In this document: one piece after another, positions 1-64,000 of the stretch
Layout of the letters: every line of letters begins with the position of its first letter
How positions within the stretch are numbered: the stretch's first letter is position 1
From: Pseudanabaena mucicola str. Chao 1806
GTDB taxonomy: Bacteria > Cyanobacteriota > Cyanobacteriia > Pseudanabaenales > Pseudanabaenaceae
Direction: 5' to 3'
Length of the DNA stretch: 64,000 nucleotides
NCBI RefSeq assembly: GCF_030323025.1
Contig: NZ_CP097329.1
Span: 2,015,001 to 2,079,000 of the forward strand
The notes under the pieces: generated by a model
The model's database searches: none
Seen by the model: the letters and a program-made list of their open reading frames with translations, nothing else
What the model was told of the DNA's origin: nothing
Made by a program: the position numbers and the translations under genes

Positions 1-158
1 CAAAGAAGCTGATTCGCCCCATTAGGGACTTGCTATTAATTAAAGTACCTATAGCTTCAACTTCGCTCAGCCAGAGTTAGCTGAGCGAAGTCGAAGCTAG
101 ATAACTTTGGTGGGACAATTTTTATCCGTAAGCCTTAACAGGCGAATCAGCTTCTTTG
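1..158. repeat. 158-bp unit bounded by an 18-bp perfect inverted repeat
   Basis: Bases 1-18 and 141-158 are exact reverse complements. Inside, bases 53-70 and 81-98 form a second hairpin built on the motif GCTTCGACTTCGCTCAGC, with one mismatch. The left arm touches the window edge, so the true arm may be longer. No ORF lies inside. It looks like a miniature element or an IS end, but the family is not identified. Confidence 0.6.
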
Positions 159-290
159 GGTTTTGATGGATAAGCACAACTGAGCAGATTTTGAAAATTG
201 AGGTTAGGTCTGCTATATATTTATAACAAGTCCTACCGACTGAGAGTTGTTATAAATTACTCGTTTTACGGATGAAACTTTCGCTCATCT

Positions 291-1280
291 GGGGAAGCAG
301 GTGAAATGGCAAAATAATAGGAAGTCGTATTGATTAATCATCTGAGATGTCATGATCAAGTTTCCCCTAACTGAATTGCTAGATGAGCAAGCCTGCTATG
401 AATGGCTAATGAAGATCCTCCATCCGCAGGGACTGAATTGTCCAAGTGGACACGCATTACCAGCAGGACAAGCGCCGCATGATCGTAAACGCTCACCTAT
501 TGTCAAATATAAGTGTCGGGAATGTGGCAGAGTGTTTCACATTTTTACAGGGACGGACTTGTCAGGAAGCCACTACAACTGTAGTCAGATCGTGTTGATA
601 TTGCGTGGATTTTTACAAGGGCAAACGACCCAACACATAGCAGAAGAATTAGGACTTGACTATGGAACGTTATTGAGTTGTCGGCATCGTATCCAGCGCC
701 GAGGATTTGCTCATTTGATTACTACGGCTCTACCCGATGATGAAGCAGAGATGGACGAGATGTTTCAGAATGCAGGGGAAAAGGGCGCAAAAAAAGACTC
801 GATTACCGACCCACCACGACAGCGAGGGAATCAACGCAAAGGCAAGGGGACAATGGCGAATGATCGTCCACCCATTGTTGGTACTGTTGGGCGGAGCAGT
901 GCTCAGATCCGCCTGAAGGTCTGTGATAATACCCAACAAATCACGATTCAACCGCAGGTAGAGTCAACGACTTTACCGACCACCACAGTCTTTACCGATG
1001 AATCTGATGCTTACAATCGCATACCTGCTTCTGGTCGTGAGCGTCAGACCGTTTGTCACTCTCAAGGTGAGTATGCTCGTGATGATGATGGCGATGGCTT
1101 TTACGAGGTACATTGCAATACTATGGAAGGGATTTGGGTCGGCTTACGCAATTTCCTGCGTCCCTTTCGAGGTATTCACAAAAAGTATTTGTATCTCTAT
1201 GTAGCCATGTTCGAGTGGTCACACAATCTACGTTGGATTGATTTTGATTTCCTGCGTCGTCTTCTTTTCCCCGCTTCCAC
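291..1280 (+). mobile_element. IS1595-like insertion sequence
   Basis: The transposase at 352-1296 is flanked by candidate imperfect terminal inverted repeats. The left one (291-306) begins GGGGAAGCAGG and the right one (1265-1280) reads GTGGAAGCGGG on the opposite strand; 12 of 16 positions match. IS1595 elements normally make an 8-bp target duplication. The 8 bases outside each proposed end do not match, so either the boundaries are a few bases off or the duplication has decayed. Confidence 0.5.
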
Positions 1281-1296
1281 CTATTTCCCTACATGA
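352..1296 (+). CDS. IS1595-family (ISXO2-like) transposase
   Basis: A 314-residue DDE-type transposase. The N-terminal region has a zinc-ribbon pattern, with cysteines near residue 29 and a CRECG motif near residue 54 feeding a short linker. An HTH-like segment (HIAEELGLDYGTL) follows near residue 96. Candidate catalytic acids are D/E in DEMFQ (about residue 137) and D in TDESDAYN (about 222), followed by HCNTMEGIWVGLRNFLRPFRG, typical of this family's C-terminal half. The last codons run past the proposed IS end and the stop lies over the start region of cutA. The frame is intact, so the element may still be active; this was not tested. Confidence 0.8.
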   Translation: MIKFPLTELLDEQACYEWLMKILHPQGLNCPSGHALPAGQAPHDRKRSPIVKYKCRECGRVFHIFTGTDLSGSHYNCSQIVLILRGFLQGQTTQHIAEELGLDYGTLLSCRHRIQRRGFAHLITTALPDDEAEMDEMFQNAGEKGAKKDSITDPPRQRGNQRKGKGTMANDRPPIVGTVGRSSAQIRLKVCDNTQQITIQPQVESTTLPTTTVFTDESDAYNRIPASGRERQTVCHSQGEYARDDDGDGFYEVHCNTMEGIWVGLRNFLRPFRGIHKKYLYLYVAMFEWSHNLRWIDFDFLRRLLFPASTYFPT

Positions 1297-1615
1297 GCGG
1301 AAACTTTATTACGTTACCCTGAATACAGCAGACGAAGCCCGACAGATTGGGCGATCGCTACTAGAGCAGCAGTTAGCCGTATGTGTAAATTGGTTTCCGA
1401 TTACCTGTGCCTACCGTTGGGAGGGGGAAATTACGGAAGAACCTGAGGTTGTATTGATGATCAAAACCCAATCAGGATTACAAACAGAAATTGAACAAGC
1501 AATTCGCGATCAAATTAGCTACACTAATTTTATTGCCGAGATTTCACCGACCTATGTAAATGAGGGCTTTTTAGGTTGGTTAAGTCGAGAAGTCCCTCAT
1601 CAAGAGGCTCAATGA
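1238..1615 (+). CDS. cutA: CutA-like protein, 5' end replaced by the insertion sequence
   Basis: From about position 1300 the frame encodes a CutA/CutA1 trimeric ferredoxin-fold protein: the core starts at KLYYVTLNTADEA, then AVCVNWFPITCAYRWEGEI and the C-terminal TNFIAEISPTYVNEGFLGWL. CutA was named for divalent-cation tolerance, but its biochemical role is unsettled. The only in-frame ATG (1238) lies inside the overlapping transposase, and the first 20 residues coded there have no CutA character. The original start codon therefore seems to have been lost or displaced by the IS. The ATG at 1292 is out of frame. The gene overlaps mtnX by an ATGA junction, suggesting co-transcription. Confidence 0.75.
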   Translation: MILISCVVFFSPLPPISLHERKLYYVTLNTADEARQIGRSLLEQQLAVCVNWFPITCAYRWEGEITEEPEVVLMIKTQSGLQTEIEQAIRDQISYTNFIAEISPTYVNEGFLGWLSREVPHQEAQ

Positions 1616-2244
1616 CTCGTATAGTATTCTGCGATTTCGATGGCACAATTACGGCAGTAGAAACCTTTGTCGCAATCCTGAAGGAATTTGCTCCAGAGAT
1701 TTCGCAGCAGCTACTACCACAAATTTATGATCAGACTTTGACACTACGAGAAGGAGTGCGTCAAATTCTCGAATCCATTCCTTCGAGTCTCTATCCTGAA
1801 ATTCTCGAATTTACGCGATCGCAACCGACACGAGCGGGCTTTGTCGAGCTGCTCGATTTTCTAGATGCCGAAAAAGTGCCTTTAATTGTGGTTTCAGGCG
1901 GATTGCAAGGAATGGTGGAAGTAGTCCTAGGAGATCTCAAGCATCGTGTTCATGCTATCCATGCGATCGCCATTGATCCTAGTCAGGAATATTTACAAAT
2001 CCATTCCGACTACGAATATGGAACAGAACTGGTTGCCAAGGTAAAGGTGATCGAGGCATATAGAGCAACAGAGGCGATCGCCATTGGTGACTCGATTACG
2101 GATTTGAATATGGCACTCTACGCCCCGACTGTATTTGCCCGCGATCGCCTTGCTGTTTATCTTGATCAACACCAAAAAGCTTATATTCCTTGGAATGATT
2201 TCTTTGATGTGTGCAATTATTTAAAAGCATCATGGAAGTTGTAA
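1612..2244 (+). CDS. mtnX: HAD phosphatase, MtnX-like (methionine salvage)
   Basis: The product of 210 residues resembles MtnX, 2-hydroxy-3-keto-5-methylthiopentenyl-1-phosphate phosphatase of the methionine salvage pathway. Motif I is DFDGTIT near the N-terminus, motif II is VVSGG (about 100), and motif III/IV is AIGDSITDLNMA (about 160). The spacing LREGVRQILESIPSS matches MtnX rather than phosphoserine phosphatase. I chose the ATG at 1612 because it puts MTRIVFCDFDG at the start and overlaps the cutA stop; a start 12 codons upstream only adds residues read from the cutA end. No other methionine-salvage gene is in the window, so substrate assignment rests on similarity. Confidence 0.72.
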   Translation: MTRIVFCDFDGTITAVETFVAILKEFAPEISQQLLPQIYDQTLTLREGVRQILESIPSSLYPEILEFTRSQPTRAGFVELLDFLDAEKVPLIVVSGGLQGMVEVVLGDLKHRVHAIHAIAIDPSQEYLQIHSDYEYGTELVAKVKVIEAYRATEAIAIGDSITDLNMALYAPTVFARDRLAVYLDQHQKAYIPWNDFFDVCNYLKASWKL

Positions 2245-2248
2245 ACTA

Positions 2249-2395
2249 ACGCGAGTTCGGGATAATTTGAAACAGGCTTTGAGAGAGGGTTTGCTACGCA
2301 AACCCTCTCTCAAAGCCCAAAAGAGTAAAAGCCTTGCTAAGCAAGGCTTTTACTCTTAGGCTTTTAAAATTTACCAGCTTAACCCGAACTAACGT
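2249..2395. repeat. 147-bp palindromic element, family C, 7-bp target duplication
   Basis: The terminal inverted repeats are ACGCGAGTTCGGGATAA at the left and, on the other strand, ACGTTAGTTCGGGTTAA at the right. TAAACTA occurs immediately outside both ends (2242-2248 and 2396-2402). Two long internal hairpins, one around GAGAGAGGGTTTGC and one around AAAAGCCTTGCTAAGC, fill the element. Related copies lie near 23010-23134 and 58454-58545. There is no ORF. It behaves like a non-autonomous miniature transposable element. Confidence 0.75.
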
Positions 2396-2449
2396 TAAAC
2401 TAGTAACAATATACAAAAAATTAAAAATAGAACCAACTCAGCAAGTTTT

Positions 2450-2581
2450 ATGACCGAGATTATTCTTTTCAACACTTTCTTTTGGATTGCCGCTGTATTA
2501 CTAGCGATTGCTACTGGTGGGGTCGGCTACCTTACTTATTTAGAATGGCAAGATCGTCGTCGCCGTGGTGGAAAAAGTTAA
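2450..2581 (+). CDS. ndhP: Small NDH-1 subunit, NdhP-like
   Basis: A 43-residue protein: one hydrophobic helix ([19 protein letters not shown]) followed by a basic tail ([14 protein letters not shown]). Length, single N-terminal helix and the W-x-DRRR tail fit NdhP, a single-pass subunit found in the large cyanobacterial NDH-1 complex. The assignment is from memory of the family, so a different one-helix thylakoid protein remains possible. The start ATG is the only one in frame. The last 50 bases overlap, in antisense, the 3' end of ribBA. Confidence 0.6.
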
Positions 2582-4235
2582 ACCATTCATAAATACGATC
2601 CGTTAGCCAAGGTGTATGCCATGCTAAGCCAAGGTTAATTGTTTCCGCAAAACCTTTGGGTACTTCAGCATCATTATTTGCCAAGCAAAATTTAAAGTTT
2701 TTTACCTGCTCCCATTGTTTGAGATGCTTTAGTACACGGATAATTGCCTGACGATAGGGATGATTTAGTTCAGTGTACCAATCATCAGAAATTTCGTTAG
2801 AGCTATCAAAGCCTAAATGGAGAATTGTGAACTTATTGGCTCGATCCTTCCGAGACTCTTTATGTATCTCTTGCGTGTCGGCATCCGCAAACAAAACCGC
2901 AAAGGTAGTAGAAGTTTCTTCCTGCATAAGGAGATCTTTACTAGCAGCAACTTCACGCAATTGGTCAAGCAGTTCTGTTGATTTTTCAGTTGTCCAATGG
3001 ATACCTACAGTCACAAGCTTTGTTTGCAAGAGCAAATGCCCTAATTTTTCGGCTTTAGTTTCCAGATAGCGCAAATTATATTCATTGGTTTCGATCAGCA
3101 GTGGTAAACGTCCCACGATTTCAATATCAAAGCCCTTGAGTCCTGCAAGTTTGCGGGGATTGTTGGTAATCAAGCGCATCTTTTTGATACCGAGATCATG
3201 CAAAATTTGTGCCCCAATACCATAGGTACGCAGATCTGCACCAAACCCTAGTTTTTCATTGGCTTCCACAGTATCAAGTCCTCCATCTTGGAGGGAATAT
3301 GCCTTGATTTTATTAATCAAGCCGATGCCGCGACCTTCCTGACGTAGGTAAACAACTACGCCCCAATTGGCAAACTCGATCATTTTCAAGGCACTTTGTA
3401 ATTGTCCACGACAGTCGCAACGTAAAGAACCAAGGGCATCACCCGTCAGACATTCGGAATGAACACGCACGAGGACTTCATTTTTTGGAAAATCCTGTAA
3501 ATCACCTTTGACGATCGCTAAATGTTCGGTGTTATCTAAAGTATTGCGATAACCATAAACACGGAAATTACCAAATAACGATGGCAAACTGGCGATCGCC
3601 TCTCGCTTAACAAAGCGATCATGCTCTAGACGATAGCTGATTAAATCTGCAATGCTAATTAACTTGAGATTATGCAGCTTGGCATATTCAATTAGCTCAG
3701 GTAACCTTGCCATTGAGCCGTCATCATTCTGAATTTCGCAAATAACACCTGCGGGATATAGCCCTGACATCTGCGCGAGATCCACTGCGGCTTCGGTATG
3801 TCCTGCACGTTTGAGTACACCACCATCCTTAGCTCTCAAGGGGAAGACATGCCCAGGACGACGCAGATCGCTAGGACGAGTATTAGGATTAATTGCTGCT
3901 TGAATGGTGCGAGAGCGATCCTCAGCAGAAATACCTGTAGATGTACCTTCAACAGCATCAATGCTTACAGTAAAGGCAGTTTGTTGGCTATCAGTATTGC
4001 GATCGACCATTAAAGGTAAATCTAAGCGATCAAGGCGATCGCCTGTCATCGCTAAACAAATTAAACCCCGAGCTTTGACTGCCATAAAGTTCACCATTTC
4101 AGGTGTGGCAAATTGAGCTGCACCAATCAAATCGCCTTCATTTTCACGGTTTTCATCATCGACAACGACAATAAGGCGACCAGATTTGAGATCGTTTAGG
4201 GCATCGGGAATGGAATCAAATTGAAACTTTGTCAA
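2532..4235 (-). CDS. ribBA: Bifunctional DHBP synthase / GTP cyclohydrolase II
   Basis: The 567-residue protein provides both starting reactions of riboflavin synthesis. Residues 1-205 form 3,4-dihydroxy-2-butanone-4-phosphate synthase ([23 protein letters not shown]). Residues 210-400 form GTP cyclohydrolase II with the zinc ligands C-x10-C-x-C in [19 protein letters not shown] and the RQEGRGIGL motif. About 155 further residues make an extension seen in cyanobacterial RibBA and absent from E. coli RibA and RibB; I know of no catalytic role for it. No FMN riboswitch was recognised in the 263 bases upstream, which look unstructured. The 3' end overlaps ndhP in antisense. Confidence 0.93.
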
Positions 4236-4498
4236 GGCTTACTATCAGGGATTCTAGCTATTTATATACATCATATAGCAATCTCTATAGTGGTTTTCAA
4301 GCAAGCGAGATACATGAAGATGAATTTTGATGACTTTAATCATTATACGACAGGGCATTAGCCAGTTAATCAGGGATTGGTGCTGAAAAGCCCATTTCAT
4401 GACGGTAAAAATGACGCAAATTCGTTGATCAAGCTTTAACTAACCAATGCCACAAACTTTCAAACATATTTCTGTCCTAATACTGGTTACGTGGAAGC

Positions 4499-6103
4499 CT
4501 ATATGCTCCTCTTCCCTCCAAAGTGGCATTTTCCCTCGATAAATTTGCTTGCTGATAGATGAATTTCTTGTTTCTCTTTTTCTGTTTTTTTATCATAGGT
4601 GGTCACCATCATTGAAACTCTTCCATTTTCAGTAAAACTTTCACGATGCTTATCGATAAAGTTCCAATATAAATAGTTAAATGGACAAGCAGTTTCGCCT
4701 GTTTTTTCCTTCACATTGTATTTGCACTGCGAGCAACAGTTGCTCATTTTATTGATATAGTTACCAGACGAGACATAGGGCTTAGATGCTAATATACCTC
4801 CATCCGCAAAGGTAGACATTCCTAACACATTAGGTAGTTCAACCCATTCATAAGCATCCACATAGGCTAGCCAGAACCAGCGATTTAGGTGGCGTGGGTC
4901 TGTGTTGGTGAGATTGCTGAAGTTGCTTAAGACCATTAAGCGTTGAATGTGATGTGAATAACCATAATTCAAAACTTGGGTGATCGCATCTTTGAGACAT
5001 AGTAAATCTGTATTTGCATCCCAATATAACTGGGGCAGATGGTTATCAAATCCAAAATAGTTACTCTCGCGAACATCTGGCATTTTGGCTTCATAATAAA
5101 CACGAATATACTCTCTCCATCCGATGATCTGACGTATAAATCCTTCAACGGAATTCAGAGGAGCTAATTCTTGTTCGTAGGCAGCGATCGCCATTTCACA
5201 GATCTCCCATGGTAAAAGTAATCCATTATTGAGATATATTGATAATACTGAATGAAATAAAAAAGGTTCTCCTACTTTGATTGCATCTTCGTAAGCTCCA
5301 AATCTGGATAAGCGAGTTTCAACAAATAATTGAGCTAGCTCTAGAGCGCGATCTCGGGTTACAGCGTAAATAAATTTGTCTAACCTCCCAAATGTATTGG
5401 GTAGATAATTTTGAACCAGTTCAATTACTTCTTGAGTAATAAGGTCGAGTTTAATTTCGGGGATTTCTGGAATTGTTATCTGTTTAGGTAATGACTTACG
5501 GTTCTCTTTGTCATAGTTCCAATTACCACCAATCGGCTTACCTTCTTGCATCAAATAGCCTGTCTGTTTTCGTAATTCTCGATAAAAAGTTTCTAAGCGA
5601 TAACCTTTTTGGATTTTAGGTTTAAATTTCTCAACATCAGCAATGAAAAATTGATTAGGTAAAACCTGAATGCGCTTACCAAATGTATTTGCTAATTTTG
5701 CCATCTGCGATCTAGTATTCCATTCAGAAGGCTGCATATAGGTTAATTCTATATTTGGATAACCTGTGAGGAACTCTTCTAAAGCATCAGCATAAGTCCC
5801 CTCGGTGAATAGGTTAACAATGAGAAAACTTTTCTGATAGCAGTTAATTGCAAAATGCCTCTGAGCGCTCAATATATAAACTAATTTCTGTTTGTGATGC
5901 GGGATCGAGGTTGCATAGGCGAGAGACTCGACAAAGATTAAAATTGGCTTACGATCAAGTAACTCTTTAGGAAAAACAGCAAGATTCAATTGGTCATGAA
6001 GAATAAATAAAGCGCGATCGCTATTTTTGATCTGTTGCTCCAGTCTTGATGAGATTGGGTAATTATCAATCTGGGAAAGGAATTCACGCGCATTTTCGAG
6101 CAT
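4499..6103 (-). CDS. phrB: Fe-S bacterial cryptochrome/photolyase, (6-4) photolyase type
   Basis: The 534-residue protein matches the FeS-BCP (PhrB/CryB) class, which repairs (6-4) photoproducts using FAD. Visible family motifs are GKPIGGNWNYDKENRKS (about 187), FIRQIIGWREYIR (about 333), and YSHHIQRLMVLSNF (about 390), the region that places active-site histidines. Late cysteines in NCCSQCKYNVKEKTG and TACPFNYLYW, together with LLCLKDAI about 80 residues earlier, provide the four ligands expected for a [4Fe-4S] cluster. The upstream DNA carries a dispersed repeat and no other gene in the same direction, so it is probably monocistronic. Confidence 0.87.
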   Translation of the reverse strand: MLENAREFLSQIDNYPISSRLEQQIKNSDRALFILHDQLNLAVFPKELLDRKPILIFVESLAYATSIPHHKQKLVYILSAQRHFAINCYQKSFLIVNLFTEGTYADALEEFLTGYPNIELTYMQPSEWNTRSQMAKLANTFGKRIQVLPNQFFIADVEKFKPKIQKGYRLETFYRELRKQTGYLMQEGKPIGGNWNYDKENRKSLPKQITIPEIPEIKLDLITQEVIELVQNYLPNTFGRLDKFIYAVTRDRALELAQLFVETRLSRFGAYEDAIKVGEPFLFHSVLSIYLNNGLLLPWEICEMAIAAYEQELAPLNSVEGFIRQIIGWREYIRVYYEAKMPDVRESNYFGFDNHLPQLYWDANTDLLCLKDAITQVLNYGYSHHIQRLMVLSNFSNLTNTDPRHLNRWFWLAYVDAYEWVELPNVLGMSTFADGGILASKPYVSSGNYINKMSNCCSQCKYNVKEKTGETACPFNYLYWNFIDKHRESFTENGRVSMMVTTYDKKTEKEKQEIHLSASKFIEGKCHFGGKRSI

Positions 6104-6271
6104 ACTAATTATTTAGACCTCAGAATTTAGAACCCAAATATGGGCAAAGCAACTCAGTCAAATAAAGATCTATTTGCTTCAAGACAAACTTTAAGAGAAA
6201 GACATTTATTCTTGACTATTCCTATCAAGAATATCGTCCAGAAGTCAAACAAAAACTTGCAGATCTGTCGT

Positions 6272-6376
6272 TATAGCAGTTTTCATTTTGCCGTAGGCAA
6301 AATGAAAACTCAAAACTCTTAATGGGACTGATTTTTTGTTTTCAAATGAGTACACACTCATTTGAAAACCGCTATA
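6272..6376. repeat. Palindromic element, family A (copy 1)
   Basis: The left end reads TATAGCAGTTTTCATTTTGC and the right end is its near complement, finishing GAAAACCGCTATA. It contains a tight hairpin around GTA and a second imperfect hairpin around ATGAGTACACACTCAT. The TATA at both ends fits insertion at a TA target. Copies 2 and 3 are near 13582-13685 and 16576-16681. It is non-coding. Confidence 0.8.
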
Positions 6377-6418
6377 ATAGAATTTGTATCAGAGATACAG
6401 TATGAATTTTGAGTCAAT

Positions 6419-7357
6419 TTAGTTGCTTTTTTGACGAAGTAGTTCAACTTCCTCTTTAGTCAAAGCCCATCCTAATGCTCCTGCATTTTGTTTAGCTTGA
6501 TTAGCATTCTTTGCTCCAGGGATAGGAATGACGTTTCCTTGAGATATTAGCCAATTCAAAGAAATCTGTGCAGGGGTTTTGTCATACTTTTCAGAAAGAT
6601 CATTTAAGGTTGAGAATAGTGGCTCAAGCTTTTGTAAACCTTGAGGACTAAATCGAGCATCAAGACGACGCGCACCTTGTAAGTCCTTCAAAGTCTCTGG
6701 CGTGTATTTACCAGTAAGTAAACCTTGAGCAAGGGGACTATAGGCAAGAATTGTTATACCCAATTGTTGCGACTTTGCGAGAACTTCATTTTGTTCAATT
6801 TGTTTGTTTAAGAGAGAATAGGGAACTTGATTCACAGCTAGAGGAATGCCCTTTTCAGAAAGATACTGATGGGCAAAAGTCATCTGTGTTGCGGAATAGT
6901 TACTTACACCAACTGATTGAATACGTCCTTTCTTTACCTCATCAGCTAAAATCTCCATAAAGTCTTTGGTTTTGAGGATAAATTCTAAGGGCCAGTGGAT
7001 TTGATAAAGACTAATTTGTGCAGTCTGCAAACGCTCCAAACTAGAGGTAAGAGCATCAACTATTGATGAGCGACTCCAACGCCAAGGCAGTGGGAAATAC
7101 TTTGTCGCGATCTGGATTGGTTGCGAAGTTTGCTTACTAAACTTACCAAGCAATCGTTCCGATTCACCTAAACCATAAACTTCAGCAGTATCAAAAAAGG
7201 TGACCCCTGCATCCACCGAAGCTTTAAAAGCTCCTTCTACATCCTTTGCCCCAAAATCCTTGCCATAAGCCCAAAAAAGTGTATCTCCCCACGCCCATGT
7301 GCCTACACCAAGTGCTGTTACAGTTGACCCATTGGAACCTAATTTAGTGGTTTGCAT
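6419..7357 (-). CDS. Aldo/keto reductase
   Basis: A 312-residue NADPH-dependent oxidoreductase with the AKR (beta/alpha)8 barrel. The catalytic tetrad is visible as Asp and Tyr in FFDTAEVYG (about 55-61), Lys in IATKYF (about 86) and His in YQIHWPLE (about 122). The C-terminal NADP-binding stretch is VIPIPGAKNANQAKQN. The sequence resembles plant/cyanobacterial pyridoxal-reductase-like and general AKRs; the substrate cannot be read from sequence. It stands alone between dispersed repeats, and no operon partner is evident. Confidence 0.85.
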   Translation of the reverse strand: MQTTKLGSNGSTVTALGVGTWAWGDTLFWAYGKDFGAKDVEGAFKASVDAGVTFFDTAEVYGLGESERLLGKFSKQTSQPIQIATKYFPLPWRWSRSSIVDALTSSLERLQTAQISLYQIHWPLEFILKTKDFMEILADEVKKGRIQSVGVSNYSATQMTFAHQYLSEKGIPLAVNQVPYSLLNKQIEQNEVLAKSQQLGITILAYSPLAQGLLTGKYTPETLKDLQGARRLDARFSPQGLQKLEPLFSTLNDLSEKYDKTPAQISLNWLISQGNVIPIPGAKNANQAKQNAGALGWALTKEEVELLRQKSN

Positions 7358-7404
7358 TGTTTTGGCTAAATTTTCTTGACTATTATAGCAATTAGCAAGA
7401 TGGG

Positions 7405-7453
7405 TATAAAGGCAAAAGTAGCAAAGCTTTGTGAGGCTTTTTTTGCCTTTATA
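7405..7453. repeat. Short hairpin with 13-bp perfect arms
   Basis: TATAAAGGCAAAA at 7405-7417 is the exact complement of 7441-7453, and the inside contains GCAAAGCTTTGTG. It lies between divergently transcribed genes, so it is unlikely to be a terminator of either; a small repeat is more likely. Confidence 0.45.
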
Positions 7454-7540
7454 AAAATTCGTGATCCCTAGGTACTTGTTTACATGATGGCTGTCTGATT
7501 AAATAAGCGCTAGTAATATTAAGAAATTTGTAAAATCTTT

Positions 7541-9400
7541 ATGAGCAGGGGCAACGGAAAAAAAAGCAGTAGCATGAACGTGATTTGGATCGTGCTAGCA
7601 TTAGCAGCCCTCGGTACTGGCATGGGTGCGGCTATAGCTTCACGATTTGTATCCTATCGAACTGACTTCACCATTGTAGAAATTCCTGATACAAACCTAG
7701 ATAATTCCGTTGCCAAATCCAGAAATTTGCCTTCATTTTGCCAGTACAATGCGCTGAACTCGGTAACAGCTTCGCTATATCAGGTCAGAGCAATCAATGC
7801 GTTCGCTAATGATCCCTTACCGACTCTCTCAAATTTAAGTAATGCGATTAATGCTGATCTCGTCGCTAGCTTTAATCCTGCCCCATTCCCCCAAATTAGC
7901 GATCGCGCACGTGGTGCAAAAGTGCCAATCATCATGTATCACGACATTACTGCTACTAAAGATGTGGAGTGGGATGTCACTCCCGATGATCTCGAAAAGC
8001 ATTTCCAAGCGCTGCAAGACGGTGGATATACACCAATTACGATGGATCGTCTCGTCAACCACTTGCGTACTGGCTCTCAATTGCCAGAGAAGCCTGTATT
8101 GCTGACCTTTGATGATAACTATATTGGTCAGTATAAGTACGCTTTCCCCTTGCTCAAAAGATATAACTATCCTGCAGTATGGTCAGTACATACACGCTTT
8201 GTCGGTACGGCTGGTAAAAAGCCCAAGGCAACATGGGATCAACTACGGGAAATGCAAAAAAGCGGTTTAATTACCATTGCCTCGCATACGGTAAATCATC
8301 TGAATATGAAGAACCTCAGCAATACGGAATTGGAGCTTGAGGTAATGGAATCAAAGAAAACTCTGGAAAAAGAATTGGGTGTGACCATTGATTATTTCAC
8401 TTATCCTGAAGGTGATTTTACAGAACGCGCTAAGAACAAGGTCAAAGATGCGGGTTACAAAGCGGCGCTGTCAATGAGTCTTGATCCTCGTCAAGAGCGC
8501 TCAGCTAATGAATCCGATGATTTGCTCTCAGTTATGCGTTTTGGACAGTCACGCTTCAGTGAGTCGATTGAGCAAGCATCTGGTGGAATTTCCGCAAGTC
8601 AAGTTTCACTTTTGCCCACAGTCAGCAATGGTTCAATTGATTTCACCACACCCGTTGAAAAGAAGAAGGTGACAGTTGATGGCTTACCACTCACATTAGT
8701 ATATGGTGGTCGCGCCGTCACCGCCCATGCCGATAAACGCGCTCAGGTAGCCGAAATTTTAGCTATAACTCCTAATGCGATCGCTGCCGTTGATGGCGGT
8801 TTCTTTTCACTCGAACGTATTGATGGTAATACGATGATTGGTCCTGTGATGAGTCAATTCTCCAGCAATGCAGGAGTTTTTAAAATTGGTAATAAAGGTG
8901 AAAACCCTCTCCTCAATGGTCGTCCTTTGGTCTTGATTAGTCCTTCCGCAGTTAAATTTATTCCCTTTAACGCTGCTAAGCATAATTCTCTCGAAGCAGT
9001 CAAAGCTGAATTATCTGATGTCACCGATGCCTTTGTTGCAGCAGGTTGGCTCGTCCGTGATGGTAAACCCCAATCTGCCGAATCCTTTGGTAAGCTCTAT
9101 GGTTTTGATGCTAGTCGCGATCGCGCATTCTGGGGAATTGATCGTTCAGGACGACCCGTAATCGGTGTAACAATGGAAATGATCGATTCCGTGGGCTTAG
9201 GTAAAATCTTGGCAAAGGCAGGTTTACAAGATGTCGTTATGCTAGATTCAGGAGCGAGTGCTGCTCTTGCCTATCGCGGTAAATCCGTGATGGCTTATGA
9301 ACCTCGCCCTGTTCCGCACATTGTCGCACTTTTACCCCCCGATCCCACCCCTGTGGAAACTACCGATAAACTTAATTGTCCTGTCAGTTTAAATCAATAG
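7541..9400 (+). CDS. Membrane-anchored NodB polysaccharide deacetylase fused to NAGPA domain
   Basis: The 619-residue protein starts with a basic tail and one transmembrane/signal segment (about 11-33), so both domains should face the periplasm. Residues about 125-290 are a NodB-type deacetylase: VPIIMYHDI, LLTFDDNY (the metal-binding DD pair), TIASHTVNH and YFTYPEGD. Residues about 375-605 are a phosphodiester glycosidase (NAGPA/DUF2233) domain: AAVDGGFFS, GWLVRDGK, VMLDSGASAAL. The likely substrates are extracellular or wall polysaccharides, which is inference. The domain pairing is less common than either domain alone. A bidirectional terminator follows and ctaB is convergent. Confidence 0.82.
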   Translation: MSRGNGKKSSSMNVIWIVLALAALGTGMGAAIASRFVSYRTDFTIVEIPDTNLDNSVAKSRNLPSFCQYNALNSVTASLYQVRAINAFANDPLPTLSNLSNAINADLVASFNPAPFPQISDRARGAKVPIIMYHDITATKDVEWDVTPDDLEKHFQALQDGGYTPITMDRLVNHLRTGSQLPEKPVLLTFDDNYIGQYKYAFPLLKRYNYPAVWSVHTRFVGTAGKKPKATWDQLREMQKSGLITIASHTVNHLNMKNLSNTELELEVMESKKTLEKELGVTIDYFTYPEGDFTERAKNKVKDAGYKAALSMSLDPRQERSANESDDLLSVMRFGQSRFSESIEQASGGISASQVSLLPTVSNGSIDFTTPVEKKKVTVDGLPLTLVYGGRAVTAHADKRAQVAEILAITPNAIAAVDGGFFSLERIDGNTMIGPVMSQFSSNAGVFKIGNKGENPLLNGRPLVLISPSAVKFIPFNAAKHNSLEAVKAELSDVTDAFVAAGWLVRDGKPQSAESFGKLYGFDASRDRAFWGIDRSGRPVIGVTMEMIDSVGLGKILAKAGLQDVVMLDSGASAALAYRGKSVMAYEPRPVPHIVALLPPDPTPVETTDKLNCPVSLNQ

Positions 9401-9401
9401 T

Positions 9402-9430
9402 AAAAAAGCCTCGCAAAGTGAGGCTTTTAA
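9402..9430. terminator. Bidirectional intrinsic terminator
   Basis: A 9-bp perfect stem (AAAAGCCTC / GAGGCTTTT) with a 7-base loop lies between two convergent genes and has A-rich and T-rich flanks on the two sides. It can end both transcripts. Confidence 0.8.
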
Positions 9431-9431
9431 T

Positions 9432-10448
9432 TTAGATGCTACTTAGTATTTGATTTGTTGCTTGTAACAGGGCAATCGCCTGTTGACTGGAAATATGAGC
9501 AAAGGGCAAACTATCTATTCCCATTGCAACACAGAGTAGTGCTAAATAGAGAATTGAATATTTGAAGACTGATCGCGCAACGGTACGATCACTTGGTTCT
9601 TTGAGTAACTGCTTTGCCTTGTAAATAAATGCTAATCCTAGTCCAACGGCTGACACTGCATAAACCAGCCCCATCACATTACAGGGGAAAACCAATAATA
9701 GGGACACAGGGATAATTAGTAATGTATAGAGCAAAATCTGCTGAGCCGTTACCTCATCACCCTTAACTACAGGTAACATCGGGACACCGACCTTCGCATA
9801 TTCATCGCGAATCATTAGCGCCAAAGCCCAAAAGTGGGGTGGAGTCCAAACGAAGATAATCGCAAATAAGACCCATGCAGCCCAACTTAATTCCCCAGTG
9901 ACGGCAGCCCAACCAACTAGCGGTGGAATTGCACCTGCGGCTCCACCGATAACGATATTTTGAGTACTAGAGCGCTTTAACCAAATCGTATAAATACCAA
10001 CGTAGGTAGCGATACCCGACATGGCGAGACAGGCGGCTAAGAGATTGGCATAGACCGCTAGCAAAGTAAAGGAAATTACGGCAAGGGTGATCGCAAAAAT
10101 CAAAGCATTAAGCGGCTGAATCCTGCCTGAGGGAATGGGTCGCCAACTGGTGCGCTCCATTTTGGCATCAATATCACGATCATATAAACAGTTAAACGCA
10201 TTTGCTGAAGCGGCGGCGATCGCTCCTCCCAAAACCGTAATAAAAATCAAAAATCCGTCAACTTGCCCCTCCGATGCAATCCACATCGCCCCTGCGGTGG
10301 TAATGAGCAACAAAACGATAATCCGTGGCTTGGTTAATTCGGTGTAATCTTGGATCACCCCGCGCCAGTTGCGTTTCACGGACAGATTGGCGGGTGAAAA
10401 GATATTTTCTTCGGAAATAGTTAATTCTTGAATAGCTGTTTCTGGCAT
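9432..10448 (-). CDS. ctaB: Protohaem IX farnesyltransferase (haem O synthase)
   Basis: A polytopic UbiA-family prenyltransferase of 338 residues that farnesylates protohaem to haem O for cytochrome oxidase. The prenyl-diphosphate motif appears as [19 protein letters not shown] (about 85-103), and a second conserved loop as [11 protein letters not shown]. About eight or nine hydrophobic helices are apparent. It sits 37 bases downstream of ctaA on the same strand, so the two form an operon giving haem A. The oxidase subunit genes are not in this window. Confidence 0.93.
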
Positions 10449-10485
10449 TACGCTTAACTCCTAAAATATTTCGCAGTTATGACAG

Positions 10486-11493
10486 TTAGCGAATCGCAGG
10501 TTGCGCTTGATTGTGTTCTGTTTGAGATAGGCTAGTGGCTTGTTTAGTGAGTCTAAAGGCTAATACAGTAAAACAGACAAGAGTTCCTAGCAATGCCGAA
10601 CCTGTAGCTTGGTGAGCAATCGTGAGTGGTTCGACTTGCAGATGCAGTTTGTAAGTGGCATAGCCGATCGCGACTTGGGCAATTACTAGTAAGCTAGCCA
10701 ATGATCCTAAAAATCTCAATATGGGAGCGATCACTTTAGCGAGCAATACTGTCAACACCAACGCAACACTAGCAAGAGTTGCAGGAATTACGCCGATTAA
10801 ATGTGCATTCAAAACAATACACATATCCTGTGTCGCAAAACATTGGTGGAGCGCCCATTGAGATGCAACTAAAGCACCGAGAATACTTTGGCAATAAGTC
10901 AAAACTGCTGCTGTTAAACCCAACCAAGCAAACTTAATGGATACACTACGGGTATCCATTAAGTTTGCTTGGTTAGTTAAAGCTGTAGTGATCGCCAACA
11001 AGCTAGAAAAAAATAACAAACCTGTTCCCAAATGGGCAGTAACGATATCAAATCTGAGTAATTGCGTCACCGTCAATCCGCCCAAAATACCTTGAAAAAC
11101 CACCAGAGATAGTGATCCCGAAGTTGCCCAAGGTAACCATTTGGGTAAAGACTGGCGAAAATACCAACTTGCTCCAAATAACACAATTGTGGCAAATCCC
11201 ACGGTAGATGCAACGAGACGATGGAACCATTCTAGAAATACTTGGAGATTCATCTGCTCCGCAGGCAACACCGATCCATAACACAGAGGCCAATCTGGAC
11301 AAGCCAAACCTGCATTCATCACACGAGTAGCACTACCGATCGCCATCACCATCCAAGTAGCAATCGCAATTCCCATCGCAATGCGACGGATGAGGATAAC
11401 TGGCTCTATAAATCGGCTTTTAGCTTGAGGATTGCTATTAGCAAAGGTTTCAGACGCTTGCGCTGGTTTGGAAGAAGTTAAAGAGTCAGTCAT
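10486..11493 (-). CDS. ctaA: Haem A synthase
   Basis: The 335-residue COX15/CtaA-family membrane protein oxidises haem O to haem A. Conserved pieces include GLACPDWPLCYG near residue 64, FHRLVA (about 90), a central HLGTGLLFF, HQCFATQDMC and HQATGSALLG, which supply the haem-ligating histidines. About eight transmembrane helices are visible. A palindrome with 23-bp arms lies within the frame, in the variable loop coding TNQANLMDTRSVSIKFAW, without breaking it. ctaB follows after 37 bases. Confidence 0.92.
   Translation of the reverse strand: MTDSLTSSKPAQASETFANSNPQAKSRFIEPVILIRRIAMGIAIATWMVMAIGSATRVMNAGLACPDWPLCYGSVLPAEQMNLQVFLEWFHRLVASTVGFATIVLFGASWYFRQSLPKWLPWATSGSLSLVVFQGILGGLTVTQLLRFDIVTAHLGTGLLFFSSLLAITTALTNQANLMDTRSVSIKFAWLGLTAAVLTYCQSILGALVASQWALHQCFATQDMCIVLNAHLIGVIPATLASVALVLTVLLAKVIAPILRFLGSLASLLVIAQVAIGYATYKLHLQVEPLTIAHQATGSALLGTLVCFTVLAFRLTKQATSLSQTEHNQAQPAIR
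10922..10974. repeat. Perfect 23-bp-arm palindrome inside ctaA
   Basis: Bases 10922-10944 and 10952-10974 are exact reverse complements separated by ACTACGG. The palindrome lies in coding sequence for a loop between membrane helices of CtaA. Its perfection is not expected from codon use alone, and it may be an in-frame inserted element. Confidence 0.85.
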
Positions 11494-11666
11494 GCAAGTT
11501 CAATAAGCTCAGAATTTTTTCGTGAATTTCTGTAAAACTCAACAGAAGTTATGGGTGAGAATTACGATTCATCTTAAGAGCAGTTCCAGATTTGGTAGAG
11601 GGATTTAATAATTTCTTCGCGTTAGGTATTTACGCTGATGCAAAAAAAGTATCGCTTAGCAATGTT

Positions 11667-11705
11667 CTATAAAGTTAGTGGCGCAATGCGCCACTAACTT
11701 TATAG
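11667..11705 (-). terminator. Hairpin terminator overlapping a stop codon
   Basis: Perfect 18-bp arms (CTATAAAGTTAGTGGCGC and its complement) with a 3-base loop. The last codon and stop of the Spy-like gene fall inside the stem. It has little T-tail, so it may act as a repeat-derived transcript end. Confidence 0.55.
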
Positions 11706-12317
11706 GGTTAAACGATCGCGTAGTTTATCTAGACGCTCTCTACGGTTTTCTAAACGATTTTGCATACGCCCTTTCATATCCTCTCTCAATTGGTCACGAT
11801 TTCTTTCCATGATGTCCTTAAGTTGCCTTCTCTGTTGTGGTGTCAGGACTTCACGCATGGCGAGCATCCGTTCAAAATGCTTGTTTTGCAATTCCCGTTG
11901 CAACTCTATCACTTGCTTATGCTTCGCTCGAATGACATCACTGCCTTCATTACCAGCTAATAAATCTTGCAATTCCTTATTAGTTTGACGTAATTTTTGT
12001 CCCAGTTCACGTATTTGCTTTTGATCGCGATCGCGCACAGCCTTAAGTTTTTGTAATTGCTCAAGAGTGAGATTTAGCTGTTTGAGCACTTTCCCTGATG
12101 GCATATTGGGACTATTAGCCGCAAATTTATTGGTCGATTCAGGCAACTCGGCAAAATTATTGGGATGTTGTAATTGTTTCTGTGTCTCAACTTTGGTTTG
12201 ATCTTGATATTTTACAGACTGAGATTGCAAACTTGCGGTAGTAGAGACAATCACTCCACTAGTGATTGCAGCTGTGGCAGCGATCGCGCAATATTGAAAG
12301 AGCTTTGACTTAAACAT
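11700..12317 (-). CDS. Spy/CpxP-like periplasmic LTxxQ-repeat protein
   Basis: The 205-residue protein has an N-terminal signal-like helix (residues about 7-28) and then a long, charged, all-helical region. Two LTxxQ motifs are visible, LTLEQ (about 83) and LTPQQ (about 159), as in Spy/CpxP-family periplasmic chaperones and metal-stress proteins. The C-terminus is very rich in Arg, Glu and Lys. It follows the sigma and anti-sigma genes on the same strand after 190 bases, so it may be a target of that regulator or the distal gene of the operon. The exact role is unknown. Confidence 0.7.
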   Translation of the reverse strand: MFKSKLFQYCAIAATAAITSGVIVSTTASLQSQSVKYQDQTKVETQKQLQHPNNFAELPESTNKFAANSPNMPSGKVLKQLNLTLEQLQKLKAVRDRDQKQIRELGQKLRQTNKELQDLLAGNEGSDVIRAKHKQVIELQRELQNKHFERMLAMREVLTPQQRRQLKDIMERNRDQLREDMKGRMQNRLENRRERLDKLRDRLTL

Positions 12318-12390
12318 ATATTTCTCGTTTTATTAGTTTTTCAGGGTTATAGGGATTTCTAAGAGATCTAGAGATATAAAGTAGTTTTGA

Positions 12391-12428
12391 ATTAGTTGTG
12401 ATAATTATTGGCTTCGACTTTGCTCAGC
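12391..12428. repeat. Half-copy of GCTTCGACTTYGCTCAGC repeat (family H)
   Basis: A 38-base stretch closely matches 49015-49053, including GTTGTGA and the GCTTCGRCTTTGCTCRGC motif. Other members are at 53-98 and 28208-28258. It is non-coding and lies between the anti-sigma and Spy-like genes. Confidence 0.55.
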
Positions 12429-12507
12429 TAACGTTCAATTATTGCTGGAGGAACATAGCTGAATTTATCTACTTATCATCTAGGATTGTCATAGATTTAT
12501 GGATTAT

Positions 12508-12948
12508 CTACTCATATTCAAGTGGAGATAACTCCATCAAAAGTTGGGTTTGGGTATCCGTTGAACTTGTTGTGCTTAAGGTTACATCAGTCGCATCCCA
12601 GCTATTAATTAAGGACTGTTCTATAGCTGCTCGTTCCGATTCACTAACCGAATTACTGGCAATTTGCAACTGAGAGCGATTATTTGCTAGGTTGAAACCA
12701 ATACCCGCTGCGATCACTACAGGGATTACTACAGCCACAGCCCAAGGGAACCAGCGCTTGATACTTCTATTGTTTGATTTCTGGGGATATTTGCTAATCT
12801 CTGTGAATAGTCGCTGCTCAAAGTTAGGAGCAGGAGGTGGAGTAATTGGCTTATTTTGCTTGATAAAATTTACTAAAGCCATATCAGTCTGATCACGAGG
12901 CTCTCCAGCAAAGTTTTCTTGATGCTCTGGGAAATTAGGTTTTTTCAT
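12508..12948 (-). CDS. Putative anti-sigma factor, single-pass membrane protein
   Basis: The 146-residue protein has an acidic, cytoplasmic N-terminal part (MALVNFIKQNKP, about 25), then one membrane helix (WAVAVVIPVVIAAGIGF, about 68-85) and a periplasmic C-terminus of about 60 residues. No HxxxCxxC zinc motif is seen, so it is not a classic ZAS anti-sigma. The call is from context: it overlaps the ECF sigma gene by four bases (ATGA), the usual arrangement. It is predicted to hold the sigma factor at the membrane until a signal arrives. Confidence 0.65.
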   Translation of the reverse strand: MKKPNFPEHQENFAGEPRDQTDMALVNFIKQNKPITPPPAPNFEQRLFTEISKYPQKSNNRSIKRWFPWAVAVVIPVVIAAGIGFNLANNRSQLQIASNSVSESERAAIEQSLINSWDATDVTLSTTSSTDTQTQLLMELSPLEYE

Positions 12949-13556
12949 AGTTCGACTCCTTGCGCTTCCAAAAACTTTCTGATGGCACTACGGGCATGAA
13001 ATAATCGCGATTTCACCGTGCCGACGGGTATAGACAAAATTTCGGCGATATCTTTTTGGGGTAACTCTTCAAGATCATGGAGTACTAATACTGCTTGATG
13101 ATCTTCACTAAGCTTGGCTAAACCGCGTTGTATCAGATCTTGATAATGCATTTGGTTTAAATCTGCCTGCTGATAGCAATCTCGGACGATCACCTCATCA
13201 GAGAGGTTTTCGAGTTGCTCATCTTCGACTGATACATTGCGCGATCGCATTTTTGCTAGAACTTTGCGGCGATCGCTTGCCACATTAAAGGCAATCCGAT
13301 AGAGCCATGTTGAGAATTGGGAAGATTGACGAAACTTACCTAATCCTTTCCAAGCTCTAAGGAACACATCCTGCACTAAGTCATCTAAACTATCGGAGCC
13401 ACATAGCTGAAATAGAGTTGATCTCACCTTATGATGATGTCGTTGATACAGCTTTTTAAAGCTATGGGCATCACCTTGCAAGCTCGCTTGCACTAGATGC
13501 AGATCGGGATCAGTGAGAGTAGAAGTTTCGATATTTGTAGTTAAGGGTTTGAACAT
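12945..13556 (-). CDS. ECF-type RNA polymerase sigma factor
   Basis: The 203-residue protein contains sigma-70 region 2 (LCGSDSLDDLVQDVFLRAWK, about 51-70) and, after a linker, region 4 (LPQKDIAEILSIPVGTVKSR, about 164). Regions 1 and 3 are absent, as in ECF sigma factors. It is the first gene of a three-gene string with the anti-sigma and Spy-like genes, suggesting an envelope or metal stress response. Which ECF group it belongs to cannot be assigned here. Confidence 0.9.
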   Translation of the reverse strand: MFKPLTTNIETSTLTDPDLHLVQASLQGDAHSFKKLYQRHHHKVRSTLFQLCGSDSLDDLVQDVFLRAWKGLGKFRQSSQFSTWLYRIAFNVASDRRKVLAKMRSRNVSVEDEQLENLSDEVIVRDCYQQADLNQMHYQDLIQRGLAKLSEDHQAVLVLHDLEELPQKDIAEILSIPVGTVKSRLFHARSAIRKFLEAQGVEL

Positions 13557-13581
13557 CGACTATCAACATCCATTCTCGGCT

Positions 13582-13685
13582 TATTGTGGTTTTCATTTTG
13601 CTTACGGCAAAATAAAAACCGCAAACTCTTCCTGTGATTTTTTTTGTTTTACAAATTAGTATGCACTCATTTGTAAAACGCTTTA
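13582..13685. repeat. Palindromic element, family A (copy 3, degenerate)
   Basis: It resembles copies at 6272 and 16576 throughout, with TGTGGTTTTCATTTTGC at the left, a GGCAAAATAAAAACC arm and a second hairpin of ATGCACTCATTTGT. The terminal TATAGC has decayed to TATTGT. It lies immediately upstream of the sigma gene and may affect its promoter. Confidence 0.7.
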
Positions 13686-13834
13686 GTAATGACCTTGTTT
13701 TGCATCACCATTACCAAAATTAACCTTGTGAGCATCTATACTTATTGAGGCAATATCGATGGCTATCAACTTATAAGTTTTGACCGCCATCACCTCAAAA
13801 AGGTTCTGCCCAAAAAGGGTTATAAAAAAATCAT

Positions 13835-14335
13835 ATGTCCGTTGTTAGTTCTGTATTAATTCCAATCATTAAACTGTGGTTGCGATCACAAGTCGAACAT
13901 ATCGATACTCTCGAAATTGAAATCGCGGGCAAAAGTCGTCAAATTCTAAGTGGTGATATTCCTAAAGCAAATGTAATTGGGGCAGGGGCAAGATATCAAG
14001 GTTTAGCCGTAACTAATATCGATCTCTGTGCCGAAGCCATCCATCTGAATATTACCCAAATTCTTAAGGGAGATGCTTTACGACTGCTCGATCCTATTCG
14101 CGTGACAATCGATGTCGAGCTATCTCCTGAAGATCTCCAAAGTTGTCTTAAGTCTCCTATTTTTATCGATGCGATCACTCCTGATGCGCCACTGATAGCA
14201 ACAACTGATGATGAGATTCGCGCTTTACTAGAACAGCTAGTCCATAAACTCGGTGATGAATTTACATTGCATGAACTGGCGATCGCTGATGGTGGCGCAA
14301 AATGTCGTGGGGAATTTGCGATTACCGCCACCTAA
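13835..14335 (+). CDS. DUF2993 (LmeA-like) protein
   Basis: The 166-residue protein fits the DUF2993 family, which is common in cyanobacteria: an N-terminal SVLIPIIKLWLRSQ helix, then IEIAGKSRQILSGDIPKANVI, and a central AVTNIDLCAEAIHLN strand pair. The mycobacterial relative LmeA is a periplasmic/lipoprotein factor that binds lipids, but a role here is not established. A hairpin terminator follows the stop. No operon partner is adjacent on the strand. Confidence 0.7.
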   Translation: MSVVSSVLIPIIKLWLRSQVEHIDTLEIEIAGKSRQILSGDIPKANVIGAGARYQGLAVTNIDLCAEAIHLNITQILKGDALRLLDPIRVTIDVELSPEDLQSCLKSPIFIDAITPDAPLIATTDDEIRALLEQLVHKLGDEFTLHELAIADGGAKCRGEFAITAT

Positions 14336-14341
14336 AAGACG

Positions 14342-14386
14342 GAAAGCTGAAATGACACCCTCTGCGCTTTTAACATTTCAGCTTTC
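14342..14386 (+). terminator. Hairpin after the DUF2993 gene
   Basis: Perfect 13-bp arms (GAAAGCTGAAATG and its complement) with a 19-base loop, beginning 7 bases after the stop codon. Confidence 0.55.
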
Positions 14387-14444
14387 TATTCTTTAAACGC
14401 GATGTAAAACCCACATTCCGCTCGTAATGGAAGGAGAAAAACAA

Positions 14445-15389
14445 TTAGGAAAGAGGCAGAGGGAAGAGATAGTAGCGTTGGCAGGAGGGAGAAAAGAAAT
14501 TCAAAATATGAAGGCGAAGAGGAGACAAATTTGCAACTTGAGTCAGGTTCTGAAAAGAAACTAAATGAACCGCCATAAAACATTGAAAAACCCAACGCAA
14601 AGTCGGGGAATTAGTGGGTTTACCCAATTGATTGGGAATAGTATCTTGAGCGAGAGCTAAAGCAAGTCTGAGTTGACGTTGGGCTAAATTATAAACGAGC
14701 AAACAAAGCACCATAATCATGCCCAAAGCCTCAATGCGTTTAGCGGACTTGAGAAAAACGCTGGAAGTGAAAAACAAAGGGTCTTTGAGGAAACGAAAAC
14801 CACGCTCAGTTCCCTGTTGAGCCTTGTATTCCCGTAAAGCATCATCAGCCGTGAATTGTAAGGAATCAAGAATATTCGTAGCTAAAATAAACCTACCACA
14901 ACGCTGTCTCTGAGCCAAGATTACTGCGTCTATAGGAATCACCGTCGCAGTAATCCGATAACTAATGCTGGTGGGCAAAGCATCAGGTTGTGGCTTACCC
15001 CGTTTCGCATAATGCGGTTTTTCTACTGTCTGAATATTTGCGAGTTGATGCCATTTCATCTGGGTTGATAATTTTTCAGCAGCAGCGATCGCGTCGGCAG
15101 CACAAGCAAAATCTTGTCCCGCCAGAATTTGTAAATCTTGTTGACAGTTTTGCTGAATTTGCTCAAGCTTTTTGTCTAACTTTTTGATGTCTGATTTTCG
15201 CCTTGCTTGGCTATCAATTAAAATCCATCGTTGTCTTACCCCACCATAATCACTCTCAGATTCGGCTGTACTGTATCCCTTACATTTACTTTCTTGAAAC
15301 TTAGTTGGGCTGGACACCAATTCACTGGCGGTTTTGATGCTTAAGGGCACTCGGGTCAGCCATTTTAGTCCTGTCATTGCCACCAGAGA
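14445..15389 (-). pseudogene. IS1634-family transposase, C-terminal part (fused to an IS256 fragment)
   Basis: The C-terminal 315 residues of a 511-residue chimeric frame read as an IS1634-type transposase: MTGLKWLTRVPLSIKTA at the join, then YGGVRQRWILIDSQ, and near the end GTERGFRFLKDP followed by a helix-rich tail, LLVYNLAQRQLRL. The N-terminal half of this transposase is missing. The join to IS256-type sequence at about 15389 is in frame but cannot yield a working transposase of either kind. Confidence 0.75.
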
Positions 15390-16035
15390 GATATTCCGCA
15401 ATGCCAAGTAAACTAATTTGAAAGCAGCCTCATCGGAAGGAAAAATCTGTTGAGATTTAATCACTTTCCACAAACTGCTATTCATCGACTCAATCGCATT
15501 AGTGGTATAAATCGCCCTACGAATCTCGGACGGGAAAGCAAAGAAAGGGATAATGTTCGCCCAATGACTGCGCCAAGACTTAGAGATCGACGGATATTGT
15601 TTGTCCCATTTTTCAGCAAAGAGTTCGAGATTAAACTCCGCTTCTGATTCGGTCGCAGCAGCATAAATTGCCTTGAGATCAGCACAAACTTGCTTGCGTT
15701 GTTGCCATGGCACAAAAGCGACCGAGTTACGCACCATATGGACTCCACGGTTGTGAATTTCGGTGAGAACTGACAACCAGAGTTTTGCACCCTCATCAGG
15801 GGAAATCCACATACCCAGCAATTCCTTGTACCCGTCCATGTTTACGCCCAAGGCAAAGTACAGAGACTTGTTAATCACCCTGCCATTGTCTCGCACCTTG
15901 ATCACTAAACAGTCCAGAAATACGATTGGATAAACTGCATCTAGGGGACGGTTTTGCCATTGCTTTACCTCTTCAATCACCTCATCAGTGACATTGGAAA
16001 TAAGGGTTGGTGATACTTCAACGGAGGAGTTGAGT
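15390..16035 (-). pseudogene. IS256-family transposase, internal fragment
   Basis: The fragment starts near SVEVSPTLISNVTDEVIEEV and runs through the IS256 core: VYPIVFLDCLVIKVRDNG, then YKELLGMW and TTNAIESMNS, ending at ALRNIS. The N-terminal DNA-binding part and the last part of the transposase are gone. A second remnant of the same gene region occurs at 62155-62251, showing that the family was once mobile here. Confidence 0.8.
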
Positions 16036-16391
16036 TTCCTCTATCGCTAATTAAGCAAGTTTTCGTAAATGAAGATGACAGTATTGGTGTTCTCTATCTA
16101 GTCACTAGCGACCTAACAATCACGTACAAGCAAATTACAACAATCTACCGTAAACGCTGGAAAGTTAAAGAATATCACAAGTCTTTGAAGCAAAATGTGA
16201 GTCTCTCGAAATCCCCGACTAAAACTGTTGACAGTCAAGCCCATCACTTCTTTGCGTCTTTGTGGGGATATGTAAAGTTTGAGAACCTCCAACTTAATTC
16301 TAATCTCAATCATTTTGCTCTTAAATCCAAATTATATATTAGGGCTTTACAGCAATCTTTCTGGAAATGGCAGTCCCTGAGAACTTTTTAG
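16027..16391 (+). pseudogene. IS4-superfamily transposase, C-terminal remnant
   Basis: Read on the plus strand from about 16027 without a stop: VEFPLSLIKQVFVNED, YLVTSDLTITYKQITTIYRK, RWKVKEYHKSLKQN, then a HHFFASLWGYVKFE stretch and NHFALKSKLYIRAL. This is the C-terminal third of an IS4-superfamily (IS701-like) transposase. There is no start and the 5' end abuts the IS256 fragment, so three transposases of different families meet within 2 kb. Confidence 0.75.
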
Positions 16392-16415
16392 TCTTCTGCA
16401 TAACATGAGTTAATA

Positions 16416-16515
16416 AGTAGCTAGACATAAGTAAACTAAAAACCGAGAGTTTTGTTCCGCCCGCTACGCGGGCGGAACAAAACTCTGGTTTGGGTTTTAA
16501 TTAAGTTGAGCTACT
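16416..16515. repeat. Miniature element, family B (copy 1), TA target site
   Basis: A 100-bp unit, AGTAGCTAGACATAA ... GAGCTACT, flanked on both sides by TA. The centre is a 20-bp-arm hairpin around GTTCCGCCCGC. The sister copy at 40126-40224 splits an EcsC-like gene. TA duplication and size fit a non-autonomous derivative of an IS630/Tc1-type element. Confidence 0.8.
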
Positions 16516-16575
16516 TATCTTGTCTGAAAATGTCCCCAGAATTTCAATCTTTTAGCCAACTGGTAGTATTGCAGT

Positions 16576-16681
16576 TATAGCGGTTTTCATTTTGCCGTAG
16601 GCAAAATGAAAACCGCTATAACTTTACTGGGATTGATTTTTTGTTTTCCAATGAGTATGCATTCATTTGAAAACCGCTATA
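16576..16681. repeat. Palindromic element, family A (copy 2)
   Basis: The best-preserved copy. It starts with a hairpin of 23-bp perfect arms (16574-16596 / 16600-16622) around GTA. The terminal inverted repeats are TATAGCGGTTTTCA at both ends. It lies 17 bases from the alpha-amylase stop codon. Confidence 0.85.
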
Positions 16682-16697
16682 TCGTGGAAAGCAAAAT

Positions 16698-18074
16698 CTA
16701 TTGACATAAAGTAAATGGTTCGCGGATGAAGTAGAGAGCATCGCGTCCTACAACGTTCATGCCTCCACGATCCCAAGTTCCCCACTTGGTTATATACTTT
16801 TTGCCGTTGCGATTCTCAACTACAACTGTAAAGTTATTGCGAAGCTCTCGATAGCAACCTTCTAGATTGGATAGGGTTAAATCTAGTACAGGAATATCGA
16901 ATTTCGCCATTCCTTTGTTTTCGACAAAGAGACCTTCTGCTCCTCTTTCCATAATTAGAACTGTTGGACTATTCGTAACCTTCAAAATGTTTTCTTTAAC
17001 ATTCCTGCCCTCTTCTCCACGTTGAATCATGATCTGGCGAAATTTAACACCAAAATTGATATACGGAGAATTAAGATTATCGTCGTTAAAAATTAGAGGT
17101 GTTCCATCCTGTCTCGCTAATATATAGGCAGTGGCAAGATAAGAATCGGTAGCATCGTTGAAGGGATTGATCGCCTGAGCGTTAAGTTCTCGAATTGTGT
17201 CGTGATTTCTCCCAAAAGTTACACTACGTTGGTCGTTAATATCAATTGCAGGTAGCGATCGCAAGTCACCACCAAAAGTAAACGCATTCTTCATCGAGTT
17301 ATAGAGAACAAAATCTTCAACTGCAGCAATCCAATTATAGTCTTCTGCTTTTGTATCACTATCTTCGATCACCTCAAGGTAGTTCCATGTCTTGCCTTGG
17401 CTTTCTCGATCGATGTAATCAATGTACTCTTTGACAACCTCTGTTGGCATATGCTTGGCAGCATCAAATCGGAATCCATCAATTCCTAAGTCTAGTAATT
17501 TTTTTAGATGTGCTTTTTGAATGGTCTTGACATTATCGGTGAATTTTAGATCTGGAAGTCCTCCCAGCCAACAATTCACTTCAGTGATTCTATTGCCATC
17601 ATTATAGTTAATGTTGCAAGGTTTATCGATTGGATTTCTGGTGGATTTAGTATTAAAGTCACTTGGGGAAAGGTTAGGGAACTTCGATATATCTTCAATG
17701 CCATCGTTACCATCCAAGTTCGCCATGTGATTGAAAACGACATCCGCAATAACTTGGACATTGCAGCTATGCGCTTTATCGGTAAGTTTTTTTAGATCGC
17801 TTTCAGATCCCAATCCTTCAATTACGCTGTAATCAAATGGTTGATAGCGCTTCCACCATTCGTTACCTGAATTTGATTTCTGTGCAGGAGAGATTTGAAT
17901 GTGCGAGTATCCTTGCTCCGCTAACGTGCAGACAAATTTTTCAACATCGTTATATTTTTGATTAAACGCATGAAAAATCGCTGTGGGTTGTTCTGCCGCG
18001 ATCGCCTTAGGAGGAAGATTGAAAGTTGCGAACAGAATCAACACCAAGATTAAGACAAATTGCTTGAAAAACAT
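16698..18074 (-). CDS. Secreted GH13 alpha-amylase
   Basis: The 458-residue protein has a signal peptide (about 1-27, ending PPKAIAAEQ) and a GH13 barrel. The four conserved regions are visible: DVVFNH (about 100), GFRFDAAKH (about 200, holding the nucleophile Asp), YLEVIE (about 235, the acid/base Glu), and FGRNHDT (about 290). The C-terminal beta-sandwich ends with a Cys. It is predicted to hydrolyse alpha-1,4-glucans outside the cell or in the periplasm. It is compact for its family, with no starch-binding module. It is not linked to glycogen genes here. Confidence 0.87.
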   Translation of the reverse strand: MFFKQFVLILVLILFATFNLPPKAIAAEQPTAIFHAFNQKYNDVEKFVCTLAEQGYSHIQISPAQKSNSGNEWWKRYQPFDYSVIEGLGSESDLKKLTDKAHSCNVQVIADVVFNHMANLDGNDGIEDISKFPNLSPSDFNTKSTRNPIDKPCNINYNDGNRITEVNCWLGGLPDLKFTDNVKTIQKAHLKKLLDLGIDGFRFDAAKHMPTEVVKEYIDYIDRESQGKTWNYLEVIEDSDTKAEDYNWIAAVEDFVLYNSMKNAFTFGGDLRSLPAIDINDQRSVTFGRNHDTIRELNAQAINPFNDATDSYLATAYILARQDGTPLIFNDDNLNSPYINFGVKFRQIMIQRGEEGRNVKENILKVTNSPTVLIMERGAEGLFVENKGMAKFDIPVLDLTLSNLEGCYRELRNNFTVVVENRNGKKYITKWGTWDRGGMNVVGRDALYFIREPFTLCQ

Positions 18075-18169
18075 AGGTCAAAAATTCTCTTCTTGTTTGT
18101 CGGTGAAATGGCGATTGTGGTTTTGGTAATGGAACGGGACAAATTCGCGATCGCCCTCCCCAATCGTGA

Positions 18170-19777
18170 CTAAAAATTAGATTTCAGCAACCCGCTCATG
18201 AGGTTGAAGTTGCGATCAAACCACTCAATTAGTTTGAACACACTAGAGACATTACGAGGTGGATTGGAAATCAAGGTGTCAAGCTGAATAAGACGCTCGA
18301 AATTGATGTCGATCGAACCCTTGCGTGGTTTTCCATCATCTTGATAAAACTGCACACCTGCAAGTTGCATGATCTGAATTAGCTCCTGTGCCACGATCCC
18401 ATAACCAATTGTGGTGGGATGGATACCATCTAGCGAGAATAGACCGCCCTGTGTCCGTCCCTTTGGATCTGACATAAAGAACTGGGAGGTCGGCACTGGT
18501 GACAGCCCTTGCAACGCGGATGGGAGTGGATAAGGCGTCCACCAACTAGGGCGAGCGCTAGGGTCTTCTATATAACGTCGGGAGGCAAGTCGATCTAATA
18601 AACCTGCTGTTTCAAATAAATACCAATCTTTGCCTGATTTACGTCCTTCTCGAACCACATCAGCGATCGCATCATTGTATTGATCGATCGCACTATCAAT
18701 GGCGCGGGCTTCTTGCCCTGTGATACTTGGATGTTTTTTAGGATCGAACATATCATCGCCGATCCAAGGCAAAGTGTAATAAGGAAAGTATCGAGATCCT
18801 GCGGCAAGTTTACCTCCTACTCCACGAGCATAGGGGGCGATCGTCACATGGGGAACTGTCCCGAAAATGACATGACGCGCTTTAATCTGTTTAACTTCTT
18901 CAACAATCTTATTCAGTTCCGCATGAAAATGGATAGGTCGCCAAACTGTATATCGATCGTTGAGTTTCATGTCGTCATAACCTTCAGCCGACCAATTCAC
19001 CTTAAAGGTAAGGATGCTACCCAGTGCATTGTTAGCTCCAATCAACACAATCAGTGTTTCAATGCCGTCGCCTGTACCTGTCTCTGTCGTTCCCTCTTTA
19101 CCCAAGGCTGTGGCTGCTTGTAAAGGAGTGAGTGCTTTACCATTTTCGCGGGCTGAGTTTAGGACGCGGAGGGCGGTGCGATCGTTGGCATTCTCCACAA
19201 TTTGCTGCAAAAAGTCATCCTTAGGTGTGTGGTCGTCGATTTCTTTTTTGCAGATATCTGCGTTCCGTAACAAGGTATTACACAAGTCCCAACCATAGAC
19301 TGCCAAGTTGTGGTTAATGTCCTTTTGAGTAGGTAGTTGCAAACCTTGTCCGCGCTCCCAATAGTCTTCATTCGCATCGAGGGTATCTCGCAAAAATAGT
19401 AGTGCAGGCATCAACTCCCACCAATCAATACTATTGCCATATTTGCGTTCAAGTTGGCGAGCAAGATTCTCAAGATTTAAAGGTAACCCTTCACCTGTTC
19501 CATCATAGGTGGGATAGCGCATCTGCTTTGCCCAGCCAAGTTCTTCAGCAATAATCATGGGATAGGAATGTCGGGTATTAAAAATTGCGCCACTTTGAAA
19601 CCCTTGAGTTAATGAGTCGCCGATCGCAACTAGTCTATGTCTTGGCGTTCCTTGCTTTGCGATCGTGACGGGAATACCCAAGGTTGGATCGGTTTCTGGT
19701 TTACGAGATTCTGATTGAATAATTACATCATCTGGAGTCTTCGGATCGAGCATATCAGGCGTTACTGGAGTTGACAT
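18170..19777 (-). CDS. SGNH/GDSL-type hydrolase-like protein
   Basis: The 535-residue protein carries the SGNH blocks in order: GDSLTQG (about 53, block I serine), GANNAL (about 248, block III Asn) and the Asp/His pair in DGIHPTTIGYG (about 447). No clear signal peptide is seen; the N-terminus is polar. It is likely an esterase or lipase-type hydrolase of unknown substrate, longer than typical GDSL enzymes because of inserted helices between blocks. It lies 95 bases upstream of the amylase gene on the same strand, so co-expression is possible. Confidence 0.75.
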   Translation of the reverse strand: MSTPVTPDMLDPKTPDDVIIQSESRKPETDPTLGIPVTIAKQGTPRHRLVAIGDSLTQGFQSGAIFNTRHSYPMIIAEELGWAKQMRYPTYDGTGEGLPLNLENLARQLERKYGNSIDWWELMPALLFLRDTLDANEDYWERGQGLQLPTQKDINHNLAVYGWDLCNTLLRNADICKKEIDDHTPKDDFLQQIVENANDRTALRVLNSARENGKALTPLQAATALGKEGTTETGTGDGIETLIVLIGANNALGSILTFKVNWSAEGYDDMKLNDRYTVWRPIHFHAELNKIVEEVKQIKARHVIFGTVPHVTIAPYARGVGGKLAAGSRYFPYYTLPWIGDDMFDPKKHPSITGQEARAIDSAIDQYNDAIADVVREGRKSGKDWYLFETAGLLDRLASRRYIEDPSARPSWWTPYPLPSALQGLSPVPTSQFFMSDPKGRTQGGLFSLDGIHPTTIGYGIVAQELIQIMQLAGVQFYQDDGKPRKGSIDINFERLIQLDTLISNPPRNVSSVFKLIEWFDRNFNLMSGLLKSNF

Positions 19778-20203
19778 AGGTTTTCTCCTAATATTCGATT
19801 TTGGGTTTGTCGCTACATTGGTTATTGATTAAGACATGGAAAAGATGTTTTGTTAATTTAATCTATGTTTTAGACTACAAAAAAATATGCAAAGAAAACA
19901 TAAAGATAATATAATTTTTTGTTCTTATACAAGTTAGAAGACTTAAGGGCGATCGCATTATCAAAAACAATCCATTGCGAGGGGATCTCATCATAAATTT
20001 CTGAAGAGGGATGGGTACTCATCTTATTGCTTGACAAACCTTAAGCTTTTTATTCGCTTAGCAACCACAGCAATTTAATACCTTGCCTGAAAATGCCCCC
20101 AGAATTCCAATGGTTTCGCAGATTATGGTTTGCATGATGTTTGTGGTGAGTTGTTTGTGGGAGAGGTCGTGGTAAAATATTGTAACTAGGTTAACGGTGT
20201 TTT
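19778..20203. other. Intergenic region with a short repeated segment
   Basis: No gene is visible. Bases 20083-20111 (TTGCCTGAAAATGCCCCCAG...) match 16520-16548 at 26 of 29 positions, both times in non-coding DNA near IS debris. The rest is A/T-rich and without long hairpins. Confidence 0.5.
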
Positions 20204-20413
20204 ATGTCAAATCTTGAACTATTGGCTCAGGTTGGGCAGTTATCGCGTACTGAAAAGTTTGAAATGGTGCAGTTTTTAATGGCTGCGTTGGCAAAAGAAG
20301 AAAGTCTAAAACCATTAGATAATATGGTGTCTTGTCGTCTTTGATCACCTTTTGATTATGGGGATGCGGCTCAGAAGTTGATGAGCTTATTAGAACCAAA
20401 AGAAGTGAAGTAA
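20204..20413 (+). pseudogene. Small antitoxin-like gene interrupted by a stop codon
   Basis: The frame MSNLELLAQVGQLSRTEKFE continues to SCRL and then meets TGA at 20342-20344. Reading on in the same frame gives SPFDYGDAAQKLMSLLEPKEVK and a normal stop at 20411. Similar small proteins of about 70 residues sit upstream of retropepsin-like genes in cyanobacteria, as far as I recall. The next gene starts one base after the stop. The in-frame stop suggests decay; recoding is possible but less likely. Confidence 0.5.
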
Positions 20414-20414
20414 G

Positions 20415-20741
20415 ATGTCAAATCCTAAGCGATTTCCTTTTATTGAGCGAAGGAATTCAAAAGGAGGAGCAAATGCTTTTCCTTGTGTACCGATCGCTTT
20501 GATTTATGGCGATCGCACTTCAGAAATTTTTGGACTGTTGGATACGGGTTCGAGTCTGAATGTATTACCCTATGATGTTGGGTTGGAGTTTGGATCAGTT
20601 TGCGAGGAGCAGAGTCTTTCAATTCCGTTATCAGGTAATCTTGCACCCTGGAAGCAAGAGGCTTGGCTGTTATGGGACAAGTTCGCCACTAAGGCGGATT
20701 TGTGGTCGTCAGTAAAATCGAGCGCCGCAAAGCCTTTTTAG
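20415..20741 (+). pseudogene. Retropepsin-like aspartic protease, frameshifted and truncated
   Basis: The N-terminal 75 residues carry a retroviral-type aspartic protease signature, GLLDTGSSLNVLPYDVGLEF. After SGNLAP the expected continuation, LEARGLAVMGQV, is found in the +2 frame near 20650, so a frameshift is present; the second frame stops about 10 codons later. The last 30 residues of the intact frame have no family character. It follows the broken small gene as an apparent operon. Confidence 0.6.
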
Positions 20742-21025
20742 ATGGAGCTAGACATGCCCTAGAAGGTAGGTTGGAAATCCCTAAGGAATTGCGACATGGA
20801 ATTGAATTAAGCGATCGCGAACTCCAGATTTTATCATTACTATGTGAAGAATCTCTAACTGATAAGGCGATCGCCCAGCAAATGAATCTATCGCTTAAAA
20901 CAGTTCAGAATTGCATACTCAGGTTAAAAGTTAAGCTAGATATCGATTATTTCGATGAGAATAATACTAGTACGAGGGTAGCTCTGTGTATGCAGGCAAT
21001 ACGAAGAAAGCTAATATTGCCATAA
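20702..21025 (+). CDS. LuxR-type HTH protein
   Basis: The 107-residue protein has a C-terminal GerE/LuxR DNA-binding domain: LSDRELQILSLLCEES, then DKAIAQQMNLSLKTVQNCIL. Nothing upstream resembles a receiver domain. The GTG at 20702 is the only start after a stop at about 20695 and overlaps the end of the retropepsin-like frame. The N-terminal FLDGARHALEGR suggests the back end of a longer regulator that was cut at the same breakpoint as the protease gene. The target is unknown. Confidence 0.6.
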   Translation: MVVSKIERRKAFLDGARHALEGRLEIPKELRHGIELSDRELQILSLLCEESLTDKAIAQQMNLSLKTVQNCILRLKVKLDIDYFDENNTSTRVALCMQAIRRKLILP

Positions 21026-21058
21026 ACGTAACTAGCATGATTTAAGATTTATAAACAA

Positions 21059-21095
21059 GCCATAAAAAAGCTCACATAGTGGGCTTTTTTATGGC
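21059..21095. terminator. Bidirectional terminator
   Basis: Perfect 13-bp arms GCCATAAAAAAGC / GCTTTTTTATGGC with an 11-base loop between convergent genes. Confidence 0.75.
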
Positions 21096-21104
21096 ATGAA
21101 TCAA

Positions 21105-21647
21105 CTAAGCATTAATAGTTGTGCTATCTACTTGATTTAATTGTTTAAACTTGCGACGAACAAAGCGTAAGAATAACAACCATTTTTCCGCAGGATACTC
21201 ATAGAATGAGAAAATATCTCCGAAAGCTGCAAAAGCATTTTGGTGATGGAGCCAATGTCTTTCTGGAGTAGTGATAAAGAAGAAATCACAAAAAGTTTTA
21301 ATTGGTTCGGGTGTTTTCCATTCCAAAATCGAAACATGTCGCCACACTACATGAAACTCACCTAATAAAAGTCCAATCAAAGTTCCTACAGCTGATAATT
21401 GCCATAGCCAAGGTGTAAATATGAAGTAGGGAACAGCACCTAAAATACCATCTAGTAATACAAGCGGATTTCTGGTTAAAACAGCATAATGGAGAAAGCT
21501 ACGATTTTTACCATGATGCACAATGCTGTGAAACTTGCCAAATACATGCTCAGGTACATGATAGAAAAATGTTGAAAAAAAGTCGCCTAATAACAACAAT
21601 ATTGCTGCTGTTGTAATTGCCTTAATCGACTCTAAAATAATTTCCAA
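21105..21647 (-). CDS. Fatty acid hydroxylase / sterol desaturase-like membrane protein
   Basis: The 180-residue protein shows the histidine clusters of the di-iron FA-hydroxylase superfamily: FYHVPEH (about 28), HSIVHHGKN (about 40), HVVWRH (about 100) and RHWLHHQN (about 130). Two to four hydrophobic helices separate them. The substrate is not predictable; relatives act on carotenoids, sterols or fatty acids. At 180 residues it is near the low end of the superfamily. The gene is monocistronic; a repeat-rich stretch lies beyond the PatA-like gene upstream. Confidence 0.7.
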   Translation of the reverse strand: MEIILESIKAITTAAILLLLGDFFSTFFYHVPEHVFGKFHSIVHHGKNRSFLHYAVLTRNPLVLLDGILGAVPYFIFTPWLWQLSAVGTLIGLLLGEFHVVWRHVSILEWKTPEPIKTFCDFFFITTPERHWLHHQNAFAAFGDIFSFYEYPAEKWLLFLRFVRRKFKQLNQVDSTTINA

Positions 21648-21729
21648 AGTAAACCCTCACAACTGGTTTAAGCCTAGGAGATCAAGTTAAAGTTGCGTTT
21701 ATATCAAGGTTAAGAATCGGTTTTTATAG

Positions 21730-22800
21730 TTAACGCTTGCTATATTTCTCTATAGTCGTTAACAACTCCTTTTCACCAAAGGGTTTAGTCAGGTATTCTG
21801 TCGCACCAACCATCCTAGCTTTCACACGATCAATGAAACCATCTTTCCCCGTAAGCATAATAATTGGAATTTTGGCAAAAGCACTGGAGCGGCGCAGCAT
21901 TCCACATAGCTCATAGCCATCGATCTCTGGCATAGTGATATCACACAAAACGAGATCAGGCTTATATTGAAAGATCACACTTAAAGCCTTAATTGGACTA
22001 GAAACTGCCTTAACCTGATAACCCTGATTATGCAAAATATATTCCACAGCATGACAAATCGTCATACTATCGTCAACACATAAGATTTTGGATGATTCCA
22101 CTTTAGCTTGTGGTGGCACATTAAATACTAATGGTGAAACTGTCACCTCTCCAGTAGCGATCGCCTCATAAATCAATTGACCAACTTTGCATATATCTAA
22201 TCCTGAATATCGAGATAACTGGCGAATAGTAGTTTTACCGTCAATCCAAGTAATTAAATGTGGTAAAGCATCATTAGATAACAGCACAGGACATTGATTT
22301 ACCGACTGGATAAATGGATAAAACTGTTGCCATGTCTGCAATTGACGCGATAACTCAGCGCTGATTTGAGAAAATTTGATGTGGGTTAATCTTGGTGTCA
22401 GGGCAGGGCTAATTTCAAAAACAAATGTGCCTTGGTAAAGACTCAGTATCTCAAAAAGTACCTCGCGCATTGTTCTTTCAATAATTGATTTTGCTTGAGT
22501 AGGATTGAGAATGTTTGATTCTAGCAGTGCCCAAATTTGCCCATATTCCAAGACATTAATTCCTAGCTTGGATGTCGCTAGTTGGTCAACAGCGTTTTCT
22601 AAGCCTAAACCATGTAAATAATCTCTTAGTCTAGTCAGATTGTTATTTGTATCTGTTGCATAGATCAACTCACCACGGCTAAAAAATAAAAACCAAAACT
22701 TCCCTGCGGTTGACTCAATCAATAACTCACCAGTTCTCTGCCCAAGCTCAATCAGGTGAATAATAGTATATACGTCAATTTCTCTGAGCGTGCCTTGCAT
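21730..22800 (-). CDS. PatA-like response regulator (DUF4388 plus receiver)
   Basis: The 356-residue protein has an N-terminal DUF4388/PATAN-type domain (MQGTLREIDVYTIIHLIELG, RTGELLIES) to about residue 150, a linker domain, and a C-terminal receiver from about 237. In the receiver, the acidic pocket is in ILCVDD, the phospho-acceptor Asp in LVLCDITMPEIDG (about 285) and the Lys in YLTKPFG (about 340). PATAN-REC proteins of this shape regulate phototaxis, pili and heterocyst pattern (PatA, PixG/TaxP1). No partner kinase is adjacent. Confidence 0.8.
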   Translation of the reverse strand: MQGTLREIDVYTIIHLIELGQRTGELLIESTAGKFWFLFFSRGELIYATDTNNNLTRLRDYLHGLGLENAVDQLATSKLGINVLEYGQIWALLESNILNPTQAKSIIERTMREVLFEILSLYQGTFVFEISPALTPRLTHIKFSQISAELSRQLQTWQQFYPFIQSVNQCPVLLSNDALPHLITWIDGKTTIRQLSRYSGLDICKVGQLIYEAIATGEVTVSPLVFNVPPQAKVESSKILCVDDSMTICHAVEYILHNQGYQVKAVSSPIKALSVIFQYKPDLVLCDITMPEIDGYELCGMLRRSSAFAKIPIIMLTGKDGFIDRVKARMVGATEYLTKPFGEKELLTTIEKYSKR

Positions 22801-22928
22801 GGGTAGTTACAAAGGAAGTTTTTGTGTGTTTAGAATATTTATAGATTAGTGTGTCTACATTATCAAAATCTCGTTACACTCCTTGATTTTAGGTTTTTTT
22901 AGTAGAAGTCCTATTTAATTCTGGAGAT

Positions 22929-23005
22929 TATAGCGTTTTCCAGTCTAGTGATGTACAGAGAATTGTCTACCAGCCGAATGCGGGCAAACAATCCTAAGCG
23001 CTATA
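22929..23005. repeat. Palindromic element, family F (copy 2, degenerate)
   Basis: It begins TATAGCGTTTTCC and ends GCGCTATA, with an internal GAGAATTGTCTACCAGCCG arm that matches the better copy at 49091-49180. The TATA ends fit a TA-type target. Confidence 0.6.
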
Positions 23006-23009
23006 AGCT

Positions 23010-23134
23010 AGCGTATTTTACAAGCCCAAAATTAAAAGCCTTGCAATGCAAGGCTTTTAATTTTGGGCTTTGAGAGAGCGTTTGCTACACAAGTCTCCTC
23101 TCAAAGCCCATTTCAAATTATCTTGAACTTACAT
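23010..23134. repeat. Palindromic element, family C (copy 2, reversed)
   Basis: Opposite orientation to the 2249-2395 element. It keeps the AAAAGCCTTGCAATGC hairpin and the GAGAGAGCGTTTGC arm, and finishes AATTATCTTGAACTTA, a decayed version of the family end. No flanking duplication was found. Confidence 0.6.
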
Positions 23135-23143
23135 TAATAAAAA

Positions 23144-23239
23144 ACTAGGTTGGTAGTGCGGCAAAGTAATTTTTTTAGTAATCATGTTGCGGGCGCGAAG
23201 TACCCCAACACAATTACATTGCATGACTAACACTAGGTT
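23144..23239. repeat. 80-bp miniature element, family D, 8-bp target duplication
   Basis: The 80-bp core (23152-23231) starts GGTAGTGCGGCAAAGTAATT and ends ATTGCATGACTAAC, so its ends are inverted repeats. ACTAGGTT is present on both sides (23144-23151 and 23232-23239), an exact 8-bp target duplication. A reversed relative with a stronger central hairpin is at 50642-50722. An 8-bp duplication would fit mobilisation by IS1595- or IS256-like transposases. Confidence 0.8.
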
Positions 23240-23368
23240 TTTACAGTGCACTTTTACCACACTACAGCCTCAATAGGCTGTAGTGTGGTACAGAAATATT
23301 TTTGAAAGTGGCGCTTCGCGCCACTTTCAAAAATATTTCTGGGGTTTAAGTAAGCGCAAAGCGCTCTA
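23240..23368. repeat. Nested hairpins, family E (copy 2)
   Basis: There are two hairpins: ACCACACTACAGCC and its complement (23247-23279), and AGAAATATTTTTGAAAGTGG around CTTCG (about 23281-23341). The family end GTAAGCGCAAAGCGCTCTA follows. Compare the family members at 46025-46104 and 61310-61410. Confidence 0.55.
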
Positions 23369-23430
23369 TAGAAATTAGCTCTAATTAGCGACTTGTTGTC
23401 TTTTGAGTCCTTAATCTTTAAATTTGAATC

Positions 23431-24006
23431 TTATGGCAGCAAATCTGGGGGAAGTAATACATTATTGATGACATGAATTACACCGTTGCTAGCTTTAACG
23501 TCAGCTTTAATGACCTTTGAGTTATCAATAACCACATTCTTGTTAGTCTTGGTTACTTTAATGGAACTACCATCAACGGTTTTGACCAGAGTGGAGCCAG
23601 ATTGAATATCTTTTGCATAAATAGTGCCAGGTACAACGTGGTAAGTCAAAACTTTAACTAAAGCTGCCTTATTTTCTGGCTTGAGAAGAAAATCTACAGT
23701 ACCTTTGGGCAATTTTGCAAATGCTTCATTGGTTGGGGCAAATACGGTGAAAGGACCTTTACCAGAAAGGGTATCAACAAGTCCCGCAGCCTTAACCGCA
23801 GCAACTAAAGTTGTGAAGGAATTGTTTGAGGATGCAATTTCAACAATGTTTTGTTTTTTAGTAACTTCGCTAAGCTTAGTTGGCTTTGCAGAGATGGTAG
23901 AGGTATCAGCAAGTGCTAATGACGGAACATTAGCTAAGATGCTCACTGTAGCGATCGCGAATGTAGCAGTTTTAATTAGAAAGTTGCCAGATATGTTTGC
24001 TTTCAT
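23431..24006 (-). CDS. Secreted fasciclin (FAS1) domain protein
   Basis: The 191-residue protein has a signal peptide (about 1-33, ending SLALA) and one FAS1 domain covering residues 55-189. The H1 block is [15 protein letters not shown] (about 107) and the H2 block is [20 protein letters not shown] near the C-terminus. FAS1 domains mediate adhesion or matrix contacts. There is no lipobox or further membrane anchor, so the protein is probably periplasmic or secreted. It is preceded by 455 bases without genes. Confidence 0.85.
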
Positions 24007-24461
24007 AAAATAAGCTTTAAGTTAAGGATAAGTTTTGTTACCTATTCTTAATAATACATTAACAATATTTAGTCCAGATGTATCCTGCAATGCTAACCTT
24101 CTGCTCTTTTTGCTTAAACTTAAACCAAGGAATTTTTTAAAAGTGTTGTAAACAGTACCTCAGACAGTAAAAAATAGGAACAAATATTCATCGGATAAGG
24201 TGCAAGTCATGAATCAAAACACCAGATGAATAGCATTAGAGACATAATTTTGTCATGTTCATATTCATCAAAGGAAACGCAGAGAGCATCAAAAAGGTAA
24301 TTTTGCCAATATCGCGATAGATCATCAAAGATCATCCACCCAATCAGTGACAGGGAAGAGCAAAGACGTTAAATTTAACGTCAGTTCGACGAGGACGAAG
24401 AGCCGCGCAAATGTCATAATCAAAATCACATTAAACTTAAAAATATCATCACAGCCTGTGC
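24007..24461. other. Gene-free region upstream of the fasciclin gene
   Basis: I see no coding frame or RNA gene. A short palindrome AACGTTAAATTTAACGTC-like motif occurs near 24366. The 90 bases before the fasciclin start are A/T-rich and may hold its promoter. Confidence 0.35.
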
Positions 24462-25151
24462 TCAAAAGTAATTTTGGAGAAAATAACTTAAAGCTGCACT
24501 AGATAAGGGAACTGATAGGTTATCTGTACCTCCTGGGGAATAGGCTTCTAGCAAAGCGGCGATCGCTGCAACAGGTATGGCAACACCCAGATCGCTAAGG
24601 TGAATACCATGGGTAATTCCTAAAACTCCAAGAATTACGATCAAGCTTGTCGCAAACATCGCAAAAGAGCCTTCGTAACTGCGTTTATTACCCAAATGAA
24701 CAAAGATATGCTTGCCAAAGCGCTTACCAACCAGAGCCGCCATCCCATCACCCCAAGACATCACCATCACGCCGATCACTGCATACTGAGGATGGCTGTC
24801 CCAAAGCAGAGTTACTAAAATTGTGATACTAAGCGCGTAGTAGAACACCCCATAGGTTTTGCGCCCCACATCGTTGAGCATCGGCAAAATATTCACTCGA
24901 TGGGATGCTAAAGCGATCGCGCTAAATACTACGCCTGCGGTAACACCCAACCATGTGGGAATATGCAACCACCATGAGATTAGCAAGACATTGCCAGTAC
25001 CGATATGCACGACTTTGCGAACTAATTCAGGATCTTGCTTGAGATGATGCAAGATTTCTGAAGCCAGAAATACTAGACCAAGCCAAATAACAACTGCACC
25101 AATTTGGATGGTCAGAGTAGATGTCTGAGTAATATCGCTAATTATGGGCAT
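24462..25151 (-). CDS. Phytol kinase, VTE5-type
   Basis: The 229-residue polytopic protein belongs to the dolichol/phytol kinase family (SEC59/VTE5). Conserved pieces are PELVRKVVHIGTGNVLL (about 40), WGDGMAALVGKRFGK (about 133), NKRSYEGSFAM (about 155) and EAYSPGGTDNLSVP (about 203). Cyanobacterial members phosphorylate phytol recycled from chlorophyll for tocopherol or for re-use. About seven hydrophobic helices are visible. The family call is firm, while phytol rather than another prenol is inferred from the host being a cyanobacterium. Confidence 0.8.
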   Translation of the reverse strand: MPIISDITQTSTLTIQIGAVVIWLGLVFLASEILHHLKQDPELVRKVVHIGTGNVLLISWWLHIPTWLGVTAGVVFSAIALASHRVNILPMLNDVGRKTYGVFYYALSITILVTLLWDSHPQYAVIGVMVMSWGDGMAALVGKRFGKHIFVHLGNKRSYEGSFAMFATSLIVILGVLGITHGIHLSDLGVAIPVAAIAALLEAYSPGGTDNLSVPLSSAALSYFLQNYF

Positions 25152-25316
25152 AGGACAAACTACAAATAAGCATATAAATAGCTAGGCATAAGAAAACTCA
25201 AAATAGGAAGTATCAAAGCCAAGAGAATCGTAATGATAAAGAAGAGCATCTTCAATACCCCACTTTAAATTATCCTCAGAGTCAAACATTTGTCCAGAAA
25301 GGTGGCTATGCTTTAT

Positions 25317-25392
25317 AAGACTTAAGCAAAATAACGCATCATAATGGCAATTCATGAATTGCCATTATGATGCAATTCGAGTTTTAAGTCTT
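25317..25392. repeat. Element with a perfect 38-bp palindrome
   Basis: Bases 25336-25373 are self-complementary without any loop (half site: GCATCATAATGGCAATTCA). The outer arms AAGACTTAA (25317-25325) and TTAAGTCTT (25384-25392) form a wider inverted repeat. It lies between the histidine kinase and the phytol kinase genes. No second copy was found in this window. Confidence 0.7.
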
Positions 25393-25415
25393 TTTTGCGT
25401 AATTCCTAACCTATC

Positions 25416-28061
25416 TTAGGTTTGGGGTAAGCGTGGGGGCAGTTCAATTGTAAATGTAGAACCTTGATCAACTACGCTTTCTAAATAGATCGTTCCACCC
25501 ATAAGCAAAACAAGCTGTTCGGTAATTGCTAATCCCAAGCCTGTACCTCCATGTTTGCGGGTAGAAGACTGATCGACTTGGCGGAATTGTTCAAAAATTG
25601 TCCGTTGAAACTCAGGATCAATCCCAATACCTGTATCACGGACTGAAATCAGAATATTCGAGGTAGCAAATAGAGATGGTTGTCCTTCTTCAGGTGAATT
25701 ATTAGATTCTATAACCTCCATGGAAGGAGAGACAATAGATGCAGAAGGTGATGCTACATATTTTAGCTCGACACAAACCTCACCGCTGTCTGTAAATTTA
25801 ATTGCATTGGAAACTAAGTTAGTAATCACTTGTTTAATCCGAATTGAGTCATGGTAGATGGCACAGGTACCAATATGATTCTCAAATACAAAATTTAGGG
25901 ATTTGCTAGTAGCTAGTGGTTGCAAACTTTCACAGGTATGATGAATTAATTCATCCAAATTGAAGAACTCAGGATGTGCTTCCATTTTGCCTGCTTCAAT
26001 TTTTGATAGATCGAGAATGTCATTAATCAAATCGAGTAAATTTTTACCATTACGCAGAATTCGCTCTATCATATCAACTTGACTTGTTGAGAGGGGATCT
26101 CTGCGCTGCCGTAACAAAACTTGTGAGAAGCCAATAATCGCATTCATCGGTGTTCGCAATTCATGGCTCATATTTGCAAGAAACTGACTCTTGAGTTGGG
26201 TCGCTTCTAGTAATTGGGCATTTTGCGCTTCGATTTGATTGATTAATTGAGCATTACCGATCGCGATCGCTGCTTGTACACCAAAAGATGCTAATAGATT
26301 TAAATCTTCACGTGAGCTAGCTCTTTCTATACAGCAATGCCCGATCGCCAAAACTCCCAAACGCCCAGAACGACTTGACTCAATCGGTACACACAGAGCA
26401 CTTTTGACAGGAAGTGCTTCCACTAATTGGGATTCACCTGCTTTAATTTCAATGGGGATACCTTCTTTAAATACCTGTGCAATCAAATTTTGAGCATCTA
26501 ATGCAAAGGATGCTTGCAAAGGGAAATCATTAGGTAATCCTTTTGCTGCAGATAATGTGAGTCGGTTCTCTTTGGGATTATAGAGAGCAATCAAACAAAT
26601 CTCTGCCCACATAATCGCATCACAAGTCGCTTCCACTACCGATTCCAAGAGAACATTCAGATCCTGTAGCTGTTGGTTAATCAAGTTAGTGAGACGTTGC
26701 AAAATGCTCATCCGCTTTTGCTGCTCGATCATGATCTTGTTTGTTTCCTGCATCACCTTGTCGCGATAACGCTGCTCGGTGACATCCCGCAAAATCATCA
26801 CACTACCAATTAATTCTGATTCTGTACCCACTAATGGCGCAGCCTTTGTACTGAGAATAATTTCGTTACCTTCAGGAGGGCGTAAAACGACTTGATCCTC
26901 TACCACTTCACCCATAGACATGGCACGGAATATCACAAGATTCGCTAAATCGACAGGTTCGCCATCCTGATGTCTGATGTCAAATTGCTTGACAATCTCC
27001 TCCATCGATTTAGCAATTACAGGTGATGCAGGTACACCATCATTGACAGCATTGAAACTGAGAATTTTGCGTCCTGCAGAATTAATTTTGAGAATCCGTC
27101 CCGCTGGATCACTGAGTAACACTCCATCAGCAAGCTGCTCGAAGACAGTAGTGAGTTCTTCTCTCTGACGAGCGATCGTTTCAATACTTTGGGCATTACT
27201 AATCGCTGTGGCGAGGCGGCGACCAACAGATTGCAGAATATTTCTACCTCGCGCTGAAAGTAGTGTTAGGCTACCTACAAAGAGCACTCCTACAAGGCTA
27301 CTTCTGAGCATCAGGGGATAGGCGGAAATACTCTGGGGCAAGAGATCGCCAACAGGGGTACGATAAACCAAATTTTGTCCTTTGAGGCGATCGCCTTCCC
27401 AAATAATCGCTTCTTCTAATTGTCCAGCTTGACCGATGATCCCTTCGCCGAGGGGAATCTCTGTAAGTGCTTGACTGGTTTTATAGCCCCATTCAGCCGC
27501 TAATACTAAACACCCCTCAGGTCGAGAATTTGGGGTTTCCCATAGATAAATGCTACCGAGTTGAGCACCTGTGAGTTTACAGATTTCTTCTAAACTTGCC
27601 TTGATTAATTTGTATTGATCAGTGGTGTTCACTAGGACGCGATCAAGAGATTGCAAGGCAAACTGAATATCACGAGCCTCAAGGGTAGCGGTTTTGGTTT
27701 CCATCTGTGCCGCCATCCGATTAAAGACCTTTGCAAATTCCCCAATTTCATCGAAACGATCTAATTGCGATCGCGCAGACAAATTGCCTAAAGATAGTTC
27801 TTCAGCAGTTTCGGCTAGTTCTGTCAATGGTGGTTGAATGCTGCGGATAATGGAAATAGCCACAAATAGCCCTGAGCCTAGCCCTGTAGACAGTACTACG
27901 ATCGCTAACCATGTGGTAAAGGCTTCTAGTTCTGGTGTACCCTGCTGAATATGTAGCAACAGAATCAAAGTTGCCGTGGCTAGGAGAGATGTACTGGTGG
28001 TTAGCCCAAAAATTAAGCGATTGACTAAACTTTCACGACGGGGCAGATTGGCATTAGTCAT
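25416..28061 (-). CDS. Membrane sensor histidine kinase (HAMP-GAF-PAS-GAF-HisKA-HATPase)
   Basis: The 881-residue kinase has two membrane helices (about 15-37 and 48-70) with a short external loop, and a HAMP domain (about 72-122). A GAF domain (about 140-295), a PAS domain (about 305-430) and a second GAF (about 460-600) follow. The H-box is NMSHELRTPMNAIIGFS (His about 631), with N-box NLVSNAIKFTDSGEV and G-boxes DTGIGID and GGTGLGLAI. There is no receiver. The tiny external loop suggests sensing of membrane or cytoplasmic cues via PAS/GAF. No response regulator is adjacent, so it is an orphan kinase. Confidence 0.9.
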   Translation of the reverse strand: MTNANLPRRESLVNRLIFGLTTSTSLLATATLILLLHIQQGTPELEAFTTWLAIVVLSTGLGSGLFVAISIIRSIQPPLTELAETAEELSLGNLSARSQLDRFDEIGEFAKVFNRMAAQMETKTATLEARDIQFALQSLDRVLVNTTDQYKLIKASLEEICKLTGAQLGSIYLWETPNSRPEGCLVLAAEWGYKTSQALTEIPLGEGIIGQAGQLEEAIIWEGDRLKGQNLVYRTPVGDLLPQSISAYPLMLRSSLVGVLFVGSLTLLSARGRNILQSVGRRLATAISNAQSIETIARQREELTTVFEQLADGVLLSDPAGRILKINSAGRKILSFNAVNDGVPASPVIAKSMEEIVKQFDIRHQDGEPVDLANLVIFRAMSMGEVVEDQVVLRPPEGNEIILSTKAAPLVGTESELIGSVMILRDVTEQRYRDKVMQETNKIMIEQQKRMSILQRLTNLINQQLQDLNVLLESVVEATCDAIMWAEICLIALYNPKENRLTLSAAKGLPNDFPLQASFALDAQNLIAQVFKEGIPIEIKAGESQLVEALPVKSALCVPIESSRSGRLGVLAIGHCCIERASSREDLNLLASFGVQAAIAIGNAQLINQIEAQNAQLLEATQLKSQFLANMSHELRTPMNAIIGFSQVLLRQRRDPLSTSQVDMIERILRNGKNLLDLINDILDLSKIEAGKMEAHPEFFNLDELIHHTCESLQPLATSKSLNFVFENHIGTCAIYHDSIRIKQVITNLVSNAIKFTDSGEVCVELKYVASPSASIVSPSMEVIESNNSPEEGQPSLFATSNILISVRDTGIGIDPEFQRTIFEQFRQVDQSSTRKHGGTGLGLAITEQLVLLMGGTIYLESVVDQGSTFTIELPPRLPQT

Positions 28062-28207
28062 GGGACTTTAATTTAGTTTGGCAATTTAGTTTGGCGATCA
28101 AGTCTGATTCTAATATTTATTGTAGAATCAACCCACGCATGAGAATTGCACCCAAGGTTAGACTTAAAAGCCTAGATTTGTGGGTAGTGATAAATAGGTA
28201 AGGATGG

Positions 28208-28258
28208 GCTTCGACTTCGCTCAGTCATCGAGGTAAGCTAGCTGAGCGAAATCAAAAC
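28208..28258. repeat. GCTTCGACTTCGCTCAG hairpin repeat (family H)
   Basis: Left arm GCTTCGACTTCGCTCAG and right arm CTGAGCGAAATCAAAAC are imperfect complements, as in the hairpin at 53-98. It is non-coding, upstream of the histidine kinase gene. Confidence 0.6.
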
Positions 28259-28345
28259 TATAGTTTTTATTTGCATTATCTATAAAAGCACCACCATGCT
28301 GCACTTTTACAAAAATTCTAGGTTTGAGTTCTTCTAAAACCCCAT

Positions 28346-28376
28346 AAAAAAAGAGCATTTAGCTCTCTTTTTTTTC
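28346..28376 (-). terminator. Intrinsic terminator after ndhD
   Basis: On the minus strand it reads AGAGC TAAAT GCTCT followed by a run of seven T, 17 bases beyond the ndhD stop codon. Confidence 0.85.
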
Positions 28377-28392
28377 GTTGCAGAAGTTGTTC

Positions 28393-30003
28393 CTATTCCA
28401 TAATGCCTAAGAGGGATTGAGTATTTGGATGAGGTAGTTGAGGTGTTATAAAACCTGACGAGTAAATATGGGGATTGGACTGAGCAACTAAACTGAAGGC
28501 ATCGCGAGCCTGTTCTGTGACTGCTACAGTCTTCACATCATAAGTTTGGGTTGCCAACTTAGGATACATGCCGATAACAACAATTGGCACAAGCAAGCAA
28601 GCCGCAATAAATACTTCGCGAGGCTTAGCATCACTAACATATTTATCGAAGCGCAAATCTGAATTAGTCTTGCCATAGAAGACTTGGCGTAAAGTTGAGA
28701 GTAAGTAAATTGGGGTGATAATCACGCCAACAGCCGCAATAAAGATCATTACAGTTTTAAAATTGGATGCATAGACATCACTGGTGGTAATGCCAAGGAA
28801 AATCTTCAACTCGCTCACAAAACCACTCATACCAGGAAGTGCAAGAGAAGCCATCGCTGAAGCGGTCATCAAAGCAAATGCTTTAGGCATAATCTTCGCA
28901 ATACCTCCCATCTCATCCATCATCAGAGTATGGGTGCGATCATAGGTGACACCAGCAAGGAAGAATAATGCTCCTGCAATCAAACCGTGGGATAGCATTT
29001 GTAATACCGCACCACTGACACCCAGATCATTAAAGGATGCAAGTCCGACCAAAATAAAGCCCATATGAGAAATCGAGGAATAGGCAAGGCGGCGTTTGAG
29101 ATTTTGTTGAGCGAAAGCTGCTAATGCTCCATAAACAATACCGACTACTCCCAAAACGGCAAGTAAAGGTGCAAAGTAAACATGTGCATCGGGCAACATT
29201 TCAATATTGAAGCGGATTAAGGCATATCCACCCATTTTGAGCAATACACCAGCTAATACCATCGATACTGGCGCAGAAGCTTCCCCGTGAGCATCGGGTA
29301 ACCAAGTATGTAGAGGGAAAATTGGTAACTTTACACCAAAAGCAATCAAGAAACCAGCATAGGCTAGTAACTCAAAGGCGATCGGATACTGCTTCATGGC
29401 AAGTTCTGATAGATTGAAAGTCGTAACATCACCATAGAAAGCCATCGCTAAACCAGCAACAAGAATAAAAATCGAACCAAGAGCTGTGTAAAGAATAAAC
29501 TTAGTAGCCGCATAGAGACGCTTTGCTCCACCCCAAATCGAAATTAGCAAATATACAGGCACTAGCTCGATTTCCCACATTAAGAAAAATAGGAGTAAAT
29601 CCTGAGCCGCAAATACACCAATCTGAGCGCTATATAGGCAAAGCATCAAGAAGTAGAACAGTCTGGGCTTTTGAGAAACGTTCCAACTCGCAAAAATGGC
29701 AAGGGTCGTAATTAAACCTGTCAATAGGATTAGCGGCATGGATAAACCATCAACCGCTAGGGAAAAGTTTAAACCAATTTGAGGAATCCAAGTATAGGTT
29801 TCGCTCATCTGGAATGCTGCTTCATGCAGGTTGTATTGGCTCCAGAAGGCATAAATGATTAAAGATAGTTCGACAAAACTAACCCCCACAGCGTACGATC
29901 GCACGGTCTTGCCATATTTATCTGGAATAAAGGGAATCGCAAAGGCGGCGATTAGAGGAAATAAGAGAATTGTTGTAAGCCAAGGAAATTCTGCAACAGA
30001 CAT
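28393..30003 (-). CDS. ndhD: NDH-1 subunit NdhD
   Basis: The 536-residue antiporter-like subunit of the cyanobacterial NADPH/ferredoxin:plastoquinone oxidoreductase has about 14 membrane helices. Family stretches include [20 protein letters not shown] (about 118), [20 protein letters not shown] (about 226), [10 protein letters not shown] (about 317) and [14 protein letters not shown] (about 395). The glutamate in helix 5 and lysines of the channel are in place. Paralogue type (D1/D2 for respiration, D3/D4 for CO2 uptake) looks like D1/D2. ndhF is not adjacent. A terminator follows. Confidence 0.92.
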
Positions 30004-30352
30004 GATGAGGATAAATACTTACTCGTTAAATACATTGTATGAAGCTTTTGTAAACTTGTGTTAAGCCTTTTGATATAAAAGTTAATAATTTTCAAATCAT
30101 CCTAATAGACTCAAAGCTATACTCAGACTTATTTACTAGGATTTGGGTTTAATAATATCTATAAATTATTATTCAAATGATAAATATCATTGACTTATAG
30201 CTATCGTTAAGCTTGATGTTGACTTTATTAATCACAGGTTATGATCGCGAGTCAATTTCTATTAAGATCGAATTTCTACAATAAATTCAGTTGATTTATT
30301 GTCGCTAATACCAATAAATCAAAAATTCACCTTATACGCTCTCGAAACACAA
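30004..30352. other. A/T-rich divergent promoter region
   Basis: The 349 bases between divergent ndhD and the aminotransferase gene contain no coding frame. The stretch is very A/T-rich, as expected for two promoters, but no operator or riboswitch could be recognised. Confidence 0.35.
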
Positions 30353-31534
30353 ATGAAGACTTGGCTCAAACCTGCTCAGCGATTAGAAAAACTCCCCCAA
30401 TATGTTTTTGCTCGCTTAGATGAGTTGAAGTTGCGAGCAAAAGAGCAAGGTCTAGATTTGATCGATTTAGGCATGGGCAATCCTGATGGCGCTACACCTC
30501 AGCCCGTAATTGATTCTGCGATCGCTGCTTTACAAAACCCCAAGAATCATGGCTATCCTCCCTTTGAAGGAACCGCTAGTTTCCGTCGTGCAATCACAGA
30601 CTGGTACAAGCGCCGCTACAATGTGCAGCTTGACTCCGAAGGTGAAGCTTTACCTTTGATTGGATCTAAAGAGGGCTTAGGACATTTAGCAATCGCCTAT
30701 ATTGACCCTGGAGATTTGGTGCTTGTGCCAAGCCCTGCCTATCCCGCCCATTTTCGCGGACCTTTACTAGCAGGCGGTGAAATCTATGAAATGATTCTTA
30801 GCGCTGAGAATAACTGGTTGATTGATCTGTCGGCTATTCCTGAGGAAGTCGCTCAGCGAGCCAAGGTGATGTATTTCAACTATCCTGCCAATCCCACAGG
30901 TGCGATCGCTCCACGCGAATTTTTTGAAGAAGCCGTTGCATTTGCGAAGAAATACGAGATCTTATTAGTTCATGATCTTTGCTATGCCGAACTTGCCTTT
31001 GATGGTTATCAACCTACTAGTTTGCTAGAAATCGAAGGTGGTAAAGATGTCGGTGTCGAGTTTCATACCCTTTCCAAAACCTATAACATGGCGGGTTGGC
31101 GCGTCGGCTTTGTAGTGGGCAATCGTCATGTGATTCAAGGTTTACGCACTCTCAAGACTAACCTTGATTACGGCATTTTCTCAGCAATCCAAGTAGCTGC
31201 GGAAACCGCTTTGCAACTTCCTGACAGTTATTTAGAGGCGGTTTGCGATCGCTACAAAGAGCGACGTGATTTTCTGATTGCAGGTTTAGGAGAAATGGGT
31301 TGGGATATTCCTAAAACCTATGCCACCATGTATCTCTGGATTCCTGTACCTGCGGGGATGACCTCTGCGGACTTTGCTCTTAAGGTTTTAGAAAGCACTG
31401 GTGTTGTTTTCACTCCTGGTAGTGCCTTTGGCAAAGGTGGTGAAGGTTATGTGAGGATCAGTTTAATCGCTGATTGCGATCACTTAGGTGAAGCGCTAAA
31501 TCGCCTAAAGCAGGCAGGTATAAGGTACAAATAA
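30353..31534 (+). CDS. Class I/II PLP aminotransferase
   Basis: The 393-residue fold-type I aminotransferase shows LIDLGMGNPDGATP (about 38), the substrate loop NHGYPPFEGTASFR (about 63), YFNYPANPTGA (about 175), HDLCYAELAFDG (about 205), the PLP lysine in HTLSKTYNMAGWRVGF (about 238), and a C-terminal arginine in GEGYVRIS. It resembles cyanobacterial proteins labelled aspartate or LL-diaminopimelate aminotransferase, but the N-terminal DapL signature is not clear, so the substrate is left open. I chose the ATG at 30353 over an upstream non-ATG start because the homologous part begins at KTWLKPAQRLEKLP. Confidence 0.8.
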   Translation: MKTWLKPAQRLEKLPQYVFARLDELKLRAKEQGLDLIDLGMGNPDGATPQPVIDSAIAALQNPKNHGYPPFEGTASFRRAITDWYKRRYNVQLDSEGEALPLIGSKEGLGHLAIAYIDPGDLVLVPSPAYPAHFRGPLLAGGEIYEMILSAENNWLIDLSAIPEEVAQRAKVMYFNYPANPTGAIAPREFFEEAVAFAKKYEILLVHDLCYAELAFDGYQPTSLLEIEGGKDVGVEFHTLSKTYNMAGWRVGFVVGNRHVIQGLRTLKTNLDYGIFSAIQVAAETALQLPDSYLEAVCDRYKERRDFLIAGLGEMGWDIPKTYATMYLWIPVPAGMTSADFALKVLESTGVVFTPGSAFGKGGEGYVRISLIADCDHLGEALNRLKQAGIRYK

Positions 31535-31538
31535 TTTG

Positions 31539-31571
31539 AACTTAATACATGGCGTTGCTATGTATTAAGTT
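31539..31571 (+). terminator. Hairpin after the aminotransferase gene
   Basis: Perfect 12-bp arms AACTTAATACAT / ATGTATTAAGTT with a 9-base loop, between the stop codon and the lgt start. There is no T-run, so termination is uncertain. Confidence 0.4.
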
Positions 31572-31597
31572 GGTACAAGAAAACAGGAAAAGAAAAA

Positions 31598-32449
31598 GTG
31601 ATTAACTTGCTCCCGCTTGCTTTTGAATTTACCTCCCCTGGACCGATCGCCTTAGAGATTGGTTCACTCTCAATCCGTTGGTACGGATTACTGATTGCTT
31701 CGGCAATTATTATCGGCACTGTGTTAGCGCAAAACCTTGCCAAAAAACGCAATGTTGATCCCGAACTGGTTGGAGATCTGGCGATTTGGCTCGTATTAGG
31801 AGCAATCCCTTGTGCCCGTTTTTACTACGTCCTATTTGAATGGCATCGTTTTCAAAATCAACCTTGGGAAAAAGTATTTGCCATCTGGGAAGGAGGTATT
31901 GCGATTCATGGGGCAATTATTGGTGGGGCGATCGCGGCAACTATTTTCTGCAAGCGCCAACAAATTTCCACTTGGTTAATGGCTGATATCATTATGCCAA
32001 CGGTGATCCTCGGACAAGCGATCGGGCGTTGGGGAAACTTCTTTAACTCCGAAGCCTTTGGATCTCCCACGGACTTACCTTGGAAGCTATTTATTCCCAT
32101 AAATCTCCGCCCACCTGAGTTCATTAACGAACCATACTTTCATCCTACATTTCTCTATGAGTCACTTTGGAATGCTGGTGTGTTCACCATCTTGATCTTT
32201 ACTTTTTTGAAGTTTCCTAAGCTCAAAACTGGCACAATCACGATGATCTACGCAATCGCCTATAGTTTGGGGAGATTTTGGATCGAGGGATTGCGAACTG
32301 ACAGCTTGATGATTGGACCACTACGTACCGCTCAAATGGTCAGCTTAATCGCAATCACCGCAGGTATTTTTGGCTTGATTTGGCTATATGGCTTACGTCG
32401 TCGTTTCCCAGACACCATCTCCAAAGAATTTCCTACTGAAAACTTATAA
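31598..32449 (+). CDS. lgt: Prolipoprotein diacylglyceryl transferase
   Basis: The 283-residue membrane enzyme transfers diacylglycerol from phosphatidylglycerol to the lipobox cysteine of prolipoproteins. The signature [17 protein letters not shown] (about 140) is intact, and IRWYGLLIA (about 26), [13 protein letters not shown] (about 100) and [20 protein letters not shown] (about 230) are conserved. About seven helices are present. GTG at 31598 is the likely start, preceded by a purine-rich GGAAAAGAAAA stretch. It follows the aminotransferase by 63 bases. Confidence 0.92.
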
Positions 32450-32452
32450 ATT

Positions 32453-32487
32453 GCTAATTAAGCGCCGATTAGCGGCACTTAATTAGC
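32453..32487 (+). terminator. Hairpin between lgt and the DUF2232 gene
   Basis: Ten-bp perfect arms GCTAATTAAG / CTTAATTAGC around a G/C-rich loop, starting 4 bases after the lgt stop. Confidence 0.5.
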
Positions 32488-32512
32488 TCAATATTTCTTG
32501 ATCCCCATATCC

Positions 32513-33139
32513 ATGTCCACAGCCCCACCTAGAGAACCTCGTGCAATGGTTGAGACAGCCTTCTTGGCAAGCACCACAGCGATGTTGTTTTTAATTAATT
32601 ATTACTTTCCCCTTGGACCTCTACTGCGAATGCTATTTCCATTGCCAACGGCTCTTGCTTATTTACGTTGGAATGGTCGTGCTGCATGGATGGCAATGAT
32701 TGTGACAGCTTTGCTGCTAGCAATCTTGATGGGACCGACCCGCAGTATTCAATATATTATTCCGCATGGACTAGTCGGAGTCACCCTTGGTTATCTCTGG
32801 AAGCGAGATTTTCCGTGGTCTGGATCACTGAGCATTGCGACGATCATTGGCTCACTGGGAACAGCTTTTCAATTTGCTTTTCTCTCGATGTTATTAGGCG
32901 AGAATCTCTGGACGTATTCAATTGTTCAGATTACAGGATTTCTCAATTGGCTGATGCAGCTTTTGGGTTCACTCGAACAGCCAGATTTTGCTGCTATACA
33001 AACCTTTGCGATCACCGCGATTATCTTTAGTAACTTTGCCTATCAATTACTAGTTCATCTCGTTGCATGGATAGTTCTTGATCGGCTTGGCAATCCTATC
33101 CCTGCTCCCCCTAAATGGATAGAATCATTGCTAGCTTAG
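32513..33139 (+). CDS. DUF2232-type multi-pass membrane protein
   Basis: The 208-residue protein has a short polar N-terminus and then about five hydrophobic helices. PLGPLLRMLFPLPTALAYLRW (split here: FPLPTALAYLRWNGRA about 42-58) and GLVGVTLGYLWKRDFPWSG (about 89) resemble the DUF2232/YybS-like membrane family that is widespread in cyanobacteria. The function is unknown. ATG at 32513 is preferred over a TTG 15 bases upstream. It follows lgt on the same strand and may belong to the same transcript if the hairpin between them is leaky. Confidence 0.65.
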   Translation: MSTAPPREPRAMVETAFLASTTAMLFLINYYFPLGPLLRMLFPLPTALAYLRWNGRAAWMAMIVTALLLAILMGPTRSIQYIIPHGLVGVTLGYLWKRDFPWSGSLSIATIIGSLGTAFQFAFLSMLLGENLWTYSIVQITGFLNWLMQLLGSLEQPDFAAIQTFAITAIIFSNFAYQLLVHLVAWIVLDRLGNPIPAPPKWIESLLA

Positions 33140-33287
33140 TTATGAAACTTTGTCTTAAGCTAGTTTTCAGACAAACACAGAGAATCTTAATTAATTGACA
33201 CAATATTGACTGAGAAATTATACTCATTATTTAATCGCCAAAAATGACTAATATTCTGAAGCATTGGCGCAATTTATCCTCGCTATC

Positions 33288-33614
33288 ATGATCAATCCTG
33301 CTGAAACCACTCCAACCACTCTAACACCTCAATCGATTGCCCTGTCCGAGCGAGAACTTCAAGTTATTGAATTAGTGGCTGCGGGCTTAACTAATCAAGA
33401 TATCGCTGTTCAACTAGCAATCAGCAAACGAACTGTCGATAATCACATCAGCAATATTTTGACTAAAACCAAAACTGACAATCGAGTCGCGCTAGTGCGC
33501 TGGGCTCTGCAATGGGGAAAGGTCTGCATTGATGAAGTTAATTGTTGCATCATTGACACAACATCAACCCCAATTAACAATGTTCTCAATACAAAGGAAT
33601 TAGAAAGTGCCTAG
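33288..33614 (+). CDS. pedR: PedR-like LuxR-family regulator
   Basis: The 108-residue protein is almost only a LuxR/GerE HTH (LSERELQVIELVAAGLTNQD, then SKRTVDNHISNILTKT) followed by ALQWGKVCIDEVNCC. Small size and the CIDEVNCC tail match PedR, a regulator of Synechocystis that responds to photosynthetic electron transport through thioredoxin; the cysteines are consistent with redox control. The symbol is from memory of the family. The next gene overlaps by 8 bases. ATG at 33288 is preferred to a TTG 24 bases upstream. Confidence 0.6.
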   Translation: MINPAETTPTTLTPQSIALSERELQVIELVAAGLTNQDIAVQLAISKRTVDNHISNILTKTKTDNRVALVRWALQWGKVCIDEVNCCIIDTTSTPINNVLNTKELESA

Positions 33615-33876
33615 TGGTGAGCTGTCGATTAATCGCCGCAAAATAACCTACAATCCCGATATCGCTTTAGCCATGTATCGAGAGTTAGCTTCGCATCTTG
33701 AACAAATTGATGAAGTCAATGTGGCATTATTTTGGCAAGAAAGCACTGAGTTTAGTTATTTAGGTAGTCAAATTGGTGGATTCTGGCTCAGTTATCCCCA
33801 AAATTTATCAGCGCAATCACATGTTTTAGTCGAAAATGTCTTAAATTACTACGGAAATTGGACTTCTGAAACTTAA
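33607..33876 (+). CDS. Conserved small protein co-transcribed with the PedR-like gene
   Basis: The 89-residue protein has a GTG start overlapping the regulator by 8 bases. Pieces such as YNPDIALAMYRELASHLEQI and LGSQIGGFWLSYPQ show no domain I can name. There is no signal peptide or membrane helix. In Synechocystis, pedR is followed by a small unknown gene (sll0296 from memory), and this may be its counterpart. The tight overlap suggests translational coupling. Confidence 0.6.
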   Translation: MPSGELSINRRKITYNPDIALAMYRELASHLEQIDEVNVALFWQESTEFSYLGSQIGGFWLSYPQNLSAQSHVLVENVLNYYGNWTSET

Positions 33877-33920
33877 GAATAAATATTTGTTTTTGCAATT
33901 TTTTCATTCAACTAAATCTT

Positions 33921-34607
33921 ATGAAAAAACGCATATTTACTGACTTTGATGGTCCAATAATGGATGTTTCAGAGCGCTATTATCAAGTTTATTTGTATTG
34001 CTTAAAGAAGATTTGTCTGCCTGAGCAAATAGTTAAAACTTTATCTAAATCTGAATTTTGGGAATTAAAGCGATCGCAAGTTCCTGAAAAAGATATCGCT
34101 AATATTTCAGGTTTTACTGATGATAAACAACAGGTTGCCTTTGCCCATTTACGTCGAGCAACCGTGCATACCGATCCCTATTTTACCTATGATCGCTTGT
34201 TTGAAAATGCCATTCCTGCTCTCGAAAAAGCTCAAAACGAAGGATACGATCTTGCCGTCATGACCATGCGTCGTCGTCGTGAACTTGAGCCAGTGCTTGA
34301 TCAGTATAATCTGAGACGTTTTTTCAAAAGCGATCGCATATTTTGCCTTGATGATGACTATGTTAAGACCATTGATACTCAAGACAAACCAAAGTTAATG
34401 AAAATAGCTCAAGCTAGTTTGCCTGAAGTCGATGAACAATGGATGATAGGTGACACTGAGGCTGATATCTTGGCTGCACAAAGTTATCATATCCCTGCTA
34501 TAGCTGTGCTCAGCGGCATCAGGAATCAGACTCAAATTGAAAAGTATCGACCTCGGACAGTACTAACTAATTTAACAGCAGCTATTGACCAAATTTTAGG
34601 ATATTAA
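33921..34607 (+). CDS. HAD-superfamily hydrolase
   Basis: The 228-residue protein has motif I in TDFDGPIMD (about 8), a helical cap (about 15-90), motif II in VMTMRRR (about 115) and the acidic motif III/IV in MIGDTEADILAA (about 175). It resembles phosphoglycolate-phosphatase-like HADs, with motif I DFDGP in place of the usual DxDGT. The Thr-to-Pro change after the GP loop is seen in some HAD families and may tune activity. A strong terminator follows directly. Confidence 0.75.
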   Translation: MKKRIFTDFDGPIMDVSERYYQVYLYCLKKICLPEQIVKTLSKSEFWELKRSQVPEKDIANISGFTDDKQQVAFAHLRRATVHTDPYFTYDRLFENAIPALEKAQNEGYDLAVMTMRRRRELEPVLDQYNLRRFFKSDRIFCLDDDYVKTIDTQDKPKLMKIAQASLPEVDEQWMIGDTEADILAAQSYHIPAIAVLSGIRNQTQIEKYRPRTVLTNLTAAIDQILGY

Positions 34608-34608
34608 T

Positions 34609-34637
34609 GAAAAAGGATCGAAGTGCGATCCTTTTTC
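34609..34637. terminator. Intrinsic terminator
   Basis: Perfect 12-bp arms GAAAAAGGATCG / CGATCCTTTTTC with a 5-base loop, starting right after the HAD stop codon. Convergent nblA ends 21 bases further on. Confidence 0.85.
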
Positions 34638-34657
34638 GTTTAAAAATCGGAGTTGAA

Positions 34658-34831
34658 TTAGATGCCCCCTAAAAATTCTTGTTTAGCAATTTTTACCATG
34701 ACAGCTTGTTGCCCTAGATAGAGCATATGCAACTCTGTGAGTAGTTGCTTAGCTGAGTCTAGATCAATGTTTTGGATCTGTTGGCAAAACATCATGTGGG
34801 TAAACTGCTTCTCGATAGGTAAGTCACTCAT
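34658..34831 (-). CDS. nblA: NblA-type phycobilisome degradation protein
   Basis: The 57-residue protein MSDLPIEKQFTHMMFCQQI... has the NblA/Ycf18 pattern: an EKQF start, a helix of QQIQNIDLDSAKQLLTELH (the conserved A-x-x-LL-x-EL core), then LYLGQQAVMVKIAKQEFL. NblA dimers recruit the Clp protease to phycobilisomes under nutrient stress. The tail is weaker than in textbook NblA, which ends near a basic FLKHQW-like motif, so an NblA-like paralogue is possible. It lies on the same strand as and downstream of apcABC, separated by hairpins. Confidence 0.65.
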   Translation of the reverse strand: MSDLPIEKQFTHMMFCQQIQNIDLDSAKQLLTELHMLYLGQQAVMVKIAKQEFLGGI

Positions 34832-35255
34832 AAGTACCTCATTAACGGATCAAACAATGACAATAGAAAATGACAACAAGTAGCTTATTTAAGTTTCTTG
34901 ACATGTATATGTTAGCACCTGTGTCAACATAACGTAACAATACTTTAAGCTTATGATGTAAACTGTATCAACTTAAACATTTTGTATGAGATATATCAAA
35001 AGGAGCATTTTTGAAGCAAATTGTAAATATATTTCTTATGACTCCTATAAGTGATTTTGGGGCTTGTATTAATGTCAGTTCGGGCTAAGTCACCCATCTC
35101 TAAGTTTCAAATTAAACGATAAGAAGCGGCACTTCGTGCCGCTTCTTTGGATATATAAACAAAAAGCAGAGAGAGTAAAAACTCTTTCTGCTTTTGCAAA
35201 TTTTATAAAAAGTCTTACATAGTAAGGCTTTCTTGATTTTTGTGGTCAACAAAAA
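34832..35255. other. Hairpin-rich region between nblA and apcC
   Basis: It holds three hairpins: AAGAAGCGGCAC with its complement (35121-35147), AAAAGCAGAGAGAGT with a near complement (35162-35195) and the apc terminator at 35209-35231. CAGTTCGGGCTAAG near 35076 resembles the end of palindromic family C. The rest should contain the nblA promoter. No gene was seen. Confidence 0.5.
35209..35231 (-). terminator. apc operon terminator
   Basis: On the minus strand AAAGCCTTAC TATG TAAGACTTT is followed by a T-rich stretch, 25 bases beyond the apcC stop codon. Confidence 0.7.
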
Positions 35256-35462
35256 TTAAAGCAAGCCAGTATTTGTGTTTGGTTTACCTGTAGCTAATTC
35301 AACTTTGATAATTTTGCCACCCATCTTCATAATGCGTTGCTGCTCAGCGAACCAGTTATCATAGGACACTAGCTTCGTGAAATAGGTATTTTGCAATTCT
35401 CGTTGTGTACGAATACGAGTTTGGCTAGGTACAACAGCAGTGATTTTAAAACTCCGCGCCAT
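35256..35462 (-). CDS. apcC: Allophycocyanin core linker Lc7.8
   Basis: The 68-residue protein caps the allophycocyanin cylinders of the phycobilisome core. It is nearly identical to known ApcC: FKITAVVPSQTRIRTQREL, the YDNWFAEQQRIMKMGGK stretch and the end VELATGKPNTNTGLL. I chose ATG at 35462, giving MARSFKITAVV, because AAGGAGA lies ten bases upstream and the frame further up adds eight unsupported residues. It is the last gene of apcA-apcB-apcC and is separated from apcB by a 200-base spacer with a hairpin. Confidence 0.95.
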   Translation of the reverse strand: MARSFKITAVVPSQTRIRTQRELQNTYFTKLVSYDNWFAEQQRIMKMGGKIIKVELATGKPNTNTGLL

Positions 35463-35565
35463 AGCGGTAATCTCCTTCAGAGCCAATGATATTAAAAATA
35501 AATTACAAAAACAAAACTCAGTCTGAAATATTTACAGTCTGGGAAAGTTAATTGTCATAAGCGTT

Positions 35566-35605
35566 GGCGGCGAGATAGGAGCTAAAGCTACCTACCGCCG
35601 CCGCC
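35566..35605 (-). promoter_or_regulatory. Intercistronic hairpin between apcB and apcC
   Basis: The stem pairs GGCGGC with GCCGCC and then TAGG-AGC with GCT-CCTA around a small loop. In apc operons such hairpins separate the abundant apcAB message from apcABC or stabilise the upstream mRNA; that use here is inferred. Confidence 0.5.
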
Positions 35606-35671
35606 TTGTAAATATTAATTAATTTAGAAATTAAATTAATAAATAAATAGCAACAAACGCTATATCAGCAA

Positions 35672-36160
35672 TTAGCTCAAACCAGAGCTGATGTAATCAA
35701 GGTAGATACCCAATTCCTTACCAGCGTCAGAACCAATGATGCTAGCAGCAACTTCCTTGATCGCTTGGATTGCTTGAATAGTTGAAACTACAGGTACTCC
35801 GAGAGAGCTGTAGGTCTCTTTCAAACCGTTGAGTACGCGCTCATCAAGAATAGATGCATCACCAGCGAGCATGGCATAGGTTGCATAGCGAAGGTAGTAG
35901 TCGAGGTCGCGAATGCAAGCTGCATAACGACGAGTGGTGTACATGTTGCCACCGGGACGGGTAACATCAGAGTATAACAAGGACTTAGCAACAGCTTCCT
36001 TAACGATAGTTGCAGAGTTAGCAGCGATCGCTTGAGAAGCACGAACGCGAAGTTCACCAGTTGCGAAATAATTCTTTAGCTTTTCCAAAGAAGCTGCATC
36101 AAGGTACTTGCCTTGAACGTCGGCGGAGTTGATAACCGAGGTAATTGCGTCTTGTGCCAT
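35672..36160 (-). CDS. apcB: Allophycocyanin beta subunit
   Basis: The 162-residue phycobiliprotein [20 protein letters not shown] has the bilin-binding cysteine in [16 protein letters not shown] (about residue 82) and the methylated-asparagine region [11 protein letters not shown] (about 72). It pairs with ApcA to form trimers in the phycobilisome core that pass energy to chlorophyll. It follows apcA by 111 bases on the same strand. Confidence 0.97.
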
Positions 36161-36271
36161 TTTTATATATTTTTTTAGGTTTGCAATTAATTTTTGAATT
36201 TAGGAATTAAGAAATCCGAAATGTTTTAAAACTAGCTACATAATGCATGTCAAAACAGATCAAGAATCGTC

Positions 36272-36757
36272 TTACTGCAATGCACCGATTACATAGTCGA
36301 AGTAGTAGCCAGCTTCTGCTGCATCTTCCCCAGACAATAAAGCTGATGCTGCATTTTTCAGACCACGCACACCTTCGGAAACAGCACCGATAGGAGTACC
36401 GAGAGATCCGTACATTTCCTTAACGCCAACTAGACCAATTTCTTCGATTGGGGTTACATCACCAGATACAACTCCGTAAGTTACAAGGCGGAGGTAGTAG
36501 TCAAGGTCACGCAAGCAAGTTGCGGTTAGCTGTTCACCATATGCGTTTCCACCAGGAGAAACAACATCAGGACGCTTTTGGAAAAGTTGATCACCAGCTT
36601 GCTTAACAATGCGCTCGCGGGATTCGGTCAAAGTTTGGGCAATGCGAAGACGACGCTCACCAGAGGTTACAAAGCTCTTAATGCGATCTAGTTCACCAGG
36701 GCTGAGGTAACGTGCTTCAGCATCTGCATTCACGATGGACTTCGTGACTACGCTCAT
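36272..36757 (-). CDS. apcA: Allophycocyanin alpha subunit
   Basis: The 161-residue protein [20 protein letters not shown] has the bilin cysteine in [18 protein letters not shown] (about residue 81) and ends [12 protein letters not shown]. It is the first gene of the operon. About 250 bases upstream carry no gene and should include the strong apc promoter and a long leader; apcE is not adjacent. Confidence 0.97.
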
Positions 36758-37005
36758 TTAATTTTTTCTCCAATCAAAAATGTGAATAAAAACGATTGAT
36801 GTGATGCCGTACCATGCAGAAATCCTTTAGCTAAAGTAATCAAAGAAGATTACTAAAAGTTTAGAGGTGCTTCTGACATGGAGGGTTTCTTTGTCAAAGC
36901 AATGATTACCAAAACATTTTGAAGCATTGCGTTGTCCACAAGCTTTTCTTCATCACACTTCTTAACATTTGCTATGTTAACACTAGAGGTAAGAAACAGG
37001 ATCAA

Positions 37006-37368
37006 TTAACTTGTATGTATTGCTACAAAGAGGGTTGCGGCTCCACCAATGATCATTAAAGCTGTGGACATGAATTTTTTGGTTTTGAGGAAACGCATGA
37101 CAAAGATAATGACTAAGAGGGTGGTAATCGCTATACCAACAATTTTGCCCCATCCCTGACCTTGGGCAGTGACAATTCCTGATATCATTAGTTCAGCTAC
37201 ACTAAGGATGATTGAGAAGAGGGTTATTGTTCTCTTGCTTTTGGCTAAACTAATGAGATCACCCGTGATTACCATAATTCTGTAGACAATTAGAGCTATT
37301 GCATTGGGGGGGATTTTATATAAAAGCAGAAACGTAAATAAAAGATTGCAAAGCAATCCTTCATTCAC
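37006..37368 (-). CDS. Small multi-pass membrane protein, TMEM14-like
   Basis: The 120-residue protein shows three to four hydrophobic helices. The late segment QGQGWGKIVGIAITTLL followed by MRFLKTKKFMSTALMI resembles the TMEM14/FAX family (R-x-x-KTxKFMPxGLM). Relatives include chloroplast fatty-acid exporters, but function in cyanobacteria is not settled. The start is uncertain: M at 37368 adds a hydrophobic leader, and an internal ATG at 37275 would cut the first helix. A C7 homopolymer near 37310 could also hide a frameshift. Confidence 0.5.
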   Translation of the reverse strand: MNEGLLCNLLFTFLLLYKIPPNAIALIVYRIMVITGDLISLAKSKRTITLFSIILSVAELMISGIVTAQGQGWGKIVGIAITTLLVIIFVMRFLKTKKFMSTALMIIGGAATLFVAIHTS

Positions 37369-37411
37369 ATTAAAACTGATTTCTCCTCAAAGGGGAAATA
37401 ATCCAAAGGGT

Positions 37412-38374
37412 TTAAATTGGGAAGTAATCAGACATAAAACCTGCTATGCGGTTGATATAGGGGGCTGGATCAAGGGCTACCCAGCCATCGCCAGATAGAA
37501 CCATAATCTCAAAGTGTAAGTGGGGGCCTGTTGAGCGTCCTGTCGAGCCGACAGTCCCAATTTGTTGCCCCTGAACAACCTGCTGCCCTTGATAGACATA
37601 AATTGCTTCTAAATGGGCGTAGCGTGTGCCTGTGGAACCATGATCCAATTCGACGAGATTGCCATAGCCATCACCCCAACCTGCAAAATCAACCCTTCCT
37701 GCTTTGGCAGCAAGTACAGGAGTGCCAAAGGGTGCGCCAAGATCAATACCACTATGAAATGACCAAATAGCGGTAACAGGGTTCATACGCCAACCATAGT
37801 TAGAAGTTACGGGAACTAAGTAAGGCAAAGGATATCCCCCCGTTTGCATGATTACAGTGGGATTGCCTGAACCTCTAGAGGCGATCGCGGGATTGAAGGG
37901 AATAGGATCGGGTTTCCAGATTGCTCCAGGTACAAATACGACTTTGGGTCGACGTTGACAGCCATTGCGCTCAAATAATACGTCGGCGCGAATATTGTAT
38001 TTTTGGGCAACAGTAGTGTAGTTTTCCTCATTTTTGAATCGATAGGTCAAACCATCCATCGGTGGGATTGCTAGAGTTTGCCCCACTGTGACTTTGCCAC
38101 TACGAACTTCTGGGTTGAGTCCCATCAAGGTTGCAGTCTTGAGGTTATATTGCTTGGCGATCGCTTCTAGGGTTTCGCCCTGTTTCACTTTGTGTTGGGT
38201 AAGATCATCAAGGGTGGGCTTGCCACATAGCTCTTCTGCTTCTTTGGCGTTAGACTCATCTTCAGGAGTAGTAGGTTTGGATAACGTGGCAAAAGCTGGT
38301 AAGGCAAAGCAAATAGCGATCGCTAATATCAAAAATAAGGGTGAGAGCAGGGAGTTTTTCCGATAAGGCTTCAT
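37412..38374 (-). CDS. Secreted LysM and M23 peptidoglycan endopeptidase
   Basis: The 320-residue protein has a signal peptide (about 1-29), a LysM domain (about 60-105, KVKQGETLEAIAKQYNL), a weaker second LysM-like segment (about 110-150, YTTVAQKYNIRADVL), and an M23/LytM peptidase (about 195-310). Zinc ligands are seen in FHSGIDLG (His and Asp) and HLHFE. It cleaves cross-links in wall peptidoglycan or activates amidases, in the periplasm. The pair of cysteines near residues 50 and 139 may form a disulfide. Confidence 0.88.
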   Translation of the reverse strand: MKPYRKNSLLSPLFLILAIAICFALPAFATLSKPTTPEDESNAKEAEELCGKPTLDDLTQHKVKQGETLEAIAKQYNLKTATLMGLNPEVRSGKVTVGQTLAIPPMDGLTYRFKNEENYTTVAQKYNIRADVLFERNGCQRRPKVVFVPGAIWKPDPIPFNPAIASRGSGNPTVIMQTGGYPLPYLVPVTSNYGWRMNPVTAIWSFHSGIDLGAPFGTPVLAAKAGRVDFAGWGDGYGNLVELDHGSTGTRYAHLEAIYVYQGQQVVQGQQIGTVGSTGRSTGPHLHFEIMVLSGDGWVALDPAPYINRIAGFMSDYFPI

Positions 38375-38740
38375 GGGCTGTTAACTTGCGTTATTTAAGG
38401 GGGATGTTAATCGAGGAATGTGTGGGAGGTGATCGAGCGAGTTAGTGATTTAACAAAAAATGTAACAAAATATAAAGACCAACAAAAAGAATCTTTACAA
38501 TGTAAAGCATTAACACATTTTCGCAGTGAACGTTTTAGGATTAACACCACCAATTTGGTGATTTCTATAGTCTGCTTTAGCTGACTTTAGCTTTCAGCCA
38601 ATAACTTGAGTTATTAGCCATTTTGCGTATGTCCTATAAATGTCTAATGTAATCTGAACTCTATTTTTAAAATCCGCTTTAAGGTTAGGATCAGAGATGC
38701 AAAATACCTTTCAGATCACTAGATTTAATTCTCATAATTT
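38375..38740. other. Gene-free region
   Basis: It is upstream of two divergent genes, with A/T-rich stretches and no long hairpin. Nothing else is recognised. Confidence 0.3.
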
Positions 38741-39592
38741 ATGACAACTTCACTAGCTTCCGTTAGTAAAGAGCAACTCCAAACCTTCTTAGATATTGCT
38801 ACTGAGGCAGCTTGTGCGGGTGGTGCTGTACTTAGATCCTATCTCGGAAATCTCCAAGAGAAAGAAGTCGAAGAGAAACGTCCTGGGGATTTAGTAACGA
38901 TCGCTGATAAAGAATCAGAAGTAACTGTTCTCTCAATTTTGCAGCGCCACTTTCCTGATCATGGCATTTTGGCAGAAGAATCAGGTGTATTAGGAAATAC
39001 TGATAGTCAATATCTATGGGCGATCGATCCCCTCGATGGAACGACCAATTTTGCTCATCAATATCCATTCTCATCGGTATCAGTCGCCCTATTAATCGAT
39101 GGAGTTCCTTCCGTTGGCGCGATCTATGACCCCTTTCGCAATGAAATTTTTCGGGCTGCCACAGGTTTAGGAGCAAGCCGTAATCGTGTACCAATTCATG
39201 TTTCTAAAACTACAGAACTCAGTCGTAGTCTATTAGTAACAGGCTTTGCCTACGATCGCACCCTCGTTGAGGATAATAATTACGCAGAATTTTGCCATTT
39301 CACGCACCTCACCCAAGGCGTAAGGCGTGGTGGTTCCGCCGCGATGGACTTGGCTTATGTTGCCTGTGGTCGTTTAGATGGCTATTGGGAACGAGGTTTG
39401 TCTCTATGGGATTTGGCGGCTGGTGTGGTGGTGGTGCGCGAGGCTGGTGGCATAGTCACCGCCTATGATGGCAGCGAACATATTCCTAAGTCGGGAAGAT
39501 TGCTCGCAACTAATGGGCATTTACATCAGCAAATGATTGCTGAATTAGCCCTAATTAAGCCTTTACCTTTTAAGTTTCCCTTTGGTCGTTAG
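38741..39592 (+). CDS. Inositol-monophosphatase family protein
   Basis: The 283-residue, Mg-dependent phosphatase of the IMPase/SuhB superfamily shows EESG (about 80, metal), WAIDPLDGTTNFAH (about 95, metal-binding DxDGT) and LWDLAAGVVVVREAGG (about 220, metal Asp). Related cyanobacterial enzymes hydrolyse inositol-1-phosphate, and others act on histidinol phosphate or 3'-phosphoadenosine phosphates; the signature does not separate these. A start ATG preceded by CTCATAATTT has no strong SD. Confidence 0.85.
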   Translation: MTTSLASVSKEQLQTFLDIATEAACAGGAVLRSYLGNLQEKEVEEKRPGDLVTIADKESEVTVLSILQRHFPDHGILAEESGVLGNTDSQYLWAIDPLDGTTNFAHQYPFSSVSVALLIDGVPSVGAIYDPFRNEIFRAATGLGASRNRVPIHVSKTTELSRSLLVTGFAYDRTLVEDNNYAEFCHFTHLTQGVRRGGSAAMDLAYVACGRLDGYWERGLSLWDLAAGVVVVREAGGIVTAYDGSEHIPKSGRLLATNGHLHQQMIAELALIKPLPFKFPFGR

Positions 39593-39714
39593 TTTTAGTG
39601 CAAAGTGCTGTCATTAAACAAGAAAATTTCAGTATTTTTCAGTGATGTTTTGTTTCTATTATTTAGGGAAATCTAAGTGTTGACACTACCACGCAACCAA
39701 TACACTAAATTCTT

Positions 39715-40463
39715 ATGGTCTCAGCTACTTCAGGTGACGATAACAGCAGTCTCATACAAACAACTCTTGAATGGATTGCTAATGCAGGAATTAATGGTTT
39801 GGGAGTTTTGCCATCTGCGAAGCAGGTCGCTGAAGAACATTTGAGTAGGGCTGCCAGTGTTGAGGATGCCATTAATTCGATCATTGCTTGGAGAACAACC
39901 CATGCTGCTAGCACTGGTTTTATCACTGGATTAGGAGGTATTGCCGCAATGCCCGTTACTATTCCCGCAGGTTTACTTGCATCCTATGCCCTTGGAGCAA
40001 ATACGGCTGCCGCAGTTGCTTATCTTCGAGGGTATGACATTCACTCTGAACACGTAAGAACAATGGTTCTGTTATGTCTAATTGGCGAAGCTGGAGAAGA
40101 AATTCTTAAAAACGCTGGAATTGTAAGTAGCTAGGCATAAATAAAATAAAAACTGAAAAGATTGTTCCGCCCGCGTAGCGGGCGGAACAATTCCTGGTTT
40201 TAGGTTTTAATATGCTCATCTACTTAATCGGTACAAAAGTGTGTCAAAACCTCATCAAGAGAATACCTGGTAGGGTTCTCATTGAAATCAATAAGAAGAT
40301 TGGTTTTCGGCTAATCACTAAAGCTGGTGAAAAAGGCGTAGTAAATGTCATGAAAATGTTGCCTCTAGTTGGTGGGGTTGTTGGAGGCACTTTTGACGGC
40401 ATATTTGTGAATAGTTGTGGAAAGACTGCAAAAACTGTATTTGTCCAAGCGTCAGACAAATAA
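39715..40463 (+). pseudogene. EcsC-like gene split by a 99-bp miniature element
   Basis: The first part (39715-40134) codes 139 residues with SLIQTTLEWIANAG and AAMPVTIPAGLLASYALGAN, then stops inside the element. The second part (to 40463) codes GTKVCQNLIKRIPGRVLIEI, ITKAGEKGVVNVMKMLPLVG and a short tail, the usual C-terminal half of the EcsC family. Removing 40126-40224 plus one TA joins GGA ATT GTA to ATC GGT without shifting the frame and yields 215 residues. The gene was therefore intact before insertion. EcsC proteins are membrane-associated with no clear enzyme activity. Confidence 0.8.
40126..40224. repeat. Miniature element, family B (copy 2), inserted in an EcsC-like gene
   Basis: AGTAGCTAGGCATAA at the left, the GTTCCGCCCGC hairpin in the middle and CATCTACT at the right, with TA on both sides (40124-40125 and 40225-40226). 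Overall layout matches copy 1 at 16416-16515. The insertion supplies the premature stop codon of the upstream half-gene. Confidence 0.9.
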
Positions 40464-40612
40464 CTACCTCCTTGCAACGGAATGTTCGGAGCCACTAGCA
40501 TCTACGCCAACTTTTTTATGCAGAAACCCTGTTGATTTTCATTAGCCTTTGCCAAATGATTAATTGAGATAGGATGATGGATAATCGTTATGATATTTGA
40601 GGGGTTGACACC

Positions 40613-40975
40613 ATGACTTTTGAAGAAATGCAAGCGTTGATTTCGGATATGCTGGCAGTCCAAAGAGAATTGCAAGAAAGTCAGTTGCGATATCAAGAGA
40701 GTCAATTACGAGATCGCGAGGATACTAATCGAAATCGTGAAGATATTTTGCTTTTAATTGAACAAACTAAACAGTTGTCGGCAGTACAGAGAAGCATCCA
40801 AGAAGATCAAATTCGCGATCGCCAAGACATAGAACTAATGCTAGAAAATGCTAAAAAGCAGGAAAGATTAATTGATCGCTTGATTGGTTATAGTCTTTCC
40901 TATGAGTCCGACAAATTGGACTTAGAGCAAAGAATGACTGAGCTAGAACGTAAAAGGGCTGAAAGGGATAGATGA
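40613..40975 (+). CDS. Coiled-coil protein of unknown function
   Basis: The 120-residue protein has a short start (MTFEEMQALISDMLAVQREL) and then nearly continuous charged heptad-like helix with repeated Q-S/D-Q-L-R motifs, for example QESQLRYQESQLRDRED, and a basic end (RKRAERDR). No domain is recognised. The stop overlaps the start of the next small membrane-protein gene (ATGA), so they are probably co-translated. It resembles cyanobacterial coiled-coil proteins of unknown role. Confidence 0.7.
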   Translation: MTFEEMQALISDMLAVQRELQESQLRYQESQLRDREDTNRNREDILLLIEQTKQLSAVQRSIQEDQIRDRQDIELMLENAKKQERLIDRLIGYSLSYESDKLDLEQRMTELERKRAERDR

Positions 40976-41247
40976 GTAAGTCCTATCGATTCTTGTTATT
41001 GGTAATATTGGGTCTTGCGATCGCGGTGATTGGTAGTCACTTTTTGACCATAGTTTTGGCAATTTCCTTGATGTTGGTTACTTACGCGATGCCTCTGTTG
41101 ATTGTCTTAGCACTGCTAGTATTTAGGTAGAAATTGGTGTTAGGTGAAGGTAAACAAGAAGGGCGATCGCAAATAGAACCAATTAAGAGCGCTAAGCCTA
41201 AGAGTCACTTAGATATGGAACGGGAGCTAAATCGACTCAAACATTAG
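40972..41247 (+). pseudogene. Small membrane protein with an in-frame stop
   Basis: The frame MSKSYRFLLLVILGLAIAVI, then two hydrophobic helices ending LLIVLALLVFR, stops at TAG (41128-41130) after 52 residues. Reading through keeps the frame open to 41247 with a hydrophilic tail (KQEGRSQIEPIKSAKPKSH..., then ERELNRLKH). The tail has codons and composition like real coding sequence. A one-codon nonsense mutation in a 91-residue gene, or a genuine short protein followed by old coding DNA, are the two readings. Confidence 0.5.
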
Positions 41248-41293
41248 ATGGGGCAGATCCATAAAAAAGATAAGCTATAAACTTAGTTACAAG

Positions 41294-42295
41294 TCACATT
41301 CTCTGCATGAGGTAGCATAGGCAGTCTTGCCGCACGATCTCTGTATTAAGAGTGAGCATTGATGGCATTACAGATTTTTTGAGGATAATTTCACCATTTT
41401 CGATTTTAAAATAGCGATCGCTTTTTTCTGCACCATCCTCACCTAAAGCTGATAGATAGGCGCGATCAGTTTTGGCTTTGCCGAAGTTTGTCCCAATTGA
41501 TAGTTCACAAAAATTTAGACAGTCCATCTCCGCAGGAAAAGTAATGTCATCATTAGGACTATCATCAAAGCTGAAATTAATTTCTTCAGGGACTTTGACG
41601 ATCGCCACGGTGTGAAATAAATCAATATCAGAGATCAGCGAATCTGGCAGACTATCAAAGCTATCGAGATTGAGGCAAGTTTCCATGAATTCCAAGGCAT
41701 GGGCTGTACCATCGGGAACATCGGGCTGTCCACATTCCACGACTATCGAGGGGCAAAAATGCCCAAAAGCAAAGGATTGCACGGTTTTAGGGCTGGTGTA
41801 ATAAACGACTGTTTTGCCAAATAGTCTTGCCAGTTTCCGAAAATCTTTTTCTAAATGTGTAATGCAGCCATAATGCGGATTTCGACCTGTATTATTATGT
41901 ACATCGATGCTGGCAAATACCCCACGCGATCGCATTTCCGCGATTACCTGTTGTGCCATCTGATGTTCTGGAGAGTCCCCTGTTTGCCAAATGCGATTGT
42001 AGTCAGGTTGATTGGGTAAATGTCTGAGGCGATATCTTGCTGCTGAGATGTTACCAATAAATACTGATAGCGATCGCGGTAGACTTTTATCTTGATATTT
42101 ACGCAATAATTCACGGATCGCCAGCCAACTAGTAGTTTCATTACCATGGAGCAAAACTGAAACGAATAATGGTGGTTGGCGATCGCCTTCTAAATGAATT
42201 AGTGTGGGACGCTCAAGTATTTTGTAAAGTTGATCGGACTCAAGATCGAGTAAACCATCGGGCAAGCGATCATACACATCAAGCATGGCAAGCAA
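41294..42295 (-). CDS. M14-type peptidase / aspartoacylase-like zinc hydrolase
   Basis: The 333-residue protein carries HGNETT (about 50, zinc His and Glu) and DVHNNTG (about 128), followed by the conserved VVECGQP (about 190), as in the succinylglutamate desuccinylase/aspartoacylase branch of carboxypeptidase-like enzymes. The substrate is probably an N-acyl amino acid or small peptide. No neighbouring amino-acid catabolic gene supports one. M at 42295 or 42286 are alternative starts. Confidence 0.75.
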   Translation of the reverse strand: MLAMLDVYDRLPDGLLDLESDQLYKILERPTLIHLEGDRQPPLFVSVLLHGNETTSWLAIRELLRKYQDKSLPRSLSVFIGNISAARYRLRHLPNQPDYNRIWQTGDSPEHQMAQQVIAEMRSRGVFASIDVHNNTGRNPHYGCITHLEKDFRKLARLFGKTVVYYTSPKTVQSFAFGHFCPSIVVECGQPDVPDGTAHALEFMETCLNLDSFDSLPDSLISDIDLFHTVAIVKVPEEINFSFDDSPNDDITFPAEMDCLNFCELSIGTNFGKAKTDRAYLSALGEDGAEKSDRYFKIENGEIILKKSVMPSMLTLNTEIVRQDCLCYLMQRM

Positions 42296-42341
42296 AAATT
42301 AGAAAACACCCAAACTTATAGTAACCAGCATAAACGCAAAG

Positions 42342-42412
42342 GAGAGAGTTAGTGTTTAGCACTAACTCTCTCTGTAAAGCAATTGAGGAGCACCAAATGG
42401 CGCTCCTCAATT
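42342..42412 (-). terminator. Two hairpins downstream of psaC
   Basis: GAGAGAGTTAGTG with its complement (42342-42372), and AATTGAGGAGC with its complement (42381-42412). They lie 87 bases or more after psaC and upstream of the peptidase gene. Confidence 0.45.
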
Positions 42413-42498
42413 TAAATGCAGGATAAAAATAATTGCACTTAATAGAAAATAAACAAGAATCTTGCCAACTAAAATAATTAAAAAATGAATAATTAAGA

Positions 42499-42774
<276 letters not shown>

Positions 42775-42957
42775 CTATCTAGGTACGGGATGTTTAAAAC
42801 CAAGTTTATCGTAGTGGTTTACATTCAATGCTCAGATTGTGAGATAACTTAAAACAAATTAATATTTGAGGCAAAAATCAAGTTTTTAGATAGATTTCAT
42901 TTACTAGAGGCATTGACTAAATTAATCACACAACTTAGTAGGCAGTTGGAATTAAAT

Positions 42958-43042
42958 GTAGGATGGGTTAGCGATCGCGTAACCCATCATCTTTGCCAAA
43001 TATGACCAAATAGATGCGTTACGTTACACTAAAGCATCCTAC
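42958..43042. repeat. GTAGGATGGGTTA inverted repeat
   Basis: The ends GTAGGATG (42958-42965) and CATCCTAC (43035-43042) face each other, with an inner GATGGGTTAGC palindrome around GCGATCGC. It lies just after uvrA and may serve as its transcript end. Confidence 0.5.
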
Positions 43043-43048
43043 GAATAA

Positions 43049-45937
43049 TTAAGCTTTGCTGTGCGGATATTCGGCTAAAACCTGTTTAAGATATTTGCCA
43101 GTGTAAGATTTCTTCACTTTTGCCACCTGTTCGGGCGTACCTTCGGCAATCACTTCACCGCCACGATCGCCGCCTTCAGGACCTAAATCGATAATCCAAT
43201 CAGCACAACGAATTACATCGAGATTATGCTCAATCGTGATGATGCTGTTGCCCTTATCGACAAGTCGTTGGATGACATCGAGCAACTTATGCACATCGTA
43301 AAAGCTTAAACCTGTGGTCGGCTCATCAATTAGATAAAGGGTTTTGCCTGTGGCGCGACGCGCTAACTCGGTGGCAAGTTTTACCCGTTGGGCTTCACCG
43401 CCTGAGAGGGTGGGGGCGGACTGACCGAGACGCACATAGCCTAAGCCTACATCCACCAACATTCCCAACTTGGCATGGGCGGAAGGAATATTCTCGAAAA
43501 AGTGCATCGCTTCTTCGATGGTCATGTTTAGCACATCGGCGATTGTCTTTTCCTTGTACTTGACTTGCAGCGTTTCGCGGTTGTACCTTGCACCTTTACA
43601 GACATCGCACTGCACATAGACATCGGGCAAAAAATTCATGGAAATGATATTTACGCCTTGACCTGAACAGGCTTCACAGCGTCCTCCTTTGACATTAAAA
43701 GAAAATTGTCCCGCCTTGTAGCCTCGCGTTTTCGCTGCCGTTGTCAATGCAAATGTTTCACGGATTACATCGAATAGCCCTGTATAAGTCGCAGGATTAG
43801 ATCGGGGCGTACGTCCGATCGGTGACTGATCAATGACGATGAATTTATCGAGGTGCTTTAGTCCCTTCACTTCATCAATCCCTTTCGGAACTGGCACTTT
43901 CCGTGAAAAGTTATGTTCTAGCGAATGGTGCAGCAGGTCGTTAATGAGAGTGGATTTGCCTGAGCCTGATACGCCAGTGATACAGACTAGTTTGCCAAGG
44001 GGAATCTTGACATTGATATTTTTGAGATTATTCAGATGGGCATTGCAAATTTCTAAATGTTTGCCATTGCCTTCGCGCCGTTCCGCAGGGGTATAAATTT
44101 GTTTTTGCTTAGAGAGATAGGAGCCCGTGAGAGATTCGAGATTTTTCTCTATATCCTGAACGCTACCTTGAGCAACCACTCGCCCACCATGTACGCCTGC
44201 CCCTGGTCCAATATCAACCAGATAATCAGCCGCCCGAATCGTTTCTTCGTCATGCTCAACTACGATGAGAGTATTACCGAGATCCCGCAGTTTGGTTAAT
44301 GTGGCTAACAATCGCGAATTATCTCGTTGATGTAGTCCAATGCTCGGCTCATCCAGTACATAGAGAACCCCTGTTAAACCTGAGCCAATCTGGGTAGCAA
44401 GGCGAATCCGTTGGGCTTCGCCGCCAGAGAGGGACATGGTGGAACGGTCAAGGGTCAGGTAATCTAAACCGACATCTAATAAAAATTGCAATCGCGATTC
44501 GATTTCTTGCAAGACGCGATCGCCAATTTGCCTAGTTCTAGCATCAAGATCCAGCGTTTTGAGACGCTCTAAGCAAGTGCCAATGGGAACCGATACAAAA
44601 TCAATGATGTTATAGCCACCAATACGCACCGCAAGGGATTCAGACTTAAGGCGTGTACCTTCGCAAGTGGCGCAGGGTTGCTCGATTAGATAATTTTCTA
44701 GCTTTTGCCGTTGCGATTCGCCAGCCTCTTTGTACTGCTGCTCAAGCATGGCGATCGCCCCTTCATAACGTTTGTAATAGCCCTCAGCGCGATCGCGATA
44801 AAGGGAATCAGGCTTAATTAAAATTTTCTCGGTCGTACCGTAGAGAATAATGTCAGTCTGGGCTTGCGAGAGCTTGTCCCAAGGAGTATTAATTTCAAAG
44901 CCTGCATATTCGCCAACACTCGATAGGAGCGAAATGTAGTAAGTATGGGTTTTATCCGCCCAAGGCGCGATCGCGGCATATACGGGCAGAGATGGATCGG
45001 GAACGATCAGTTCAGGATTAAAGGTTTGAATATGTCCCAAGCCATGACAGGCAGGACAAGCGCCATAGGGAGAATTGAAAGAGAACATCCGAGGCGATAA
45101 TTCTTCCATCACTGCGCCATGTTCAGGACAGGCAAAATTTTCCGAGAAAGTCAGGATATTGCTTTCTTGATTAGTTTTCTTGCTCCCCTCGTCCTCTGAG
45201 AGAGGGACTGGGGAAGGCATAATTTCCACCATTGCGATCCCTTCAGCACGTTTTAAACAGGTAGAGAGGGAATCGGTTAAGCGCTCTTGAATGTCATCTT
45301 TGCGAACCAAGCGATCAACGACAATTTCAATATCGTGGATTTTATTTTTATCCAGTTCAATATTGTCACTCAGTTCCCGTACTTCGCCATCAATGCGAAC
45401 TCTGCCAAAACCTTCTGAAGCCAGACTCGCTAATAATTTCTTATGGGTTCCCTTTTTGCCACGAACCACAGGTGCAAGTAATTGGAATCGCGTGCGATCG
45501 CTTAACTCCATAATCGTATCCACCATGTGATCGATGCTTTGGGGCGCAATATTGCGATCACAGCTCGGACAATGGGGCGCACCTGCCCGACCAAACAGTA
45601 AACGAAAATAGTCGTAAATCTCTGTAACCGTGCCAACCGTTGAACGAGGATTATGGGAAGTTGATTTTTGGTCAATGGAAATCGCAGGGCTTAAACCCTC
45701 AATATAGTCAACATCGGGCTTATCAACTTGTCCTAAAAATTGCCGTGCATAAGCACTGAGCGATTCCACATAGCGGCGCTGACCTTCGGCAAAAATCGTA
45801 TCGAAAGCAAGGGATGATTTGCCAGATCCAGATACACCTGTAAACACGATCAGGCGATCGCGGGGAATCATCAGGTCAATATTTTTGAGGTTGTGCTGTC
45901 TCGCACCTCTAACATGGATATGGGTATGGTCTTGCAT
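43049..45937 (-). CDS. uvrA: Excinuclease ABC subunit A
   Basis: The 962-residue nucleotide-excision repair protein has two ABC modules. Walker A sequences are GVSGSGKSSLAFD (about 33) and GVSGSGKSTLIND (about 658), and ABC signatures LSGGEAQRIRL and LSGGEAQRVKL. Zinc-finger cysteine pairs include CPACHGLG and CEACSGQG with CDVCKGARY. It recognises distorted DNA with UvrB. I prefer ATG at 45937 (MQDHTHIHVRG) to an upstream non-ATG start. uvrB and uvrC are not nearby. Confidence 0.96.
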   Translation of the reverse strand: MQDHTHIHVRGARQHNLKNIDLMIPRDRLIVFTGVSGSGKSSLAFDTIFAEGQRRYVESLSAYARQFLGQVDKPDVDYIEGLSPAISIDQKSTSHNPRSTVGTVTEIYDYFRLLFGRAGAPHCPSCDRNIAPQSIDHMVDTIMELSDRTRFQLLAPVVRGKKGTHKKLLASLASEGFGRVRIDGEVRELSDNIELDKNKIHDIEIVVDRLVRKDDIQERLTDSLSTCLKRAEGIAMVEIMPSPVPLSEDEGSKKTNQESNILTFSENFACPEHGAVMEELSPRMFSFNSPYGACPACHGLGHIQTFNPELIVPDPSLPVYAAIAPWADKTHTYYISLLSSVGEYAGFEINTPWDKLSQAQTDIILYGTTEKILIKPDSLYRDRAEGYYKRYEGAIAMLEQQYKEAGESQRQKLENYLIEQPCATCEGTRLKSESLAVRIGGYNIIDFVSVPIGTCLERLKTLDLDARTRQIGDRVLQEIESRLQFLLDVGLDYLTLDRSTMSLSGGEAQRIRLATQIGSGLTGVLYVLDEPSIGLHQRDNSRLLATLTKLRDLGNTLIVVEHDEETIRAADYLVDIGPGAGVHGGRVVAQGSVQDIEKNLESLTGSYLSKQKQIYTPAERREGNGKHLEICNAHLNNLKNINVKIPLGKLVCITGVSGSGKSTLINDLLHHSLEHNFSRKVPVPKGIDEVKGLKHLDKFIVIDQSPIGRTPRSNPATYTGLFDVIRETFALTTAAKTRGYKAGQFSFNVKGGRCEACSGQGVNIISMNFLPDVYVQCDVCKGARYNRETLQVKYKEKTIADVLNMTIEEAMHFFENIPSAHAKLGMLVDVGLGYVRLGQSAPTLSGGEAQRVKLATELARRATGKTLYLIDEPTTGLSFYDVHKLLDVIQRLVDKGNSIITIEHNLDVIRCADWIIDLGPEGGDRGGEVIAEGTPEQVAKVKKSYTGKYLKQVLAEYPHSKA

Positions 45938-46024
45938 TCGCAGCAATATAAAAGAGTTAGCTATATCCTAACTATAACCCTCCCAATGGTTTAGAGGTGA
46001 GCCGCGCAAAGCATTGTTCCCCAA

Positions 46025-46104
46025 CAAGAGGTATTTTGAAAGTGTTGCTTCGCAACACTTTCAAAATACCTCTTGTGAGATTTAAGCTTGAGCGCAAAGC
46101 GCTG
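46025..46104. repeat. Hairpin element, family E (copy 1)
   Basis: Perfect 24-bp arms starting CAAGAGGTATTTTG (46025-46048 / 46052-46075) around TTC, followed by the family end GAGCGCAAAGCGCTG and TA. The left end is degenerate. It lies between uvrA and the cupin gene. Confidence 0.7.
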
Positions 46105-46107
46105 TAA

Positions 46108-46560
46108 TTAGGCACTAATTGGCATTTCCAAAGAATCGATCGCTCGACGAGCCTCGTCAATATCAAAGGGGAAAGGACAGCGACGTGGTTGGTAATCCTT
46201 GTCATAGGGCGCACCGTGACGCAAAACTGCATTGACCATCACACAGGGTTGATCACTGAGATTAATAGCAGCGTGCGGCACATTAGGAGGAATCGTCACC
46301 ACCGCAGGGCGATATTCGCTGAGGGGAATATATTGATATTGGCGATCGCTCAGCACTACGAGGACAAAACTTCCACGCACTACTAAAAGTTGATCGGTCT
46401 GGAAATGGTGCACAAACAAATCATCGATCGCCCCTGCGGCAATCTGGACAAGCATAGTTTCATGACTTGACTGTGGTGTGTAAAACTTCGCCATTCCATT
46501 TTTTATCGAGGAAAGATAACGAATTTCCACTTTTCTTTGGATAGATCTGTTTGTAGCCAT
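46108..46560 (-). CDS. Cupin-fold protein
   Basis: The 150-residue protein looks like a small RmlC-type cupin: FVHHFQTDQLLVVRGSFVLV (metal-type HxH and Glu-poor motif 1), IPPNVPHAAINLS (motif 2) and a conserved end, HGAPYDKDYQPRRCPFP. The substrate is unknown; relatives include sugar epimerases and sensor cupins. I chose the ATG at 46560, with GGAGG five bases upstream, over a GTG 12 bases earlier. It is probably a single-gene transcript. Confidence 0.65.
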   Translation of the reverse strand: MATNRSIQRKVEIRYLSSIKNGMAKFYTPQSSHETMLVQIAAGAIDDLFVHHFQTDQLLVVRGSFVLVVLSDRQYQYIPLSEYRPAVVTIPPNVPHAAINLSDQPCVMVNAVLRHGAPYDKDYQPRRCPFPFDIDEARRAIDSLEMPISA

Positions 46561-46909
46561 TGAAACCTCCACTATGTCGTTATGTTTACGGATAATGGCA
46601 AAGCCTAAATTTTTGTTTTAAGGAGAATTGGAATAAATCTAGATTAGGCGATCAATTTTTAATTTTTGTTACAAATAAGACCAATGTATTAATTTTGTGA
46701 ATAGGCGTGCATACTCCAATGAAGATTACTAATTGCGATCGCCACATAGCAAATTGCAGGTAACCCAAACCTAACGCAGAAACTTTTTAAACCATTGCAA
46801 TGTAAGGATTTTGAAAAATTGCCTACGACCCTTTTACTTGGAAAAGGCTGTAACTAGCGCTTTGTCTGCTAATCTGAGATTTGGTATCTACTATACAACT
46901 GCATCCATC

Positions 46910-47875
46910 ATGGCTGATCGCCAAATCCTGCTTGACTTTGAAAAGCCCATTGTTGAACTAGAAAACCGTATCGCCCAAATCCGCGAACTCGCGAATGAAA
47001 ACGATGTTGATATGGTTGAGCAGATTCAACTTTTAGAGCAACGGGCTGAGCTTTTACGGCGTGAAATTTTTTCGGGACTAGGAGCCATGCAAAGGATGCA
47101 GATTGCAAGACATCCGCGCCGCCCTAGCACTCTAGACTATGTACAGGCTATTACCGATGAGTGGATCGAGTTGCATGGCGATCGCCGTGGTAATGATGAT
47201 CCTGCTTTGGTGGGTGGACTAGCCAGAATTAATGATCGCCCAGTGGTAATTTTGGGACATCAAAAGGGGCGTGATACCAAGGACAATATGACGCGCAACT
47301 TTGGTATGGCATCTCCAGGGGGATATCGCAAGGCTGCCAGATTGATGGATCATGCCCATCGATTTAAATTACCGATTATTACTTTAATTGATACCCCTGG
47401 AGCATACCCTGGTGTTTCCGCAGAAGAGCAAGGACAAGGTGAAGCGATCGCCGCAAATTTACGACAAATGTTTGGGTTAGGCGTACCAATCATCTGCACC
47501 GTAATCGGCGAAGGCGGATCGGGTGGAGCCTTAGGCATCGGCATTGGAGATCACATCATGATGTTTGAGAACTCGGTCTATACCGTAGCCACACCAGAAG
47601 CCTGTGCTGCCATTCTCTGGCGCGATTCTGGCAAAGCAGGTAAAGCTGCTGAAGCATTAAAAATTACTGCTCCCGATTTGAAACGTTTGGGTATCGTTGA
47701 TTATGTCATTGAGGAACCTCTAGGCGGAGCCCATCGTTTACCTCTTAAAGCCGCCGAAAATCTCAAAGCAGCTCTTGTGGAAAACCTTGATCGCTTAAGT
47801 AAATTGAGTGTAGAGGATCTAAAGACGTTACGCTATCAAAAATTCCGCAAGATGGGCGTATTTCTCGAATCATAA
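46910..47875 (+). CDS. accA: Acetyl-CoA carboxylase carboxyltransferase subunit alpha
   Basis: The 321-residue subunit transfers carboxyl from carboxybiotin to acetyl-CoA with AccD, starting fatty-acid synthesis. Conserved motifs are [17 protein letters not shown] (about 82), [20 protein letters not shown] (about 122), [12 protein letters not shown] (about 159) and [14 protein letters not shown] (about 203). ATG at 46910 ([13 protein letters not shown]) is the family start; the frame further upstream has no homologous sequence. The 337 bases before accA contain no other gene. The rho-independent hairpin overlaps its stop. Confidence 0.95.
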
Positions 47876-47911
47876 AGAAGAAGGAGCGTTCAGCGCTCCT
47901 TCTTCTTTATG
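47873..47911 (+). terminator. accA terminator overlapping the stop codon
   Basis: Perfect 18-bp arms CATAAAGAAGAAGGAGCG / complement around TTCAG, followed by ATTTTTG. The TAA stop lies in the stem. Confidence 0.85.
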
Positions 47912-47984
47912 ATTTTTGTACTGCCAAGGTCTTGGGCTTTGGCTGTACAAAAATTGGTTTCAGATTGAATTTTAGAAGCGCTAG

Positions 47985-48959
47985 TTATGTTATCATTATT
48001 GCGACATTTCTTTGAATATCAGTATTTAATTCCTCTAGAGGGAAAGTGCGATCGCAGTCATCAAGCTCGGCATAACACATATAGCCTAAGGTCTGGAGTA
48101 ATTCCTTCAGTTTATCGCCCGTTGCCCCGGCTGCTTTTAAGCTAGTGGGATGCACTTCGATGATTAAGGTAGGTTTGAGCGTGGTGATCATCTGGCTTGC
48201 ACCTATGAGAAATGCACATTCACTACCTTCGACATCCAACTTGAGCAATACTCGCCCCTGAAATTGCCGCCAATCAACAAGATCATCAAATCGGCGTAGA
48301 GGCACTTTAAAAGTTTTGTATTGATGGGTTGCAGAATGTTCGGGAAAAACACCTGCGGAGCCAGATGTACCAAGAGGAACTAAGAGTTCTATTTCACCAT
48401 CGGCATTGCCAACTGCAAGATTATGGATTTGGAACTTACATAGGGCATTAGCCGTGAGCGATCGCTCTAATGCTTTCGCTAAACGAGGCTGTGGTTCAAC
48501 TGCTAACACAAAGCCATTCGCCCCGACCAGTTTACTTGCCACGATCGCAAAACTGCCATGATTTGCACCAACATCTAGAAAGGTATCCCCTTCAGATAGT
48601 AATTTTGTTAAAACTCGCGTATCCGTATCATTACTAGCTAGTTCATTAACTACTTGAAACAGACGCATATCAATGGGATCTAAAAATACTTTATAGCCCG
48701 CCAGTTGCAATTCTAAAAACTGATCGGGTGAGAGTTTGTAGAAAATACTTGATAGGAATCTAAATAATTCTCGACCACCTCGAAGATAGTTTTGACCTGT
48801 GAGTAGAAAGTATGCTTTACAATATAGACCAAAGATTTTGTATAGAAATGGTAATTGCTGATTCAGCTTGGGATTGAATAACCATCCTAAAACTGAACGA
48901 TCATATAGCCAAGCATCAGGTTGATCTGAATTTTGGGAAAGCGGAGAACCTGTTGTCAT
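47985..48959 (-). CDS. FkbM-family methyltransferase
   Basis: The 324-residue protein carries the SAM-binding motif TFLDVGANHGSFAIVA (about 128), the acidic strand-2 end AVEPQPRL (about 152) and the FkbM-type LLKLDVEGSECAFLIG (about 240). The N-terminal 100 residues are helical and may bind the acceptor. FkbM enzymes O-methylate sugars, polyketides or lipids. No glycosylation cluster is next to it. It is preceded by repeats at 49015-49180. Confidence 0.8.
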   Translation of the reverse strand: MTTGSPLSQNSDQPDAWLYDRSVLGWLFNPKLNQQLPFLYKIFGLYCKAYFLLTGQNYLRGGRELFRFLSSIFYKLSPDQFLELQLAGYKVFLDPIDMRLFQVVNELASNDTDTRVLTKLLSEGDTFLDVGANHGSFAIVASKLVGANGFVLAVEPQPRLAKALERSLTANALCKFQIHNLAVGNADGEIELLVPLGTSGSAGVFPEHSATHQYKTFKVPLRRFDDLVDWRQFQGRVLLKLDVEGSECAFLIGASQMITTLKPTLIIEVHPTSLKAAGATGDKLKELLQTLGYMCYAELDDCDRTFPLEELNTDIQRNVAIMIT

Positions 48960-49014
48960 ATAAATTTATGGAATAGGGTTTTTTATGAGGTTAGTTAACT
49001 TTTGAGAAGTCCTA

Positions 49015-49053
49015 AATCAGTTGTGAGAATAGTTAGCTTCGGCTTTGCTCGGC
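49015..49053. repeat. Half-copy of GCTTCGRCTTTGCTC repeat (family H)
   Basis: Thirty-nine bases nearly matching 12391-12428, including AGTTGTGA and GCTTCGGCTTTGCTCGGC. No complementary second half is present. Confidence 0.5.
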
Positions 49054-49090
49054 CTAAACTTACTTTATTTATTTACTGATTCAGGACTGC

Positions 49091-49180
49091 TATATAGCAT
49101 TTCCCACTCTAGAGAATTGTTTACCCGCCGAAGGCAGGTAAACAATTCTCTAGACTTCTCTTTTTTGAAAAGCGCTATAT
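49091..49180. repeat. Palindromic element, family F (copy 1)
   Basis: Ends TATATAGCATTTCCC and GAAAAGCGCTATAT, with a central hairpin built on CTAGAGAATTGTTTACC and its complement around GCCGAAGGC. The degenerate relative is at 22929-23005. The TATA ends are consistent with a TA target. Confidence 0.7.
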
Positions 49181-49273
49181 GAGTTTAGCTTGAGGGGAAC
49201 ATCAACAAATTTTTGACAATCGATTTCATTTAAAGTTATAATAATGAGTTCGGAATTCTAACACTGTAAAGCC

Positions 49274-50632
49274 ATGCCGCTACCGATTGTTGCCGTTGTC
49301 GGTCGCCCCAATGTGGGCAAGTCTACACTCGTAAACCGCCTATCAGGTGAACAATATGCGATTGTCTACGATGAACCTGGTGTCACCCGCGATCGCGTTT
49401 ACCGCGAATGTTTTTGGGGAGCACATGAATTTCAAGTTGTGGATACGGGGGGATTAGTATTTGACGATGAGACTGAATTTTTGCCGATGATTCGTGAGCA
49501 AGCAGAAATTGCCATCCGTGAATCGGTAGCCGTGATTTTTGTGGTAGATGGACAAGCAGGAATCACTGATGCTGATGAGCAGTTGGGGGGCTGGTTACGG
49601 CGACAAAATATTCCTGTGCTATTGGCTGTTAACAAATGCGAAGGCTCTAAATATGGACTGTCCTTAGCCGCAGAATTTTGGAATTTGGGACTAGGCGAGC
49701 CAATACCTCTATCAGGCATTCATGGTAATGGGACAGGAGAATTACTTGATGAATTAATTAAACATTTACCACCTCCCGATGAAGTCATTAAAGAAAGTGA
49801 TGAGATCAAAGTCGCGATCATCGGTCGTCCTAACGTCGGTAAATCAAGTTTACTGAATGCCTTTCTCGGCAAAAATCGTAGTATCGTTAGCCCGATTTCG
49901 GGGACAACTCGTGATGCGATCGATATGTCAATTGAGCATGATGGCAAGAAATATCGGCTGATCGATACCGCAGGTGTGCGTCGTAAGAAACATATCGAGT
50001 ACGGCATTGAGTTTTTTAGTATTAACCGAGCATTTAAAGCGATCGGGCGTTCGGATGTTGTTTTATTAGTTATTGATGCTCTCGATGGGGTGACGGATCA
50101 AGATCAAAAGCTTGCAGGTCGCATCAACGATGAAGGTAAAGCTTGTGTAATTGTCGTCAATAAATGGGATGCCGTCGAAAAAGATTCCTACACTATTTAC
50201 GACTACACAGCCGAAGTCAAAAGTCGCTTAATGTTTGTAGAATACGCACCCATCATTTTTGTAAGTGCATTAACAGGGCAGCGCGTCACCCAAATCCTTG
50301 ATCGTGTGGATATTGCCGCCGAGCAGCATAAACGTCGCGTCCCCACTGCGGTTTTAAATGAAGCCCTCACCGAAGCAGTTACATGGCACGCACCACCGAC
50401 TAGTCGTGGCGGCAAACAGGGCAAAGTTTATTACTGCACTCAGATTTCCGATAGTCCCCCCACCATTATCCTGTTCGTCAATGATCCTCATCGCTTTAAC
50501 GATAACTACAAGCGTTATATCGAAAATCAATTTCGCAAGAGCCTTGGCTTTGATGGTACTCCTGTAAGATTTATCTTCCGAGGCAAAAAAGACCGCGAAG
50601 TCGAAAAATCAAAAAATTCAGCTTTTAGATAA
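49274..50632 (+). CDS. der: Ribosome assembly GTPase Der (EngA)
   Basis: The 452-residue protein carries two G domains in tandem. The first has P-loop GRPNVGKS (about 8-15) with NKCE; the second has [14 protein letters not shown] (about 185) with NKWD. A KH-like C-terminal domain follows, containing [14 protein letters not shown]. Der binds the 50S subunit precursor and is essential in bacteria. The start ATG is preceded by an A-rich spacer without a strong SD. It is monocistronic with repeats on both sides. Confidence 0.95.
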
Positions 50633-50641
50633 CTAAAATGG

Positions 50642-50722
50642 GGTAGTCATGCAATGTAATTGTGTTGCGGGCGCTTCGCGCCCGCAACACAATTACTAAA
50701 AAAATTACTTTGCAGCACTACC
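50642..50722. repeat. Miniature element, family D (copy 2)
   Basis: Ends GGTAGTCATGCAATGTAATT and, on the other strand, GGTAGTGCTGCAAAGTAATT, with a central hairpin around GTGTTGCGGGCGC. Only four of eight flanking bases match across the ends, so the duplication has decayed or differs from the 8-bp one at copy 1 (23144-23239). Confidence 0.75.
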
Positions 50723-50830
50723 TAAGTACGATGATGGTTGCTGTGATGATTCTAGCTACCATTAAATTGCGATAATTAGGATAGAGAACTCACGTTAATT
50801 TAATAAAAACAAAGGGATGCCAAGCTTCCC

Positions 50831-50879
50831 TCCCATAGCAGGATAGTCTGTGCAAAGCACAGACTATCCTGCTATGGGA
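50831..50879. repeat. Perfect hairpin with 23-bp arms
   Basis: TCCCATAGCAGGATAGTCTG continues to TGC, loop AAA, then the full complement. It lies between der and dxr, preceded by GAGAACTCACGTTAA, which resembles the end of family C. No copy is found elsewhere in the window. Confidence 0.7.
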
Positions 50880-50985
50880 ATATTCTATTTTTTTGTGGCA
50901 AATCGCGATCGCTCAAAATTTTATGCAAGACTTTAAAACAAGACTTTACGCAAAACTTTAATAAATACTTAACAAGCCCATTTTT

Positions 50986-52149
50986 ATGAAACGTATTACT
51001 CTGCTTGGCTCCACTGGCTCAATCGGTACACAGACCCTTGATATCGTTGCCGAATATCCTGAGAAATTTCAAGTCGTAGGTATGACCGCAGGAGGAAATA
51101 TTGAGCTTTTTGCCCAGCAGATTCGTAAGTTTCAGCCTGAACTTGTAGCGATCGCTAATGAAACTAAACTTGCTGAACTCAAAGAAGCGATCGCTGATCT
51201 CGCCGTAAAGCCAATCATCTTAGCAGGAGCCGAAGGGGTCGAAACTGTAGCTGCCTATGGAGATTCTGAAGCAGTCGTCACAGGTATTGTCGGTTGTGCA
51301 GGACTATTACCAACGATCGCTGCCATCAAAGCAGGTAAAAATATTGCCCTAGCTAATAAAGAAACTCTGATCGCAGGAGGAGAAGTAGTTGTGCCATTAG
51401 TGAAAAAACATGGCGTGAAATTATTACCAGCTGATTCGGAACATTCCGCAATTTTCCAATGTTTGCAAGGAGTACCTGAAGGTGGACTGCGGCGGATTAT
51501 TCTCACGGCTTCGGGTGGTGCTTTTCGCGATCGCCCCACGGAGGAACTCGCCTCCGTCACCGTTGCCGATGCCTTAAAACATCCCAATTGGGCGATGGGT
51601 AAAAAGATTACGATTGATTCCGCAACCTTGATGAATAAGGGATTAGAAGTAATCGAAGCCCATTATCTCTTTGGTGTGGATTACGACAAAATCGAAATTG
51701 TGATTCATCCCCAAAGCATTATCCATTCACTCATTGAATTAGAAGATACTTCCGTATTAGCGCAACTGGGACTTCCTGATATGCGTCTGCCTCTGCTCTA
51801 TTCCCTTTCCTATCCTGATCGCATTCCCACACAATGGGAACGCCTTGATCTCGTCAAATGTGGTACGCTCACCTTCCGTGCCCCCGATCATCAGAAATAT
51901 CCCTGCATGGATCTCGCCTATGCCGCAGGTCGGGCAGGTGGTACGATGCCTGCGGTGCTGAATGCTGCCAATGAGCAAGTAGTCGAGCTATTCCTCCAAG
52001 AACGTGTGCGGTATGTGCAGATTGCTGATCTGATTAAGCACGTATGCGATCGGCACAATCTCATCTCAAAGCCAGAACTTGAGGATATTCTCGAAGCCGA
52101 TAAATGGGCAAGAAATGAAGTGATTAATCAAGTTATGGCTACTATTTAG
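50986..52149 (+). CDS. dxr: 1-deoxy-D-xylulose-5-phosphate reductoisomerase
   Basis: The 387-residue enzyme makes MEP, the first committed step of isoprenoid synthesis for carotenoids, phytol and quinones. The NADPH site is [14 protein letters not shown] (about 7), the metal/substrate residues are in [12 protein letters not shown] (about 147) and SGGAFRD (about 183), and [20 protein letters not shown] is intact. It forms a single-gene transcript with a small decayed gene downstream. Confidence 0.96.
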
Positions 52150-52176
52150 CGATTAGAAATCATGCAGGAGATAGCA

Positions 52177-52433
52177 ATGATTAACAATTTAACGGCTGAA
52201 GAAGAAGATATTCTTGATAGTTATGAGCGTGATGAGTGGAAATCAATTGATAATCTTCAGGAAGAAATGAATGCTTATCGGCAAGCTGCTGCTGCTTGGA
52301 TGGAAAAAATCATACAATTAGTTTGACTTTGCCTGAGCAGGAGTTTGAGCAGTTTCAAAAGAAAGCACTCAGTACAGGAGTATCTTCGCAAACGGTCTTG
52401 ATCAATTTAATTCGGCAATTTATTGCTTCCTAA
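52177..52433 (+). pseudogene. BrnA-like antitoxin, frameshifted in a poly-A tract
   Basis: The first frame reads LTAEEEDILDSYERDEW... to MEKIIQLV and stops at 52326. The next frame continues HTISLTLPEQEFEQFQKKAL and ...SQTVLINLIRQFIAS to a stop at 52433. Joining them by adding one A in the A6 tract (52304-52309) gives a single BrnA/CopG-type antitoxin of about 85 residues with an acidic helix and a ribbon-helix-helix-like end. The BrnT toxin that usually precedes it is missing. Confidence 0.6.
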
Positions 52434-52464
52434 AAAAGAGACTCGCTAGGCGAGTCTCTTTTTG
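52432..52464 (+). terminator. Intrinsic terminator
   Basis: Perfect 13-bp arms AAAAAGAGACTCG / CGAGTCTCTTTTT with a 5-base loop, right after the antitoxin-like stop codon. Confidence 0.85.
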
Positions 52465-52472
52465 TGTGGAGA

Positions 52473-52745
52473 TTATTTAGCGATCGCTGGAGGTATGATT
52501 ACCTTTGTGGCTAATCCCAAAACTCTGAGTACTTGAATCGCCCACCAAGTTACATCAACTTCCCACCAACGCCAGCCCGCCTTTGCCACATGGGGATAGG
52601 CATGGTGATTATTGTGCCAACCTTCGCCATAGGTCGCGATCGCTGCCCACCAAAGATTGCACGAATTATCATTAGTCTCAAAGGTACGATAACCCCACAT
52701 ATGGGTAACGGAATTAATAAACCAAGTGCTGTGCCATAAAAATTC
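52473..52745 (-). pseudogene. Acyl desaturase, C-terminal fragment
   Basis: The frame runs FLWHSTWFINSVTHMWGYRT, NLWWAAIATYGEGWHNNHHAYP and a C-terminal WWEVDVTWWAIQVLRVLGLA. These match the third histidine box and end of Delta9-type (DesC-like) desaturases. The first two-thirds of the gene are missing and the coding homology ends at the edge of the family G element at 52747. No start codon or SD fits. It is a pseudogene remnant. Confidence 0.75.
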
Positions 52746-52746
52746 T

Positions 52747-52875
52747 ATTTAAGAATTGCCTTAGATCCCCCCAGCCCCTCTTTTTAAGGAGGGGGTAATT
52801 AAATTCTTCCCCCTTTTTAAGGGGGATTGAGGGGGATCTCTTAGAACTTTCAGCACTAAAAAGTAGTTCTTAAAT
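52747..52875. repeat. Miniature element, family G
   Basis: ATTTAAGAA at the left (52747-52755) pairs with TTCTTAAAT at the right (52867-52875). It contains the common cyanobacterial arms GATCCCCCCAGCCCC and GAGGGGGATC. A half-copy occurs at 58393-58452. It abuts the truncated desaturase. Confidence 0.7.
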
Positions 52876-52966
52876 GGTTTCTTAAATACAAATCCAGCCA
52901 CTAAGCGATCGCCTATGAAACCTTAACCCGCAGAGGCTCAGTGGTATGTGAATTAAAAACCGCCAA

Positions 52967-53449
52967 TCAATTCGCACCTAAAACCTGTTCTTCAGATTTA
53001 GCAAGCCCTTGACAAGAGCTACAAGCTTTCTGAAAGTCATGACGAGGATCATCTGATACCGCGCAAGATTCTTTGGGACTGGAACAATCTTGGCACTCAA
53101 TATTTTGATGACAGTGATTAATGAGGGGGTGAAGTTCATCCAGTAAGATTTGTAGTTGCTGAATGGTTTCCTCGATCGCTCTTGCTTTTTTGAGTAGACA
53201 ATCATGTACCGTCTGACAAGTCGGTGATTTGCTATCCTTAGCAGCTAAGATTTCTCTGATGTCATCCAAGCTCAATCCCATCGATTTGGTATGGGTAATG
53301 AAGGATAGACGATCTACATCTTCTTGACTAAACAAGCGATAGCCAGATTCAGTCCTATGAGGAGGAGGAATTAGTCCAATCCGCTCATAAAAATAAAGTG
53401 TCTGAGGATTAAGACCTAATTTGCGAGAGACTTCACCAACTTGCAGCAT
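52967..53449 (-). CDS. MerR-family metal or stress regulator
   Basis: The 160-residue protein has an N-terminal winged HTH (LQVGEVSRKLGLNPQTLYFY, then ERIGLIPPPHRTESGYR), a dimerisation helix, and a cysteine-rich C-terminus: TCQTVHDC (about 109-116), HCHQNIECQDCSSPKESC and CSSCQ. Such cysteines suggest thiol or metal sensing (CadR/ZntR branch). Its own promoter carries a perfect MerR-type dyad at 53500-53523. No efflux gene is adjacent, so the regulon is elsewhere or was lost. Confidence 0.85.
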   Translation of the reverse strand: MLQVGEVSRKLGLNPQTLYFYERIGLIPPPHRTESGYRLFSQEDVDRLSFITHTKSMGLSLDDIREILAAKDSKSPTCQTVHDCLLKKARAIEETIQQLQILLDELHPLINHCHQNIECQDCSSPKESCAVSDDPRHDFQKACSSCQGLAKSEEQVLGAN

Positions 53450-53499
53450 TGCTATCCTTGCCCACGATCATTTTTTCACATCCAACAATTACAAGCTTA

Positions 53500-53523
53500 G
53501 ACCTTATACTATGGTATAAGGTC
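53500..53523 (-). promoter_or_regulatory. MerR-type operator dyad
   Basis: GACCTTATAC TATG GTATAAGGTC: 10-bp perfect arms with a 4-base centre. On the minus strand TTGACC lies at its upstream edge as a -35 element, the arrangement typical of MerR promoters. It lies 51 bases upstream of the merR start codon. Confidence 0.85.
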
Positions 53524-53591
53524 AAGGGTTTTAGTCAAGTTTCTGAATTGTAAAGATTTTTCTGTAAATAAAATTCACATCGACGAAGGCG

Positions 53592-53666
53592 GAAAATGGT
53601 AAAAATCGCTAAGCGATTTTTACCATTTTCTGCCATTTGCGCGGCGCTTCGCGCCGCGCAAATGGC
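53592..53666. repeat. Two adjacent perfect hairpins
   Basis: GAAAATGGTAAAAATCGC with its complement (53592-53630, loop TAA), then GCCATTTGCGCGGCGC with its complement (53632-53666, loop TTC). They lie upstream of the Uma2 gene, followed by CGAACTCACGTTA, which resembles the family C end. Confidence 0.65.
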
Positions 53667-53721
53667 GTTATCGAACTCACGTTATCATTAAGACAATGAA
53701 GATATTAACCAAGAGGGCGTT

Positions 53722-54306
53722 ATGGTGACGACAACGAAACTCGCTGCAATATCTACACCAACAAAATATCGCCTTTCGGTAGAGCAGTATTACAAAATGG
53801 CTGAGGCGGGCATTTTGGGAATAGAACAACGTACAGAATTAATCGAAGGGGAAATCATTGAAATGTCGGCAATTGGCACAAAACATGCGATTTGTGTTTC
53901 TAATCTTGCAGAATTACTGACTATTCAAACTATTCAAATTGCTCATGTGCGCCAGCAAAATCCTATACATTTAAGCGATCGCTCTGAGCCACAACCTGAC
54001 ATTGTTTTAGTGAAACGCCCCAGTAGTCGCTATGCTGATTGCCATCCCCAACCTGAAGATATCTTTTTATTGATTGAGATATCCGATTCCACATTGAAAT
54101 ACGATCGCGAGGTTAAACTTCCCCTCTATGCCAAGGCAGAAATTGCTGAAGTATGGATTGTGAATATCGAAGAGCAAGTATTTGAAGTTTATAGATCGCT
54201 TAATCAAGACAGATATGAGCAGGTCAAGATTTATGACAAAGGTGAATTGGTTCACATTAAAAATTTAGGAGTATCAATCCTTGTTAATGAAGTTTTTCAA
54301 ATTTAA
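53722..54306 (+). CDS. Uma2-family PD-(D/E)XK nuclease-like protein
   Basis: The 194-residue protein belongs to the Uma2/DUF820 family that is greatly expanded in cyanobacteria. Residues include ELIEGEIIEMS (about 38, acidic), EPQPDIVLVKRP (about 91) and LIEISDSTLKYDREVKLPLY (about 116), the putative D...E-x-K core. The biological role is unknown; transposon origin is often suggested. The start ATG lies 70 bases after a pair of hairpins. Confidence 0.8.
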   Translation: MVTTTKLAAISTPTKYRLSVEQYYKMAEAGILGIEQRTELIEGEIIEMSAIGTKHAICVSNLAELLTIQTIQIAHVRQQNPIHLSDRSEPQPDIVLVKRPSSRYADCHPQPEDIFLLIEISDSTLKYDREVKLPLYAKAEIAEVWIVNIEEQVFEVYRSLNQDRYEQVKIYDKGELVHIKNLGVSILVNEVFQI

Positions 54307-54361
54307 GATCAATAATCGTAATTGTGTACATAAATATATAAACTGTATTTTTAGATGATTC

Positions 54362-55039
54362 CTAAAAATTATATGTAATTTTCTTGGATTGATCTAAGGA
54401 TATTTTTTTGTCGCTGATTAACTGTTGATAAATTTTATTAACTACAGATGTTAAATCTTTTAGACCGAGCTGCGATTTAATATGATTTTTTAAGGATTCT
54501 TCTGATTTAGGTCTTTTGATCTTGTTGACGACAGTAAGCTTTTTAATTACTAAGTCGTACTGATTAATTTGTTTGTTTTTAGATTGTGATTCTTTATCTT
54601 TTGCTGTGGAAGATTGATTGACTGAAGAAGGATTTGATTGAGGGATTAGTCCACTCTGCAAGCTTGTTTGTATAGCTTCTATGAGTAATACAATATCATC
54701 GCTACGCTTACAGAATATTTTTTGAGATTTCATGTAACTAATTAAAGGATCATATCCTGTATCTTTGGAAATTATATGAAAAAATGATTTTGTCTCTTTC
54801 CCAACTAACTTGCCTAATTCAAAGGCAATATGAAAATCAAGAGCATTTTTACCATTACCATTAATTTGAATCCATTCAATTTGACTACCTAGTTTTTGAG
54901 ATTTGATAACTAAGTCAGTTGGTATATTATTTTGCTTACTACCAATAAACATTTTAATGTAAATATTTTTATCCTTGATACAGGTGAGATCTATATTTTG
55001 GATGTTTTCATAATCTACTAGGATGTAATTGGTTAGCAT
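54362..55039 (-). CDS. PIN-like domain protein
   Basis: The 225-residue protein starts TNYILVDYENIQNID (Asp/Glu near residues 9-11), followed by ALDFHIAFELGKLVGKE (about 67) and SKDTGYDPLISYM (about 91), a PIN-like/NYN-type acidic active site. A low-complexity S/K/Q linker (about 133-160) joins a C-terminal helical domain, IKRPKSEESLKNHIKSQLG, which may bind RNA or protein. It is likely a ribonuclease or nucleic-acid sensor of unknown target. Its closest neighbours are Uma2 and the TCA-bypass genes; no partner is apparent. Confidence 0.65.
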   Translation of the reverse strand: MLTNYILVDYENIQNIDLTCIKDKNIYIKMFIGSKQNNIPTDLVIKSQKLGSQIEWIQINGNGKNALDFHIAFELGKLVGKETKSFFHIISKDTGYDPLISYMKSQKIFCKRSDDIVLLIEAIQTSLQSGLIPQSNPSSVNQSSTAKDKESQSKNKQINQYDLVIKKLTVVNKIKRPKSEESLKNHIKSQLGLKDLTSVVNKIYQQLISDKKISLDQSKKITYNF

Positions 55040-55288
55040 TTATAAATAGATATACTTAAAGTGATTTGAAAGCGAGTATTTCGCGTAACAGTTAAATTAG
55101 CACTACTGTGAAGAAAAGCAAAGTAACTTGCTATATCTCCGCCATGAATCATAAATTAAGTTGAATTATCGGAAGATTTGGCGATCGCAAGGATTAAGAT
55201 CGAATACATACAAACTGATATAGCGAGTTTGAGCTTACCAATGGCAAGTTTGAGCTTGATGTAGCTACTCAGGAATGGAGAAAAGATC

Positions 55289-56653
55289 ATGGCGATCGCA
55301 TCAATAAATCCTGTAACAGGAGAAGTGTTAAAGACCTTTGAGCCTTTGACGGATGAGCAACTTGAACATAAGCTAGCACTCGCTGATCGCACCTTTGCTA
55401 CATATAAACAAACGAGTTTTCGCGATCGCGCCCAATGGATGTACCAAGCCGCCGATATTCTGGAAGCGAAGAAAACCGAATTCGGGATCATCATGACCCT
55501 TGAGATGGGGAAAACGCTCAAAAGTGCGATCGCTGAAATTGAGAAGTGCGTCAATCTTTGCCGTTTTTACGCCGAACATGCACCAATCTTTTTAGCTGAT
55601 ACCACTGCTCAAACTGATGCTAGTCGCACGATCATTCGCTATCAACCTCTGGGAATTATCCTCGCAGTCATGCCTTGGAACTTTCCTTTTTGGCAGGTGT
55701 TTCGCTTTGCTGTACCTGCACTCATGGCGGGAAATGTGGGGCTATTGAAACACGCCTCAAATGTGCCGCAATGTGCCTTAGCGATCGCGGAAACCTTTCG
55801 TGTCGCAGGTATACCTGAAGGTGCGTTTCAAACCCTATTAATTGGGGCGGATCGTGTGGCGGGAATAGTTGCTGATCCAAGGGTAAAAGCAGCCACCTTG
55901 ACGGGAAGTGAACCTGCGGGACAAAGCTTAGCGGCGATCGCAGGGCATCATCTCAAAAAAGTAGTATTGGAACTTGGCGGTAGCGATCCATTTATTGTGC
56001 TTAAAAGTGCGGATTTGGAATTGGCAGTAAATACTGCGGTAACAGCGCGAGTCATGAACAATGGGCAGACCTGTATCGCAGCGAAGAGATTTATTATTGA
56101 AGAATCGATCGCAGATCAGTTCACCTCCAAATTTGTGGATAAATTTAAAGCTTTGAAGGTAGGCGATCCGATGCAGTCTGAGACTGATGTTGGTCCCCTT
56201 GCCACGCCGCAAATCTTAAATGAACTGGATGCACAGGTAAAAATATCAGTGGATTTAGGGGCTAAGGTTTTAGTTGGGGGCTACCGACTCAAGGGAAAAG
56301 GGAATTTTTATGCACCAACGATTCTTGATCAGATTCCCCTTGGTGCACCACCTTATCAAGAAGAGTTTTTTGGACCCGTGGCTTCAGTATTTCGGGTGCA
56401 GAATCTTGAAGAGGCGATCGCACTGGCGAATAGCACTAGTTTTGGTTTAGGAGCAAGCTTTTGGAGTAATGATCCACAGGAAATCGAACAGGCGATCACC
56501 CAAATCGAAGCAGGTGCAGTCTTTGTCAATGGGATGGTCAAATCCGATCCACGTGTACCTTTTGGAGGCATTAAGCGATCAGGGTTTGGGCGTGAATTGG
56601 GAATAGAAGGTATTCGCGAATTTGTGAATATCAAAACTATTTGGATTAAGTAA
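55289..56653 (+). CDS. gabD: Succinic-semialdehyde dehydrogenase
   Basis: The 454-residue aldehyde dehydrogenase has [13 protein letters not shown] (about 129), the catalytic Glu in [13 protein letters not shown] (about 227) and the catalytic Cys in [12 protein letters not shown] (about 258), with CIAAKR typical of SSADH. It oxidises succinic semialdehyde to succinate. The next gene downstream encodes a 2-oxoglutarate-decarboxylase-like enzyme, so together they should convert 2-oxoglutarate to succinate, the bypass described in Synechococcus PCC 7002 (A2770/A2771). The gene starts at GCG-rich HIP1 context without a good SD. Confidence 0.88.
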
Positions 56654-56711
56654 ACCCTATTTGTGATCGCCAGCTTTGCAGATGATTACAAGCTCAATTT
56701 ATGAGGAAGCT

Positions 56712-58352
56712 ATGAATACCGCAGAACTATTAGTCAAATGTTTAGAGAATGAAGGAGTCGAATATATTTTTGGACTTCCTGGGGAAGAGAATATGGCAGT
56801 TCTCAATGCCCTTGAGAATTCATCGATTAAATTTATAACTACTCGCCATGAACAGGGTGCAGCATTCATGGCAGATGTCTATGGCAGACTTACGGGTAAA
56901 CCTGGGGTATGTCTATCAACGCTCGGACCAGGAGCTACAAATTTAATGACAGGCGTTGCTGATGCGAACTTGGACTGCGCTCCCTTAATTGCGATTACAG
57001 GACAGGTGGGAACTGATCGGATGCACACTAATTCCCATCAATATCTTGATTTGGTTGCCATGTTTGAGCCTGTGACCAAATGGAATGCTCAAATAGTACG
57101 CCCTAGTATCACTCCTGAAATTGTGCGTAAAGCCTTTAAAATTGCTCAGTCGGAGAAGTCAGGAGCCGTACATATTGACTTACCCGAAAATATTGCTGGC
57201 ATGGAAGTTGATGCAAAACCTTTATTGGTTAAAGATGATCGCCATCCCATGTATGCTTCCTATCGCAGTCTTTCCGAAGCCGCCATCCTGATTGCACAGG
57301 CAAAAAATCCTCTAATTTTGGTGGGGAATGGGGCAATTCGTTCTCATGCTAGCCAAGCTGTAACTGACTTCGCCACACGCTTAAATATCCCCGTCGCCAA
57401 TACTTTCATGGGCAAAGGGGTGATTCCCTATCGTCACCCTCTAGCCCTATGGACATTGGGCTTACAGCAAAGGGATATTATCAACTGTGCTTTTGATGAA
57501 ACGGATTTGGTAATTGCAGTTGGCTATGACCTTATTGAGTATTCACCAAAGAAGTGGAATCCTAATAGTACAATTCCCATTATTCACATTGCTGAATTAT
57601 CGTCGGAAGTCGATAGTAGCTATATGCCACAGGTAGAAATCGTCGGCGATATTTCTGATTCGCTTGTAGAAATTATGCACCGTTGCGATCGCTCAGGAAT
57701 GCCTAATCCTCACGCGATCGCCTTACGCCCTCAAATTCTCGCCACCTACGAGCAATACGCCCATGATGAAGGCTTCCCAATTAAGCCACAAAAGCTCATT
57801 TATGATTTGCGGCAGGTGATGGGAGCCGAGGATGTAGTCATTTCCGATGTGGGCGCACATAAAATGTGGATGGCACGGCATTACCACTGCGATCGCCCCA
57901 ATACCTGTATCATTTCCAATGGTTTTGCTGCTATGGGTATCGCCATTCCGGGGGCGATCGCTGCCAAATTAGTACATCCTGATCGTAGAATTGTCGCCGT
58001 GACGGGTGATGGTGGGTTCATGATGAATATGCAGGAACTAGAAACAGCTACCCGTATTGGTACCAACTTTGTCACTTTGATCTTCAATGATGGCGGTTAT
58101 GGACTGATCGAATGGAAGCAACAGATTCATTATGGAAAGTCTGCATTTATTAAGTTTGGGAATCCTGACTTTGTGAAACTTGCTGAGAGTATGGGGCTAA
58201 AAGGCTATCGAGTTAATTCAGCTATCAACCTGATCCCAGTGCTTAAGGATGCTCTCGAACAGAATGTACCAACGGTAATTGATTGTATTGTGGACTACCG
58301 CGAAAATATGCGCTTCTCCCGCAAGGAAGGTGAATTATCTTGTCCCCTTTAA
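56712..58352 (+). CDS. 2-oxoglutarate decarboxylase-like ThDP enzyme
   Basis: The 546-residue protein is built like acetolactate synthase. Glu in TRHEQGAAFMADVYGR (about 50), the ThDP-Mg motif GDGGFMMNMQELETATR (about 437), and NDGGYGLIEWK are present. Its length, neighbour (SSADH 58 bases upstream) and order match the 2-oxoglutarate decarboxylase of Synechococcus PCC 7002, once annotated as an ilvB homologue. The acetolactate-synthase-specific FAD and regulatory features were not checked. I chose the ATG at 56712, preceded by GAGGAAGC, over an upstream start. Confidence 0.8.
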   Translation: MNTAELLVKCLENEGVEYIFGLPGEENMAVLNALENSSIKFITTRHEQGAAFMADVYGRLTGKPGVCLSTLGPGATNLMTGVADANLDCAPLIAITGQVGTDRMHTNSHQYLDLVAMFEPVTKWNAQIVRPSITPEIVRKAFKIAQSEKSGAVHIDLPENIAGMEVDAKPLLVKDDRHPMYASYRSLSEAAILIAQAKNPLILVGNGAIRSHASQAVTDFATRLNIPVANTFMGKGVIPYRHPLALWTLGLQQRDIINCAFDETDLVIAVGYDLIEYSPKKWNPNSTIPIIHIAELSSEVDSSYMPQVEIVGDISDSLVEIMHRCDRSGMPNPHAIALRPQILATYEQYAHDEGFPIKPQKLIYDLRQVMGAEDVVISDVGAHKMWMARHYHCDRPNTCIISNGFAAMGIAIPGAIAAKLVHPDRRIVAVTGDGGFMMNMQELETATRIGTNFVTLIFNDGGYGLIEWKQQIHYGKSAFIKFGNPDFVKLAESMGLKGYRVNSAINLIPVLKDALEQNVPTVIDCIVDYRENMRFSRKEGELSCPL

Positions 58353-58390
58353 ACAGAAAGGGGTCGCTATGCGACCCCTTTCTGTTTAAA
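58348..58390 (+). terminator. Terminator overlapping the stop codon
   Basis: Perfect 20-bp arms TTTAAACAGAAAGGGGTCGC / complement around TAT, including the TAA stop. It ends the SSADH / 2-OGDC operon. Confidence 0.85.
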
Positions 58391-58392
58391 AT

Positions 58393-58452
58393 CATTTAAG
58401 AATTACTTTTTGTAACCAAAAGCTCTAACAGATCCCCCTAAATCCTTCTTAA
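58393..58452. repeat. Half-copy of family G
   Basis: ATTTAAGAATTACTTTTT ... AGATCCCCCT matches the right end (reversed) of the 52747-52875 element. It lacks the other half, being joined to a family C fragment. Confidence 0.65.
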
Positions 58453-58453
58453 C

Positions 58454-58545
58454 GTGCTCTCAAAGCCCCAAAATAAAAGCCTTGCTAAGCAAGGCTTTTA
58501 TTTTGAGGCTTTTAAAATTTGCTAGCTTAACCCGAACTGACGTTT
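58454..58545. repeat. Palindromic element, family C (copy 3, 5'-truncated)
   Basis: It keeps the AAAAGCCTTGCTAAGC hairpin and the family end TAACCCGAACTGACGT. The left half of the element is missing and a half-copy of family G lies there instead, so one element may have jumped into the other. Confidence 0.65.
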
Positions 58546-58562
58546 TTTAAGGGGAAGCTAGG

Positions 58563-59642
58563 CTAGTCTTTAGCAGATTGGTAATATACTCCTGTGCCTG
58601 AATCAGGTACAAAAACACATTCCTGTTGAGAAGTAAAGAAAGACTTCCAGATTGGCAAATTAGACACTCGGTAATACTTACCTAAAACTGGTTTAATCGC
58701 TTCTGTAGCGTCTTTGAGGTGATAGTGAGGAATACCAATAAAGATGTGATGGGCAACGTGAGTACCAATATTGTGATGGATATTATTGAAAATACCATAA
58801 TCACGATCAATCGTTGAAAGTGCTCCCTTCAAGAAATACCAATCTTTGCCACGATACCAAGGAATATCAGTTTCTGTGTGATGGAGGTAGGTAACAAGAT
58901 CTAACCATACAACAAAGACTAAATAGGGAACGATATAGAACTTAAATAAGAATAAGAATCCATAGGTAATGCCTAAGTAGCCCAAAAATCCCACCATTGC
59001 TAACCAAAGGGTAGTGCTAGTAATAATGTCTACGGTTTCTGACTCACGGAAGAGATCATTATTCGGCATGAAATGAGAAGCAGCAGGACGAGCAGGCGAT
59101 CGCTTAAATAGGTAAAGAGGATAAGCAAACAACAGGGCATCAAAGCGAATAAATTTACCAAGCCAATCCATTTCCTTGTACTGAGTCTCGGTAATAGGAT
59201 ACCAACTTTCATCGGTGTCAATATTGCCTGTATTTTGGTGGTGAGTACGATGGCTAATGCGCCAACCGTGATAGGGAACCAAAATAGAAATGTGAGTAAT
59301 ATGACCAATTAAGTTATTGAGCCATTTCAAACGTGAGAAGGAACCATGTCCGCAGTCATGACCAACGACAAAGAAAGCCCAAAACATTGTCCCAGTGGCA
59401 AACCAGAAAATTGGATAAAACCACCAAGCATCAATATATATAGCTGCCGCATATAAGCCTACAATAATGGCAGTATCTGCAAAAAAATAGGCGAGCGATC
59501 GCCATACATTGGGAACAAAAAATTCAGCAGGAATGGCATTTTTTACATCCTGAAAGGTAAATGGAAGTTCAGTTTGTGATGTAGAAGAGTTATCAGTAAG
59601 TGGATTTTCTAGATTGATCCGATGAATAGTCGTAGACGACAC
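58563..59642 (-). CDS. desB: Omega-3 (Delta15) acyl-lipid desaturase
   Basis: The 359-residue membrane desaturase introduces the omega-3 double bond into glycerolipid-bound fatty acids using ferredoxin. Histidine boxes are HDCGHGSF (about 94), HRTHHQNTGNIDTDESWYP (about 130) and NIHHNIGTHVAHHIF (about 290). The DTDESWYP context is DesB-like rather than DesA-like. It contributes to cold tolerance in cyanobacteria. A partial desaturase fragment lies at 52473-52745 but is of DesC type. Confidence 0.88.
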   Translation of the reverse strand: MSSTTIHRINLENPLTDNSSTSQTELPFTFQDVKNAIPAEFFVPNVWRSLAYFFADTAIIVGLYAAAIYIDAWWFYPIFWFATGTMFWAFFVVGHDCGHGSFSRLKWLNNLIGHITHISILVPYHGWRISHRTHHQNTGNIDTDESWYPITETQYKEMDWLGKFIRFDALLFAYPLYLFKRSPARPAASHFMPNNDLFRESETVDIITSTTLWLAMVGFLGYLGITYGFLFLFKFYIVPYLVFVVWLDLVTYLHHTETDIPWYRGKDWYFLKGALSTIDRDYGIFNNIHHNIGTHVAHHIFIGIPHYHLKDATEAIKPVLGKYYRVSNLPIWKSFFTSQQECVFVPDSGTGVYYQSAKD

Positions 59643-59674
59643 GTATTATTTCCCTGTTGTTAAGAAAAATTAAG

Positions 59675-61111
59675 TTAATTGTTTGATTTTAGCAGTAACT
59701 TGGCTTCTTCCTCAAATCCAAAGTTATTTAGTAAAAAAGCCCAACGATCGCTTTTTACTCGAATGTAGTCTTGCATTTGCCTGATAGCACTCTGCACTCC
59801 AACGGTTTGTTTTAGCTTTTGCTTCTGGGAAAAGTTGTGAATTTCGTAATCAAAGGGTGTCAACCACACTAAATCACCTGCACGGTGCAACAATCCCAGA
59901 GCAATCGCCGCATCAGGATTACCTCGGGTAACTTCTGCAAAATTACCGCGCCGAGGTAATTGGGGCAGCAGCAATTGCGCTTGCTGCTGTAGATTTTGTT
60001 GTTGCAGGAGGAAAAAATTGACCCTCTGGCGATCACTATCATCGAGGAGTCCCGTTGGCTCACTCACTAACATCAAAGCTTCCGCAGGTTTGTCATCACG
60101 CCCCGCACGCCCGATTTCTTGGATATACTCCGACAGAGTTAAGGGGGGATGAAAATGCAGGACCCATCGGGTGTCTGGTTTATTAATTCCTAAGCCAAAC
60201 GCGGACGTGCAAATTACGAAAGGATATTTATTATTGAGCCATTGCTGCTCAATATGTCGTCTCTCTCGCGGAGGCAAGCCTGCATGATAGGCTTCAGTTA
60301 CCAAGGAATTGTCTCGCAACCATGCTGCTAGTTTCTCCGCATCGCTACGACTGCGGACATAAATTAAGCCCGATTGCCCCTTGCGATCGCGAATAAATTT
60401 CAAAGTTCGCAATTTCCGTCCTGCGGATGTCCATGCAATTTCCACATTAAGACTCAAATGAGGACGATAGGGGCTTGTTCTCACAAGATGAGGATTTTCC
60501 ATTTGTAAGCAAGATTGTAATTCCGCAGTCGCATCGAGATCTGCAGTGGCTGTAAATGCCGCTAGAGATATACGCGAATGATGATCAGGCTTATGTTGCA
60601 TTAGAGTCGATCGCACTGCTCCTAAACGACGATAACTGGGTCGAAATGAATCTCCCCACTGCACCAAACAATGCGCCTCATCTAACATTAATCCTGTAAT
60701 TTTTAATTGGCGATCGCATAGCTTTTCCCAAACAGGTTGACTCAGCAATGTTTCAGGCGAAGTGTAAAGTAAACGAATATTAGGAAGGTTTCGTAATACT
60801 TCTCGACGCTCTGTCTGTGATAGGTTGCTATGCAATGTGGCTGCGGGTAAATTCCGCGATCGTAAGTCCCCCACCTGATCTTCCATCAAAGCCAGCAAAG
60901 GTGAAATTACCAGAGTTAAACCTTCATTGAGAATCGCAGGTAACTGGAAACAAATAGATTTTCCCCCACCTGTAGCCATAATTGCCAAACTATCTTGACC
61001 CCGTAATAAACTAGCTACAATTTCGCGTTGGGATTTTCGTAAATCCTCATATCCCCAAATTCTTTGAAAGGTTTGCCTAATTTCGCTCCATTCCCTAGAT
61101 AGTTCGCTCAT
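59675..61111 (-). CDS. recQ: RecQ-family DNA helicase, short form
   Basis: The 478-residue protein has Walker A GGGKSICFQLPA (about 47), LMLDEAHCLVQWG (about 137), SAFGLGINKPD (about 303) and the motif VI arginine stretch IGRAGRDDKPAEA (about 328). It ends about 130 residues later, so RQC and HRDC domains of E. coli RecQ (about 610 residues) are missing or reduced, as often in cyanobacteria. It unwinds DNA 3' to 5' in repair of replication forks. The start ATG lies close to a repeat-rich gap. Confidence 0.88.
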   Translation of the reverse strand: MSELSREWSEIRQTFQRIWGYEDLRKSQREIVASLLRGQDSLAIMATGGGKSICFQLPAILNEGLTLVISPLLALMEDQVGDLRSRNLPAATLHSNLSQTERREVLRNLPNIRLLYTSPETLLSQPVWEKLCDRQLKITGLMLDEAHCLVQWGDSFRPSYRRLGAVRSTLMQHKPDHHSRISLAAFTATADLDATAELQSCLQMENPHLVRTSPYRPHLSLNVEIAWTSAGRKLRTLKFIRDRKGQSGLIYVRSRSDAEKLAAWLRDNSLVTEAYHAGLPPRERRHIEQQWLNNKYPFVICTSAFGLGINKPDTRWVLHFHPPLTLSEYIQEIGRAGRDDKPAEALMLVSEPTGLLDDSDRQRVNFFLLQQQNLQQQAQLLLPQLPRRGNFAEVTRGNPDAAIALGLLHRAGDLVWLTPFDYEIHNFSQKQKLKQTVGVQSAIRQMQDYIRVKSDRWAFLLNNFGFEEEAKLLLKSNN

Positions 61112-61616
61112 AGATTATAAAAACGAAGATTTTAGCTGTGATTTTACAGATAAACTAAGACTACTTAATAGAGATTTACGATCAAAAAATAATTTATAAA
61201 AAAGTATCTAGAAAAAAGGCTTTTAGTTTACTAAATTAAAAGCGATAAATCAAAAAAATAATAACAACGATGCTAACCACTCTCCAAAATTGTCAAATAT
61301 TTACTTTTACAGCAGTTTTCGATCAAACGAACCACAAGACATTTCCTGAAAAGCTTGTCTCGCAAGCTTTTCAGGAAATGTCTTGGTTTGGTTTTGAGCG
61401 CAAAGTGCTGTAAATTTACCTCAAGACAACTCCAAGCTAGATACATTTGCGTTTGTAAATAGTTGACTAAGTTTCTTCCTCGACCAAAGTCAAACAGGGA
61501 TAAAATCTCTAGTTCAGAGATTGAATATTTGAGACAGAAGATAGATATCATTGTATTCATCAAAGCAATTAAAATGCGAGACCTAGCTATTTTTTATAGG
61601 AGCATCCAAGTTTGCG
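61112..61616. other. Gene-free region holding a family E element
   Basis: Apart from the repeat at 61310-61410, no convincing gene is seen. A minus-strand frame ending about 61290 reads ILSLFDFGRGRNLVNYLQ but has no recognised family, and it spans the element. Confidence 0.35.
61310..61410. repeat. Miniature element, family E (copy 3), TA target site
   Basis: CAGCAGTTTTCGATCAAA at the left and, on the other strand, CAGCACTTTGCGCTCAAA at the right, with TA outside both ends (61308-61309 / 61411-61412). The centre is a hairpin of AAGACATTTCCTGAAAAGCT with its complement. It is the best-preserved family E copy. Confidence 0.8.
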
Positions 61617-62111
61617 CTAAGTATTTATAATTAGGGAAGGAGAATTATTAAGAAAAGCAGTACGCAAGCGTAAGATTTTGGAAACATTACGTTGACTCCA
61701 AGAAGCTCCAGTCAGTTTGACCCTGAAGCCAATTTGCTTAATCGTCGATTCCACCTTGCCCGAACCAATCGGTAAGCCCTGTTGTTGATAGAGTTGATAA
61801 TCAGGTAAACGTTGGTGATGCTTCCGCAGATAATTTTGAAAACATTGGGATTGATGTTGTTTGATGGGAGACAAAAAACGCAAAGCTGACTCAACAGCAC
61901 CATGCCAGAGCAAATGTTCCACCCATTTTTGCATTGATGGTAACATTTGCACCTTATGCAGATTTTCTACTAAATGAAACCAATCTAAAACTTCACGCCT
62001 AATTGATACAAGACTGCCACCAAAGTTAGAGGTTAAACGCCATACTCCATCATATCCATCGCCAAGACAGGTAAATATCGGACTCAATGGCTGTTGGAGA
62101 CTGTCAAGCAA
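61617..62111 (-). pseudogene. ISKra4-like transposase, C-terminal fragment
   Basis: The 164-residue frame reads CLGDGYDGVWRL (a metal-binding Asp), EVLDWFHLVENLHKVQ, then PIGSGKVESTIKQIGFR, the DDE-type Glu region of ISKra4 transposases, followed by KLTGASWSQRNVSKILRLR. The N-terminal part is absent. Downstream is IS256 debris, showing repeated insertion here. Confidence 0.7.
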
Positions 62112-62154
62112 AGTGTGTAAAGTCTAGAAGCTAGAGATGGAGGTGAACCTCGAA

Positions 62155-62251
62155 GTTACGCACCATATGGACTCCACGGTTGTGAATTTCGGTGAGTACT
62201 GACAACCAGAATTTTGCACCCTTATTAGGGGAAATCCACATACCCAGCAAT
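62155..62251 (-). mobile_element. IS256 remnant, about 97 bp
   Basis: It closely matches 15726-15821 inside the IS256 transposase fragment (shared GTTACGCACCATATGGACTC), with several substitutions. It lacks start, stop and ends. It is a relic of a second IS256 copy. Confidence 0.8.
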
Positions 62252-62297
62252 GGGCTAAGCGTTTACGATTGCCAAAAAACATTATTTTGATATTTCA

Positions 62298-62354
62298 GCC
62301 ATAAAACCCAGAAGAGAGTTGAGGCGCGAATCGCCTCAACTCTCTTCTGGGTTT
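62298..62354 (-). terminator. Perfect hairpin with 26-bp arms
   Basis: ATAAAACCCAGAAGAGAGTT continues to GAGGCG, loop CGAAT, then the exact complement. It lies 175 bases after the CheW gene, and may act as its terminator or be a separate element. Confidence 0.5.
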
Positions 62355-62528
62355 TATTTTTGTCCTAACATAACAGGCTACAGCTATACCTTAAATGAAG
62401 GAAGCCTTTAATACACTAATCAAAGTCTAAAGTAGGAGCGGATTTAGTTGATTGAAGCAAGAGCTATATGATAAACACGTCCCTACTTAGTACACGATCG
62501 CCTGATGGAGGGATAGTTCCACAACCTC

Positions 62529-62987
62529 TTATGAAGATGCCATTTTTAATAATAATTCGGAATCAAGTAAAAAAACTGTTTGTGGTTCAGATTTTTTGAT
62601 CGGTATTTGCATAATGTGGCTTGCAATTCCTAATGTGTCGTGATCACGATATTCAGAAGTCACAGTCTGAAGGCTTAGAAGTGGCACATCTTCAACATTA
62701 GGCAAAGTATCAATCGTAATTCCACATAAACTCTTCTTTCCTAAAAAAATCACTAAAAATCCCTTTGCAATATTTTTTTCTTGGTCATAAATGCGCTTAT
62801 ATAAATCGATAACCAAGACTTCTTGATCCTCATACATGGCTATACCCAGTAACTTATCGCCACTGCGATGAATTTTTGGTAAAGGAATAATCCGAATTAC
62901 ACTATCAATTCCAATCGCTAAATTCAGATTTCCCATTGTAAAAACAAGGAATTTAAGCTTTTCTTCTTTCTTTTGCTTAGTGATCAT
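62529..62987 (-). CDS. CheW-like scaffold protein
   Basis: The 152-residue protein shows the CheW fold: LKFLVFTMGNLNLAIGID at the start, RSGDKLLGIAMYEDQEVLVI (about 41), and FLVIFLGKKSLCGITIDTL (about 80). CheW couples a receptor to a CheA kinase. It lies about 80 bases downstream of the CheA-like gene, on the same strand. In cyanobacteria such clusters control type IV pilus motility and phototaxis, which is likely but not provable here. Confidence 0.85.
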   Translation of the reverse strand: MITKQKKEEKLKFLVFTMGNLNLAIGIDSVIRIIPLPKIHRSGDKLLGIAMYEDQEVLVIDLYKRIYDQEKNIAKGFLVIFLGKKSLCGITIDTLPNVEDVPLLSLQTVTSEYRDHDTLGIASHIMQIPIKKSEPQTVFLLDSELLLKMASS

Positions 62988-63021
62988 AATAATTCTCTTT
63001 GAAATCCTTTATACCAACCTG

Positions 63022-63072
63022 AACTAAGTTGTGAGAGTTGCACCCGCAGGGTGCGACTCTCACAACTTAGTT
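63022..63072. repeat. 24-bp-arm hairpin overlapping a stop codon
   Basis: AACTAAGTTGTGAGAGTTGC ... with one mismatch against its complement, loop GCA. The stop codon of the CheA-like gene lies in the right arm. It may separate its message from that of cheW. The ends AACCTGAACTAA and TTAGTTCG hint at family C. Confidence 0.6.
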
Positions 63073-64000
63073 CGTATTCAATAGTCCTTGAATAGTTTCG
63101 ATTAGTTGTTGCTCAAGATAGGGCTTAGTATGATATCCCGAAGCTCCCAGCATCTCGGCAACCCTGCGATGTTTTGCGCCACTACGAGAAGTCAACATAA
63201 CTATCGGAAGTTTCGCATAACGGTTTTCTTTCCGACAGGCGGTTAAAAATTCAAATCCATTCATAACTGGCATTTCCACATCACAGATTACGGCTTGGAT
63301 GTCAGGCGATCGTGAAAGTTGCTCGAGCGCTTCTCGACCATCAACGGATTGGATGACCTGATAGCCAAACTTCTCTAAGGTTAGATACAAAGCCTGACGA
63401 GTAGTTAGGGAATCATCAACAATGAGGATTGTTCGTCTTTGTTGAAGTTTTGGTTTGGGTCTTAATGCAGGTGGAACAGATTGTACATCTGTGGAATTTA
63501 TTGGGGAACTGGATGGAGAATTTGGTGCTGAACTTATTACTGGAAGTGGTAAGTTATTTACGGGATTTATAGCCAATAGAGATGTACTATCAATCACAGG
63601 TACAAGACTGCCATCACCGAGAACTGTACAACCATAGAGGTAAGATGGCGGCGCGACAGCTTTACCAAAGGGTTTAATTGCTAATTCCTGCTCGTTGATG
63701 ACGCGATCAATTGGTAGGGCGGCGATTTCATCACCATCAGCTAATAGTAATAAGGTGGTCTGATCTTCTTCTGTAAATGACTCTGGTGTGAGTATATCGA
63801 GAGATTTTTTAGGCAATGGATAACCATCGGCAAAGATAGAAGGCGGATATAAAGGAATCAAACGATCTTCAAAACGGAAAAATTCTTTGCCCTGAATAAT
63901 TTGAATCGCATTAGATTCAACGGTGATAATTCCTAATAACGTGTCGATCGCGATCGCCATTAATCGCTCCTGCACACTGAAAATTAGCAACTTAGCAATA
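63067..64000 (-). CDS. CheA-like hybrid kinase, C-terminal part (runs off the window)
   Basis: The open frame extends past base 64000 without a start. Residues from the edge cover a CheW-like domain (LLIFSVQERLMAIAIDTLLG, VLGDGSLVPVID), a Pro/Ser-rich linker and a receiver (RTILIVDDSLTTRQALYL, phospho-Asp in AVICDVEMPVMNGFEF, Lys in YHTKPYLEQ). This is the end of a CheA/PixL/PilL-type hybrid kinase, whose Hpt and kinase domains should lie to the right. Followed by a hairpin and cheW. Confidence 0.8.
   Translation of the reverse strand, partial: IAKLLIFSVQERLMAIAIDTLLGIITVESNAIQIIQGKEFFRFEDRLIPLYPPSIFADGYPLPKKSLDILTPESFTEEDQTTLLLLADGDEIAALPIDRVINEQELAIKPFGKAVAPPSYLYGCTVLGDGSLVPVIDSTSLLAINPVNNLPLPVISSAPNSPSSSPINSTDVQSVPPALRPKPKLQQRRTILIVDDSLTTRQALYLTLEKFGYQVIQSVDGREALEQLSRSPDIQAVICDVEMPVMNGFEFLTACRKENRYAKLPIVMLTSRSGAKHRRVAEMLGASGYHTKPYLEQQLIETIQGLLNTN

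Follow-up and report, generated by a model that had tools for sequence, protein, structure and literature searches.

A home-grown inverted repeat in the ctaA gene of Pseudanabaena, probably created and maintained by replication template switching

Small inversions of plastid genomes are said to consist of flips of a hairpin loop. By its title and terms, one report on them (PMC6824564) places them at hairpins; the setting there is a plastid system, whereas the case described here, a perfect palindrome within the haem A synthase gene ctaA of Pseudanabaena mucicola str. Chao 1806, lies in a bacterial protein gene. In genes of Saccharomyces cerevisiae, template switching between the arms of inverted repeats has been described (Abraham and Hazkani-Covo 2021; PMC8604942), with a model in which the nascent strand folds or passes to the opposite strand in one arm and comes back in the other. 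As set out in that report, the yeast cases resemble ctaA in their arm homogenisation and in the exact, nonsynonymous inversion of short spacers within coding genes, and also in that the arms are mostly already perfect and the flips repeated. The flipped coding repeats described there have arms of 10 to 16 bp and belong to one species, whereas those of ctaA are bacterial, have 23-bp arms, and combine an axis common to much of a genus with turnover of the arm sequences. Template switches were also described as creating and maintaining RNA hairpins and as inverting rRNA loops (Monttinen and Loytynoja 2022; PMC8794818); there, too, a single event yields compensatory changes, and inversions of the loop only are reported, bacterial rRNA included, but that account concerns structural RNA genes and ctaA is a protein gene. 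On their published description, the coding palindromes of nematomorph mitochondria (PMC6649704) are the nearest in kind to the ctaA case, being perfect inverted repeats in protein genes that are gained and lost and are perhaps kept by repeat conversion. They are numerous, reach up to 284 bp, and occur in animal mitochondria; spacer flips were not met in the available text of that report. The palindromic elements of Rickettsia (PMC3767692) share with ctaA the presence of palindromic DNA in open frames and at exposed places; as described, they are dispersed insertions of 100 to 150 bp in many genes, whereas the ctaA palindrome is single copy and adds no insertion.

The palindrome lies in a 64,000-nucleotide stretch (hereafter, the window; positions 2,015,001 to 2,079,000 of NZ_CP097329.1) of a 4.53-Mb genome represented by one contig. 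A preliminary description of the window had reported a perfect palindrome with 23-bp arms around a 7-base loop that left the reading frame open, and both points held: the arms, at 10922-10944 and 10952-10974, are 100% complementary, stand 7 nt apart, and sit within an uninterrupted 335-aa ORF on the minus strand. The features of the locus are as follows.

9432..10448, minus strand: downstream UbiA-family gene (ctaB-like), on the same strand as ctaA (ORF list; Pfam)
10486..11493, minus strand: ctaA, haem A synthase family, 335 aa (ORF list; Pfam COX15-CtaA; PDB 6a2j match)
10922..10944, minus strand: 3' arm (gene sense) GTATCCATTAAGTTTGCTTGGTT, encoding VSIKFAWL
10945..10951, minus strand: 7-nt spacer, CCGTAGT in gene sense; ACTACGG in the sister genome G058, TRSV becoming TLRV
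10952..10974, minus strand: 5' arm (gene sense) AACCAAGCAAACTTAATGGATAC, encoding NQANLMD(T)

The ORF at 10486-11493 was assigned to COX15-CtaA by Pfam (1.7e-29), and its best solved relative was the haem A synthase 6a2j (PDB; E = 7e-9). The match to 6a2j stops at CtaA residue 172 (chain residue 147), and the second half of 6a2j, from chain residue 171, weakly fits the same CtaA repeat (i-Evalue 0.27). The palindrome corresponds to CtaA residues 174 to 191 and, from this weak alignment, appears to lie in the linker joining the two CtaA halves, which agrees with its earlier placement in a variable loop between helices. A chance product of conserved amino acids was ruled out by synonymous re-coding of the loop peptide, which failed to produce the palindrome: 0 of 200 re-codings reached its score of 23. 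Codon shuffling of 50.4 kb of coding DNA, repeated 10 times, never gave arms of at least 15 nt and gave arms of at least 11 nt four times in total. Among 183 ORFs of at least 100 aa, mechanically called in 244 kb of this genome, the ctaA palindrome was the sole one with arms of at least 15 nt to lie wholly inside an ORF; within the same 244 kb, 57 such palindromes lay between ORFs and 10 at ORF edges.

The preliminary description had likened the palindrome to the in-frame inserts of Rickettsia (RPE) and had expected an insertion of about 17 residues. The palindrome does lie within an unbroken reading frame and in a loop, as an RPE-like element would, but it spans 53 nt only and adds no length relative to its orthologues. 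The loop segment, measured from LLFF to the residue preceding ILGALVASQ, is 45 aa in the window and 42 to 51 aa across relatives in the genus, with 44 aa in the three nearest species and exactly 45 aa in seven others; a CtaA match was present in all 24 of the same-genus genomes searched. Nor is the sequence dispersed or multicopy. The suggested search for the same palindrome in other genes of the 4.53-Mb genome found none, since the 23-nt arm, at up to 3 mismatches, had no place there beyond its own two sites, and a blastn search returned only the locus itself, on both strands. A loop as long as those of relatives and an arm that is unique both count against an RPE-like element, an origin that was ruled out on loop length and copy number and that we regard as barely credible. 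That description had also named relatives of equal loop length with unrelated DNA and no palindrome as an outcome contrary to its proposal; the loop length is indeed common to relatives, but many of them bear a palindrome at this place, of different sequence. A plasmid origin of ctaA was rejected separately, as the gene had no megablast match in the plasmid collection.

Palindromes at the corresponding place were found across much of the genus. Among 26 distinct ctaA sequences of the genus scanned for the best inverted repeat of the loop, this repeat lay on one common axis in 15, comprising 13 with scores of at least 8.5 and two weak ones (L042, 7; L019, 6). The axis stands 43.0 nt before the end of the segment, or 41.5 nt in the three nearest species, whose segment is one codon shorter. 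Perfect arms measured 23 nt in the window and in G058, 19 nt in UWO311, 17 nt in G017, and 14 nt in lw0831, and their sequences differ; the other eight clear on-axis repeats were imperfect, with 13/16 to 15/16 matches. Under synonymous re-coding (200 trials), p was ≤0.03 in 12 of the 13 clear cases and 0.10 in P. frigida, and L018 had a stronger repeat elsewhere in the gene (12.5, versus 8.5 on the axis). The best repeat was off the axis in the other 11 sequences, with p ≤0.03 for two of them (L016 and L021). L007, L013, and L016 had no clear on-axis palindrome and yet fell among species that have one, in a tree of which several nodes are weak. On this distribution, the ctaA palindrome is an old feature of the gene, with an axis common to much of the genus. 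Twenty near relatives were in named genomes (at least 71% identity; L033-L052), 16 of them called Pseudanabaena and the other four being Phormidium tenue FACHB-1050, one Oscillatoriales genome, and two uncultured cyanobacteria. An origin of the palindrome common to other cyanobacteria was rejected: none of 65 distant CtaA rows, which include some duplicates (e.g., L028/L053), had p ≤0.02, the best value among the top 8 rows listed being 0.05.

Covariation between the arms was assessed on the 8 of 26 sequences that have the loop length of the window, with the near-duplicate G058 and all other lengths excluded. Pairing at the axis involved 139 of 184 cells, against 26 to 85 when the pairing was slid by 1 to 6 nt, and at least two pair types were present at 11 of the 23 pairs on the axis, against 1 to 9 when slid (the maximum of 9 at a slide of -4). 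The arms of a sequence matched each other at a mean of 17.4 of 23 positions and those of other species at a mean of 14.2 of 23, and shuffling of the 3' arms among species reached the observed total in 0.085% of 20,000 trials (p = 0.00085). In simulations of arms evolving independently from a palindromic ancestor along a ctaA tree built without the loop columns, which are neutral and ignore protein constraint, the own-minus-cross difference had a mean of 0.02 to 0.10 (sd, 0.4 to 0.7) versus the 3.16 observed; at every one of six rates, all 1500 runs fell short of this value. Three matched double changes are seen in the sister species G017 and lw0831. Arm homogenisation was found on these 8 equal-length sequences of 26; two pairs of sequences do not show it, L008 and L014 having five differences in the 5' arm and zero in the 3' arm, and L010 and L011 having three sites altered in both arms, none of them paired in both. 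The arm-to-arm match can be followed by eye into the peptide, where a 5' A goes with a 3' A-W and, in G017 and UWO311, a 5' G goes with P-W, as arm complementarity demands; L018 (P-W without the G) and SR411 (T with A-W) do not follow this pattern.

The sister genome G058 (L043) is the metagenome-assembled Pseudanabaena sp. M53BS1SP1A06MG and was ~99.4% identical to the window genome over the ~127 kb compared (43,962 + 13,304 + 3,328 + 66,645 bp; 721 differing columns, including gaps). Between these close genomes, the ctaA arms are intact and identical, and the spacer is exactly inverted, ACTACGG in G058 being the reverse complement of CCGTAGT in the window; the flip alters the protein from MDTRSV to MDTLRV. 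A 16.9-kb comparison with G058 contained two more palindromes with exactly inverted spacers. Flipped palindromes elsewhere in the window are as follows.

6278..6310, no strand: palindrome, arm 15, spacer 3, flipped GTA/TAC in G058
23255..23290, no strand: palindrome, arm 16, spacer 4, flipped CAAT/ATTG in G058
40161..40191, no strand: palindrome, arm 14, spacer 3, flipped GTA/TAC in G058
46024..46076, no strand: palindrome, arm 25, spacer 3, flipped TTC/GAA in G058
50831..50879, no strand: palindrome, arm 23, spacer 3, flipped AAA/TTT in G058
53592..53630, no strand: palindrome, arm 19, spacer 1, A/T in G058, a 1-nt flip indistinguishable from a substitution
61335..61385, no strand: palindrome, arm 23, spacer 5, flipped TCTCG/CGAGA in G058, plus one arm change

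Across the ~127-kb alignment, 72 palindromes with arms of at least 10 and spacers of at most 20 nt were counted, and flips were scored by spacer irrespective of arm changes. Sixteen were exact flips (two with 1-nt spacers and so inseparable from substitution; some with an arm change besides), 50 were unchanged, 2 were otherwise changed, and 4 had no spacer. Exact flips thus made up 16 of the 66 scorable palindromes, and every flipped spacer was ≤8 nt (16/49 at 1 to 8 nt and 0/17 at ≥9 nt; rank test over all 66, p = 0.07). With arms of at least 12 and spacers of at most 10 nt (n = 50), there were 15 flips, 33 unchanged, and 2 without spacer; counted from the G058 side (n = 50), the figures were 16 flips, 31 unchanged, 1 nearly so, and 2 without spacer. 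As a control, blocks of 3, 4, 5, or 7 nt off the listed palindromes contained 4 exact inversions in 494,940 overlapping blocks from three of four comparison sets, and one of the four was plainly within a palindrome. Judged from the aligned sequences, spacer flipping is general among palindromes of the window genome compared with G058. Flips at about a quarter of the palindromes between two close genomes set this case apart from the yeast one as described (PMC8604942).

G058 being a metagenome assembly, the flips might be artefacts of its assembly; by reasoning, a k-mer graph can cross a palindrome either way if k does not exceed the arm. Twelve of the 16 flips, however, have arms shorter than 21 nt, and arm length had no significant effect (flips in 4/11 palindromes with arms of ≥21 nt and in 12/55 below; rank p = 0.25). 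Flips also recurred in another genome pair, G022 and G002, which are ~6.9% apart over the 80.9 kb compared and in which the stretches aligned belong to contigs 4.80 and 4.73 Mb long. Eleven G022 palindromes compared with G002 comprised 4 flips (one of 1 nt), 1 near flip, 3 unchanged, 2 otherwise changed, and 1 gapped; in the reverse direction, 13 G002 palindromes comprised 4 flips, 3 unchanged, 3 otherwise changed, and 3 gapped. Flipping is therefore not peculiar to one assembly. Since most flips are short-armed and flips recur in this second pair, assembly error is improbable as their source, and it would leave the covariation of the relatives' arms unexplained.

Arm changes in the same pair were matched double changes in 13 cases and single in 4 on the G022 side; on the G002 side, 8 were matched doubles, 8 single, and 1 an unmatched double. 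Paired arm changes thus appear to occur often, though the G002-side count is weaker. Other comparisons gave fewer flips: G021 versus G002, 1 flip in 6 palindromes; G022 versus G021, 0 exact flips in 4 palindromes, each with arm changes; the window versus G002, 0 flips in 5 palindromes (1 unchanged, 1 spacer substitution, and 3 with arm changes); and the window versus G021 (2 palindromes) and G022 (5 palindromes), 0 flips counted. A perfect 19-bp palindrome with a 1-nt spacer is present at 11667-11705 of the window, at the 3' end of the ORF at 11700-12317; its equivalent in G002 carries one change that is matched across the arms and another that is not.

Inversion by a site-specific recombinase, making the ctaA palindrome an intragenic inverton, would account for inverted repeats that flank an inverted segment and for the altered coding sequence. 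The flipped palindromes have unrelated arm sequences, however, and spacers of 1 to 8 nt are very short for recombinase synapsis. From the short spacers and unrelated arms together, we consider a recombinase highly improbable.

A different explanation invokes selection for an mRNA (or DNA) hairpin that keeps the arms complementary, for example through a translational pause between the CtaA halves, with the flips as a side effect. The preliminary description had foreseen a strong hairpin in the message, and the predicted folds bear this out: the stem is very stable in both genomes (-39.3 kcal/mol, z = -10.2, in the window; -41.1 kcal/mol in G058), and it apparently falls at the linker between the CtaA halves. 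Thirteen of the 26 genus sequences have a clear palindrome, though arms of at least 15 nt occur in no other of the 183 ORFs sampled. Speaking against such selection, the other 13 of 26 sequences have no clear on-axis palindrome, none of the 65 distant rows reached p ≤0.02, and, by eye, imperfect copies hold A-C and U-U mismatches beside G-U. The compensatory changes that a conserved mRNA structure would be expected to show, with tolerance of wobble pairs, are present in the arms, any excess of wobble being gauged by eye. Intergenic palindromes also flip their spacers and pair their arm changes, so a general process suffices without hairpin selection, which we regard as rather unlikely.

We therefore favor template switching. 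Exact spacer inversion together with arm homogenisation is the signature described in the yeast report (PMC8604942) and points to the same process here. The palindrome of the linker between TM4 and TM5 of CtaA is, in our judgment, likely to be a home-grown inverted repeat, created and maintained by template switching during replication. Under this proposal, the variable N-Q-A-S-F-V-D codons would have been overwritten, in an ancestor, with the antisense of the conserved S-T-K-L-A-W-L codons that come after them. A nascent strand switching inside the hairpin would then re-copy one arm from the other, which would appear as homogenisation, and a switch to the complementary strand and back would turn the spacer round; a loop that tolerates the outcome would allow the changes to become fixed. 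The direction of the original copying is suggested by the 3' side (K-L-A-W-L), which looks more conserved in the protein alignment, the AWL part of the 3' arm being by eye the more conserved side among relatives, which makes the 5' side the probable antisense copy. Because ctaA has the only long coding palindrome in the 183 ORFs, mutation alone would have to explain the persistence of the locus.

A fuller statement can be made, on which we find the balance about even: that antisense copying of the conserved half of the linker gave rise to the N-terminal half preceding it, that over much of the history of the genus template switching rather than protein selection has kept the two halves matched, and that spacer flipping proceeds on a strain-level time scale. 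The template-switch process itself is already known, and ctaA would be a long-lived, bacterial protein-coding case of it, by a mechanism that we infer from sequence. Among the matches listed from the open-licence literature, there was no report of spacer flips or of co-evolving coding palindromes in Pseudanabaena, no precedent for a bacterial protein gene with arm turnover around a palindrome axis common to much of a genus, and no precedent for a comparably high share of flipped palindromes between close genomes. The case suggests that, in a bacterial protein gene and across much of a genus, copying at the DNA level can turn the antisense of a conserved neighbour segment into new protein sequence and then hold the two matched, an outcome that might pass for selection or for an insertion. 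Between strains ~0.6% apart, some quarter to one third of the palindromes differ by this flip; by extrapolation, if true, the genome would hold hundreds of natural switches that record strand switching in replication, and so high a share between close genomes would offer a natural read-out of strand switching, measurable in a cultured cyanobacterium. With regard to a cause, a search of the source genome gave no member of the ExoI C-terminal family, but just 1 of 14 controls had one, whereas the ExoVII large subunit and SbcD families were present in the source genome; as the ExoI family is rare in the controls too, nothing is concluded about loss of a hairpin nuclease.

Several further observations concern the palindromes and repeats of these genomes. 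The 64-kb window contains 29 perfect palindromes with arms of at least 12 and spacers of at most 10 nt, mostly intergenic, including 21 with arms of at least 15 nt; 100 kb of E. coli MG1655 contained 4 with arms of at least 12 and spacers of at most 10 nt and none with arms of at least 15 nt. About 1 kb of the window (~282-1299) is missing from G058, whose flanks overlap by 8 bp, and this segment holds a 314-aa ORF that resembles an IS1595-type transposase. On contig C135 of G058, ~67 kb matches a region near 4.2 Mb of G000 and the remainder matches the window, so that either the genomes are rearranged or the assembly was wrongly joined there. G000 also contains repeats of ~100 to 140 bp, roughly 85 to 99% identical and present in dozens of copies, which are perhaps MITE-like.
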